Assembly (NCBI GenBank): GCA_947172415.1 | Contig: OX359194.1 | Location: 2,418,001 to 2,482,000, forward strand | Source of the DNA: Chondrosia reniformis | Taxonomy: Eukaryota; Porifera; Demospongiae; Chondrillida; Chondrillidae | Length of the DNA: 64,000 nt | Direction: 5' to 3' | Shown: positions 1 to 64,000 of the stretch, one piece after another | Layout: each line of letters begins with the position of its first letter | Numbering within the stretch: the stretch's first letter is position 1 | Notes under the pieces: model-generated | The model's database searches: none | What the model was told of the DNA's origin: nothing | What the model saw: the letters and a program-made list of their open reading frames with translations, nothing else | Position numbers and translations under genes: made by a program

Positions 1-534
1 TCCCATTGGTTTACCTTTAAGTATTCTGTAGAACGGATATAATTGAAGATCATCTCATAGAGCTGTTATTATCAGTATTATCAGTAGCTCAATAGCCAAA
101 GGGACAATGGTCATACATATACTATGAAAGGGGAAACAGCTAATTCTAAGCACACATAGGCCAGTATTGATTTTCATTTATGAATTGAGGCCAAATTCAA
201 AGCTATACATGTTTGAGTCACATTTTTCCATCTATACAGAATCATTATTAACCGGTATACATTATTACTTGGCAGAAATCTGCCTATAGCAAATACTTAT
301 GTGTATTCCGACTGTTTGAGGCTAAATCTAATTTAGGTGTTTTTGTGATATTTATATGCCCAATGTGTAATTAAGTGAACACAACTGCTATATACATCAC
401 ATAGAGCAAAATCACTGTCTAATTTAAGTTGTCAAATGAATTCAAATTATGATGCGATCCTGTAATGAAGTACGTATGTTTATGATGTTGTAGAGTGTGT
501 AAAGCTTATCAAACAATTGCCTCTTTCTCTTCAG
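1..534. other. AT-rich stretch, no gene recognised
   Basis: No convincing coding exon is visible on either strand. It is probably the intron that precedes the VWC exon at 535, because that exon begins in the middle of a codon and needs an upstream exon outside the window. Confidence 0.5.
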
Positions 535-1257
535 TTCCAGCTTGTAATAGACAGAATGATGGCCAAAGAGTATTAATCGATAATGGCTGTAGAGCGTGCA
601 CTTGTAGGGTAAGTACATGTGTAGGGTATATGTTAGTGTGTTGTGCACTGTAATTTAAAGTTCATATAGTAGATGCCTGGCCTGCACTTCTAATTTAACC
701 AATATGTTATGTACGTACGTATTTCTATAGATGGTAATCAATCATGACAATTTCTAGTGTAATGTACGTATAGATATACTGTAGTAGAATTGACATTTAT
801 AATATAATTTAACCTCAAGGTATATATGTATATACGGATTAGGTATGCCTAAACCTAAGCCATGCAATGTTGTTGTATAGAACCACATCCCAGTTACATT
901 TTGTGTACTACATAAATGTATCTATGAAATCAAAACTTTCAGTTTTTTTGCTGTACAAACAATCCTTGTTGCAACTATCCCCCTAAAATCGTATAGTATT
1001 CATTGACGTTGCTAAGGGAGAGTCAGTAGACATATTTATTATTTTCTCACAACAGCTTGCATTACTCAACTCTATTGATATGATCCATTGATTCAATACC
1101 CACTTTTTGTTAAATTTAGAACAGGGATTGGACCTGTCTCGACCCTCTGGAGTGTGCTCCTTTGGACTGTGAGGAGAAGGACCAAGTGTACAACCCGGGA
1201 GTGTGTTGTCCTGAATGCAGGAGCAATGAAGTACTTAATTTGATTGCACTCAGATAG
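535..1257 (+). CDS. C-terminal exons of a von Willebrand factor C (VWC) domain protein, partial
   Basis: Two exons are visible, 535..608 and 1120..1257. The first follows a ctcttcag acceptor and ends at a gtaagt donor; the second follows tttag and runs to TAG at 1255-1257. Reading phases agree: the first exon starts with two bases of a split codon and ends in phase 0. Together they give a cysteine-spaced module, CNRQNDGQRVL then GCRACTC in exon 1, and C-x4-C-x4-C followed by GVCCPEC in exon 2. This is the usual VWC signature, ending in CCxxC, found in chordin-like and other extracellular BMP-binding or matrix proteins. Eleven residues follow the last cysteine. The N-terminal part, including any signal peptide, lies off the left edge, so the protein type cannot be named. 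The domain is known to be secreted; a role in signalling is inference. Confidence 0.7.
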
Positions 1258-2426
1258 TGTGTAAACTAATGTAAAGTAGTTAATTTCTCCAAAATATACC
1301 TAATTACCCCACTCACAAGATTGCACAAGGGTTATGTGATACCCTCTATATGTCAATCAGTCTGTCATCCGCAAAATTGTTAGACAGGCAATTGAGAGCA
1401 ATTTGCAACTCTGTGCTGAATGTCAATGATGAAAATCAACTTTTTAACAGTACTTCCGAAGCGCTATGTTGACTGGTATTTACAGTAATTTCTTTCTTAA
1501 GAGGTACTGCTGTGGTCCGCCATTTTGTTTTGTATACTATACACAGGAGATAGACAGCTGTACTTGCTACCTTTTTAGGCTCATCTATACTGTCACACCC
1601 ATTGCACGGGGTCTGTGCTGAATAAGCACTCTTTTTCATTCATGTAAATGTAATCTTACTTAAAGTTGTAGTACATACATCTTGATGATTTATTATGTAC
1701 AAATCATAACCTGTAACAATTGAATCATAACTGTTTCCTCATTTAGGGCTATATGTTATTTAATGAATAGTACATTTTCAAATCTAAATGACTGTATATA
1801 CTAACCTATTTATTGCATGAATGCACAAACCCTATAAAAGCTAAAACTCCATTTGATAAAAAAACAGCCATTTTTTAATCCTTACTGTACTCTTTGATAT
1901 TACAATATTTAATTACTGTCTCTTTGTGATTTAAGTTTTGACATTTTCTCTGTCTATAGATAATAGGCAGCAGCAATGTCTGTTGGTGAATTGGATTACA
2001 GTCACACACTATAACATCCTAAACCATCTGCTGATACATGCATGCATGACAGAATTGTAATGATATATTATTTATCATTTTTGAGTGTTGTTTAATTCCA
2101 ATGCATTAGCTCACACAATAACTCTTAAACTTTTTCAAGCATATATTTACACATGCATCTCAGTTTTTGTAGGCAATTTTTTTCAGGTGTGTACATTTGA
2201 TTTTATAGCTCTGAATAATAATCGTAGCCTCCAATTTAATGTCTAATGTCTGCAATAATATGCAGGATCTCTGTTTGTTTGCAATCCTATAATTCGGATC
2301 GGGTGCCATCGACCTCAAATTATCGTTACCCCGACGTATATACTATATAGGTATATGCTTATTTTAGCATTTTAGCCGATTCGTTCTTACTTCGAATTCC
2401 GTTATATATGTTCGAATACGCCATTT
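1258..2426. other. Intergenic, no gene seen
   Basis: AT-rich sequence between the VWC gene stop and the Death-NB-ARC gene. No exon, RNA gene or clear transposon end was recognised. The last 150 bases are richer in CpG and probably hold the promoter of the downstream gene. Confidence 0.45.
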
Positions 2427-2504
2427 TTGCTACGGAAGTATGCGTATGTCGTGCTGAACAGGAAGTACCGCGCCCATAGGGCCTGTGCACGAGGGAACGT
2501 ACAA

Positions 2505-5500
2505 ATGAATGAAGAGGTCGTGCTTCAGTTCTACCCAAGCGCCTGCTCTGATATACCCTGCCACAGACTGCCGTTTAGTGTTCACAAATCACTATGCAAC
2601 CTTCTGGATGGAGAAAATGAAGATTGGAAAAGGCTGGCGGAAACTATAGATCCTTCACTGAATTTTGAGGAAATTAAAAACAAGGCCAGAATCTCTGGTA
2701 ATGCACTTATACCGCATAAAAGGCCAAATGATGATAGCGAAGGCAGTTGTACTACCGTATTACTTGAAGAATTGTGGAGTAAACAAGAAATGACAGTTGG
2801 GGATTTGAGCAGTCTTTTGCAGGCTAAAGGAAATCTGGTCCCAGTGAAGAAAGTTCTTGAAAGATTTCTAAAAAGGAAAGCCAAAGAGGAAATTGATAAA
2901 ACAGATGACCCAAGAGAAATAGCAAGAGTGAGTGCTTGTGTGAAATTTGGGACGTTTTAGTCCATTTTCTATCAGAAAGTATGGCCGCAAAAAAACATGG
3001 CCGCCCTATTCAATGTATTATTATATACTGTAGACTAACCATTTAAAAAGCACATATAGTGACTGCTATTCTTTATGGCTCCCATATACATTATTAACTC
3101 TAAATAATTCTGTGCCCTCTATGCACCAGCCGGTAGACATGCCAGTTAGTATAGTGCTGGAATTTCTTTCTTGTTTGTAGGTAAGACCAGCCTATCTTAT
3201 CCGCAGACCTCAGCATAAAGTACTGGAAAGAAAGGAGTTTATCAAGCTTATAGATGAAAGTTTTCATAAGCAAGGAAAAGGAACCCACAAGCGATATCAG
3301 ACTCCGACTGTAGTTATTCAGGCTGACCCAGGTTATGGAAAAAGTCAGGTTGCCAGACAATATGGTGAATGGTACTACAAAGATCGTGCTTTAAAGGGAT
3401 TTCCCCCATTTGTGTATACCCTGCATGCTGGTAACCTGGCAGAACTGTACCAATCCTATCTGGAATTGACTAAGGTATTTGATGTTGATGACCCGCAGTC
3501 TACAGTGAATGTGAGTGGGGACCTTCATGATAAGCTTTGTGCTTTAGTTGCAAAAGTGGCTCCAAAGCTTAGTAGCCTGGAATCGCCTGGCTGGCTAATC
3601 ATTGTTGATAATTTGATGAACTGGAAGGAAGATGAGAAGAACAAAGATAAAAATATTCTCAACTATATCCCTTATTACGGAAACGAGAGGTCAACGACCT
3701 GGGGTCAAGGCAGAGTCCTGATAACCACCCAGTACAAGGAAGAGTTTAAAAACAGCATACCTACAAAGAAGCTGGAACTTAATGTGAAGGAGGCTGTGAG
3801 TCTTGTGCAGTTGGTAGTTGATGAGAAAGGTGGCAAAGAGAGTCAAGAAGAAAGAGAGGAGCTAGAGAACATTGTGCAGAAACTATCATGCATTCCCTTG
3901 GCTTTGGTGTCCGCAGCTGTGTACAAAAAAGCCATGACTGATTCAAGTATGAAATACTCGTGGAAGAAATATTCAACGGATATTGAAAAGTCCACAGGGT
4001 CTTTGAAGATTGGAATAAGTACTAGAAAAAGCGAAGATAACAATTACATCGCTGCTGTAAAACTAGCTCTTGAAAAAGTAGCCGAAAATGATTCTCTAAT
4101 CAGAGGCTGTTTTATAGTTCTAACTAAATGCAGCTTCAAGCAAATTCCGTTAGAGATGTTGACGCGATTCATCAGGGAAACGCCATTCATTAAAACACTC
4201 TTGGAAAGAGAAGATTCAGACGAGTTTGTGCTAGAGAAACTAAGAAAATGTCAGTTAATCACTATTCCATTAGCTAAGCATGACCCGATTCTTCTTGACC
4301 TTCATCAAGTAACACACAAGACCCTCTGTGATGAAGTTGTACCAGAAATTATCCCTCTTAGGCTACCTAAGCCAGCCTTGGATATCCTTTTTCCAATGAT
4401 GACTACTATGGTTGAATACTACAGAGACCTTCAAAAGAGCAAGAAAATTTTGCATCTGAGGTACCTAGAATCTCACCTCTTTACACTCGGAGAGTCAGCA
4501 AATAAGTCCTTTGATGACATTCAAGGTACTGATCCTGATGTGCAATATGATAAAGATTGGAAGAATCTTCCAGAAATCCTGTTCATGTTTATAGAGAACA
4601 GCCAGATGTCCCCAAATCCAGTTGAAAAGGTGAAAGAAGCAATGGATCACTGCATGTCAAGCGCAAGGCAACTCCGTGTCAAGGGAATTGTGACCACGTT
4701 ACGTTTTGCACACTATCAATCTGGACAGTGTGGTTTCAAGGCTGCCATATGTGAAGAAGAAGATGCAAGGGAGATTGGCTATGAAGCATTAGAGTTGATG
4801 AAGAAGTCTGAAAAGGAAAAGTTGAGCTTGCAGGGTAAACAGGAATGCAGTGAAGCGGACAGGGAAATTGCTGAAGAAATTTCTTATGCTCTACAATCAC
4901 TTTCTTGGCATTTTGGGCCAGAGGTGGACAAGGGAATTAAAACTATCAAAGAAAATCTTTCTTACGTAGAAAAAGGCTTTGGAAAGAACAGCACAAAATA
5001 TGCCCTGAGTCTGTTTCAGTTGGCAGAATTAGTTAAAAAAAAGGATCGTGCTGAAGCCAGAAGGTTATTGGACGAGTCCATAGCCATCCTAGAACAGAGT
5101 CCGGAAATCAGTCAAACGTTGGCCACTGCTTACAGCTATTATGCTAGATTTCTACTCAAGTCCTACTCATCAGGTGACATTAGCCTAGCTACCAAGTCAC
5201 TTGAGCATGCTATCTACATCTTGAAAGTTTTAAACTGCAGTGACACCATGGGTAGCATAAGTCTTCATTCCAGTCTGGCAAGGGCACATATGATGTCGTT
5301 TCGACCACAACTGGCCATTAACACTGTTGAGCCATGTCTTTCAACAGTTACAAACCATTATTACCACAGAAAAGATGTAGAGTGGAGACTTCGAATGGCG
5401 CTGTCTGTCTCCTACTTAATGAAGGGCCATCTCTCTGAAAGTCTGGAAAATTTCAAAAAAGTTGCAGATTTACAAGAAAACCATGATTTCTACGTAAGCA

Positions 5501-5643
5501 GAGCTGATCGAAAGTTCATAGGGGTGACAATTGCAATCCTGAATCCTCTTTGTATGGCCTCACAAGTAACGTCTGCAGCCGTAAGAGGGTGTTTACGGTG
5601 CTTAAGGTGGAGACCATGGGCAACTAATGAAATTGGAAACTAA
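2505..5643 (+). CDS. Death domain - NB-ARC - TPR protein (Apaf/NLR-like STAND receptor)
   Basis: Two coding exons, 2505..2927 and 3181..5643, joined in phase 0 (donor gtgagt, acceptor ttgtag), give 961 residues. I use the ATG at 2505; the frame is open further upstream but only from a TTG. Residues about 22-125 form a death domain of MyD88/IRAK type (LPFSVHKSL, DWKRLAE, LLEELW, VGDLSSLL). Residues about 160-530 form an NB-ARC ATPase: P-loop DPGYGKS with K195 (the usual first glycine is missing), Walker B LIIVDN with D284, sensor-like RVLITT, a GLPL equivalent CIPLAL near 378, and an MHD-like LHQVTH near 516. The rest, about 600-930, is helical with TPR-like repeats. No LRR is present. In this family the C-terminal repeats sense, NB-ARC oligomerises on ATP, and the death domain recruits partners; an immune or apoptotic role here is inference. 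Confidence 0.82.
2982..3009. repeat. Short shared repeat edge (aaaaacatggccgccctat)
   Basis: The 19-base string aaaaacatggccgccctat lies in the intron of the Death-NB-ARC gene and recurs at the right edge of the window (about 63976-63996), in both cases after a tract of a. It is probably the end of an interspersed element; the rest of the element was not delimited. Confidence 0.4.
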
Positions 5644-6712
5644 CTTCACAGCATTTAAATACATGCACTTTACTTTTACCAACTGGATTATCATTAACCA
5701 TTTGAAGTATACGTACGTATATATTATCACTTAACCCAAAACAAATAGTGCTTGGACACTTTTGTAACATGCAACATGCACTTACATGATCATTGGGTTC
5801 CTAGCTATTGTGAGTACGTGTATATATATATTAAAATTATTATTATAATTTGCATGAAGCTATATAGGGATGATGTAACATACAGTCAAGATAAGACTTG
5901 CAATCGGCTGGTAGCTGTAATGTAATGTACATATGTATGTACATCTCCCAGTGAATATATACCGTATTATCTCTAATGTAAGCCCAGGTCTCTAATACAA
6001 GCTCGTCTCCAATAGAAGCCCACCTTTACGAGTTATATTGAAAAATAGAAACCCAGTCCCCAATATAAGCCCACTGACACACTACTAAAGTACTTAAAAC
6101 ATGCTACTCTCTATACATAGTTTATGTGCAAATTGTTCCAACAAGTTGATTTACCAATATAAATTGAAGGGTTGTGAAAATAAAAGCCCCAGTCTCTAAT
6201 AAAAGCCCAGGAAGAGAGAAGTTTGAAAAAATACAAGCCTCAGGCTTATATTAGAGATAATAATGTATTCACTCTTAAAGTTATACATGTGAACATATAT
6301 AATACATAATACATGGTACGTTGCCATGCCCAAAAAATGCAGGTAAGTTGTGGTATGTTTGTGACAAAAATATCTTAGGCAATCACCATAGTTAGTGTCT
6401 CTCTTACAACATCACCTTAGGATAGCATACACTATCCAACCAGCCTTAAAACTTCACTATTATAATTCACTCTAACAGGTGCTACTAATTATAAAGGTTC
6501 TCGTTGCAAGTACAGACAAATTCATTAATTATAAATTCAAAGATTTGACTGCATGAGTATGTACACGTACGTACAAATTCACATAAAAGAACACACTAAT
6601 TAGATAAGTCCACCTAACTGGGTGCAAATTCAGTAAATACATAACTTCCTTAAGATACACATGTAACAATTATAATAAAAATTGTTAACTGGTGTTTACA
6701 TGCAGTGGACAG
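5644..6712. other. Intergenic region between converging genes
   Basis: It lies between the stop of the Death-NB-ARC-TPR gene (+) and the polyadenylation signal of the SAPS gene (-), so two genes converge on it. Apart from the MITE at 5965-6262 it is AT-rich with scattered tacgtacg-type motifs and no recognised gene. Confidence 0.5.
5965..6262. mobile_element. MITE with about 20-bp terminal inverted repeats
   Basis: The left end (tattatctctaatgtaagcc) and the reverse complement of the right end (tattatctctaatataagcc) match at 19 of 20 positions. The interior carries several degenerate copies of a motif like ctctaatacaagcccag. There is no coding capacity, so this is a non-autonomous DNA element about 298 bp long. 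Target-site duplications are not clear in the AT-rich flanks. Confidence 0.7.
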
Positions 6713-6718
6713 TTTATT
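6713..6718 (-). terminator. Polyadenylation signal of the SAPS gene
   Basis: AATAAA on the minus strand, about 62 bases past the stop codon at 6780. It supports the choice of 6780..6840 as the last coding exon. Confidence 0.55.
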
Positions 6719-6779
6719 TATCAGATAAGGGGATACATTTATATTATTAATAAATTCATGACATCTAGTGCATTAAGAA

Positions 6780-9700
6780 CTACATTACATTCCTTTGTGT
6801 TTCTTGTTCAAACTGGTGACAAGCATCTTTAGCTGATTGTCTATGGGACAAAGTAAAGATATGGAGCAATGCTTAGAGGGTATGACGCAATACTGAGAGG
6901 GTATGATGCAATATTGAGAGGGTATGATGCAATATTGAGAGATGATGCATTATTGAGAGTATGATGCATTACTGAGAGGTTATGACGCAATGCTGAGAGG
7001 CACTGATGCAATGCTGAGAGGCACTGATGCAATACTGAGAAGATATGATGCAATGCTGACACTTTAAGAGCCTTTGCAGACACAAGGGGCTACAATCAAC
7101 TGTCCTTTCTCAAAATGGTACAACTTGCTTACCTAATTTTCTCTAAGTCTTCTTGGTCTACTGAGGAAGGATCATTTGGTCTACTTAACAGTCCTTTTGA
7201 TAGAAAACTAGGAAAAAAGGCAAATTCATGAGGTACACATACGTAGGGTAGGTAAAAGCATGACCATTAAGCTATAATCTCTACCCACAGCGGAAGCAGG
7301 GATAATGTGCTATAATCTATGCCCACAGCGGAAGCAGGGATAATGTGCTATAATCTATGCCCACAGCAGAAGCAGGGATAATGTGCTATAATCTATGCCC
7401 ATAGTGGAAGCAGGGATAATGTGCTATAATCTATGCCCACAGCAGCAGCAGGGATGATGTGCTATAGTCTATGCCCACAGCGGAAGCAGGGATGATGTGC
7501 CCAAACTTATGAAAGTGATGTGTATGGTCAAGTTACTTAAATCAATCACATGATCACTGTCTTGTTTCAATACACTTTTCAGATGCATTAGTCACACTCG
7601 TTTGCAATCACTGCCATTCCTAGTTTTAATTCATTTTTGAATAGTTAACTTGTATGTACGTACACAGGAATACCTAATATGGTTCGGAACACAACACTTA
7701 CTTGTAGTTGTCATCCAAACCCCCATCATCACTGTCATAATCTGCAGGCATAAAGTCAAAATCTTCTTCAAAGTTGCCGCCAATATCTTTAACGGATGGT
7801 CCATTCATTAGGGGTGGTTCCAAATCATCCTCTCCATCAACCGGAGTCCCCAGATCCTCCCCAAGGCCAGGAGGTGTTTGTTCAGTCCTCTGTGCCGCTC
7901 TCTCACTTTCTGTAGCTAATTCTTGTGGTTTGTCAACAGCAAGAGTGATGGTTTCATCTTTTTCAGCAGCTTGAGCTACTTTGACTTCAGACTCCTTGTT
8001 TAACACCTTAGCAACTGGTTCCGCCTTTTCCTTTTCCTCTGAGCTTGGCTCTTCACTATCTATTTTTACCTTATCCACTAATTTCGTAGCTTGTACAAGC
8101 TGCTGGTCTTCAATGTCTTCCTGTTTTGTTACTTCTTGACTTACATTCTGCTGAGAGTGATCGTCTTCCTGCTGAGAGTGATTGTCTTCCTGCTGAGAGT
8201 GATCGCCTTCCTGCTGAGAGTGATCGTCTTTTTGTTGAGAGTGATTGTCTTCCTGTTGAGAGTGATCGTCTTCCTGTTGAGAGTGATCGTCTTCCTGTTG
8301 AGAGCTATTAATTTCTTGTCTGAGATGATCCTCCTGTTGAAAAACATCTATATCCTGTGCAGAGTGATCCCCTTCTTGTTGAGAATGATCTACTTCCTGT
8401 TTAGAATGATTAGTTTCCTGTTGAAAAATATCCAACACTGGCTTTGAACTATCTTGCTCCTGCTGTACATGATCTTCTTTCCGTTTAGACTGGTCTTCTT
8501 GCTGTTCAACTTGCTCCTTGTCAACAGACTCAGTTTCTTGTGGAAGAACTCTCGCCCCATCCAGAACAGTTTCACCTTCAGAATCACTCCCAGAAAGCAG
8601 AAGTGTAACTCCCTCACTAGCTAAGTCTACATCCTTTGTTTTGCTGCATTAATACCAACAAATAAGTCACATATTGTAATCTATATCTATACAAACATTA
8701 AGACCACAGCCATCCCAAAATAACCTTCATTTGGTGTCACCAGCTTACCTGTTACCATCAGCAGTATCGGTCCCATCTTTGTTGTTATTAAGTGCTTGAT
8801 TGAAGGTGGCCCAGGCATCATCCTTCTGAGCTGGACCTTCTTCCTCTTTGGTCCAATCAAACCCTCCTCCCACCACTGGCTTAGTGTCATCATTGTCGCT
8901 GTCGCTGTCACTATCAACATTGTCCAGCCAATTTCTATTAGGCACTGTTGGTGCTGTGAATATGCAGAAGAAGAATAACTTTAACAATACTGCTCCTTGT
9001 AGGGATATACAGGAATGGTTAAGTCAGGTTTTATATTACTTAATGGGACAGGCAAATAACCTAATACTATCAGAAACTCAATGCCATTAGACTGAGAGAC
9101 AATTTGAAAAATTAGAAAAAGGACATTTCATGGAATCCAATTGAAGGATTAGAATATGAAGAAGACATACCAGAGAATAGAAAACATTGAGATGAGAAGG
9201 GATAGAAATTTTAGATTACTAAAATCCCTGTTATTGATTAATCAGGAGGATGTAGGCTTAAAAGTAGCCTTTAAATTAATTCAATATGCTAATTACAAAT
9301 AGATACAGTCTGTACCTCCATCATCCAGACCAGCTTTGCTGAGATCGTGGTGTGTGGTTGTGTCAATGTAGCCCGAAGGATATGTTGTCTGTGGAAGGTA
9401 CATTTGTTGACGATTCAGTGGTGATGGTAAATCCTCTTCATCGCTGCTTGAAAAGGAGTTCTTCAAACCTACGTAAACATCAAATAGGATATTAAGCAAT
9501 GTATGTACGTACGTAACTATTCTCAAGGTACGTAGGTACATATACTGTACGTATGTTACAAAGTCACACAAAAGTATCTGGTAAAATAACCGAGATAAAA
9601 GTAGAGTTGAATACATTAAACAAGAAAGATTGCATTGAAGAAATACAAATTAACAATACTGTATACATATAACACTATACGTATGTACGTAGATGACTTC

Positions 9701-12700
9701 ACCACACACCTCTTTGTACCCTGAGCCCATCAAAGGCGCTGTCATTTTCTTCATCACTGCTTGAATATGCCACACCACTATAATGAGATGCAAATCAATA
9801 AAAAGGTACTGAAGCTATTCAAATGCAGCTTTGCATATACGTACGTATTGGAAGGTACGTACATATCATAGTAAACTCCTCCTTTACACTATATCTTTTA
9901 TTCTTATCCTCCTTCCTTCCTTCCCTCTCTCACTTACTCACTGCTAATTTCAGACTCTGATCTCTCAATCACTCACCCAATTACTTCCTCACTCACTCAC
10001 TTGCTCACTCTCCCTTACTCACTCCCTCACTCTCCCATTCATACATTCACTCCCTCACTCACGCCCTCACTCTCCCACTCACTCACTCCCTCATTCTCCA
10101 ATTCACACACTCCCTCCCTCACTTACCCACTCACTCCCATATTGCTCACACTCTCCCTACTACATACGTACATACCTCCTTATTATTCTGTCAATTACAA
10201 CATTTTCATAAACTTACTTTGCAGAGGGTTCAAGTGAAGCTGTTGAAAAGGGGACTCCCTTATCGGGCCACGGGTCATCACTCTCCTCCTCCTCGTCATC
10301 GGATATGGACTCATCAAACTGCTGAATCCTAGATGTACACGCACTCTGGTACCTTAATAGTGACTCACACTACAAAATGAGAAGAAGAGGAAGATGCAGA
10401 AAAACAGCAAATGTCAATAAAATCTGATTAGAATTAAAAAGCTTGGGGACAACTCCAAAACATCATTTGCACTATTTTAACTCAAAGAAGAATGCTGCAA
10501 AGTTCACAGCATGGAAACCCTTCCTGCCTATGAATATCGTTTACTGGCAAGTGTGACATGATCATGAGAAGTGGCAAACTAACGATTTCAGTTCCACTGA
10601 CCTGCTCCTCTTCGGCTGGGGTGTCAAGGGAGATGGAGGTTGGTTTATCAAATAAATTTGAGAGAGGTTCACTGAGAGTGTCCAACAATACACTGCCAAA
10701 GTCATCATCCATGTAAGTAACAAACTGGACACTGCGATATTCTGCATACTCCTACATACGTAAGTAAGTATCATCATAAGTATCATCATAAAGAAGGAGA
10801 ATCAGTTAGAGGATGGGTCTGAGTGGAAGGGGGTGGAGCGGGTGGGTCTGAGTGGAAGGGGGTGGAGTGGGTGGGTCTGAGTGGAAGGGGGTGGAGCGGG
10901 TGGGTCTGAGTGGAAGGGGGTGGAGTGGGTGGGTCTGAGTGGAAGGGGATGGAGCGGGTGGGTCTGAGTGGAAGGGGGTGGAGCGGGTGGGTCTGAGTGG
11001 AAGGGGGTGGAGTGGGTGGGTCTGAGTGGAAGGGGGTGGAGCGGGTGGGTCTGAGTGGAAGGGGGTGGAGTGGGTGATTCTGAGTGGAAGGGGATGGAGT
11101 GGGTGGGTTTTATATAAATGTATCAGTGAGTAAAATAACTTCTAATTTAGCTAGACTCAATCAAGTTGTGTCACTATTCTTACTCTTTCAAGTGAACCAG
11201 CAACACTTAGTGAGCCTTGAGTCTCAAAGTCATCTTCGCTGTCATCAAAAGAACTAGTTAGAGCTCTCTGCCCGCCCAGGTTTGCCTCATTGCGTCGATT
11301 GTTCTCAGCTAGTGGTCCAGTGAGGTAGGCAGTCCAATGCTTCCATACTTCCTCTCCACTGGCTGTAGGTCACATGACAGGAAATGAAAAAATGTTACAC
11401 AATACAGGAAACAAATAGTTATGAGCAGAACATACATATAATAAAGGTATCCAGTAAATATGATAAAAAGTTTTAAGAAGAATGTACATTCACATAACCA
11501 TACGACTATTAACTGCTACACTGCGTAAGATTAACAAGACTAGTCAAACAACTAGATAAATAGACAAGTACCTACGTACGTATGTAAATACATATTACAA
11601 TAACATGTGTGTCTAACACATTCCATAATTACTACTATTCTACTCTTCCACTGCCAGCAACAAGCAACAGAAAGGAAAGGAGTGTCATCAGTATATATCT
11701 TTCTGTACACATACGTACGTATGTATGTATAATACAAACACAATTTATGGTAACTCACAGTTCTGTACAAGATCTCTTAGCTGCGGATTGCTATCATGCC
11801 ACTTCTGAACAGAATTGACAATCTTAATTAAGTGACCCATGTAACCTTGACGATGACCTCCAGCTTCACTACAAGTGAATAAAGGACAAGTACTCATAAA
11901 TTGTTGACTTAATCTAGAGGAATGGTTGTAGAGATTTCCATTGGCCAGTACTCACATCATCTCATCATTCTTCTTGTGGCCGTCCAGCAGCCTCTGCAAC
12001 AAGTTACATTGTTGAAAGAGCTACACAGAGAAAACATGTATGACCCATTATGGAGAACCTCAAATAGGCAAACGGCTCAACCATGCACTGAGCTACCAAG
12101 TTGCCATTAGGCATTTGAGATTTGGTTGTCATGATTACATTGGGCAGCTGAGACTTGGTAGTAATGGTTACATTGGGCACTTGAGACTTGGTAGTAATGG
12201 TTACATTGGGCAGTTGAGACTTGGTAGTAATGGTTACATTGGGCAGTTGAGACTTGGTAGTAATGGTTACATTGGGCAGTTGAGACTTGGTAGTAATGGT
12301 TACATTGGGCAGTTGAGACTTGGTAGTAATGGTTACATTGGGCAGTTGAGACTTGGTAGTAATGGTTACATTGGGCAGTTGGTCGTTCTACTCATTGTCA
12401 TTTGTGCACAAAACATCCATGCTCTGTAGCACCAGTCATTATGAACAAGCTTTTGCTTTAATTGAGGTACTATTCACAAGCGGAAGTTTTATTGTACACT
12501 CAAAAATTTTATTCTATTTACGTAGTTTTGGTACATACGTAATGTACATGTATAGATAGGGTCCCTTACGTGGTCTTGTATTGAGACAGAATTCTCTTGG
12601 CTGAGTTGAGGGTTATGATCATATTCCAGCACAATATTAACACACTGCAACACCTGGGTATGCAGGAAGTTGTTCCACGGGTATTGAAAGAACAGGTCCT

Positions 12701-15700
12701 GTAGATAAACATATGACAATGGTAGTATATAGAAAAGATAGGGGACTGTAAGATCAAAGGCTAATCTTAAGCTAAGGTGTCTCATCCAGAGTCTACTGAT
12801 GAAAAACTAGTATAGTACTTACATACATATACATACGTACATACCTACATAAACTGGCTAACACAAACACGCTTTACACAAATTAAAACCCAAAACCTGT
12901 AATACAAAAAGCTATCGTTTAACACTAATATATATGTACTGTTAATGCGAACAGAATTTGGTGAGAAATTAACACTTTAACCATTGTTTTAACCTATGAG
13001 TTGTTAGGTAGCTGAATTCAATTATGTGATATTGTCCTTAGAAAACACATGTATCGGGTTGAACAAAATTCTATCCCTTACAAATGAGATATGATTGAGT
13101 AGAAATACTGTATCATATACATTTTTATCACACCAAAAACATATGACAGCCATTTTCTCACAAAATATAGATAGGTACATTATATGGCCATTTTTTTTAT
13201 TTCTACTGGTAGCACTCACATATATGAACAAACAATTGTACTACTTAATTCAGATACTCACTAAAAGCACAGTGAACATTTCTAGCTCAATGAACTTTTG
13301 ATTGAAGGCAGTAGACCCCGCCATCAGTGCAGTAGACATTAGCCGTAACACTTGCAACCTCGTGAACCCGAAAGGTGGATTCAGTAGTCCAAGTGTGGTC
13401 AGCTGTGCATCCATCTAAGTAAGAGGGTACAAAATGGCTGACAACACACAAATCTAAAATAAGGAGGGTACAAAATGGCTAAGAACACACAAATCTAAAT
13501 AAGGAGGGTACAAAATGGCTGAGATAATGAAGTCAATAATTATCAATTTCATTATGCCAACATACGTACTTACAGTAATGAGAATATGTGGCGCATGCAC
13601 ACATTGCACTCAAAATAATAATATGAACAATAGAACAGCAAGATAATGAAAAGCATTGAGTAAAAATAATTTAGATTCAGATTCTATCTATAGCATGTTA
13701 CAAGTAACTACGTACATACATATACATATGTATATACATATGTATATACATACGTATGTATGTCAATGTCACACACATGTACAATATCAACCTTGTCATA
13801 ACGGACCACAGCATACGTACATACGTATGTACACACCTTTGGAGTTCTAAGCAAAATTGTCTTGAACGAATCAAATCTCTCTGTAATTGCAGCTACTGTG
13901 GTCTTTAGGCATTGCAAGTTTTCCTCCTTTTGCTCCTGAGGAGTCTCAAATGCAATCGGAGGTCTAAACGCAAACAACCAAATACACTAAATATCATTCT
14001 AATAGAACTGATAATTATTCACAATACGGTACATTTCACAAAAAGTTAACGTTCTACACCCTTATGTACGCCCGTAGCCTTATCCGTTGTACGCCCGTAG
14101 CCGTAGCCGCCGTACGCCCATAGCCGTAGATGTTCTACGTCCGTACCAGTAGTTGTTGTACACCCGTAGCCATAGCTGTCGTAAACCCGTATATATACGT
14201 ACATAGCTCTAGCCACACCTGTTGTGACAGCTGTATTATGTACGTACTGCTTTTGAATATTTCGGCGGGCAACACCCGTAGCCTTTAGTGCTTATGCCCG
14301 TACTTGAATCCTTCGTACGCCCGTACCCGTAACCGTCCTACAGCCGTAGAACGTAAACTTTTTTGTGACTTATACTGTATGTTGCATGTAGAACTTGGGG
14401 CCACAGAGGGGGGGCAACATGAAAATTTCCAAAATTTAGGGGGCAATCGTATGAGGGTGTCGAAGCAGTTTAGGGGGTTCCCAAAAGTCTGGGTGGGGGG
14501 ATCAATCGTAGCCCCCCTCCCCCACCCCCCTCTATGCAGTCCTGCATATGAACATCATTATACTCTTGGTCTCGGAACAAGTACATATTTCTACCCTTAG
14601 CTAGTGATCCATTATCCTTCCCTACTTACTGTAGACTCCAAGATCTCCTGGTCTCCATTAAACTCAGCAGCACAGTCATTCCACTGTTCAGCACATAATC
14701 CTTTTGATCAGGTGTGTCTAGCATATTGCACAATAGCCTATCGATAGACTCTCTGTCCTCCAAATGAGATAAAACTGGGGAGGGCGTGGGCGTGGATTCA
14801 CGCCCAATTCGTAAAATATCCCCAATAAGCTGGGCCACATTGATGCAAACATCCTCAGTTGAGTCGAATTGAATGCAGTCCAGCAGCATCTCCACAATCC
14901 CATGCTCGCAAAACCACTGCACACAGACAAGGAGATTAATCTTAACAAAGATACTCACTCCCCACTCCCACCTATGCAGCAACCATTTGTGGATTTAATC
15001 TCACACCAATATTTACATACGTACATGCACATGCATACATTGACAACTTTTATTACGGTCAACAAACAGGAATTTGAAAAATGAAAAGATTACTGAATGA
15101 CCTCACTGAAGAAACCTCTTATGTATGTACGTACATAGGTACTTCCATACCTTAAGTAACATTAAAAATTCCACTGTACCCATAAACTGTGTAAAATTAA
15201 AAACACTATTGTACTATTCACATACGTACGCATGCAAGTAGGCGCAATACATGTATCATATCCAGCCATTCAGTCTTCTAGTACATTACCTTCCCTAACG
15301 AGATATAAATACGTACATACGTATGTGTGCATATTATTATTTCCCAATTAGCCAGATGTTATGCAACCCTTTAGAATAAACTATTCTTATTTCTTAATAT
15401 TAGCAGGAATGGTGAAATCGTTTATTCTAGAGTTATAAGGTTAAGAACATTGAATGAACAATATACATGTAAAAACAGACATCTTGTACGTGTATGTAGA
15501 TGACCTTACTTCTGCCAAGTCCTGTTTGGTCTGATCCATATCAGGCAATGCTATCATTTGCAGCAATAGATCATTTATAGCTGACGTGTTTAAGTGACTC
15601 AAGAAAAGGGAGAGAAAGTTTTCTTTCTTTTGAATATACTCAAATACCTACAGGTTTAAGTAAGTAAATACATAAATACATAAATACATACATATGTACA

Positions 15701-17951
15701 TGTGACTTCACTTAATGTGACTTATAAACCAAATCTAGTTCGGCCATTTTTACTAATTTCAGTTCTTTGTCACAATAATAAACAACTGTGTACATATGTA
15801 AAGCTATTTTTATTATTTTACCATCAAAATATATACTTTATGTGCAACTTGACAGATCAATTACATATTATATATAGCAAACAGACAATCTTAACATTTA
15901 CACACCTAAATATGCACCTCATTTCTGAGTAACAAGCATAATTTAAAATACAAAAAAGTATTATATTACATTACATACGTATATGGTAGCGTATGTACGT
16001 ATGTCGTAATTTGGGAAATTTTCGTGGTCAAAATATTTTCGTGGTCTAGGGGTAACCATGAAAATATGTTGAGAAAATGGAGGATTACGAAAGGGATCTC
16101 TGGCTTTCATGTGTGTATCGCGACATCTGAGAGGCAGCTGTTGTTGTTGACCGTATACTCGTAGATCGTACAACGCGTTATTATATCATTGTTAAAAATA
16201 TTTAATGCGAGAAATTTTTGTGGTTTGAGCCAACCACGAAAATATTTTAACAACGAAAATTTCCCGAATTATGGTACATACTAAACACATCATAAGTACA
16301 TTTTCATTAACACATTTTAATATACGTACTTACTTACCAATGCACAGTGATGGGTTAAGAGGACAGAGATTACTTTACTAAGGAAACTGCCAATGAGCGG
16401 ATTAAGTTTCTCCTTCTTATCCAAAAACTCCCAAAACAAGTTAATGAACCTCTCGTCAGCTGACAGCTCATTTACAATGGCCCCCACACCAGAAGTGAAG
16501 ATCTCACAGGCCATATGAGACATTCTAGTGGTGGAGATAGTAACCAATGAAATGCTTACAACAATACAGGCCATATGAGACATTCTAGTGGTGGAGATAG
16601 TAACCAATGAAATGCTTACAACAATACAGGCCATATGAGACATTCTAGTGGTGGAGATAGTAACCAATGAAATGCTTACAAAAATACTAAAAATAAGTAA
16701 ATGTGGCTGTAATATTAGGATTATGATTCTTATTTAATGTGGGAAGCCTTTAGCCAAGAGGCTACTCTTCCAGGCACCCACAATAGTACAAACAACATAA
16801 ACATAACAACATTGAAAAAAAATTGGTATGAAACTATCAATTACAAGCAATTGTTTCCATTCATGTTTCCTATTGCACAATGTTTGATGGCAAATACTTG
16901 TGGTTTAATTATCACTTTATATACGTACGTAGATAACATATGTAAGTACCTGAATCTTGACTTTTCTTCCACATCAGAAGGAGGTTCAGTAGTAACTAGT
17001 TTCACTAGTTCTTCAAATATTTCTGGCTGAGTCAAACTACATATAAGCAGAAAAGCATGCATGTTTGTAAGTGTAGACATCTTTACTATTACAAGATTGA
17101 GATAACAGCAAATCACAAGTGTGGACTGCTCATATAACTGCGGTACATGTCTACAAAATCTCCATTATAACTGTAAAGCATGTATGTACGTAATTATTTT
17201 TCAAAATTAAGATTAAAGAACTTTGTTCAAAGTGCAAAGTATTTCGAATAAACTTTTAGCACTGCATTGGTTCTTCACTAAGGTCAAACTTTGATATTTA
17301 AACATTTTCCCACATTTGCAGTATGCTAAAGAATGACTGCGAAGCATGCACGCTCCCATATTTCCTCAATGGCTCATATTACAAGTATGTACTTTCCCAA
17401 ATGCTTAGTAATCTACGTATGTCTTTACATCTTAACAATGCATACATATACGTACGTACATACGTAAATTATGCTCATGACGACCTCCGGGTCGAAACCT
17501 TCAATTTTGTTTTAAATACAATTGTTGCTGAGTCTCAATAAATTAGGATACTCATATGTACATATGTATATAAGTACGTACAGTGTACGTATATTATGTA
17601 TAAATGTACATAATAATAATAATAATATCCTCACTAGTGATTATTCATTTCTTGTATGTACAAATATGTATACATACATACTAGATACATATACACTTAC
17701 AATGCAATAAGCTTCTTATTCTGCACTTTGCACTCTTGTATGACATCATCTTCTTGCAACACTTTTGCTAAGGTAACATTCTGCATTTGGTAGGGGAGAC
17801 ACAAAACACTATGACTAATCCATAGTTAATTAGACAGCAATACATCTGTTTCTATGGTAACACAACAAAATGGTGGCTTCCCACATACCTCTTCCTCGAG
17901 CAGGGTATCAATTGCAGAGGTTTGTTTGAAACTAAACTTCCAAAATGTCAT
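6780..17951 (-). CDS. PPP6R3-like: Serine/threonine-protein phosphatase 6 regulatory subunit (SAPS domain)
   Basis: Twenty phase-consistent coding exons give 1136 residues. In order: 17889..17951, 17701..17780, 16950..17036, 16338..16524, 15510..15647, 14630..14916, 13837..13963, 13262..13414, 12570..12698, 11956..12020, 11759..11868, 11184..11362, 10602..10751, 10218..10369, 9710..9777, 9316..9468, 8749..8953, 7702..8643, 7133..7207, 6780..6840. The start (MTFWKF, IDTLLEEE), QECKVQNKKLI, PWNNFLHTQV, LFQQCNLLQR and GYMGHL are SAPS-family hallmarks; the subunit targets PP6 phosphatase to substrates. The acidic C-terminal half is disordered. A 21-bp coding repeat (HSQQEDD heptads, residues about 852-945) is not part of vertebrate proteins as I know them. 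Exon 18 reads into a stop at 7698, but a gtaagt donor just before it splices to two short exons. Which vertebrate paralogue (1-3) is closest cannot be told. Confidence 0.88.
6866..7059. repeat. Tandem repeat, about 21-22 bp unit, intron of the SAPS gene
   Basis: About nine degenerate copies of a unit like gagggtatgatgcaatattga lie in the last intron of the SAPS gene, between coding exons 19 and 20. Any open frames here are repeat artefacts. Confidence 0.7.
7272..7499. repeat. Six-copy 38-bp minisatellite
   Basis: Six head-to-tail 38-bp units beginning ctataatctatgcccacag, with only a few substitutions between them. They lie in the SAPS intron between coding exons 18 and 19. Confidence 0.88.
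8150..8420 (-). repeat. Coding 21-bp minisatellite (HSQQEDD heptads)
   Basis: In-frame tandem copies of a 21-bp unit inside exon 18 of the SAPS gene encode runs of the heptad HSQQEDD and variants (EDN, EGD, KDD). The first copies in translation order are degenerate and the later ones near-identical, which points to recent expansion. The tract stays open in several frames on both strands, which produces spurious ORFs. Confidence 0.85.
9900..10175. repeat. Pyrimidine-rich low-complexity tract
   Basis: CT-rich sequence made of cactcact and ccctcact variants in the SAPS intron between coding exons 14 and 15. No coding content. Confidence 0.75.
10811..11108. repeat. G-rich 29-bp minisatellite
   Basis: About ten copies of a 29-bp unit (gggtgggtctgagtggaagg and so on), purine-rich on the plus strand, in the SAPS intron between coding exons 12 and 13. 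The runs of G could form quadruplexes on that strand, which is the non-template strand of the template-plus gene only in the reverse sense; any structural role is inference. Confidence 0.85.
12112..12381. repeat. 33-bp minisatellite
   Basis: About eight copies of a 33-bp unit beginning ggcagttgagacttggtagt, in the SAPS intron between coding exons 9 and 10. Because 33 is a multiple of three the tract reads as an open frame, but it is not a gene. Confidence 0.85.
14057..14345. repeat. CpG-rich degenerate repeat (gtacgcccgtagccgta)
   Basis: Degenerate tandem copies of a roughly 17-bp unit, gtacgcccgtagccgta, in the SAPS intron between coding exons 6 and 7. CpG is far more common here than in the surroundings. 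It is followed by a block with long g runs and a c-rich complement (14407-14540). Confidence 0.65.
16005..16273. mobile_element. MITE with roughly 40-bp terminal inverted repeats
   Basis: The left end (cgtaatttgggaaattttcg...) and the reverse complement of the right end (cataattcgggaaattttcg...) match over about 40 bp with few mismatches, including aaaatattttcgtggt. The interior has no coding capacity. It lies in the SAPS intron between coding exons 4 and 5. Confidence 0.72.
16501..16680 (-). repeat. Perfectly spaced 60-bp triplication covering a splice acceptor
   Basis: Three 60-bp copies in a row, almost identical, span the 5' edge of SAPS coding exon 4 and the adjacent intron. Each copy holds the same acceptor (ccactag before aatgtctcatat), giving possible exon starts at 16524, 16584 and 16644. 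The reading frame stays open through all copies, so each upstream choice would add exactly 20 residues. Confidence 0.9.
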
Positions 17952-20061
17952 TTTCACTTTCTTTCAGTTGACCAGGTGTTGGCTGATGTAAGTGTGTCAG
18001 TGCTAGAACAGTTTGACAACATACACTCTGAAGCGAAGATGTAAACAAACTATAGGAGAGTGGAAAAGGAAGGGCAATAATTATAAGTATATACGTAAAT
18101 TATACATACATATATATTGTCTAGGTTCAAGGTGGAGTTTGTAGAAGAGAGACCTTTCCAAAGCACTGATGGTGAACCTGCACAGAAGTGTATGAAATGT
18201 TCAAGAAGTGGGGCATAGATGTGGATCGTGCATGAGCATTAGAGGGCAATATAATTCAACAATTGGATTGTTGGGTCGATTAAAATTGAGCTCATTTAAA
18301 ACCTATTAGTTATGTATTTTCAGCACTTTATAATATGCACATCTGACATCTTAGTCAGTTTGTCTTATCTCTTTACCTGTTGAGCAATTCAATCAGTAAC
18401 TGATCACTGTTAATGTTTATTGCAATATTCATATATACGTATATGATACAGACATATTATTTCAGCATACGTACGTATGCACATGTGAAACAATTCTGAG
18501 TAGGGAAAAAATAGGAGAACTCTAAGATCTAAAGCCGATCTTAAAGCATCAATATCATCATCATTAAACTCTGGATATTACCCCTGCCCACTCATGTCTC
18601 CTGAGGAGCGCAATGAGCAAATGGGCAGATCCGGAGTTCGCTTGATGGGAACCAGAGTTGATGATAATTCTGAGAAGGTCTGTATGTAACACGATCATTT
18701 GAATATGGATTTACTTTATACGTATGTACATAAATACATGGGTATACAGTAGGTGTACATACGTACGGACGTATATAAGTACATACATATGTAGGTATAA
18801 TAACTATTAGATTCCAAAGGCAGATGGAGATACGATTTAAACATTAACTTTGCCATGTGAGATACACTATTTTGTACTTCAGTAACAAGCACTATTTTAA
18901 CCTACTGCAAGATAAACTGATTGGCGATTACACTGCAACATGGAAATGAGTTACAGTGGCAGCTGGTAGTGCACACCCAATAGTCAATCCGTTGTGGGTG
19001 GTAATACTATAAGGTCTATTAGCTGACATTCTTGCACCTTATACGTATGTATGTACGTACATATATTAGTACAGTCCAATCATTACAATGTACGCAAGTC
19101 CTCAAACACTGTACTGTAAATCCAACTTAAATATTACTGTTTTTAGGCAATCCCTATTTTTGTTTTTCATTTTCGTGACTTGGTTGTATGGCTTCATGTA
19201 ACAGAATGATATACAGTCAAACCTAAGTATAATGAAATTTGGCTATAATGATTGCTTCGACTATAACAAACCTAAATGCTGTAAAGTGTTTTTTCCACAC
19301 AAATTTACACTACGTGGTATTACGATAGTGTACTTATAGATTCTGGAAGTACGTATGCATTGATTTGACATCATCATGCATCTTAGAAGGAAGACCTACG
19401 TACATACGTACGTAGAAAACTCTATATACGTATCTAGTTACTGCCTTCAATGCCATTTTTCTCCTTCAAGGACTTAGTGAAGCTACTATGTATTTTTCAT
19501 TTCTTTATAGTCCAATTTCTGAACACTACTAACAAAAATACGAACTTTTCACTGTACAAGTCATCTGCTTACAGGAAACTCATTAAATATGACATCATCT
19601 CGAACTGGACTATATTTACGCACTAACACTGCTTCACTAAATAACATCACTTTCTACTGATTGAAATGACAGTCCAACACTTAACATACAGCAGCAGTAA
19701 CAGCACAATAATAAAAGTAATTACTTACATCCCATGAACATGCAGTCTATACGTACATATTATGTACATACAACATATGTCCATATATATGTATTAAAGT
19801 GTTCTGTTCAATATAACAACACACTATATGTACGTATGTATGTACTTTAAATCAGCCACACCTACATACATACATACACATTCATTGCCTACAAAGGCAA
19901 ATTCCTTTGGAGCATTCACACAAAATATAATACAATAGCAGTTACAGAATACTCATTGTCTTCAATAGGAAACCGCTGCATATCGGTGTCACAGCTTGGA
20001 CAATGGAACTGAACAGACATCTCATCTGCTTAAGACTACATTAGTCATATATATAATATGG

Positions 20062-20455
20062 TATAGACGGAAATAATCTTTACATTTGATGTTCAAACTT
20101 TGCGAAGTTCACTTGAAGTAGATTGAAGCTCCATTGAAGTAGATCGAAGCTCCATTGAAGTAGATTGAAGCTCCATTGAAGTAGATTGAAGCTCCATTGA
20201 AGTAGATCGAAGCTCCATTGAAGTAGATTGAAGCTCCATTGAAGTAGATTGAAGCTCCATTGAAGTAGATCGAAGCTCCATTGAAGTAGCGCGAAGCTAG
20301 ATCTAAGTGGTTCGAAGTTGGTTTGAGTTTGCACCTGAAATATTTCCAAGTAATGATTTACGTTTCTTCAAAGTTTTTTCGAGGTTTTGAAGTACGTAGC
20401 TCGAAGTGCACTATGAAAGTTCAAACTTTGAATGTAAAGATTATATCCGTCTATA
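20062..20455. mobile_element. MITE carrying an internal 21-bp satellite
   Basis: The left end (tatagacggaaataatcttt) and the reverse complement of the right end (tatagacggatataatcttt) match over about 26 bp. About eight near-identical 21-bp units (tgaagtagattgaagctccat) fill positions 20113-20289. The element is about 394 bp, encodes nothing, and has no clear target-site duplication beyond a possible ta. Confidence 0.75.
20113..20289. repeat. 21-bp tandem repeat inside the MITE
   Basis: Units alternate between agattgaagc and agatcgaagc variants in a regular order, which suggests that the array grew by duplication of blocks of about three units. Open frames here are repeat artefacts. Confidence 0.85.
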
Positions 20456-21917
20456 CTGTACCTACGTACACATGTACACACTGTATGAACAAATGTTACA
20501 ATACCAAACATTTCCAATAAGTATGTACGTACATCTAATATTTCAAATTCTCTAAGTGCCATGCCTTTGACTAAAATATACATGGCACAATCAAGGGATA
20601 CATAACATGCATACATACGTACGTACATGTATGAATAGATAAGAAGTACTTATTGGGATCATTAAAGTTAAGAATTTGAGCATTTCAAACTCTATTCATT
20701 CTGTTAAACCTTGTACTCTACATATGTACGTAGGTATGTACATACATACACACATAGACTACAGTATATACGTATCATCATCATCATTAAATAACGGCAG
20801 TGTCTCCTCTGCGGGAGGTAACCTAATGTATGTATATACCATAAGGTTAAAACAGTGATCAATTCATTCACATACGTACGTACGCAAAAGGACATATACA
20901 TTAACAGGTTTCTGTGAACATTTAAATGTCTGCTCTGACGAGTTATTTCAGGCATGTCACCAGACAAAAGAATTTGCTATCACTGTTGAATACACCTTAG
21001 TCTATAAATGCCACATACGTATTGAGCAGACAATTTCACTACTTTACATGATATCAAGCAATATGAATTTTCCTCATAAAATACACACAGAGACAATTAA
21101 GAGTACTTGATTAAGGCTGTGCCAACACATTATTTGTAAGTTTAAAAGGAAACATTATAAGAAAAAGACACAGATATTTGTGTGTATACACAAATGAGGT
21201 AAAAATTTGTAAGTTTAAAAATATGAAATAAAATACACTGTTAATAAATAATAACCAGAAATGGTGTCATTAAAACTTAATTGTCAGTTTACCGAATGAT
21301 ATCAAAAGCTTTAAACTTATTCAAAACATATGAAATTCCAAACAGTTTTACACACCTGTAGCCACTCCCACATACGTATGTATGTACTTCACTTTTAGGC
21401 TAAAATATTAGACAACATAATTACTACTTTGTGTGGCCAATGACAAAATCCCAATAGTATGAATATACGCATAACCCAAACACAAAGTGTATATACGTAC
21501 ATATGTACATTCAATAAGCATTAGAATATAGTGAAAGTTACCCTTCATGCGTAAAACCGCTCAACTAAATGAACAATTCACACACTGTAGTTACTACAGT
21601 TCCGTTTTGCAAGTTAAACAATTGTAAATCCCTTGATGTTGAAACTATATATCGCGCATTCTACTTTACAAACATTTCACGCGAAATTCGCCATTTTCTT
21701 GCAATACAAATTGTCAGATGGCAAAAAACAGGTTTAAGCTGACAGATATTGGTTCCTGACTAACGATTAAGGGAAAACCATTCAAAGCACCACAATAACG
21801 CGGGAACAAGGAGAAGGGCACACGTGTTCAAAATCGTCCGCCAACGTCAAAACAACAAGTTCGACTACTGTATGACTTAGAAAACATGTAAGCTATAAAC
21901 TTTAAGTTAATACTTAC

Positions 21918-22063
21918 CAGCAAAGGTATTTCTCTTTACAAAAAGCTTCTATCTAGACTAACGGACTATTTTATGACGTTAGACAAAGTCCACCCATCCA
22001 AAGGACACCATTTTTCCGATCAAGGTTATCACGCGACCTGTGACGTCACGAAAGAGCCGTAAA
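21918..22063. promoter_or_regulatory. Divergent promoter of the SAPS gene (-) and DERA (+) with a CRE
   Basis: The ten-base palindrome gtgacgtcac, containing the CRE core TGACGTCA at 22041-22048, lies 16 bases before the DERA start codon. On the other strand a likely SAPS leader exon ends at 21918 with a gtaagt donor. The region is richer in CpG than its surroundings. CREB/ATF binding is inferred from the motif only. Confidence 0.5.
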
Positions 22064-24168
22064 ATGGATGGCGAAGCACAGGGTCACGAAACTCCTTATA
22101 ATCCAGGAGTTGATTTAGATATGGGTTGGGTTGAGTCTGTAAGAATCAACCTTCCCGCAGTCGATAGAAGGGCTGCTACTCTGAAGACACGTCGTTCCAT
22201 CAAGAAGGAGTGGCAGGCAGCGTGGTTGCTGCGCGCGGTTACCTGCATCGATCTGACAACCCTGGCAGGTGATGACTCGCCCAGTAATGTGCGTCGCCTT
22301 TGCCATAAAGCGCATATACCGATACAACAGGATCTTGTAAAGGCTTTAGGTGTGGCAGATAAGAAGATCCAAGTAGGCGCCGTATGCGTTTATTCAGCAA
22401 GAGTAGTAGACGCCGCTCAAGCCTTGAAGGACATTAATTGCAGTACCATTCCGATAGCCTCTGTAGCAGCCGGATTTCCAGACGGGCAGACGCCCATGGA
22501 ACAGCGCCTGGATGAGATAAAGAGAGCTATAGAAACTGGAGCAACTGAGATTGACATTGTTATCACAAGATCCCATGTACTGACGGGAAATTGGAGAGCG
22601 CTCTACGATGAAGTAAGACAGTTTAAAGAAGCCTGCAATGGTAAAGCTCACCTGAAAACTATCATAGCTACTGGTAAGATCAATGGACTAATATAGAAGT
22701 CAGCATTATATATACATATGTTGACACTTAGAAAAATAAGTTGCTGTAAGTAGTCAAATAGAACCAAAAATCATCAGCCATATTTTTCAGTCATACCTAC
22801 TTGAAGAATAACTTATTATGTAAATTTAGTGCATAGACCAGATCCCCCTTGTGCATTACATTGCCAAGTTTGCCAAGTACACAAGAAAAATCTAATATAC
22901 CATTTTCCTACATGCCATGTCTACTCTGTAAATAAGCCTATAGGGGAACTAAACCTGGAGAGAGCTTTGGATGAAGATACAGGTCCTGGAGTCTTTTCTT
23001 TCTTCTTTTCATTTCTCTGGTTCATTTTAAGGTGTATCCTAGCTGTGGATTACTTTGTGTATGAAAACTGCCGTTAAACTTGATTGCTTGCTCTTAGGTC
23101 ACTTGGGTACATTGACGAATGTTGGCAAGGCTAGTCTGGTGTGTCTGATGGCTGGTTCTGATTTCATCAAGACATCTACAGGTAAGGAGGCAGTCAATGC
23201 CACCTTTTCGGTTGCCTTGGTGATGGTGAGGGCTATAAGGGACTATTTTCAGAGAACTGGTTTCAAGGCTGGATTCAAACCTGCAGGAGGTATGTAATGT
23301 ATATAATCTATATTTATGGTGTACAGTCATTATATATGATGTACCTCAAGTTAAGGAATTTGATATTCTGATGTATTAACACTAAATTTGAGCTTTCAAG
23401 GTTTTCCAATATAGGTTCTTATTATTATTATTAGAGTGCTGATGCATGCAATACAGTTAGTATATAATGCTCACCAATATGGGTTAAGGTACATATAATG
23501 GTTATACAGTGTCACTTTGTGGTGTATCATACATGCACAAGACCCAAGGGCATGAAGTGCCTATTATTATAGTTATACAACGGTTGTGGAATATAATTTA
23601 CCTTGGTTGCCCCAGCAACTGAGTGTATATAGACATATACATGGATACATTTAAAGCCATAAAATTAAAACTCACCAGTTTTTCAATATGCTACATCCAC
23701 TTTAGAGTAAAAGGCCTATATAGGGATGAAAGCTTTGGATGAGGATACAAGAGGTTTCTCCTTTTACGTAGTTCTCTTCTTCTCCACCTTTTGTTACTGG
23801 GAATTCCACCTTTTATGAGTGATTCTGGGAATCTTTGTCTTCTTATTTATATGTATGTTCATTTCAGCTGCAAATTGTTACTTTTACTTGATTGAGCTGA
23901 AATATGAGGTCTTGTTCTTCTCATGTTAATCCACATCCCTTTGCAGTTATAGAAGTGTATGCTATTTTCTTGATTTGACCAAGGTATCCGTAGTGCCAAG
24001 GATGCTCTCTCCTGGCTAGCCTTGATGAAAGAAGAGCTTGGAGACGAGTGGACAAAGCCAAATCTCTTCCGTATCGGAGCAAGCAGTCTCCTTGGTGATA
24101 TAGAAAGGCAACTCTACCATCATGTGCATGGTCGATATGCAGCTGGATATCAGCTACCAATGTCCTAG
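22064..24168 (+). CDS. DERA: Deoxyribose-phosphate aldolase
   Basis: Three exons, 22064..22673, 23098..23289 and 23984..24168, join in phase to 328 residues, close to the vertebrate length of about 318. I use the ATG at 22064; the frame is open upstream only from a GTG. The enzyme splits 2-deoxyribose-5-phosphate into glyceraldehyde-3-phosphate and acetaldehyde in deoxynucleoside breakdown, in the cytosol. The Schiff-base lysine is K228 in DFIKTSTGK, the second active-site lysine K264 in GFKPAGG, and the aspartate D164 in EIDIVI. The C-terminus (RFGASS equivalent FRIGASSLL, then YHHVHGRYAA) is of the animal type. All catalytic residues are present, so the gene looks functional. It is paired head to head with the SAPS gene. 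Confidence 0.95.
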
Positions 24169-24203
24169 CTAAGGAGAGTCCTTATCAGGAATATTAAATA
24201 GCA

Positions 24204-24209
24204 AATAAA
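24204..24209 (+). terminator. Polyadenylation signal of DERA
   Basis: AATAAA 36 bases past the DERA stop codon. Confidence 0.6.
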
Positions 24210-25027
24210 ATAACCATTTTTACTATTATATAATTATATAATTAATTGACTGTATTATGTTAATTATTTGAACCATACTTCTGAGAGGATTTGTCTCCCA
24301 GTTTTGTTTTTCTTTAGAGTCATTGCTTTATCTGAAAGTTATAGAAACACGCATTACATATACTTAGGGATTGGAATGTACAATATGTATATGTATGCAT
24401 ATACATAGGGGGGCTGTCACGCAAAATTCGCACCCCCGAGGAGTCCGTTTTTTGCTACGGTCCAATTTTGCCGTCACAGGGCCCGGTGCTCTCGTTTAGA
24501 GCCTAGACTCTGGGCCAGAGGTCAGTTAGGCTATTCAAATAGAACCCGGATCGTGATGGCTAACCAGTTTACGCAGTACTATGATATAGTCCAAGGATAT
24601 CTCCTTCAAGTTAAAGGCCATATGCGAAGAAACTATACTAAAGCGGTTGCTATATAACGGAAAATTTATAGCCCTCATATGTTCATATGTCGATCGACTT
24701 CTGAAGCGGTTATTGCGCAATGCTTATTGTTGTTTTGTGCCTAGCCCTCATAGAGCAGATTGGCCCCAAGTGCTGGTGAGCATGTGGCAAATTAGTAATA
24801 GAAGTCGGGCTAAAATATAGAACTAGATTGTGCCATTTATGGTCGACTTTTGCAGCAATTTAAATCACTGACGTCATGCAGACATACGTATATAATTATA
24901 TAACCTTTGCTGTTACTTCCTTATGTGAGGAATCTAAAGGTGAATTATCTCTTTCTTGTGCCGCTGCACTTGTTTGTACAGCAGACGTTCCTTAAGTGGA
25001 TCATTGACGTTATAACACAAGATCAGA
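24210..25027. other. Intergenic, with a CpG-retaining block and a CRE-like site
   Basis: Positions about 24410-24760 are richer in GC and CpG than the flanks (for example cgcacccccgaggagtccg) and look like an unclassified interspersed repeat without coding capacity. A TGACGTCA core lies at 24869-24876, about 150 bases before the first 7TM gene, and may belong to its promoter. Confidence 0.4.
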
Positions 25028-25981
25028 ATGGAGATTCCTCACTATAACGATTCAAATTATAACGATACTGATACTGATACTGATGTAGATGGCTTCAGGT
25101 TGTCTGCTCTGGTGGAATTGATTATCATCATTATTCCAGCCTTGATCCTAAATATTCTAGCAGGAGTAATGGTTATTTCTGAAAAGAGTTTGACCAAGAA
25201 TATTCGCTTGGTACTCAGCAATGCAACACTTGGTTGCATTATTGTTGCAATTGGAGGTATCCTGATTGATTTAACAGCTGTTATTACCAGTGCAAGCCCT
25301 ACTCTTAATACCAATGAAGGTCTTTGCAGGTTTATTCTTTGGACTATACTAACTGGTGGAGCAGGTAGACTAAGCTATATGGCAGTGTTTGCCGTAATAA
25401 TTTATACCATGGTGAGATTTAGAAAGCCAGTGATAAATGTGTACTCTCTGCTAATATCCTGCATCCTTATTTGGATAGTGGCTGCTACCATCAGTAGTGC
25501 TTTGTATTCACCAAGAGTTTTGAAGGTAATTGTTTTTGAAGGTGCTACTTGTGTTTCTAATACATCCGGATTTGAGTCATACATCTTTGTAGCAATTTAC
25601 TTTCTAATTTATTGCATTTCAGTTTATATCATTACAATCACTGCACCCATAATGGCCACATTCTACATTCGTGGTAAGATTATCACAGAAGATGGCGAGA
25701 TCAAGAAGGCCTTAGTGAGGTTTACTTTCTTTCTTCTAATTGGCAATACCATTGGCGTGATTGGACAAGTCATTCCAATTCTAATAGCAGCATTTTCAGG
25801 ATCAAATAAAAGTAAAATCCTAGACAATATCATTGTCATTCTAGAAGGGACATTGTTATACCTATCTTTACTGCCATCACCCATTTTAATAATGCTATAT
25901 TTTCCAGCAATTAGACAGAGAATTAAAAGAATTGTTTATCCATGTGTACACTGTGTCAACTTGCTACATTCTACAACGTAA
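25028..25981 (+). CDS. Rhodopsin-like 7TM receptor, copy 1
   Basis: An intronless 317-residue protein with seven hydrophobic segments at about residues 28-50, 61-85, 101-128, 138-158, 184-212, 229-256 and 268-292. C100 before the third segment and C175 in the second outer loop could form the usual disulfide. The intracellular end of segment 3 reads MVRFRK where DRY is expected, and segment 7 has SPILIMLYFP in place of NPxxY. A possible N-glycosylation site is at N12. It belongs to a local family with the genes at 26823 and 29959, about 85% identical by eye. Its tail ends at LLHSTT: a short deletion relative to the other two shifts the frame, and the lost tail sequence is still readable after the stop. 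A ligand cannot be inferred. AATAAA follows at about 26036. Confidence 0.82.
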   Translation: MEIPHYNDSNYNDTDTDTDVDGFRLSALVELIIIIIPALILNILAGVMVISEKSLTKNIRLVLSNATLGCIIVAIGGILIDLTAVITSASPTLNTNEGLCRFILWTILTGGAGRLSYMAVFAVIIYTMVRFRKPVINVYSLLISCILIWIVAATISSALYSPRVLKVIVFEGATCVSNTSGFESYIFVAIYFLIYCISVYIITITAPIMATFYIRGKIITEDGEIKKALVRFTFFLLIGNTIGVIGQVIPILIAAFSGSNKSKILDNIIVILEGTLLYLSLLPSPILIMLYFPAIRQRIKRIVYPCVHCVNLLHSTT

Positions 25982-26191
25982 ACATCTTCAGGTGGTCCTG
26001 CAATATCAAGCTATCTATAAGTATTTGATATATCCAATAAAGGACTTCAGGAATAATGAATCTAACAACTTATTGATCATGATATACATTGTACGTACAG
26101 TGTATGTACTAATTATTAGTGTTATTGTGTCAGCACATAAGTGAATGGATGATTATATGATTTTTCGTAGACGAATTGGATAGTGAAGTAA

Positions 26192-26372
26192 TTTAATATA
26201 TGCATGGGTAGATATGTTTACATACAAAAATGATACATGGGTGGAGGTATTTGCGACTGTTGAAGGAAAAGGGAAATAAAAAATTAAATTAGTTTTTTGG
26301 TCTAATTATATTAAAGGGTTGTGGGAAGGTGGTGTGTTCCTTACTCCCTATTCATGCTCCTTAATTATGATC
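26192..26372. repeat. Duplicated 3' flank of the 7TM genes (copy a)
   Basis: About 181 bases, nearly identical to 28064..28244, lie at similar distance after 7TM genes 1 and 2. They show that the duplication unit included the 3' flank. Confidence 0.75.
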
Positions 26373-26683
26373 AAGGTCGATCATAACAGGCCAAAGTCTT
26401 AAACATAACATAAAACTCATGTACAAATGCCCTTAACTGTGTGCATCTTATACAAAAATGGTCCAGTAACAATGCATGTACATGTGTGCTTGAATGTCAC
26501 GAAACCTTCTCACAAGGTACATCAAATCTGCTATCTGAGAAAGACTTCTTTTTTTATTAATGTACGTATATGTATATGTAATGTCTGTGAATACTGACTT
26601 CAAGTTTACAAGAGACTATATACGTACATATAAACCTAACAAAGTGGCCAAGTAATTCCTCACAAGGTTTTATAATTGAATTA

Positions 26684-26735
26684 CTTGTCGTCTACAGTTC
26701 GCATGTAATGAAAATCCATCCCATTTTCATAAAGT
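26684..26735 (+). promoter_or_regulatory. Duplicated 5' flank of 7TM copy 2
   Basis: The block from cttgtcgtctacagtt to cattttcataaagtta is repeated at 29812..29865 before copy 3. The following ggaatctgtagc is also shared. It marks the common promoter or leader of copies 2 and 3; copy 1 lacks it. Confidence 0.5.
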
Positions 26736-26822
26736 TAAATGGAATCTGTAGCTATATCTGATATATATAAGTGTCGGAGACCAATACACATCTTCAACAA
26801 GCTATACGTGTATGAAGCCAGA

Positions 26823-27833
26823 ATGGAAGATCTGTCTTTTGCCAACTTTACCAATTCTGTGTTACCAAATTCTAACGATACTGATACCGATTTAAATGGC
26901 TTTAGGGTGTATCCTCTGGTGGAGTCTATTGTCATCCTTTGTCCAGCCTTGATCCTAAATATTTTAGCAGGAGTAATGGTTATTTCTGAAAAGAGCTTAA
27001 CCAAGAATATTCGCTTGGTACTCAGCAATGTGACACTTGGCTGCATCATTGTTGCAATTGGAGGTCTCATGTCTGATTTATCAGCTGTTATTACCAGTGC
27101 AAGCCCTACTCTAAGGGCCACTGATGGCCTTTGTAGATTCATTATTTGGACTATACTAACTGGTGGAGCAGGTAGACTAAGCTATATGGCAGTGTTTGCC
27201 ATAATAGTTTATACCATGGTGAGATTTAGGAAGCCAGTGATAAATGTGTACTCTCTACTAATATCCTGCATCCTTATATGGATAGTGGCTGCTGCCATTA
27301 GTAGTGCTTTGTATTCACCAAGAGTTTTGAAGGTAATTGTTTTTGAAAGTGCTACTTGTCTTTCGGATACTTCCGGATTTGAGTCATACATCTTTGTAGC
27401 AATTTACTTTCTAATTTATTGCATTTCAGTTTATATCATTACAATCACTGTACCCATAATGGCCACATGCTACATTCGTGGTAAGATTATTACAGAAGAT
27501 GGCGAGATCAAGAAGGCCTTAGTGAGGTTTACTTTCTTTCTTCTAATTGGCAATACCATTGGTGTGATTGGACAAGTCATTCCAATTCTAATTGCAACAT
27601 TTTCAGAATCAAATAAAAGTAAAACCCTAGACAATATCATTGTCAAGCTAGAAGGGGCATTGATATACCTATCTTTACTGCCGTCACCCATTTTAATAAT
27701 GTTATATTTTCCTGCAATTAGACAGAGAATAAAAAGAATTCTTTATCCCTGTGCACACTGTGTCAACTTGCTACATTCAGATTCTACAATTGCAACGCAA
27801 ACATCTTCAGGTGGTCCTGCAATATCAAGCTAA
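26823..27833 (+). CDS. Rhodopsin-like 7TM receptor, copy 2
   Basis: Intronless, 336 residues from the ATG at 26823. An in-frame ATG at 26739 would add 28 residues, but alignment with copy 3, whose protein starts MEDLSSANF, favours 26823. Segment layout and key residues match copy 1: the LCRF cysteine before segment 3, MVRFRK after it, the ATCLSDTSGF cysteine in outer loop 2, and SPILIMLYFP in segment 7. The full tail ends in SSGGPAISS, which lies next to serine and threonine residues suited to phosphorylation. Copies 2 and 3 share their 5' flank and are closer to each other at the N-terminus than to copy 1. Confidence 0.82.
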   Translation: MEDLSFANFTNSVLPNSNDTDTDLNGFRVYPLVESIVILCPALILNILAGVMVISEKSLTKNIRLVLSNVTLGCIIVAIGGLMSDLSAVITSASPTLRATDGLCRFIIWTILTGGAGRLSYMAVFAIIVYTMVRFRKPVINVYSLLISCILIWIVAAAISSALYSPRVLKVIVFESATCLSDTSGFESYIFVAIYFLIYCISVYIITITVPIMATCYIRGKIITEDGEIKKALVRFTFFLLIGNTIGVIGQVIPILIATFSESNKSKTLDNIIVKLEGALIYLSLLPSPILIMLYFPAIRQRIKRILYPCAHCVNLLHSDSTIATQTSSGGPAISS

Positions 27834-28063
27834 TTATAACTATTTGATACGTCCAATTAAAGGACTTCATTAACGATCATGATTTATTCATGCAATATAG
27901 TTGTATGTATTATTATAGTGTTCTTGTGTCAGCAATTGAATGGATGATTATACCAACCAAATTGTCAATTAAATCTTTTCCAAACATTTCAACCATTACC
28001 CAATCCAATCTTTATTAGTGGATGAATAAGGCTTATATACACACATGTGGATATAGTGAAGGA

Positions 28064-28244
28064 ATTTAATATATGCATGGGTAGATATGTTTACATACAA
28101 AAAAGGTGCATGGCGGGGGTATTTGTGACTGTTGAAGGAAAAGGGAAATAAAAAATTAAATTAGTTTTTTGGTCTAATTATATTAAAGGGTTGTGGGAAG
28201 GTGGTGTGTTCCTTACTCCCTATTCATGCTCCTTGATTATGATC
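28064..28244. repeat. Duplicated 3' flank of the 7TM genes (copy b)
   Basis: Partner of 26192..26372, following 7TM copy 2. Confidence 0.75.
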
Positions 28245-29811
28245 TATTAAAAGTGACAGGATTCAAGGTCATGGCAGGCCAAAGTCTTATAACGCAAACC
28301 ACATGTACTAATGCCCTTAATTGTGTGCAACAGTGCATGTGCAACTTGCAAAATGGTCGATGTCTAGTAACAATATATGCATGTACATGTGTGCTTGAGA
28401 ATAATGAAACCTCAAATGTATTGGTTTATAATTCCTTGCTAGGTATACATCACATTAAATCTGCTCTTGATCTGAGACCCCTTGAAAAGACTGGTTCTTT
28501 TATTGAAAAATAATGTATGTACATAACACATGTAGGAACTACAATCTATATACGTAGGTGTGCAAATGCAATTGATAAGCAACGATCCTTTCAAAAGATA
28601 TATAAGTTTGATGCAGTTGGAAGGAATTCTTACTCTATTAAGCAATCATCTAGTTTAAATTCTGAAGTTATTGTTCTTAATTATGCATTAGTGGGATCAT
28701 CTCAATATCTCAAAGTCCAATTTTATATATATATATAATTACTGTAATTCAAGTAAGCATGCAGTACGTTCCTTTAGGTGTTTGTTCTAGATCTGACAGG
28801 TTTGCTGGTTTAGGGAAGGTCTACCAGAAACTGCCAAGCTAAACGCCTACACAAACAACTAGTAACAAACAAAAATAAAAAAGTTAAATTATATACAAAA
28901 TCTTACAAACACACAACAGCAAATGTCCAATATGTTTGTACAGTAAATCATCAGGTTGAGATGTTAATTACTCGTTAACTTTAGGACTATGAGACACATA
29001 ATTAAGCAATATGATTGGCAAAATATGACATAAACTCCATTCAAAAATCAATAAAAATAGATATATATAACCTACGTATACAGTACATCACACCATAAAT
29101 ATACATCACTAAAATATAGAATATCTATTGGATGGTTCATGATCATCTTTCAACTCTTTGAGCATGTAAAGACACAATTTAATAAGTTTTTTGTATTCAG
29201 TCAATCACCTTTGGGGTCAAAACATCTGAGAAAGATTTACAAAATTATAAACTGTGTCTTTAAAAGCATTCAAAGAGATGAACCACCGAAACGACAAGTT
29301 CAATACAGTAAAAAGACATCCTTATCCTATTAACAGTTATTACTAATAGAACTGAGAAAACACTTGTGGTTACTATAGTATCAGTTGTTTGCATGATTTT
29401 TCAAAATGATTACTTGTGGTCTAAATATAGATTTACCCAGCTCTCCTGTGCACGTGGTTGATGGTGGCCAGCGACCCATGCATGCATTGGTTAAGATGGG
29501 CTCTCCCATGCACCGGAAATGGGCTGGGTCCTTGATTATCAGCTTGTGCTGATACATTAAATTTAAAAGCATCACTAATTACTATGAATGGTGACTATAA
29601 TTACCTACTTTGTAGTTAGCATAAGAGGGAGGCATAAAGGTATTCATGCATAGGCATCAAAATTTCTATTATATATATAAATTGGATATACGTACTTATG
29701 TTATATATATTTCTTCAAGTTTACGAGAGAATATATAATTATAAACTTAACAAAGTGCATGGCCAAGTAATTTGAGTGCATATGTGAGGGTGGCAGCCCC
29801 ACGAATTGCTT

Positions 29812-29865
29812 GTCGTCTACAGTTTGCATATAATGAAAATCCATCCCATTTTCATAAAGTTATAT
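29812..29865 (+). promoter_or_regulatory. Duplicated 5' flank of 7TM copy 3
   Basis: Partner of 26684..26735, with the same order of short blocks up to the start codon. Confidence 0.5.
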
Positions 29866-29958
29866 ATATACGTAAGTGGAATCTGTAGCATGTAGTTATG
29901 ATAAGTATATATATATGACCAATTACACATCTTCAGCAAGTACGTATACAAAGCCAGA

Positions 29959-30969
29959 ATGGAGGATCTGTCTTCTGCCAACTTTACCAATTCTGTGTTA
30001 CCAAATTATAATGATACTGATACTGATGTAGATGGCTTCAGGGTTTATCCTCTGGTGGAGTTGATTATCATCATTATTCCAGCCTTGATCCTAAATATTC
30101 TAGCAGGAGTAATGGTTATTTCTGAAAAGAGCTTAACCAAGAATATTCGCTTGGTACTCAGCAATGTGACACTTGGCTGCATCATTGTTGCAATTGGAGG
30201 TATCATGATTGATTTAAAAGGTGTTATTATTAGTGCAAGCCCTACTCTAAGGGTCACTGATGGCCTTTGTAGATTTATTCTTTGGACTATACTAACTGGT
30301 GGAGCAGGTAGACTAAGCTATATGGCAGTGTTTGCTGCAATAGTTTATACCATGGTGAGATTTAGGAAGCCAGTGATAAATGTGTACTCTCTGCTAATAT
30401 CCTGCATCCTTATTTGGATAGTGGCTGCTGCCATCAGTAGTGCTTTGTATTCACCAAGAGTTTTGAAGGTAATTGTTTTTGAAAGGGCTACTTGTCTTTC
30501 GGATACTTCTGGGTTTGAGTCATACATCTTTGTAGCAATTTACTTTCTAATTTATTGCATTTCAGTTTATATCATTACAATCACTGTACCCATAATGGCC
30601 ACATGCTACATTCGTGGTAAGATTATCACAGAAGATGGCGAGATCAAGAAGGCCTTGGTGAGGTTTACTTTCTTTCTTCTAATTGGCAATACCATTGGCG
30701 TGATTGGACAGGTCATTCCAATTCTAATTGCAGCATTTTCAGAATCAAATAAAAGTAAAACCCTAGACAATGTCATTGTCATTCTAGAAGGGGTATTGAT
30801 ATACTCATCTTTACTGCCGTCACCCATTTTAATAATGCTATATTTTCCCGCAATTAGACAGAGAATTAAAAGAATTGTTTATCCATGGGCAAACTGTGTC
30901 AACTTGCTACATTCAAATTCTACAATTGCAACGCAATCATCTTCAGGAGGTCCTGCAACATCAAGCTAA
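29959..30969 (+). CDS. Rhodopsin-like 7TM receptor, copy 3
   Basis: Intronless, 336 residues, the same length as copy 2 and nearly identical from segment 2 to segment 6. The differences from copies 1 and 2 are mostly conservative and lie in the N-terminus, the first outer loop (SASPTLRVTDGL) and the tail (SSGGPATSS). It has the same cysteines, MVRFRK and SPILIMLYFP motifs. Three intact tandem paralogues without introns suggest a recent retrocopy-like or unequal-crossover expansion of a chemosensory or peptide-receptor-like family; the ligand is unknown. Confidence 0.82.
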   Translation: MEDLSSANFTNSVLPNYNDTDTDVDGFRVYPLVELIIIIIPALILNILAGVMVISEKSLTKNIRLVLSNVTLGCIIVAIGGIMIDLKGVIISASPTLRVTDGLCRFILWTILTGGAGRLSYMAVFAAIVYTMVRFRKPVINVYSLLISCILIWIVAAAISSALYSPRVLKVIVFERATCLSDTSGFESYIFVAIYFLIYCISVYIITITVPIMATCYIRGKIITEDGEIKKALVRFTFFLLIGNTIGVIGQVIPILIAAFSESNKSKTLDNVIVILEGVLIYSSLLPSPILIMLYFPAIRQRIKRIVYPWANCVNLLHSNSTIATQSSSGGPATSS

Positions 30970-31370
30970 GTATATAATTGATATTATATTCAAAGCCTTC
31001 AGGAAAGAATGAATTTAACAGTATAACATGTGTATTCAAATAATTAAGTTAATATTATGAAAATTTAGTTGTAACTTATTAATGTTATGTGTGGGAGTGT
31101 GCATGTATTATTATTATTATATGATTAATGTCATTGACAGAGGGTCTTAAATTTATCAATGGGTGCAAAAAGTGATGTATGTGTCTTATATACGTATGAA
31201 TGTACGATGTCATGTGGACATAATAGAGCAATACAAAAATGGGGTGTGCAAGAGTTGTAGTACGTTTTTGTATATACGTAGATGGAATAAGGAAAAAGAA
31301 AGTGAAAATAATGAATGTATAGTCATTTAATAGAATAAGGATTCCTTATAACTACGTCGGACTTATCTCT
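30970..31370. other. Intergenic, no gene seen
   Basis: AT-rich 3' flank of the third 7TM gene. No duplicated block like those after copies 1 and 2 is clear. Confidence 0.45.
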
Positions 31371-31925
31371 GGGATGGTACATCCTTCGACTTTTTGAGCG
31401 TTTAAAAACGCCTTTGGTTTTCGTTTTTCGTCAAACGTTGTGCGATTGTTCTGCAGTCTACATTGGTGAAACTGGAAGGACCCTGAAAGTGAGATTGGCG
31501 GAACACAAGTGAGCAGTCAGAATGGGGGATGTGAACAACAGTATAGCTGTTCACTCCCTCAAGCCTGGCCACTCAATTGCTTGGGACAAGGCCAAGATTA
31601 CAGACAGGGAAATCCACTTACAAAGGAGAAGGGTCAAGGAAGCCATCAGGATCCAGAAGAGTCAGGTGAGGGTGAATTTAGATCAAGGCATTGTGTTACA
31701 GCAAGTCTGGAGACGACTTAATATTCATACTTCCTGTTTTTCTCATCCTGCTGAGGGTCACATGACAGGCAGTGGAAATGGCAGGAAAAATCCTCTATAA
31801 ATAGAGGCAATTCTTCCACTCAACCATCAGTCACTGAAAAGACCCCCAGGGTCAAAACGTATGACGAAGAAACGAAAACCAACTGCGTTTTTAAACACTT
31901 AAATAGTCGAAGGATGTACCATCCC
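31371..31925 (+). pseudogene. Penelope-like element remnant (GIY-YIG endonuclease end) with inverted termini
   Basis: From 31441 the plus strand encodes a GIY-YIG nuclease segment (CDCSAVYIGETGRTLKVRL, then AVRMGDVNNS and RRRVKEAIRI), as found at the C-terminus of Penelope-like retroelements. An in-frame TGA at 31510-31512 interrupts it. The reverse transcriptase is missing. The segment is bracketed by inverted copies of about 70 bp: gggatggtacatccttcgac at 31371 and its complement ending at 31925. The right arm contains ctcagagtc-like and gacgaagaaacgaaaacc sequences that resemble the ends of this element class. Confidence 0.72.
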
Positions 31926-33230
31926 AAAGGTATAGTCATTTTTTGGACTAAATAAAGGTAATGTTTACCTTAACATATACTAGTAATGTAACTTCCTTAT
32001 ATACCTATTCACGATCCTTGATTCTGATTTAAGGAGTCACCACAGGTGGTACTGGAGGCATCAATCTGTCCATAACCTTGGAATTGCTCCAATCATCTTG
32101 TGGTCTTCCTTAATGACATGTTCTACCATGCACTTACTGGCATGACCCATACATATACAATACGTATATATAGATATCACCTCTCAAAAAACAAACTTGG
32201 TCATATATATATATACAGATCAAATTTATTAAGTTATAGTCTATAATTATACAGAATCTCATGTCACAACTGCCACAAGCCTATACATATACAGTACTGT
32301 ATATATATCACATTACCAGGGCAACCAGGTGATATCTGGGGTGTTATAAACCTTATATTTCACACCTGAACTAGTGATAAATGTTATATCACCAGTAGGC
32401 CTACTCATATTTATTAATCATTACCTTATCATCACCTTTACAATTGATTAAAGTTATATGTGACCTTCGGCCTCGGGCAGATATCACTTCTGCATCACAC
32501 TTGAGTGTCGTACGTATACCTACTACATATAGGCCAGATAACTATTGAGGGGAAGGACTCTGAACTACCATGCTTCATCATACATTGACATTAATTATAA
32601 GAGGGACAGATTGAAAATAACACTATATTGAATACAAAGATTCAGCTTCACAATTTGACAGAGCTACAGCACTAAATGTACATTATAAAAGACTGCTATA
32701 AAAAGTTAATGTATGTATGCATGGTGAGAGACAGGACAAATGTTTGTATATATTTATACAGACATCAAAATTTCTAAAACTCATGGAAATGTTGCATAAT
32801 ACATGTCTGTGAATACTGACACCATACATGCACAAGTTGTAACTACTGTATATATATCGGGAATCGAATGTATGGGGATTGTGTTTATCAAAATTGCAGG
32901 TATAGGTAAATATAAAGTGAAGCTTAAGGTGTAGAGACTATATAGTTAGAATGTACTGTAGAAATCAAATTAAAAGCTTATAGATGGCGAATGTGGACAA
33001 ACTCGCACAATCATGCATTCTTAACACATGCATTCAATTCCTGATATACTAATTGATACTTGTACAGCATGCAGGAAGCTTTCAAAAAGATCGCTTTTGA
33101 TGACACATAACATGCATATTATGAGTTTTGCTCCGTTGAAATGAAATTGATTATCTGAATATATTTGATTTATAAGTAAGATAAAAAATCAAGAAAATCT
33201 ACAAATGACATCTCTGCATTCAGCCCTTGG
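31926..33230. other. Intergenic / 3' flank of LYAR
   Basis: AT-rich. It probably holds the 3' UTR of LYAR (-). A stretch at about 32300-32420 has imperfect inverted motifs around gtgatatct and gttatatcac. No gene was recognised. Confidence 0.4.
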
Positions 33231-36200
33231 TTAACCACTGTCACTCCTGTTACCAGGAGATGTAGCTTCTCTGGCATCTTCTACCAGCCTACCCACAATA
33301 GCTGCAGCTCCACTGACCACACTCTCACAAGTGACATGACAAACACTACCCTTTGACTTGCCTTTTTTGATTTTCTTTGCCTTCTTCTTGGGACAGGTTT
33401 CACTGGCTTGGTCTGGAAATGTATCAACGTAGTTAACATCTCTAGTGAGAGGGGCATCCTCTTTCCTGGATCTCTTGCCTAGTTTTGGAGCTGACTCAGA
33501 AGATGTGGCTATTATTGGATCATCTTTCTGAATTTCAATTGCAGTGTTCTTAACTTGCTCTGACTTCCTTTTTGACTTCTTAGCTTTCTGCCCTAACTGG
33601 GCATCGTCAGATGTAAACTTCTGTCTCTTTCCATGCAATTTTTCTGTGGCTGCTTCTCTATCTTCAGTTTTTCCATCCTTCTCAGTCGTCTTCTTTTTTT
33701 CAGACTTTTGAATAACTGACATTTTCGCTGGGGCATTGTCAGGAGCTTCTTGTTCTACATTCATTTTCCTTTTTTTCCTTTTTCTCTTTTCTCTAGGCAA
33801 ATCTTCTGTGGTTGTTCCCATTAAATCCTCAGATGGAATAGTGGCTGATTCAACATTTTCTACCTTCATAGATTTCATAATTCCCTTTTCTGTCTCATTG
33901 CCATCAAGTTTCTTTATGTTTGATCTGTCTAATGTTTCACTAGTGGATTTTAAGCTCTTTGGATTCTGTTTCGTGTCCTGGCTTTCTTCAGATAAAGGTG
34001 TCACATGAGCAGAGGAATCTTCTGGAGGTGGTGCTACTTCTTGAGGAGAAATGCAGAAGACTCCCTTTTTGTGCTTCTTCTTTTTGCCAACTCCTTTAGA
34101 CTCATCCTTCTTTGTATCCTCTCTCTCTTCAATATGAATTTCACCCATCCCTTTGCCATTACTCTCCTCCTTTTCAACTATATCTCTCCTAGTTTTGGCT
34201 CCCTCGCCAGGATCAACTGGAGTCTCCTTAGTAGCTTTTCTCTTCTTTTTCTTCTTTTTTCCTTCTTGCTTATCATTCGTTTCCATGGTACAATCTTCAA
34301 CTTGTGACTTTTCCTCCTTCTGGTCCACTGGGTAAGAACCTTTATGTTGAATAATCTTCTTTTCCTTTTTCTTCATTTTAATTTCTTTTTTTGGAATCTC
34401 ATCGCTAGACTTACTCACATTCTCCTTATTGACAGGGTTCTCCTCTTTAGAAATATCCACATTATCTACCTCCATCAATTCTTCTTGGAGGTTACTAATA
34501 ACTTCAGACTTTTGCAGCTTGCTAATCTTCTTCTTTGATTTGCTTGTTTTTGACTTTTTGCTAGAAGGAATCTCTTCCACATCAGAGACCTCAGTTAGTG
34601 CTTGCTCAGAGACAGCCTGCTGCTTGCCTTTTCTCTTTTTTTCTTTTTTGAAAACTTGCTCATCAGCTAGCACTTCTGGACTTTGTTCTTCCATGTCCTG
34701 TATTTCTGTTTTCTTTTTTTCTTTTTTCTTCTTCTTCCTTTTGTTATGAGATTCATCGGACAGGTCTATCGAATGCTCTGGGATAGTGTCTTCTGGTAAT
34801 TTGTCAGTTTCTTCCTTTTCCATCTCTCTTTCTGTCTTTTTCTTCTTTTTCTTGGCCATAACTGTGTCCCTTTCTTCTGTTGACCTGTCTGCCTTAGATA
34901 CCTCTACAGATTCCTTTGCTAGTTTTGATTCTAACACATTTTTGCTTTTTTGTTTTGATTTCTTCTTCTTTGGTTTAGTAACCACTTCTCCTTGGTCAGA
35001 CACATTTTCTGTGAGAGGTACATCTTCTTTCTTTAGTTTTTTCTTTTTTTCCATTTTGTTAGTTGCAACACTTTCTGATTGGCAATTTTCCACCTTAGCA
35101 ACTCCAAGGTCACTGCCACCATTTGAGTCATACTTTTGGGGAGTGTTTTTCTCCTTTTCATTTTCTTTAAAATCTGTTTTATCTGAAAGTGACAGAAACA
35201 CAGATTACATACATTTACTGTATATGGTGAAGCTTAGGAATATATACACTGATATAGGATATATTATAGTGTAACCCGGATAATCCGCCCCCACTTAATA
35301 CACCAAACACCAAATTCATTTGCATACTAGAAGTATCTATGTAATCCGCCAACTGCCAAATCCGCCATCCACCATTATTTTCTAGCCTCAATTGTACATT
35401 TATAGGTGTTTTCCACCTTCTTAATCAGTCACTTTCGTCAAGATTTTAATTATACAAAGTTAATCTAAGAGATGGCCTCTAAGCGTTCCAGACCTGACTT
35501 GACAATGGCCCAGAAGAAGAGATATGTGACTATAAGAGGAAGAATTCAACAGCACCGCTGGAGCAAATATCGTTTTAATTAGCTGGCTACAAATATTAAA
35601 TATTTTTGATGATAATCTGCCAAACTCAATATTCTGCCAAGAACAAATTGTGGTGGATTAACAGGCTTACACTACATATACACTGATATAGGATAATGTG
35701 GGTTAAATGTGCTTCCAATGGGTCACTCAATGTACCTTGTGATGATGACAGATCACATGAAGTGGCAGTTCCACTGAAGGCATCCCATAGCTGGTCCATC
35801 ACTTCGGCATTAAATACATGAAGAGAATTTCTTGCAAAATTCTAATATAATTGAGACACATTAAATAAATGACATGCATAAATCACATAAATATTTGAAA
35901 GTGACATCACAAATGGCAATTATCAAAAGTAACAATTTTCTTAGCTGTATCAGTCCTTATAGGATGGCATTTAAAAATGGCTACCATATACTAGCATGAA
36001 AAACAAATACATTTTTACTAACTTCAAATTTCTTCCTCTTTCTTGGTACATTATGGTATGATGCAATAGCTTCCATCAGTTGTGCAATCTTGGGGTCCAA
36101 TGAAGTGCTTTTAGCAGTGTCTTGAACTTTCTAAAAATAATTATATTCATAGACAATTAAAATAGATCAACAGGATTATAATGCATGACTGTCCTGAAGG

Positions 36201-37570
36201 TACAGAACATCTCCACAGTTCATACACAAGATTAGGACTATGGATACTATATTAGTAATACATTAAACATGTACCAAGGACTTAATTGAAGCTTTACTAC
36301 TAAGGACATTAAATTAACGATCTAATTAAATCATTACTATATAATATTGGTACACACTCCATTTGGAAATGGCTACTTCAAGAAGCCCAATAGAATGCAT
36401 ACAAAGGGAGACTGTACAGACACAAGACTATCGTTTCACACTTACTTGAAGCCACTGCTCCTGTTTCCTCACTCCCTTTGTGGGCGTGTCCACAGTGGGT
36501 CCCTTGTACAGCTTCCCTTGGTACTTCTCCCCCTCAGAGATACAGGAGGTATGCACTACAGACAACAGAAGAATCAGATGACCAACAAAGATTACATAGA
36601 TAGATATATAATATTATTTATCAACAGGAAAACTGCTCCTGTACAATAAATTACTAGATGATATGAAAATTAAATGACTTACTAAAACAAAAATGTATTA
36701 AATGAGATATGATCGAGATAATACAAATAAAAAAAATTAAACAAAATTGTTTTCATCTAAGGTTTTCAGTCTGAGAGCTCTGGAAGAGGATACATACTTT
36801 CCTTTAATCTCATATGGTACTAGTTTATTATAATGAAATGCCCCTTGATACTCAAACGAGTATTTCAACATGTTGGTACGAGGCTGTGGAATATGTAGAT
36901 TATTTGTTTAAGATTTGCTTAATTAAAAGATTCGCTAAAACAAACCTCCCCCCATGTAAATCATGAGAATACAGTAAAACCTGTGTTAGTGATCACCTAG
37001 TCTGGTGTGCTAGACCATCCTACAGGGGACTAGGGACTGTTATGGGAGGAAGGGTCTAGTGGCAATAGAGATTAGTCGACATCTTTATTTATGGATTGTT
37101 AGATCAGCAACAAAGATGTTAAGGGTTGATGAAGGAAGGGCAAATTGGAAAGTAAAATACAATCATGTCACTTTAATACGCTACATAAAGTCATTATGTA
37201 CTTTACAGAGAGTGAGAGAACGATAATTGTGAACATGGCTCTAAGTTACTCGGGAAGAGGAAGTTATTGCAATTACTTTCAAGATATTACCAGATGTTTG
37301 TGAATTGTTATAAATTTGGACACAGTAGTCAACCCACAACCAACAGTTAACACTGGGGATATCTGGCAAGTGCGATTATATAAAAAGGGAAAATAGACAA
37401 TCATGAAATAATGATCTATAAAACTAACTCGCATATTCTTCTCCAACAAACTCTTTTCCACAGTCGATACAAGAGAGCACATTACAGTTGGCACATTCAA
37501 GTTGAAAATGCTTTTCAACTTTGCTCTTTTTAATACTCTGTCCGCAAGCGTTGCAGATAAAGACTACCAT
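33231..37570 (-). CDS. LYAR: Cell growth-regulating nucleolar protein LYAR, with a long lysine-rich tail
   Basis: Five exons, 37429..37570, 36446..36555, 36023..36130, 35736..35841 and 33231..35182, join in phase to 805 residues. The start is MVVFICNACG. Residues 1-50 hold the paired LYAR zinc fingers (C6, C9, H21, C26, C29, C34, C37). Exons 2-4 give CISEGEKY, NVPRKRKKFE and VMDQLWDAFS, which match the conserved N-terminal third of animal LYAR. The last exon encodes about 650 residues of basic KKKK clusters alternating with acidic and serine stretches, far longer than in the 379-residue human protein, and the C-terminal globular part of human LYAR is not visible. LYAR is known to act in the nucleolus in rRNA transcription and processing. 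It is head to head with the ankyrin-ROCO gene at 38413. Two decayed copies follow in the window. Confidence 0.9.
35267..35674. mobile_element. Tigger/pogo-type element in LYAR intron 4
   Basis: Inverted ends agtgtaacccggataatccg and, reversed, agtgtaagcctgttaatcca bracket about 408 bp. Inside, at 35473 on the plus strand, an ATG begins MASKRSRPDLTMAQKKRY, like the N-terminus of the CENP-B-type helix-turn-helix of Tigger transposases, but the frame ends soon after. It is a non-autonomous or degenerate copy. Confidence 0.7.
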
Positions 37571-38412
37571 TTCCACTCAAATCTGTAACACGTGTTCAAG
37601 GGAAAGTCCCGTACTATCGCAAAGTAATCACAACTAATGATTTCCTTGTAGGGTGTGTCCATAGATACTCTATACTACATTGTATAGAGTATCTAGGGGG
37701 TGTGTCCAGTGTCTATATATGGTCCAGTGTACTTAGTACACTCCCACTTCTTTATATAGGTGAATCTCCTCGATCATCTTGTTTGTAAAGTCTCTGCTTC
37801 TACTGAACCAAGTTAGGATGAAATGAGTTTAACAGAGACATTGAGAATGTCTTAGAGAAAGAAATCAAAATCTGAGAAAGTAAGTGAACAACAAGGTCAA
37901 TATTCAGTTAAGTCATTCTCTCAAACATTATCTCCCATTTGGAGTAGCCAATCTCTCACCTTCACTAGAGTCCTCATGGTTCATTTAATGTCTGATTGTT
38001 CTGTTATTTATCCTGACTTTCTCTTTACTTCATTGTTACTCCATTCCTAAAGTTCAGTAAGTGAGAACTAAGAGTATCATCACCTTTGTCATATTATGCT
38101 TGCTACACTACTTGTGTGTTTAAAGAGCTTTGTAACTCAATCATTTGACTAAGTGAGGGAACAGATAACTCATGGGTAGATAGAGGATAGACTGTAGAAA
38201 TGTAAAGGATTGTAGATTTCTTCTATTTTAAATTCATAGTCTAAATTATATTAGTAAACTGATTCATGATATTCATAAAGTGTTATTCTTAGAGGAGTGC
38301 TGTCTCCAGACATACTGTCTCACTTTGAAAATATGTCAGATGGTGTGGTCAGGTGCACTTCTGTCATTTCCTTATTAGGTGTGAGCAGTGTCCCCTATCG
38401 ATCTGATTTGAA
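37571..38412. promoter_or_regulatory. Divergent promoter region between LYAR and ankyrin-ROCO copy 1
   Basis: The 842 bases between the two start codons hold a hairpin at 37663-37694 (12-base arms agatactctata) and a near-palindrome agtgtacttagtacact at 37726-37742, followed by a TATA-like tttatata. The near-palindrome is kept in all three units (48360-48376 and 59178-59194), the hairpin only in units 1 and 3. Control of both genes from this region is inference. Confidence 0.5.
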
Positions 38413-41400
38413 ATGAATAGTACTAAAAGTAAAGCTACAGTAGGTGGAGGTGATGTCACTAGAGCTACAGTAGGTGGAGGTGGTGTCACTAGAGCTACAG
38501 AGGTATATGATATTTTTCATTACAACAAATAACTTATGAGTGACAATTTTGACTGCCACTCACTCACTTTTTAATCAGTCACATATAGGTCATGATTAGA
38601 TTACTAGTATGCTATATGGTACTACTATATGGTACTACTGTATGGTTAAACATTACATATGGTAATAAAGTGTATGCAACAATGCAATAAATTTAAAGAG
38701 ATTAACATTCAGATCTTATGACATTAGTAAAACTTGTTTGAGAACTAATAAATAAAACAATTTTCTTAATAGTTCATGCTCTTTCTTATTAACATGTCCA
38801 TGTCTACAGGAAGCTCTAAAGCAAGCTGTAAAATATGGAAATGTGTCTTCAGTTAAACAGCTCCTTCACAGTCATCCTAATCTGTTGTCATGGAGAGATG
38901 CTAGAGGATGGAGTTGTCTACACTGGGCAACTGGTTTTGGTAGCACTGATATAGTAAAGTGTCTGCAAACCGAGTATCATATGGATCCCTTGGATACTGC
39001 TAATGTAAGCAAACATCACATTCCTACAGACTTTGTGATTACAGCAGAGATGTATGTACAGATCTTCTGTAACCCTTCGATGTCAAATGATAAAATCATG
39101 TTTTAACTAGCTGTCTGGGTATTAATGGTCACACTGTATCATAAGTACCAGTAGAATAAGCAAGTATCAACGTCCTACATACTTCAGGATTAGAATTATA
39201 AACAGTATAACATTTTGAGCCAATTTATGTATCTGATGATGGTACACAAAATGGATCCAAAGACTGTGACTAAGGTACGACATGCACTTATGTGCTTTAG
39301 CAAAGTGAACCCTGTAATGTGTATAGTTGTACTTTAATTATAAATGTGATTCTTAATACTGATTTGTATATAGAATGGATCAAATTCACTACATATAGCA
39401 GCTGTTAATGGTCAGTTTATTGTTGTAAAGTACTACATTGAAGAGTGTAAAATGGATCCTCAGACTGTGAATGAGGTGAGGTGGGAGGATTAATACACCA
39501 TCAAAGAAGCAGTCACAGTAGTACATATGATGTATGCATGTTCCTCTATTGATCATGATGGTATTTCTATTACTTTAGGATGGATGGAATACGTTACATC
39601 GTGCATCAGTGTCAGGTTCTCTTGAGATAGTTAAGTATCTGATGGTGGTACACAAAATGGATCCAAAGACTGTGATGAAGGTACGACATGCACTGATGTG
39701 CTTTAGCAAAGTGAACCCTGTAATGTGTAGTTGCACTTTAATTATAAATGTGTTTCTGAATACTGATTTGTATATAGGATGGATCAAATCCACTACATAT
39801 AGCAGCTGTTACTGGTTGGTTTATTGTTGTAAAGTACTACATTGAAGAGTGTAAAATGGATCCTCAGACTGTGAATGAGGTAAGGTGGGAGGATTAATGC
39901 ACCATCAAAAAGGCTGTTACAGTAGTACATATGATGTAGGCATGTTCCTCTATTGATCATGATCCTATTTCTATTATATTAGAATGGATGCAATACATTA
40001 CATTATGCATCACATTCAGGTTCTCTTGAGATAGTTAAGTATCTGATGGTGGTACACAAAATGGATCCAAAGACTGTGACTAAGGTACGACATGCACTGA
40101 TGTGCTTTAGCAAAATGAACCCTGTAATGTGCAGTTGCACTTTAATTATGTGTTTTTCTGAACACTCATTTGTATATAGGATGGATCAAATTCACTACAT
40201 ATAGCAGCTGCCATTGGTTGGTTTATTGTTGTAAAGTACTACATTGAAGAGTGTAAAATGGATCCTCAGACTGTGAATGAGGTAAGGTGGGAGGATTAAT
40301 GCACCATCAAAAAAGTAATTATACCTAAGTAATATGTATTGTCAGAACTAGAGCTTTTCATTAAATACCTTAAATTACTTAACTAAAAGACACATTTGTT
40401 CACTTTCAGATGATGATGCACTTAAAAATGTCTATCGTTTTGGCACTTTGTTGTATTCTCAAAAATATGTAGCTATAGAACTCTATTGCATTAGCATTGT
40501 AAGTATCATTGCATGAGAATTTGACTTTACCCAATTATGGGAGTGATGAGATAAGATAATTAATTGTAAAATCTTGTGACTGTCTATAACTGCTGAACTG
40601 CCTAAATTTTGTAATAATACAATTTGTTTGAGGTATATATTCCTGCCACTGATGGTTACTGGCAAAGGTATTTGTAACTCAAATTATAGTTTGTATATGC
40701 TGATCAGTTGTTTAAAAGTTTTCTTTTCTGTACATTAGTTATCCACATATTTTACTCTAGTGTATGTGTTCCAGATTTATTCTACTTAATAAAGTGCGTA
40801 GAGTGTATAACAACTTTAGCAATCTAATGGCTAGATATGAGAGGACATGTTTTTATTTGTCTTTAGTATGGTAAAACTGCACTCGATTTAGCTAAAGAGG
40901 AGAATCATCTCCAAATTTTGGAATATCTATCACAATCTCCTGTTAATAAGCATGTAAGTTTTATTATCCAATAATTGTTTAAAATGACAGTAATGTACAT
41001 ACATATGTGTATTGTTATAGGATGAACCAGCTACATTGCTTAAGGAGGAAGAGGACACTGATAAGGTTGACCTGTCCTCTACCCAAAACATAGTAAGTCT
41101 CTTTATAATCGCCAGTCCAGTGCTCCATACCTATAGAGGATACACTACACATAATGATGTTTGCAGAGTCCAATAATTATCTAAAATGACAGTATCTTAA
41201 AAGTGCTTACACATTCAATATATAAAGTAGAAAGCTGGCCTTTTCAATTTACTTTGACTCAATGGAATGTAATTTTTAAATCCCATGTTATTCCTACACC
41301 ATGTATGGCATGTTTTGTGTGACATCATTCACACATTAATTATAGAGTAAGAAGTTGCAGGAATATTTGTCATTGCCACTCAGTGCTGTAAAACACAATG

Positions 41401-44400
41401 TCTACAAAATTAATGTGTGCTAATTTCCACTCTATTAGCCCTCTGCTAGCGAGTTTCCAGTTGACAAAATTGCAATATTATATACTCTTCTAAATCTTTT
41501 GGTACTAAAAACAGGTTTTCGCTTAATACCTTCTTGTTGGACACTTATTTCTGAAAATGTAAATTTGTTACTTCAGTGCTACAATGACATTATTTCCTAT
41601 TTGTATCACAGCTCAGCTACAATCACCTGCAGTTCAATTATTTGCCATTATCTCCATGTGCATATCACGTGACCTATAGCTTCTCCCATCCACTTATTTT
41701 TTGGATATTGATCATGATTGTCATTATTACATGCCAAAGAGTAGTGAATAGTGCCCTCTCTAGACATGGAGCACTGTATATATACTTGTGGTTGATCTTC
41801 ATGTAGGTTTAGGTATTAGTATATACTTAAATATGGGAAAATCACAATTTAAAAATCAACAGTAAACTAGTTTATATTACGATGCACTTGTTCTTAGCCT
41901 TATGCAAATTGGTATTATTGAAATAGCAATTTATGACTTCTTTCTCTACTCAGATATGGTTCAAAGAATATGAAAATGCTGTAAAAAAGCGAGCATCTGT
42001 TATTGTTAATCTCGTCCACTGTTTACTGATTGGTTCCCCGTATGTGGGCAAGTCCTCTTTAAAGTATTTATTAGCCAACAATGAATCCAAGATCATCCAA
42101 CAAAGCACAGGACCACTTGAGAGACCGGAAGTGTTGACAGTTACCTCTGAGACATACCTGGTAGATGAATCCATCTGGAAGCTAGTGACAGATGCAGAAA
42201 TGGGAGAATCAGTGCGAAAGGCTATTCAAGACACTTTATATGATGCAAAAGAGACCTTACCTGTAATCACAGCAACCAGTGACAGACAAACAGATACAAC
42301 TGCAACAGCAACTGTTCAAGATCTCCCACCAACTTCCACCGACCAATCCCATTCACATACAGATAGACAATCCCGAGCTAGTATAAATCCACAATCATCT
42401 AAATCTACTTCTTTTGCAAAAATCAAATATTCTTCAGAGAAAAATGAAATCTCTCCTGATGATCTCACCATTGTCCATGAATCAAATCAGCCAATAGACC
42501 CTATCTCCTCTCTAGTTCAAGAGTACAAGCTATTTGTACAGCATACCAATAAAGGACAGTTGGAATTAGAAAACAAGACCTTTGTTCATCTCCTAGATAC
42601 AGGAGGTCAGCCTGTGTTTCAAGATGCTCTGCCATTTTTACTTAACCTACCAGCCACATACATAAATGTGTTCAATGCTTCCAAGGACCTCAGACAACCA
42701 GTAGAAGTGACCTACCGTCCAGACAGCCAAACCACTCAAAGTGTTCCATGCTCTCAGAGTGGTCTAGAAATGATGCAGTACCTACTATCCAGTGTATACA
42801 CTATGTCCTTCAAGAGACCTCATCTACCTGAAGGAGTCACACCCCCAGGTTTCCGAATCTTTATGGTTGGCACATTCAAGGACAAGATCATGGAAGCAGA
42901 CAATTCTGAAACTATTCTTCAGGACATTGAAAATCACATGAAAAGGTTATCTTCAAAGCCATACTTCAAGAACATTGTCCAAGCAGATAAAAGTGTTGCT
43001 TTTCTCATCAACAATTTAATGTGCTTGCCCGGCAGTGGAGGCTGTTCTAGTGAAGAAAAGCAGTCCATAAACAAACTTCGTTCACTCATCTCAACAGACA
43101 AGGGACACTTCAAGGTGAAAATGCCACTGGCCTGGCTCTTACTAAAGACCTTTACAAGCTCCATTTCACAAAAGTTTTTCCGTTTTGAAGACTTGAAGAA
43201 TCTCTGCCGTCAATGTAACTGCATAGACCAGGATGGGGCAGATGGGCAGTTTCAGGCATTGCTGGGACTATTTCACATGTTGGGGCTTTATGCTTACTTT
43301 GAGCTAAAGGAGGTTCCACAAGAGAAGAACTGGGTCTGCACTGATGTAACCTTCCTCTACAAGGAGCTGGCAAAGATACTTACAGTAGAATTTAACTCCA
43401 ATCTTCATTGTCCTGCAAGTAAAAAGTTTCAAGCCTCTGGTATCATTAGATTTGATGACCATCTTAATCTCTTTGAGGAGGTTGGAGTGAGTAAGGACGT
43501 CCCAACAGAGTGGCTCCTACAAGTTCTTCACAGTCTGGGTCTCTCTGCCAAAGTGAGATCAGATCCTGATGTGTATTTCATGCCAATTGTGTTGCCTTTT
43601 GGAAACACTAAGATTCCTCAAGACTCAGCAGTGGACAACCTTTGCCTTGCCTTTGACTACAAAGACCATTCACTGTCAGAGGACCTGCTGGACATTCCAA
43701 GAGGAATCTTCTGCAAGTTGGCAGTTTACTTGATAAATAGGAAGCCTGGAGGTATTCCTAAATATAAAGCCTGTCCAGGTGCTTCAGATAAAGTGACAGT
43801 AAAGTTTACACGCAACAACCTAGAACTTTACTTGCTAGAGAGACCTGGTAGGATTGAGGCAGCACTCTTCTGCAAAGAGTACTTTTTACCGAACACTGAG
43901 TCAGCTTCACGCATTAAAGCACTTCATGAGGAGTGTGTAGCATTAAGGACTGATTTAGAGGAAGGTATCAAAACAGCTTGCAAGGCACTCCTTGGTGAAG
44001 CCTTTTTGAATGCAGTTCATCTCCAGGTTGGGTTTCTGTGTGAGTGTGGCAAAGACAACTCTCATTTAGCTGCAGTCAAGAGTGGCTCATTTCTGTGTTC
44101 TCTGTCTGAGGACTTGATGCCCTTAAAAGGGAAGAGAAGACTTTGGATGGAACCAGTTGTGAATGTAAGTTTACTGTAGAATGGGATTGACAGGATCTCA
44201 CCAGGTCACATCTTATACACCTTTAGTCATGTTGAATGAGTATGTTCCTAAACTAGTATATGCAAAATGTAACTCTAAGAGGTTTAGTATCTCATATGTA
44301 TATAGGCTAGACAATATGATACACTGTCTGTTGTTTTAAAGTATATTGTGTGTTCTGTAGTGTTCACTGCAACCTTTATCTTCTGGATATTTGGTAATCA

Positions 44401-44868
44401 AGGATGTAAAAGCTACTACTAAGCCAAGTTCATCTACTAGCAGTGAGTCATTATTTATATTATACACTCCACACTACTACTGTGTAGTCAGTTGTGCCTT
44501 AAATATGCTATATGAAGAATAATTGAATTGATGTGTGTAATGGTTTTCCTCTAATCCATTCCTTTGCAGTTAGCTCAGCTGATGTAGTGCAAATTCTTGG
44601 TTACAAGGTAGAAGCCTCTTGGCGTCACTTTGGAGTCCATCTTGGTGTGGACAGCTTTGTCTTGGACACTATTGAGCTCCACAAACGTGGTGACCCCAGG
44701 AATTGTCTTTCTAGTGTAGTTGAGAAATGGCTTCCTTTTACTGATGGAACTGGTGAGAAGGAGAGGAGCTGGGAAATGATTTTACAAGCAGTAGAAGTGT
44801 CCTGTTCTGGTGTTGTGTATGATGAGATCAAAGAGAAAATTGAACAACATCATTCACCAGCCACTTGA
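38413..44868 (+). CDS. Ankyrin - Roc - COR - Death domain protein (ROCO family), copy 1
   Basis: Exons: 38413..38502, 38810..39004, [39194..39274 optional], 39374..39475, 39579..39680, 39778..39879, 39983..40084, 40180..40281, 40867..40953, 41021..41092, 41954..44164, 44361..44442, 44570..44868. All ankyrin exons are phase 0-0. Without the optional exon: 1181 residues. Residues 1-30 are a T/G/V-rich repeat. Each regular 102-base exon encodes one ankyrin repeat, alternating NSLHIAA and NTLHRAS types. The large exon starts a Roc GTPase: G1 GSPYVGKSS (K351), G3 DTGGQ (533), G4 TFKD (625-628), with a long Ser/Thr/Pro-rich insert between G1 and G3. A COR-like region follows (FHMLGLYAYF, GIIRFDD, YFMPIVLPFG). 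The last exon is a death domain (SSADVVQILG, WRHFGVHLG, SWEMILQAV). The layout is that of DAPK1 without the kinase. Function in death or immune signalling is inference. Confidence 0.8.
39194..39274 (+). other. Shortened ankyrin exon (B0), open and phase-compatible
   Basis: A 27-codon exon candidate whose 3' half matches the B-type ankyrin exons (HKMDPKTV) while its 5' half is unrelated. It has an acceptor (attag) and a donor like the others and is also open in copy 2 (49872..49952), but is broken in copy 3. Whether it is spliced in is unknown. Confidence 0.4.
40410..40472 (+). other. Possible alternative terminal exon of ankyrin-ROCO copy 1
   Basis: After a good acceptor (cactttcag), 20 codons and a TAG follow in the phase left by the preceding ankyrin exon. 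Using it would end the protein after the ankyrin repeats. An identical exon lies at 51896..51958 in copy 2; copy 3 has lost this region. Its use is speculative. Confidence 0.25.
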
Positions 44869-45390
44869 AGTAAGCCCTAATTAGATACATGTAGTTATTA
44901 AAATTTAACAAAAACTTTTACATTTCAGTTCCACAGTCAGTAAAGCAACTGAACTAGATCTTCAGTGATCTTGTTTGTCAACTGATCAACAGCAGTCTAC
45001 AGTCAGTTTATCTCACAAAGTAAACTTCTTCAACGACCTTACCCCTTCACCCATTGACCACCATTGTATGTATTGTTCTGTACATGTACATGAGTTATAT
45101 TAGTCAGTGAATATCGATCAGTTAACGACGATGATTGTGGGATCATATTTTGAGTGTGTTTTAGTATTAATATGTTTGCGGCTGCATAAATCTGATTATG
45201 TGTCACGTGACATTTGACTCGTTTGCGGTGTAGATGGATCAACAGTCAGTAATCTAGTAATTGGAATATAACTTGTCTACTAGTGAAGTGAAGTGTATGA
45301 GCATTCTTTGTGAAGGTGAGTTCTATGTGTTTATCAGATTTTTATTTCTATTTCTGTTTACTTTTTCCTTCCTCCTTCTTGTTGCAAGGT
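44869..45390. other. 3' UTR and flank of ankyrin-ROCO copy 1
   Basis: It contains a second, non-coding exon candidate after atttcag at 44930, and about 350 bases that match 57346-57720 after copy 2 closely. No gene is present. Confidence 0.55.
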
Positions 45391-47542
45391 TCATTTGGTA
45401 GGTATCTTTTTCTTCTTTTTCCTGCAGGCCATAACTGTGTCCCTTTCTTCTGTTGGCTTGTCTGACTTAGGTAACTCTACAGATTCCTCTGCTAGTCTTG
45501 ATTCTAACACATGTACATTTTTGGCTTTTTGTTTTGATTTCTTCTTGTTTGGTTTAGTAACTGTTTCTCCTTGGTCAGACACATCTTCTGTGAGAGGTAC
45601 ATCTTCTTTCTTTAGTTTTTTTTTCCTTTTTGATAGTTGCAACACTTTCTGATTGGCAACTTTCCCCCTTAGCAACTCCAAGGTCACTGCCACCATTTGA
45701 GTCATATACTTTTGGGAAGTTGTTTACCTCACATGAAGTGGCAGTTCCACTGAAGGCATCCCATAACTGGTCCATCACTCCAGCATTAATACATGAAGAG
45801 AATTTATGGCAAAATTCTAACATAATTGAGACACATTAGATAAATGACATGCATAAATCATATGAATATTTGACAGTGACATCACAAATGGCAATTATCA
45901 AAAGTAACAATTTTCTTATCTGTATCAGTCCCTATAGGATGGCACTTAAAAATGGCTATCATATACAGTAGACCCTCGCTTATCTGGACCTCGAGTATCC
46001 GGCCACTCAGATTATCCGGCCTTAGATTCCGTTTCTAATTAACGTCCATCATTTAATAGCATGTACGAGTTTACGACAATGGCTAGCTGTAGTGATGTCT
46101 CCTTGAAAAGGAAGCGTAGTTGTGGTACTTTAAAGACCAAACTAACTTATTTGAACTAACCACTCGATGAAATCAACCGAAATACTACTCATTCCTCGCT
46201 TGAAAATATCGATCGAGGCGGTATTTCTTTTGCCTCACACATCCGGTTGTTTCAGTTATCCCGTTGGGTCCGGTTAAGCGAGGGTCCACTGTACTAGCAT
46301 GCAACACAAATACATTTTTACTAACTTCAAATTTCTTCCTCTTTCTTGGTACATTATGGTATGATGCAATAGCTTCCATCAGTTGTGCAATCTTGGGGTC
46401 CAATGAAGTGCTTTTAGCAGTGTCTTGAAATTTCTAAAAATAATTATATTCATAGACAATTAAAATAGATCAACGGGATTATAATGCATGACTGTCCTGA
46501 AGGTACAGAACATCTCCACAGTTCATACACAAGATTAGGACTATGGATACTATATTAGCAATACATTAAACATGTATCAAGGACTTAATTGAAGTCCTAC
46601 CAAGGACATTAAATTAATGATCTAATTAAATCATTACTATATAATATTGGTACACACTCCATTTTTAAATGGCTACTTCAAGGAGCCCAATAGAATTCAT
46701 ACAAAGGGAGACTGTACAGACACAAGACTATAGGACTTTTCACACTTACTTGAAGCCACTGCTCCTGTTTCCTCACTCCCTTTGTGGGCGTGTCCACAGT
46801 GGGTCCCTTGTACAGCTTCCCTTGGTACTTCTCCCCCTCAGAGATACAGGAGGTATGCACTACAGACAACAGAAGAATCGGATGACCAACAAAGAACTCA
46901 TTCCCCAAAACAAACCTCCCACCATGCAAATCATGAGAATACAGTAAAACCTGTGTTAGTGATCACCTAGTCTGGTGTGCTAGACCATCCTACAGGGGAC
47001 TAGGGACTGTTACGGGAGGAAGGGTCTAGTGGCAATGGAGATTAGTTGACACCTTTATTTATGGATTATTGTTAGATCAGCAACAAAGGTATTAAGGGTT
47101 GATGAAGGACAACTTGGAAAGTAAAATACAATCATGTCACTTTAATACGCTACATAAAGTCATTATGTACTTCACAGAGAGTGAGAGAACGGTAATTGTG
47201 AACACGGCTCTAAGTTACTCTGGGAGAGGAAGTTATTACAACTACTTTCAATATATTATAAAATGTTTGTGAATTGTTATAAACTTGGACACAGTAGTCA
47301 AACCACACCCAACAGTTAACACTGGGGGGGATATCTAGCAAGTGTGATTACATAAAAAGGGAAAATAGACAATCATGAAATAATTATCTATAAAACTAAC
47401 TCGCATATTCTTCTCCAACAAACTCTTTTCCACAGTCGATACAAGAGAACACATTGCAGTTGGCACATTCAAGTTGAAAATGCTTTTCAACCTTGCTCTT
47501 TTTAATACTCTGTCCACAAGCGTTGCAGATAAAGACTACCAT
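45391..47542 (-). pseudogene. LYAR copy 2, broken
   Basis: Exon 1 (47401..47542), exon 2 (46750..46859) and exon 3 (46326..46433) are intact and still encode the zinc fingers and the NVPRKRKKFE region. Exon 4 (from 45816) has lost one base relative to copy 1, which shifts the frame to an early stop. The intron after it is deleted, so exon 4 runs directly into an exon 5 fragment that has its own frameshift and ends at about 45400. If transcribed it could at most give a short zinc-finger protein. Confidence 0.82.
45966..46291. mobile_element. Tigger/pogo MITE in the LYAR pseudogene intron
   Basis: 326 bp with ends cagtagaccctcgcttatc and, reversed, cagtggaccctcgcttaacc, flanked by TA on both sides (45964-45965, 46292-46293). 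The paralogous site in unit 1 (about 35990) reads catatactagcatg with one TA and no insertion, which fixes the boundaries and the TA target. Confidence 0.9.
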
Positions 47543-47767
47543 TTCCACTCAAATCTTTAACACGTGTTCAAGGGAAAGTCCCTACTGATTCGTATTGTTT
47601 TAATGAGTGATTTATCTACAACTTTATGTCCTTCGAGTTAAGGCAACATTCTGATCCTTGTAATCTCTTTAGACCATTTGAACTACACGTTTAAGAAATA
47701 CTTTTGAAATAGTTTATCATTTTGATTGGTACAATATTGCAAACAGGCCAAATGTAGCTCATTGATA

Positions 47768-48280
47768 CAGTGGAACACGTTTATAACGAACACGGATTTA
47801 ACGAAATTTCGGTTGTAACGAAACGTTTTGAAAAAACGGTTTTAAACAACATAAAACCTTCGGCTTATAACGAAATTTTAGGGCGAATCTTGGAAAAATT
47901 CGTTTATAACGAAAGAGCTACCAGCTTACCACATCTTGTAGCCATAGAGAAGGAAATCAAGCAAGATGCGAAGGAGCTTGAAAATTGCAAAGTACAAACT
48001 ACACTAACGAACTTCTTTAGTTACAGTCCTGCATGACATTCTATAACTTGAAAATCGTATGTATACGAAATCACGCGATCGTTTATAATTTATTTTGATG
48101 TCAATGTACTACAAAAAACGAACAAATGACTTAGAGCTATAGACATTCCATCTATAATTTACCGTGACGAGTATGGATACGATGCGTGCCTGAAAACGTA
48201 TATCTTTTTTTATAACGAAATTCGGTTATAACGAAATAAATTTACTGCAATTTGAAGTTCGTTATATCCGTGCTACACTG
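47768..48280. mobile_element. Tigger/pogo-type element in the unit 2 promoter region
   Basis: 513 bp with inverted ends cagtggaacacgtttataac and, reversed, cagtgtagcacggatataac, flanked by TA. Plus-strand frames read QTTLTNFFSYSP at about 47997-48034, like the C-terminus of pogo-family transposases, so it is a deleted autonomous copy. It sits between the LYAR pseudogene and ankyrin-ROCO copy 2; units 1 and 3 lack it. Confidence 0.78.
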
Positions 48281-49045
48281 TATGTACTTAGGTGCAGATT
48301 CACGTTAGTTCCCGTTACCTGCTGAGTAGGGTGTGTCCATAGATGCTAGGGGGTGGTGCAGTGTACTTAGTACACTCCCACTTCTCCTCGATCAGCTTGT
48401 TTGTGAAATCTCTGCTTCTACTGAACCAAGTTAGGATGAAATTAGTTTAACAGAGACGTTGAGAATGTCTTAGAGAAAGAAATCAAAAATCTGAGAAAGC
48501 AAGTGAACAACAAGGTCAATATTCAGTTAAGTCATTCTCTCAAACATTTTCTCCCATTTGGAGTAGCCAATCTCTCACCTTCACTAGAGTCCTTATGGTT
48601 CATTTAATGTCCGATTGTTCTGTTATTTATCCTGACTTTCTCTTTACTTCATTGTTACTCCATTCCTAAAGTTCAGTAAGTGAAAACTAAGAGTATCATC
48701 ACCTTTGTCATATTGTGCTTGCTACACTACTTGTGTGTTTAAAAAGCTTTGTAGCTCAATCATTTGACTAAGCGAGGGAACAGATAACACATGGGTAGAT
48801 AGAGGATAGACTGTAGAAATGTGAAGGATGGTAGACTTCTGAAATCTCTTCTCTTTAGTAATTAAATCATAGTAATATATTAGTATTAGTAAAACTGTTT
48901 CATGATATTCATAAAGTGTTATTCTTAGAGGAGGGCTGTCTCCAGACATACTATCTCACTTTGGAAATGTGTCAGATGGTGTGTTCAGGTGCACTTCTGC
49001 CATTCCCTTATTAGGTGTGAGGCAGTGTCCCTTATCTGATTTGAG
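48281..49045. promoter_or_regulatory. Promoter region of ankyrin-ROCO copy 2
   Basis: It matches the unit 1 promoter closely and keeps the near-palindrome agtgtacttagtacact at 48360-48376, but the hairpin of units 1 and 3 is absent (ccatagatgctaggggg). Confidence 0.5.
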
Positions 49046-52000
49046 ATGAGTACTACTGAAAGTAAAGCTACAGTAGGTAGAGGTGGTGTCACTAGAGCTA
49101 CAGTAGGTGGAGGTGGTGTCACTAGAGCTACAGTAGGTGGAGGTGATGTCACTAGAGCTACAGTAGGTGGAGGTGATGTCACTATGGTATATGATAGGTG
49201 ATGTCACTATATGATAATTTACATACAATTTACATTACAACAAATAACTTATGGCCATTTTGACTGACACTCACTCACTTTTTAATCAGTCACATATAGG
49301 TCATGATTAGATTATATATGCTAAATGGTACTACTGTATGGTAATAAAGTGTATGCAACAATGCCATAAATTTATAGAGATTATCTTGGTCACACAGAAC
49401 AGTAGTAAACATTAGTATATCATGCATATACAGTACACATAAACAATTTTCTTAATAATTTATGCTCTTTCTTGTTAACATGTCTACAGGAAGCTCTAAA
49501 GAAAGCTGTAAAATCTGGAAATAAGTCTTCAGTTAAACAGCTGCTTCACAGTCATCCTAATCTGTTGTCATGGAGAGATGCTAGAGGATGGAGTTGTCTA
49601 CACTGGGCAGCTGGTTTTGGTAGTACTGATATAGTAAAGTGTCTGCAAACTGAGTATCATATGGATCCATTGGATACTGCTAATGTAAGCAAACATCACA
49701 TTCCTACAGACTTTGTGATTACAGCAGAGATGTATGTATAGATGTTCTGTAACCCTTTGATGTCAAATGATAAAAACATGTTTTAACTAGCTGTCTTGAT
49801 ATTAATGGTCACACTGTATCATAAGTACTAACAGTAAACAAGTATCAAGGTCCTAGATACTTTAGAATTAGAATTATAAACAGTATAACATTTTGAGCCA
49901 ATTTATGTATCTGGTGATGGTACACAAAATGGATCCAAAGACTGTGAAGAAGGTACGACATGTACTGATGTGCTTTAGCAAAGTGAACCCTGTAATGTGT
50001 AGTTGAACTTTAATTGTAAATGTGTTTCTTAATACTGATTTGCATATAGAATGGATCAAACTCACTGCCTATAGCAGCTGTTAATGGTCAGTTTATTGTT
50101 GTTAAGTACTACATTGAAGAGTATAAAATGGATCCTCAGACTGTGGATGAGGTGAGGTGGGAGGATTAATGCACCATCAAAGAAGCAGTTACAGTAGTAC
50201 ATATGATGTAGGCATGTTCCTCTATTGATCATGATGGTATTTCTATTACTTTAGGATGGATGGAATACATTACATTATGCATCAAGATCATGTTCTCTTG
50301 AGATAATTAAGTATCTGATGGTGAAACACAAAATGGATCCAAAGACTGTGACTAAGGTACGACATGCACTGATGTGCTTTAGCAAAGTGAACCCTGTAAT
50401 GTGTAGTTGGACTTTAATTGTATATGTGTTTCTTAATACTGATTTGCATATAGGATGGGGCAAATTCACTACATATAGCAGCTGGTAATGGTCAGTTTAT
50501 TGTTGTAAAGTACTACATTGAAGAGTGTAAAATGGATCCTCAGACTGTGGATGAGGTGAGGTGGGAGGATTAATGCACCATCAAAGAAGCAGTTACAGTA
50601 GTACATATGATGTAGGCATGTTCCTCTATTGATCATGATGGTATTGCTATTACTTTAGAATGGATGGAATACATTACATTATGCATCAAGATCATGTTCT
50701 CTTGAGATAATTAAGTATCTGATGGTGAAACACAAAATGGATTCAAAGACTGTGACTAAGGTAGGACAGGCACTGATGTGCTTTAGCAAAGTGAACCCTG
50801 TAATGTGTAGTTGAACTTTAATTGTAAATGTGTTTCTTAATACTGATTTGCATATAGAATGGATCAAACTCACTGCTTATAGCAGCTGCTAATGGTCAGT
50901 TTATTGTTGTCAAGTACTACATTGAAGAGTGTAAAAAGGATCCTCAGACTGTGAATGAGGTGAGGTGGGAGGATTAATGCACCATCAAAAAGGCTGTTAC
51001 AGTAGTACATATGATGTAGGCATGTTCCTCTATTGATCATGATCCTATTTCTATTATATTAGAATGGATGGAATACATTACATAATGCATCAGCGTCAGG
51101 TTCTCTTGAGTTAGTTAAGTATCTGGTGGTGAAACACAAAATGGATCCAAAGACTGTGACTAAGGTACAACATGCACTGATGTGCTTTAGCAAAATGAAC
51201 CCTGTAATGTGCAGTTGCACTTTAATTATAAGTGTTTTTCTGAACACTGATTTGCATATAGGATGGATCAAATTCACTACATATAGCAGCTGCCATTGGT
51301 TGGTTTATTGTTGTAAAGTACTACATTGAAGAGTGTAAAATGGATCCTCGGATTGTGGATGAGGTGAGGTGGGAGGATTAATGCATGATCAAAAAGGCTG
51401 TTACAGTAGTACATATGATGTAGGCATGTTCCTCTATTGATCATGATCCTATTTCTATTACTTTAGGATGGATGCAATACATTACATTATGCATCACATT
51501 CAGGTTCTCTTGAGATAGTTAAGTATCTGATGTTGAAACACAAAATGGATCCAAAGACTGTGACTAAGGTACAACATGCACTGATGTGCTTTAGCAAAAT
51601 GAACCCTGTAATGTGTAGTTGAACTTTAATTGTAAATGTGTTTCTGAATGCTGATTTGTATATAGGATGGGGCAAATTCACTACATATAGCAGCTGCCAT
51701 TGGTTGGTTTATTGTTGTAAAGTACTACATTGAAGAGTGTAAAATGGATCCTCAGACTGTGAATGAGGTAAGGTGGGAGGATTAATGCACCATCAAAGAA
51801 GTAGTTATACCTAAGTAATATGTATTGTCAGAACTAGAGCTTTTCATTAAATACCTTAAATTACTTAACTAAAAGACACATTTGTTCACTTTCAGATGAT
51901 GATGCACTTAAAAATGTCTATCGTTTTGGCACTTTGTTGTATTCTCAAAAATATGTAGCTATAGAACTCTATTGCATTAGCATTGTAAGTATCATTGCAT

Positions 52001-55000
52001 GAGAATTTGACTTTACCCAATTATGGGAGTGATGAGATAAGATAATTAATTGTAAAATCTTGTGACTGTCTATAACTGCTGAACTGCCTAAATTTTGTAA
52101 TAATACAATTAAGATTTGAGGTATATATTCCTGCCACTGATGGTTACTGGTAAAGGTATTTTGTAACTAAAATTATAGTATGCTTGTTTGTATATACTGA
52201 TCAGTTGTTTAAAAGTTTTCTTTTATTTGCATTAGTTATCCACATATTTTACTGTAATGTATGTGTTCCAGATTTATTCTACTTAATAAAGTGCGTAGAG
52301 TGTATAACAACTTTAGCAATCTAATGGCTAGATATGAAAGGACATGTTTTTTATTTGTCTATAGGATGGTAAAACTGCACTTGATTTAGCTAAAGAGGAG
52401 AATCATCTCCAAATTATGGAATATCTATCACAATCTCCTGTTAATAAGCATGTAAGTTTTATTATCCACTAATTGTCTAAAATGACAGTAATCTACATAC
52501 ATATGTGTATTGTTATAGGATGAACCAGCTACATTGCTTAAGGAGGAAGAGGACACTGATAAGGTTGACCTGTCCTCTACTCAAAACATAGTAAGTCGCA
52601 TATTATTAATCACATCTACATCCAGTGCTCAATGCTTATAATGATGTCTGTAGACTTTTAATCTTAAAAGAGCTAGCATATAAAGTAGAAACCTGGCCTT
52701 CGCTGGCTTGTTTCAATTTACCTTGGCTCAATGGAACATAATTTTTGAATCCCATACTATGGTGTAGGAATAGTATATGCCATTTTTGTGTAACATCATT
52801 TACACATCATTAATTATTGAGTAAGAAGTTTCAGGAATATGTAAGACTGTCAGCTGTTGCATAATTCCAACTTCATGCAGCATATACACTGTTTACGCAT
52901 GGGTGTATAAACAGATGCATGGGTCTTCCTTATATGTGAACGGTACCAATTATCAAGGACCAATTACCTGCAATCATTGGAAGAATCTCCCTAAATGGGA
53001 TTTAAAGGGAAATTCTCTCTATTCCGGCAAGGCATGGCAATCTGGGCATTGTAATTCCAAAAATCTTATGCGTCTCTTCATCTAAAGGCTTCCTCTTTAA
53101 TAACTGCTCCACTGGTCTCAGCAATTTAGAGAATCCCTATATGTATATGGCGCCTTGCCATCCACACGGCACAACCGGACCTAACAGCACAGCTACTGAC
53201 TGAAGTATGTCCAAACATTGCAGTAGAACCAACACTGCAGCCACTATCAGGTAAACTTTTCAATACAACAGCACCATCAGAGAGAATAATGCCAGACTAG
53301 ACAAGGCACAAGACTTTTGGGACAACAGAGAAGCATTAGGGCATTCAATTCCTTTTCCCTATCTAACAACCAAACCATGCACAAGGAATGCCTGCTACAG
53401 AAAACATGAAAAGGAGAAAATATGAAAATATGAAAGGAGGATTATCGATGTAGAGCATGGCACTTTTACTCCACTTGTGTTTTCAACCAATGGTGGCTGG
53501 AGCCCTTCAACCAGTCTTTTTCAGAATATTGGCTGCCTTGATTGCTAAGAAGAAATCACAGCATTATCATATAACAATTGACTATATCAGGTGCCAAGTC
53601 TCCTTCTCATTGATTAACTTAGCGATAATGTGCCTCAGGGGTGCAAGGTCATCTTTTCATTCACCAGCATGTGACTATAGTGATGATCCGCTGGACTTAC
53701 TGTATAGTGATTAAAAGTACTGTGTCATATAATCGCATCTGGCACACAGGGAACACGTAAGCGTCTAAGTACAAGAAATACACATATGAAATACACATAT
53801 GTGTTTAACACCTAATTATTTATGGCTGCCATATATTATGATTAGGTGTTAACACGTACGACAGATTCCAACTATGGAACTATCATGTTTACTGGTGCGA
53901 AAACGAGCCTTCAATTTTCTACATAACGTACGGAATGCCTTTGAAACAAACATTTGCCAGATTTCCAACTTGGATTAACACCTGCCATCGTTTACTTGCA
54001 CGTGTAACATGTGTGTACATATTTTACACACATGTTACATGACAGACGCTGGGTGCCTGCCTCAGTACTTTTAATCACAACCTCCTCTCAAATCTCCCCA
54101 CAAGTGCCAACAAATGCTGATGCCCAACTCTCATATTTTGTACACTGAAAACAATTCCATATTGATATGGTGTTCTATGACATTTTTGAATACATTGTAT
54201 AAGTACAAGGAACAGAGCACTGATATATAGAATAATTTGGCTATAGTGAATATATAATATGTAGATTGTAAACAAACTTACGTGTTTTCCCAAACTGGTT
54301 TGTATGTACATCACTATATACATATGAATAGTAATTATAATTATTACTTATATTTCTATCCTTCAGACTGATACAACGTTAATGGCTAATCCAACTTGGA
54401 TTGAGGACTACCAGAAGGCTATTGATAAGCGTGGATCAGTTATAGTTAAGGTAGTTCGTGCTATTTTCTGTGGATCCCCAGAAGTGGGAAAGTCCTCACT
54501 GAAATACAACCTTGTCTATGGCAAGTCAAAGGAGGTTAAGATTAGCACTGGTGTTGCAGAATCTCCAGAAGTGGTTATTGCCACCAACTACCTTGCCACA
54601 GGAAGTGATGCAGACTGGATTCCAGTTGATGAAGAGGTGATGGAGACATTGGTACGCACATGTACTAATCAGGGAGATTATGAGGAGCGCTCTACTTACC
54701 CAACACCAAGCTTTCCTCCTGATGAAGAAGATCCTGAAGTCGAAGCAATTTCTTCCACACAGGTCACTCCATCTCCTCTTCCCATTTCAGAGTCTACACA
54801 GGACAGACCAATAACCCCAACCACCGAACCAGTCAGGTTACCTGATGATGCTCAAGAAGACTCCACTGTTGCTCCTCAAGTGAAGCGACTACAGGATATT
54901 CGAGATGAAGTGTTGGGAAAGCAAGATCTTAGCGATCTTAATCTGAAAGAAGCGACCTTTATCCACTTCTTGGACAGTGGAGGTCAGCCATCTTTTCAAG

Positions 55001-57279
55001 ACTCCCTCCCCTTTCTCCTCACAATGCCTTGTACTTACATTCAAGTCTTCAATGCATCAGAAGATCTGAAGGAAGAAGCCAATATGACCTTTAGATCCCA
55101 AGATGGTCACACCTACAAGCTCCCACCAAATCATGGCCTTACATCCATTGATCTAATGTTGAGATCGTTCTCCAGCATCTACACTGCTGCCTCAAAGCCA
55201 ATGGATCCGAGGATCAAGGATATACTGAGGAGTCAACCACAGCTACAAATATTTCTGGTGGGCACCTTCAAGGATAAGCTCTTTTCATTACTGAGAGAAG
55301 ATCAGGAAGCAAGATTGGAATCAATCGTCACCCAACTAAATCAATTAGGAGGAAAGCCTTATCACACCTTTATAGTGAAGAATGATGTACCCTCTAGACG
55401 TACACTGGCTGATTCTCTCAAAGACAGCCATGATCCCCCAGAGTCTGTTTCATGGCCTTTTATCATCAACAACATGATGAGCAAAGATGGACCTCCTTCA
55501 GAAGAGGATCTTGCGACTCTTAAAGCACTTAGATCCAAAATCCTCAGTGCTTCAAAGAAGAGATCCACCAATGGCTTTGAGCTAGACATGCCACTGACGT
55601 GGTTTCTCCTTTACGTCATCACCTGCAAGAATGAACAAAAGTTTATTCGATACGACGACTTGAAGGAGTTCTGTAACCAAAGCAGCTACCTGGATACTGA
55701 AGATGCTGATCGCCAGTTTGAAGGAATGCTGACCCTATTTCACATGCTTGGGTTCTACGCATTCTTTGACCACACTGAAACCTCACGAGAGTGGATCTGC
55801 ACTGATATCACAGCTCTGTATGGTGAATTTGCAAACCTGCTGACTGTGCACTTCAAGGATCCACTCTCTTTTAATGGTGATGCAGCCCGGTCATTCCACT
55901 GTTCTGGCATCATTCGTCAAGCAGATTTTGAAGAGCTCTTCAATGAATTAGGCATCAACGAAGCAATTCCCAAAAAATGGCTGCTGGAGGTCATTCACCA
56001 CTTAGGACTAGCAGCAAAGTACCAATCAGATCCTGAAGAGTACTTCATGCCTCTAGTCTTGCCCTATGGGAAAGTGAAGGTTCCCGAACGTACATTAGTG
56101 GAGAATCTCTGCTTTGCATACAAATACCTTGGAAGCCATGGCAGGATTGACCTCCTTGACCTACCCAGAGGCCTATTCTGTCGCCTTGTGGTACAGCTCT
56201 CAGAGCAAGTTAAGGGAAGAAACCTTAAGCCTCAGACTGCAAACTGTGATCAGACTACAGCTGCCTTCAACTCAGGTGGTCTCAATGTCTACCTGATGGA
56301 GAAACCAGGTCGATTAGAGTTACAAGTTGAGTGCAGCAGTTTATTCTATCCAGAGAAGAGTCCAAGTGATCGTTACTCAGAGTTGCATGAGCGATGCAAA
56401 GAAATTCGCAACGTTGTCCACTCCACTATTCAGGAAATCAGTTCCAATATGATGGACGGAATGCCTCCAGCCAAGAAACCACAGCTTCAAATTGGATTCC
56501 TGTGCAGATGTGACTCCACCAAACCAGCTCACCTGGCTCTTGTTGAAGAGGACAAGGCTAATGAATGCCTAGTCTGCCAACTTGAGAAAAGGAGGCCATT
56601 TGATGAAGAAACTAGAATTTGGTTTGAGCCAGTCAGCAAAGGACAATCTGATGCTGCAGGTACGTACAGTGATCATTTTTAGTTCTCTTGGAATTTACTA
56701 TATACGTAGTAGTGTCTCATGATCATTACGTTAATTTATTGTTACTTTTCATGTTTTTTTGTTTTATTCACTGATTATAGAAGTATATAAGTAATTAAAA
56801 ACCGAGATGGGAATATAGTATTAATTAATACTATATTCCCATTCTTAAGTAATAAATGGGATGTACTTTCTCACTTAACATACTCAGCTGCTATATTTAT
56901 TTTAAATCTCCAAGTGAAAATATTTATATTAAATTTGTTTATATACTTATGTACAGTAATTTTACTTTCTATTATAGTACTCAAGAAACAGGAAATTAGA
57001 GCATTTCTTAAAGATGTTGGCACTCACTTGATGCAAAATTGTGACATGAAAATCCTCTATGTTGATCTCCACTTAAAGAATGCGCTTTCTGATGAACAAC
57101 TAGAAATATTATCACAATGTTCTTCAGTTAAAGAGATCAATAAAAGGATTTACGAGTTCTTCTTCAATGATCCTTCAGCCCATAAGCTTCAGACACTTTC
57201 TGAAGTAATCAAGACCTACCCTTCTTATGAAAACAATATAGAACTAGCTACAAAAATTGACAAATTTGTAAGTCAATAA
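49046..57279 (+). CDS. Ankyrin - Roc - COR - CARD-like protein (ROCO family), copy 2
   Basis: Exons: 49046..49186, 49490..49684, [49872..49952 optional], 50050..50151, 50255..50356, 50454..50555, 50659..50760, 50858..50959, 51063..51164, 51262..51363, 51467..51568, 51666..51767, 52365..52451, 52519..52590, 54367..56659, 56978..57279; 1335 residues without the optional exon. Nine regular one-repeat ankyrin exons replace the five of copy 1, and the N-terminal ten-residue repeat is present four times. The Roc part has G1 GSPEVGKSS (K513), G3 DSGGQ and G4 TFKD; COR motifs FHMLGFYAFF and YFMPLVLPYG match copy 1 at roughly half the positions. The last exon is not a death domain: FLKDVGTHLMQNCD, ALSDEQLEIL and LQTLSEVIKTY follow the six-helix pattern of a CARD. 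The CARD call rests on pattern only. A LINE fragment sits in the intron before the large exon. Confidence 0.78.
51896..51958 (+). other. Possible alternative terminal exon of ankyrin-ROCO copy 2
   Basis: Identical partner of 40410..40472: acceptor, 20 codons, TAG in the phase of the preceding ankyrin exon. Confidence 0.25.
53160..53715 (+). pseudogene. LINE-type retrotransposon fragment, broken
   Basis: Scattered frames on the plus strand match the C-terminal region of non-LTR reverse transcriptase ORFs common in sponges and corals: VEPTLQPLSG near 53220, then HGTFTPLVFSTNGG near 53456, IRCQVSFSLINLA and LRGARS near 53640. Frameshifts and stops separate them. It lies in the intron between the ankyrin part and the Roc exon of copy 2, where unit 1 has no such insertion. 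Confidence 0.6.
54004..54038. repeat. Perfect 14-bp inverted repeat
   Basis: Arms gtaacatgtgtgta and tacacacatgttac with a 7-base loop, in the same intron as the LINE fragment. Confidence 0.8.
56807..56842. repeat. Perfect 36-bp palindrome before the CARD-like exon
   Basis: Each half is 18 bases (atgggaatatagtattaa and its complement) with no spacer. It lies in the intron (56660-56977) that separates the shared GTPase exon from the exchanged C-terminal exon of copy 2. Confidence 0.92.
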
Positions 57280-57287
57280 TTTTAATT

Positions 57288-57315
57288 GAGCTGGGAAGTT
57301 ATTCTACAAGCAGTT
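57288..57315 (+). pseudogene. Fossil of a death-domain exon
   Basis: gagctgggaagttattctac and the following bases match the copy 1 death-domain exon (gagctgggaaatgattttac, coding SWEMILQAV) at about 24 of 28 positions. It lies just after the stop of the CARD-like exon and runs into the shared 3' UTR. It shows that copy 2 once carried the death-domain exon. Confidence 0.7.
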
Positions 57316-57729
57316 AAAAATTTAACAAAACATATTCCATTTCAGTTCCACAGTCAGCAAAGCAACTGAACTAGATCTTCAGTGATCTTGTTGGTCAAGT
57401 GATCTGTCTACAGTTGGTTCATCTCATAATGTAAACTTCTTTAAAGTCCTTAACCCTTCACCTAATACTACACCATTGACCACCATTGTATATATTGTTC
57501 TGTACATGTACATGAGTTATATTAGTCACTGAATATCGATCAGTTAACTATGATGATCGTGATATCAAATTTTGAGTGTGTTTTAGTATCGATATGTTTG
57601 CAGATGCATGAATCTGATTATATGTCACATGACATAACTTGTCTACTAGCTAATGAAGTGAAGTGTACGAGCGTTCTTTTTTTGTGTTCATCAGATTTTT
57701 ATTTCTATTTCTGTTTACTTTTTTCCTTT

Positions 57730-58577
57730 CTTCTTCTTATTTTTGTTATGAGATTCATTGAACAGGTCTATTGAATGCTCTGGGATATAGTGTCTTTTGA
57801 TAACTGATTAGGATCTGTTTCTTCCTTTTCCATCTCGCTCTGTCTTTTTTTCTTTTTCCTGCAGGCCATAACTGTGTCCCTTTCTTCTGTTGGCCTGTCT
57901 GCCTTAGGTATACGTAACTCTACAAATTCCTCTGCTAGTTTTGACTTTAGATTTGATTCTAACACATTTTTGTTTTTTTTGTTTTGATTTCTTCTTTGGT
58001 TTAGTTACCACTTCTCCTCGGTCAGACACATCTTCTGTGAGAGGCACATCTTCTTTGTTTAGTTTTTTCTTTTTTTCCTTTTTGGTAGTTGCAACACTTT
58101 CTGATTGGCAAGTGGTTCAATGAAGTACTTTTAGCAGTGTCTTGAACTTTCTAAAAATAATTATATTCATAGACAATTAAAATAGATCAACAGGATTATA
58201 ATGCATGACTGTCCTGAAGGTACAGAACATCTCCACAGTTCATGCACAAGATTAGGACAATGGATATTATATTAACAATACATTAAACATGTACCAAGGA
58301 CTTAATTGAAGTTTCCTACTAAGAAGATCTAATTAATGATCTAATTAAATCATTACTATATAATATTGGTACATGCCCCATTTGGAAATGGTTACTTCAA
58401 GGAGCCCAATAGAATTCATACAAAGGGAGACTGTACAGACACAAGACTATAGGCCTTTAACACTTACCTGAAGCCACTGCTCCTGTTTCCTCACTCCCTT
58501 TGTGGGCGTGTCCACAGTGGGTCCCTTGTACAGCTTCCCTTGGTACTTCTCCCCCTCAGAGATACAGGAGGTATGCA
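57730..58577 (-). pseudogene. LYAR copy 3, remnant
   Basis: An exon 5 fragment (about 57740-58112) is joined by a deletion directly to the start of exon 3 (about 58120-58151), so exon 4 and most of exon 3 are gone. Exon 2 (58468..58577) is intact. Exon 1 with the zinc fingers is lost and its place is taken by an ATT microsatellite. It cannot make a LYAR protein. Confidence 0.82.
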
Positions 58578-58981
58578 CTACAGGCAATATAGAAGAATCG
58601 GATGACCAACAAAGATTCACTAAAACAAACTTCCCACTATGCAAAACGTGAGAATACAGTAAAACCCGTGTTAGTGATCACCTAGTCTGGTGTGCTAGAC
58701 CATCCTACAGGGGACTAGGGACTGTTATGGGAGGAAGGGTCTAGTGGCAATGGAGATTAGTTGACACCTTTATTGTTAGATCAGCAACAAAGGTTTTAAG
58801 GGTTGATGAAGGATGGGCAACTTGGAAAGTAGAATACAATCATGTCACATTAATACGTTACATAAAGTCATTATGTACTTCACAGAGAGTGAGAGAACGG
58901 TAATTGTGAACATGGCTCTAAGTTACTCGGGGAGGGAATTCTTATAATAATTATTTAATTATGTATAATATTATGTGTATT

Positions 58982-59019
<38 letters not shown>

Positions 59020-59847
59020 GTATTACTATTACTACATAATGTTGTAGTGTTGCGCAATTTGGATCTTCCTTATATGTGCCATCAACCAATGATTTGCTTG
59101 TAAGGTGTGTCCATAGATACTCTATACTACATAGTATAGAGTATCTAGGGGGTGTGTCCAGTGTCTATATATGGTCCAGTGTACTTAGTACACTCCCATT
59201 TCTTTATAGAGATGAATCTCCTCGATCATCTTGTTAAGTCTGCTTCTACTGAACCAAGTTAGGATGAAATGAGACGTTGAGAATATCTTAGAGAAAAATA
59301 TTAGAAATCTGAGAAAGTAAGTGAACAACAAGTTCAATATTCAGTTAAGTCATTCTCTCAAACATTCTCTCAAACATTTGAAGTAGCCAATCTCTCACCT
59401 TCACTAGAGTCCTCATGGTTCATTTAATGTCTGATTGTTCTGTTATTTTCCTGACTTTCTCTTTACTTCATTGTTACTCCATTCCTAAAGTTCAGTAAGT
59501 GAACACTAAGAGTATTATCACCTTTGTCATATTGTTCTTGCTACACTACTTGTGTATTTAAAAAGCTTTGTAACTCAATCATTTGACTAAGTGAGGGAAC
59601 AGATAACACAGATGGGTAGATAGAGGATAGACTGTAGAAATGTGAAGGATGGTAGATTTCTTCTTTTTGTTAATTATATTCATAGTATTAGTAAAACTGA
59701 TTCATGATATTCATAAAGTGTTATTCTTAAAGGAGGGCTGTCTCCAGACATACTGTCTCACTTTGGAAATGTGTCAGATGGTGTGGTCAGGTGCACTTCT
59801 GCCATTCCCTTATTAGGTGTGAAGCAGTGTCCCTTATATGATTTGAA
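58578..59847. promoter_or_regulatory. Promoter region of ankyrin-ROCO copy 3
   Basis: After an ATT microsatellite (58983-59015) the sequence follows the unit 1 promoter, with the hairpin at 59115-59146 (13-base arms agatactctatac) and the near-palindrome agtgtacttagtacact at 59178-59194. No coding exon is seen before 59848. Confidence 0.5.
58983..59015. repeat. ATT microsatellite
   Basis: About eleven att/tta triplets in a row at the site where LYAR exon 1 was lost in unit 3. Confidence 0.85.
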
Positions 59848-62800
59848 ATGGGTACTACTGGAAGTAAAGCTACAGTAGGTGGAGGTGGTGTCACTAGAGC
59901 TACAGAGGTATATGATAACTTACATTACAACAAATAACTTGTGAGTGACAATTTTGACGGACACTCACTCAATCACTTTTTAATCAGTCACATATATGTA
60001 GGTCATGATTATATGCTACGTATATGGTACTAATGTATGGTACTACTATATGGTACTACTGTATGGTTAAACATTCCTTTTCTGCTTTTAATACAATTTG
60101 TGCTCATATAAAGATACCATTTAATCAACATATTATGTAATAATTAAGCCATAATTATAAATATTGAGAAATTAACATTCAGATCTTGTTTACTGTATCA
60201 CATAGAACCTTGTGACACTAAGTAATACAGATAAACAATTTTCTTAATAGTTTATGCTCTTTGTTTCTAACATGTCCATATCCACAGGAAGCTCTAAAGC
60301 AAGCTGTAAAATCTGGTAATGTGTCTTCAGTTAAACAGCTGCTTGACAGTCATCCTAATCTATTGTCATGGAGAGATGCTAGAGGATGGAGTTGTCTACA
60401 CTGGGCAACTAGTTTTGGTAGCACTGATATAGTAAAGTGTCTGCAAACTGAGTATCATATGGATCCCTTGGATACTGCTAATGTAAGCAAACATCACATT
60501 CCTACAGACTTTGTGATTACATACAGATGTTCTGTAATCCTTTCATGTCAAATGATAAAAGTATGTTTTAACTAGCTGTCTGGATATTAATGGTCACACT
60601 GTATAATAAGTACTAGTAGAGTAAGCAAGTATCAAGGTCCTAGACAATTCAGAATTAGAGAATTATAAACAGTATAACATTTTGAGCAATTTGATGATGA
60701 AATAGTCTACATATGTTACATATGAAATGGTCTACATGAGTATAATCAAATGATGGTACATAAAATGCATCCAAAGATTGTGAAAGTACAACATGCACTG
60801 ATGTGCTTTAGCAAAGTGAAACCAGTAATGTATATGTAACGTTCGAAACAATAATGAGCGTCGACCACTTCGCAAAGAGCAGTTCGCCGAAAATTCACTT
60901 GACAATTCACTAATAATGAAACAAACTACTAGACCACTCTACAAGACTCAAAAACACACACAGGAAATTGATTCTAAATTCTAAATGATTAACTAACAAA
61001 TCTAGAAGGTTCTATGTCACTTCGCCTACACCACAGTCTATTGACCTATATTTCTTTACATATATAGTTGCACTTTAATTATGTGTTTCTGAATATATAG
61101 GATGGATCAAATTCACTACACATAGCAGCTGGTAATGGTCAGTTTTTTGTTGTAAAGTATTACATTGAAGAGTGTAAAATGGATCCTCAGACTGCGTACG
61201 AGGTGAGGTGGGAGGATTAATGCACCATCAAAGAAGCAGTGTAATAGTATATATGATGTAGGCATGATCTTCTATTGATCGTGATTGTATTTCTAATACT
61301 TTAGGATGGATGGAATACATTACATTGTGCATCAATTTCAGATTCCATTGAGATAGTTAAGTATCTGGTGGTGGTACACAAAATGGATCCAAAGACTGTG
61401 ACTAAGGTACAACATGCACTGATGTGCTTTAGCAAATTGAACCCTGTAATGTGTAGTTGAACTTTAATTGTAAATGTGTTTCTGAATGCTGATTTGCATA
61501 TAGGATGGATCAGATTCAATACATATAGCAGCTGTTACTGGTCAGTTTATTGTTGTAAAGTACTACATTGAAGAGTGTAAAATGGATCCTCAGACTGTGG
61601 ATGAGGTAAGGTGGGAGGATTAATGAACCGTCAAAGAAGCAGTTACAATTGTACATGTGATGTAGGCATGTTCTTCTATTGATCATGATGGTATTTCTAT
61701 TATTTTAGGATGGATGGAATACATTACATCGTGCATCAGAATCAGGTTCTCTTGAGATAGTTAAGTATCTGGTGTTGGTACACAAAATGGATCCAAAGAC
61801 TGTGAAGAAGGTATGCGACATGCACTGATGTCCTTTAGCAAAGTGTACCCCTTAATGTGTATAGTTGCACTTTAATTATAAATGTGTTTCTTAATACTGA
61901 TTTACATATAGGATGGAGTAAATTCACTACATATAGCAGCTTATAATGGTCAGTTTATTGTTGTAAAGTATTACATTGAAGAGTGTAAAATGGATCCTCA
62001 GACTGTAAATGAGGTAAGGTGGGAGGATTAATGCACCATCAAAGAAGCAGTTACAATTGTACATATGATGTAGGCATGATCTTCTATTGATTGTGATTGT
62101 ATTTCTATTACTTTAGAATGGATGGAATACATTACATTATGCATCAGCGTCAGGTTCTCTTGAGATAGTTAAGTATCTGATGATGGTACACAAAATGGAT
62201 CCAAAGACTGTGAAGAAGGTATACAACATGAACTGATGTGCTTTAGCAAATTGAACCCTATAATGTGTATAGTTGCACTTTAATTATAAATGTGTTTCTG
62301 AACACCTATTTGTCTATAGGATGGAGTAAATTCATTACATATAGCAGCGTATAATGGTCAGTTTATTGTTGTAAAGTACTACATTGAAGAGTGTAAAATG
62401 GATCCTCAGACTGTGAATGAGGTAAGTTGGGAAGACTAATGCACCATCAAAGAAGCAGTTACAGTTAGCATGTTCCTCTATTGATCATGATGGTATTTCT
62501 ATTACTCTAGTATGGATGGAATACATTACATTATGCATCAGTGTCAGGTTCTCTTGAGATAGTTAAGTATCTGGTGGTGGTACACAAAATGGATCCAAAG
62601 ACTGTGTCTAAGGTACGACATGCACTGATGTTCTTTAGCAAAGTGAACCCTGTAATGTGTATAATTACACTTTAATTTGTGTTTCTGAACACTGATTTGC
62701 AAATAGTTTGGATCAAATTCACTACATATAGCAGCTGTTAATGGTCAGTTTAATGTCGTAAAGTACTACATTGAAGAGTGTAAAGTGGATCCTCAGACTG

Positions 62801-64000
62801 TTAGTAAGGTGAGGTGGGAGGATTAAGGCACCATCAAAGAAGTATTGTTATAGTAGTATGTATTATAATTAGACTAGAGCTTTTAATTAACTCTATAGAG
62901 TAGAACCTCACTTATCCCAATTAACCAGCTGTTCAGATTATCCGGCCTTCGTGGCAATAACAAAATGGCTACTTTGTGCAGTAAGAAGAGTAATTCCAGG
63001 AAAAAAAAGCGTGTAGTTCTTACCCTAGAGGATAAAATAGCAGTACTCCACCACCTGAAGGATGGAGCAACTCAAGAGAAACTTGCGGACGAGTACTTGC
63101 ATACTGTAATAATAATGTTATTAATGTACGTTATAAGAATATTGTGATTCACGTATCTGGAAGTTTCACTTATCTGGTAATGGTCTGGACCCGTTTGAAT
63201 CGGATAGGTGAGGTTCTACTGTAGTTTAAAATTGCTATCTTACAAAGTGCCAACACTATATATGGACATTTTTAAGTGCATGGTCATCTGAAAGTGGCAG
63301 TTTTTCAACAAATATATGTTTTCAACAAATATACGTATGTGTATTTTCAAAAGTAGGTGGGATCTCAATTACAAAAGGATTATTGCATGAGAATTTGATT
63401 TAGAATTATGGAAGTTATGAGATAAATAATAAGATAATTAATTTACTGATAATAGATTTTTGGTTAATTACTTCTGTATTCAACCCTTGTCTGACTATAT
63501 ATAAACTGCTGAACTACCTAAATTTAGTAATAATACAAGATTTGAGGTATTCCTTTAACCGCTGCATCATCATCCGATGGTTATTGGCAGAGGTATTTGT
63601 AACTAAAATTATAGTTTAGTTGTTTGTATATACTGATCAGTTGTTTAAAAGTTTTCTTTTCTTTGCATTAGTTATCCACATATTTTACTCTAGTGTATGT
63701 GTTCCAGATTTATTCTACTTAATAAAGTGTGTAGAGTGTATAACAACTTTGGCAATCTAATAGATAGATTATAAAGGACATGTTTCTGATTTTTCTTTAG
63801 TATGGTAAAACTGCACTCGATTTAGCTAAAGAGAAGAATCATCTTCAAATTTTGGAATATCTATCACATTCTCCTGTTAATAAGCATGTAAGTTTTATTG
63901 TACTCTAATTGTTTAAATGACATTGATGTACATATCAGAGAGTACGCGGGAGTACTCTCAAGTAGGAATGGTAGAAAAAAACATGGCCGCCCTATCTAAT
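59848..64000 (+). CDS. Ankyrin-repeat part of ankyrin-ROCO copy 3, partial at right edge
   Basis: Exons: 59848..59907, 60288..60482, 61101..61202, 61305..61406, 61504..61605, 61709..61810, 61912..62013, 62117..62218, 62320..62421, 62511..62612, 62707..62808, 63801..63887; the gene continues beyond the window. All visible exons are open and in phase (420 codons). The N-terminus starts MGTTGS, a possible N-myristoylation signal that copies 1 and 2 lack (MNSTKS, MSTTES), and has the shortest repeat tract. Nine regular ankyrin exons alternate A and B types as in copy 2, with their own residues at the variable positions (for example HCASIS, HRASES, IAAYNG). The short B0 exon is destroyed by rearrangement (60660-60800) and a 230-bp insertion follows. 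The Roc, COR and effector parts are outside the window, so the C-terminal domain is unknown. Confidence 0.75.
60836..61065. other. Insertion of about 230 bp in copy 3 only
   Basis: Sequence between gtaatgtata and tatagttgcac has no counterpart in the same intron of copies 1 and 2. It has no coding capacity and no obvious inverted ends; its origin is unknown. Confidence 0.5.
62898..63221. mobile_element. Tigger/pogo-type element with a transposase N-terminus
   Basis: About 324 bp, ends gagtagaacctcacttatcc and, reversed, cagtagaacctcacctatcc, flanked by TA. From 62965 the plus strand encodes KKKRVVLTLEDKIAVLHHL and ATQEKLADEY, the CENP-B/Tigger N-terminal helix-turn-helix, and then stops. It lies in the intron before the last ankyrin exon of copy 3, where the alternative terminal exon of copies 1 and 2 is missing. 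Confidence 0.85.

Follow-up and report, generated by a model that had tools for sequence, protein, structure and literature searches.

Among described systems, DAPK1 offers a close architectural comparison, as its layout combines a kinase, ankyrin repeats, ROC-COR and a death domain, according to the excerpted text of PMC4917528. In brown algae, repeated shuffling of LRR exons is described for the ROCO family, members of which are proposed immune receptors (PMC11378527, in its accessible part). For the NLR-B30.2 genes of zebrafish, the available portion of PMC4852459 reports that gene conversion keeps the NACHT exon alike within groups, that N-terminal repeat types are shuffled between groups, and that B30.2 is converted. 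Death-like domain expansions are known from marine invertebrates including the sponge Amphimedon (PMC8195603) and amphioxus (PMC2575513), and large death-fold repertoires have been noted in sponges and amphioxus (PMC8195603, PMC2575513, PMC12909245), again as given in partial text of these sources.

The locus described here, from the sponge Chondrosia reniformis, shares features with each of these systems. The order of ankyrin repeats, ROC-COR-like exon and death-type exon in the first of two tandem gene copies is that of DAPK1 as excerpted (PMC4917528), whereas the second copy ends in a CARD and the ROC and COR matches fall below the Pfam cut-offs; no DAPK1-type kinase was noticed by eye upstream among stop-to-stop frames of at least 65 residues, a survey in which short exons could be missed. 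With the brown-algal genes it has in common a ROC-COR family undergoing exon shuffling, but it is the recognition repeats that are shuffled there, in the accessible account, and the C-terminal adaptor that is replaced here (PMC11378527). As in zebrafish, domains occupy single exons and one exon stays alike within groups, although the zebrafish exon encodes NACHT rather than ROC-COR and the available portion of PMC4852459 describes no remnant of a replaced death-fold exon. The many lineage-specific death-fold architectures with ankyrin repeats or nucleotide-binding domains of Amphimedon and amphioxus are likewise comparable, with the difference that architectures were surveyed there, as far as the partial texts extend, and a single exchange is traced to its breakpoint here (PMC8195603, PMC2575513). 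Exon exchange in ROCO and NLR genes is already known, and what is new is a traced exchange with the remains of the old domain, together with signs of recurring turnover; among the titles and abstract openings surveyed in the open-licence literature, none concerned this locus or the fossil of a death exon following a CARD. Shuffling of death-fold adaptors is usually inferred from the architectures of old genes. Here, a single genome shows both the displaced and the incoming domain as well as a related source family; the 3' breakpoint is visible in it, the 5' one is confined to an intron, and unconverted death-type paralogues next door serve as controls.

The window, i.e. the whole analysed stretch of 64,000 nucleotides (C6:2418001-2482000), belongs to an assembly of 117 Mb in 15 contigs. 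A tandem array on C6 begins in the window with a death-type unit (u1, copy 1) and a CARD-type unit (u2, copy 2) and extends past it through u3 (copy 3, death-type, C6:2485992-2486285, 89% protein identity), u4 (CARD-type, C6:2496405), a truncated unit and u6 (CARD-type, C6:2517934), amounting by blastn to three complete CARD-type and two death-type units. Some 400 kb from the array, C6 holds a second cluster, with three further death-type exons and the same 3' flank. The truncated CARD-type unit (C6:2503269-2504851) is 97% identical to positions 52000-53586 of the window, and its match ends in the intron before the ROC-COR exon.

In copy 1, as for all features given below on the forward strand, an open ROC-COR-like exon of the recipient type (41957-44167), ending in phase 0, is followed by a small linker exon (44361-44442, splice sites placed by eye), for which a counterpart in copy 2 was not seen, and by the death-type terminal exon (44570-44868; phase 1 entry, frame from 44572, stop at 44866-44868). 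The ROC-COR-like exon matches Pfam COR-A (E 8.8e-4) and Roc (E 0.028), both under the cut-off, and its protein, searched singly against the PDB, returned two weak matches only (best E 0.21). The terminal exon belongs to a family of 10 members, two of which match Pfam Death (best E 0.004, under the cut-off); copy 1's own exon, scanned alone, does not match Death and gives only CYTH (E 0.13). Profile comparison of the family with five Pfam-Death matches of this genome yields an hhalign P of 2e-4 and a probability of 46.7%, against a P of 0.19 for the CARD family as control, while in the PDB a glycosyltransferase (E 0.29) precedes the RIPK1 death domain (E 1), and the single-sequence AF2 model of the copy 1 exon is poor (pLDDT 49). 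The death-domain ending originally noted for copy 1 is confirmed as a terminal exon at 44570-44868 of putative death type, all Pfam Death matches of its family lying below cut-off.

Copy 2 opens with a 5' flank common to the death-type copies, containing the last ankyrin part and introns (52000-52843, by blastn); of two 34-residue ankyrin exons scanned, one reaches Ank_3 at 22.6 bits (cut-off 22.3) and the other stays under the cut-offs (best E 2.1e-4). Next come an intron stretch with recurring pieces, matched over its length in CARD-type units only (52844-54101), a ROC-COR-like exon of the donor type (54370-56659), the last intron (56660-56977), whose first part is common to donor-type genes, and the CARD-type terminal exon (56978-57279; phase 1 entry, frame from 56980, stop at 57277-57279). 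Pfam COR-A (E 9.8e-5) and Roc (E 0.11) again match the ROC-COR-like exon under the cut-off, and its single protein found no match in the PDB; by eye, the ROC-COR exons carry a P-loop-like GSPxVGKSS and a D(S/T)GGQ motif. The terminal exon is predicted to form a six-helix death fold closest to CARD structures and is unrelated in profile to the copy 1 exon family (hhalign P 0.54), as originally proposed. Scanned alone it has no Pfam match, and 5 of 20 family members match PF00619 at E up to 1, the best at E 7e-5 with 23.2 bits against a cut-off of 23.9, two of these five scoring better with TNFAIP8. In the PDB, the family profile places the BCL10 CARD on top (E 3.4e-4 to 2.3e-3), followed by two designed proteins (0.047 and 0.097) and CARD8 (0.17). 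As the terminal exons of both copies are entered in phase 1, with splice sites placed by eye, and each brings its own stop, either can end the protein.

The two copies are alike up to 52840 (84% over 890-904 blastn columns) and again from 57305 (84%), and between these points nothing compares at the level of about 84% except a short piece of the death exon, hereafter the fossil (57288-57314). Similarity of copy 2 to u3 ends at 52843 on the 5' side. The ROC-COR-like exons of the two copies share 35% protein identity, and the one in copy 2 matches other contigs. Copy 2 resembles genes on contig C10 from 54102 onwards, or from 54311 in the case of the same-CARD C10 gene, whose similarity stops at 57286, with a single base left before the fossil. 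Since the ROC-COR exon of copy 2 is also foreign to copy 1, the replaced block is larger than one exon: bracketed by the breakpoints, it measures about 3.2 to 4.4 kb and comprises some upstream intron, the ROC-COR exon, the last intron, the CARD exon and the stop plus seven more bases. The replacement of a death-type by a CARD-type adaptor thereby stands as first claimed, whereas its confinement to a single exon does not, and an exon-only swap is rejected. Likewise, the stretch of copy 1 covering ROC-COR and linker was found elsewhere on C6 only in u3 (blastn, lengths of at least 60), so that a history in which the last intron merely gained a CARD and the copy 1 ROC-COR exon was retained is also rejected. 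The 5' breakpoint falls within an intron (52843 to 54102), and the 3' one at 57286/57288, within the death exon. The stretch 52844-54101, which holds or borders the 5' breakpoint, consists in part of recurring pieces and is matched over its full length only in u4 and u6, and by half in the truncated unit, among the listed matches, which are lower bounds; it therefore does not narrow the 5' breakpoint further.

Based on these comparisons, we propose that an ankyrin/ROC-COR/death gene of the C6 tandem array very probably received a ROC-COR/CARD block and that the chimaera was then amplified. The block would have entered from a dispersed ROC-COR/CARD family through illegitimate or ectopic recombination, displacing from the recipient its ROC-COR and linker exons together with the initial two thirds of the death exon. 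Amplification of the chimaeric unit would then have placed death-type and CARD-type copies side by side. In the resulting protein, ankyrin recognition and a GTPase-type switch would be kept, and a CARD rather than a death-domain assembly would be nucleated.

The presumed source family is represented by at least 18 near-full-length copies of the copy 2 ROC-COR exon (three on C6, 12 on C10, two on C8 and one on C14), a count that is a lower bound, the other 17 being 93-98% identical to copy 2 in DNA. Their terminal exons fall into at least four CARD subtypes. Among the 15 listed copies outside C6, a single one (C10:1319297) carries the subtype of copy 2, while 11 carry a second subtype, 28-31% identical to copy 2 in the seven read at full length, the other four having been read in part (C10:1384721, 1463808, 1496078 and 1531042). 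A third subtype is found at C10:1483230, a fourth adjoins the ROC-COR exon and precedes the third at C10:1441001, and no CARD was found within the 441 bases examined at C10:1412927. Behind the third-subtype exon at C10:1483230 (C10:1482000-1483235) come a duplicate of the last 68 bases of the ROC-COR exon, an intron and then a second-subtype CARD whose frame remains open, with three residues missing. The same arrangement occurs near C10:1439 kb (C10:1438600-1441010), where, in a partial reading by eye, the second-subtype exon lacks bases at its start and has a disturbed frame. Both loci appear to derive from a single event and would thus represent, apart from the death fossil, one further case of an exon behind an exon, in which we infer the order of age of the two CARD exons.

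The intron before the terminal exon mostly tracks the CARD subtype. Identity is 88-90% when u4 or u6 is compared with the same-CARD gene of C10, and the introns of five genes with the second subtype, located on C10 and C8, agree at 90-99%. Across these two sets it drops to 62-76%, the range also obtained when u4, u6 or the same-CARD C10 gene is set against the C14 gene. Two genes depart from this pattern: on C14 a second-subtype CARD is combined with an intron only 59-63% identical to those of the five, and the copy 2 intron is 61-77% identical to all others, in part owing to about 108 bases without counterpart (near 56820-56927). Of the ten ROC-COR copies compared, one, at C8:1787 kb, has two stops in a frame that the remaining nine keep open. 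Ankyrin pieces of copy 2, searched at the C10, C8 and C14 loci with four query pieces, one of them out of frame, gave one weak match (40% identity, E 0.007).

Domain shuffling of the kind usual for immune-type multigene families, with no special machinery and with the fossil as a young breakpoint that has yet to be erased, is a rather probable account. Such shuffling is known from zebrafish NLRs (PMC4852459), brown-algal ROCO genes (PMC11378527) and innate genes of amphioxus (PMC2575513), as far as the partial texts of these sources go, and genome-recurring pieces lie in the intron beside the 5' breakpoint. Against it stand the four or more terminal subtypes within one ROC-COR family and the two double-CARD loci of C10, a variety that suggests more than one accident, though special machinery is unnecessary. 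A more far-reaching reading is that gene conversion keeps a constant ROC-COR platform uniform while the CARD-type exon at its end undergoes repeated replacement, the old effector sometimes being left as a decaying remnant and the platform also overwriting death-type genes of another array. We regard this swappable-effector reading as tentative and rather less likely than not, since independence of the two C10 double-CARD loci is improbable and the intron of the C14 gene departs from its CARD subtype.

A second alternative concerns the spread of the block within the C6 array, which may have been entered once, with gene conversion then copying the block onto several death-type units, each CARD unit thus having a recipient of its own. 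We consider this conceivable though the less probable course. In its favour, the three CARD units do not group in the tree of the 3' flank, where u4 joins the death-type u3 (99/97) and u6, with less than half of its alignment row occupied and an atypical composition, lies near u1 and the second cluster; moreover, the ten ROC-COR exons compared are 94-99% identical, while the adjoining introns of many of the same genes are at 59-76%, as if the exons had been homogenised. However, the CARD/fossil junction is equivalent in all three CARD-type units, that of u2 being four bases shorter, their ROC-COR exons form one clade (support 100/100), and tandem duplication followed by conversion of just the flank fits equally. 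Entry of one block followed by amplification remains our preferred history, to which the split of the CARD units in the flank tree requires later conversion or crossing-over, or repeated spread of the module, to be added. In the ROC-COR tree, the same-CARD gene of C10 is not sister to the C6 copies, and both trees together call for subsequent conversion or unequal crossing-over in the array and for CARD and ROC-COR exons to have moved separately. C10:1318864 was rejected as the exact donor, as it shares the CARD exon and intron but does not hold the closest ROC-COR exon.

The direction of the exchange is indicated by the fossils. A comparison of 3' ends that includes copies beyond the window shows that, in u4 and u6, the CARD stop is succeeded by residues 66-98 of the death exon, which continue without break into the shared 3' flank. 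These fossils start at the base equivalent to 44766 and pass the old death stop into the flank, corresponding to 44766-44868 of copy 1, of which copy 2 retains only the first 27 bases; they measure 103 bases in u4 and 100 in u6, which lacks three bases, and each contains one in-frame stop (TAA in u4, TGA in u6). Compared with the functional u1 and u3 exons they show 90-91% identity, against 96% between those two exons themselves over this part. Relative to u1, u3, u4 and u6, copy 2 has a deletion of 105-116 bases just 3' of its piece, beyond which the 3' flank common to the death-type copies of both C6 clusters resumes (57317-58111). Five close death-type exons (86-100% protein identity) are present, two in the array and three in the second cluster. 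A death-type ancestor explains both the shared 3' flank and the fossil, which the reverse does not, and the sequences thus support the direction from death to CARD, with the death type as the older state in the C6 array. The reverse course, with the CARD type ancestral and the death type derived, is very unlikely: complete CARD-type units outnumber death-type units in the array, three to two, but what follows the CARD stop is only the decayed last third of the death exon, and in two distinct clusters this 3' flank adjoins death exons that are complete. The second of these clusters leads us to reject the reverse course.

That the fossil of copy 2, which matches 44766-44792 at 24 of 27 positions, is a chance match or a short dispersed repeat has next to no probability, since, although its blastn E-value within the window alone is only 0.005, its score is reached by none of 1000 dinucleotide-preserving shuffles and none of 2000 random window 37-mers, and longer continuous fossils exist in u4 and u6. 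The original prediction of a fossil better than chance is thereby upheld against all 3000 controls, with its length corrected from 28 to 27 bases and its distance from the stop from nine to eight.

The ROC-COR frames of u2, u4 and u6 are without stop, and dN/dS of this exon is 0.28-0.38 in six pairs of the three C6 units with two C10 genes. The CARD exon of copy 2 gives 0.20-0.28 against four relatives (11 to 31 changes per pair), and all ten pairs span 0.20-0.68 with few changes. We infer that proteins are made and would act as ankyrin-sensing, nucleotide-switched scaffolds that seed death-domain or CARD assembly through their C-terminal domain. Death-fold domains engage in homotypic interactions, and on this basis the swap would alter the downstream partners. 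A direct test is possible of whether the change from death domain to CARD re-routes the sensor to different partners.

Several further observations were made. The same CARD exon, at 90% DNA identity over the exon only, occurs in another gene context at C7:6016802-6018205, behind another helical frame that is CARD-like by eye. A genome search with the CARD-type exon gave at least 150 matches (336 candidates, of which 150 were scored), compared to 25 places detected by the Pfam CARD model, and profile surveys may miss much of this family. Within the 3' flank of copy 2, 57706-58111 holds a fragment 85% identical to window positions 34701-35085, which lie in a lysine-rich frame of 657 codons on the reverse strand (33231-35204); hence, a piece of a neighbouring gene seems to have been carried along with the duplication unit. 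Tandem arrays with periods of 29, 33 and 21 bases are located in the window at 10750-11155, 12039-12434 and 20061-20354, respectively. Finally, the extra bases of the last copy 2 intron (about 108, 56820-56927), without counterpart in u4, u6 and two aligned C10 introns, are overlapped at their start by a perfect 36-base self-complementary stretch (56807-56842), and possibly represent a small palindromic mobile element.
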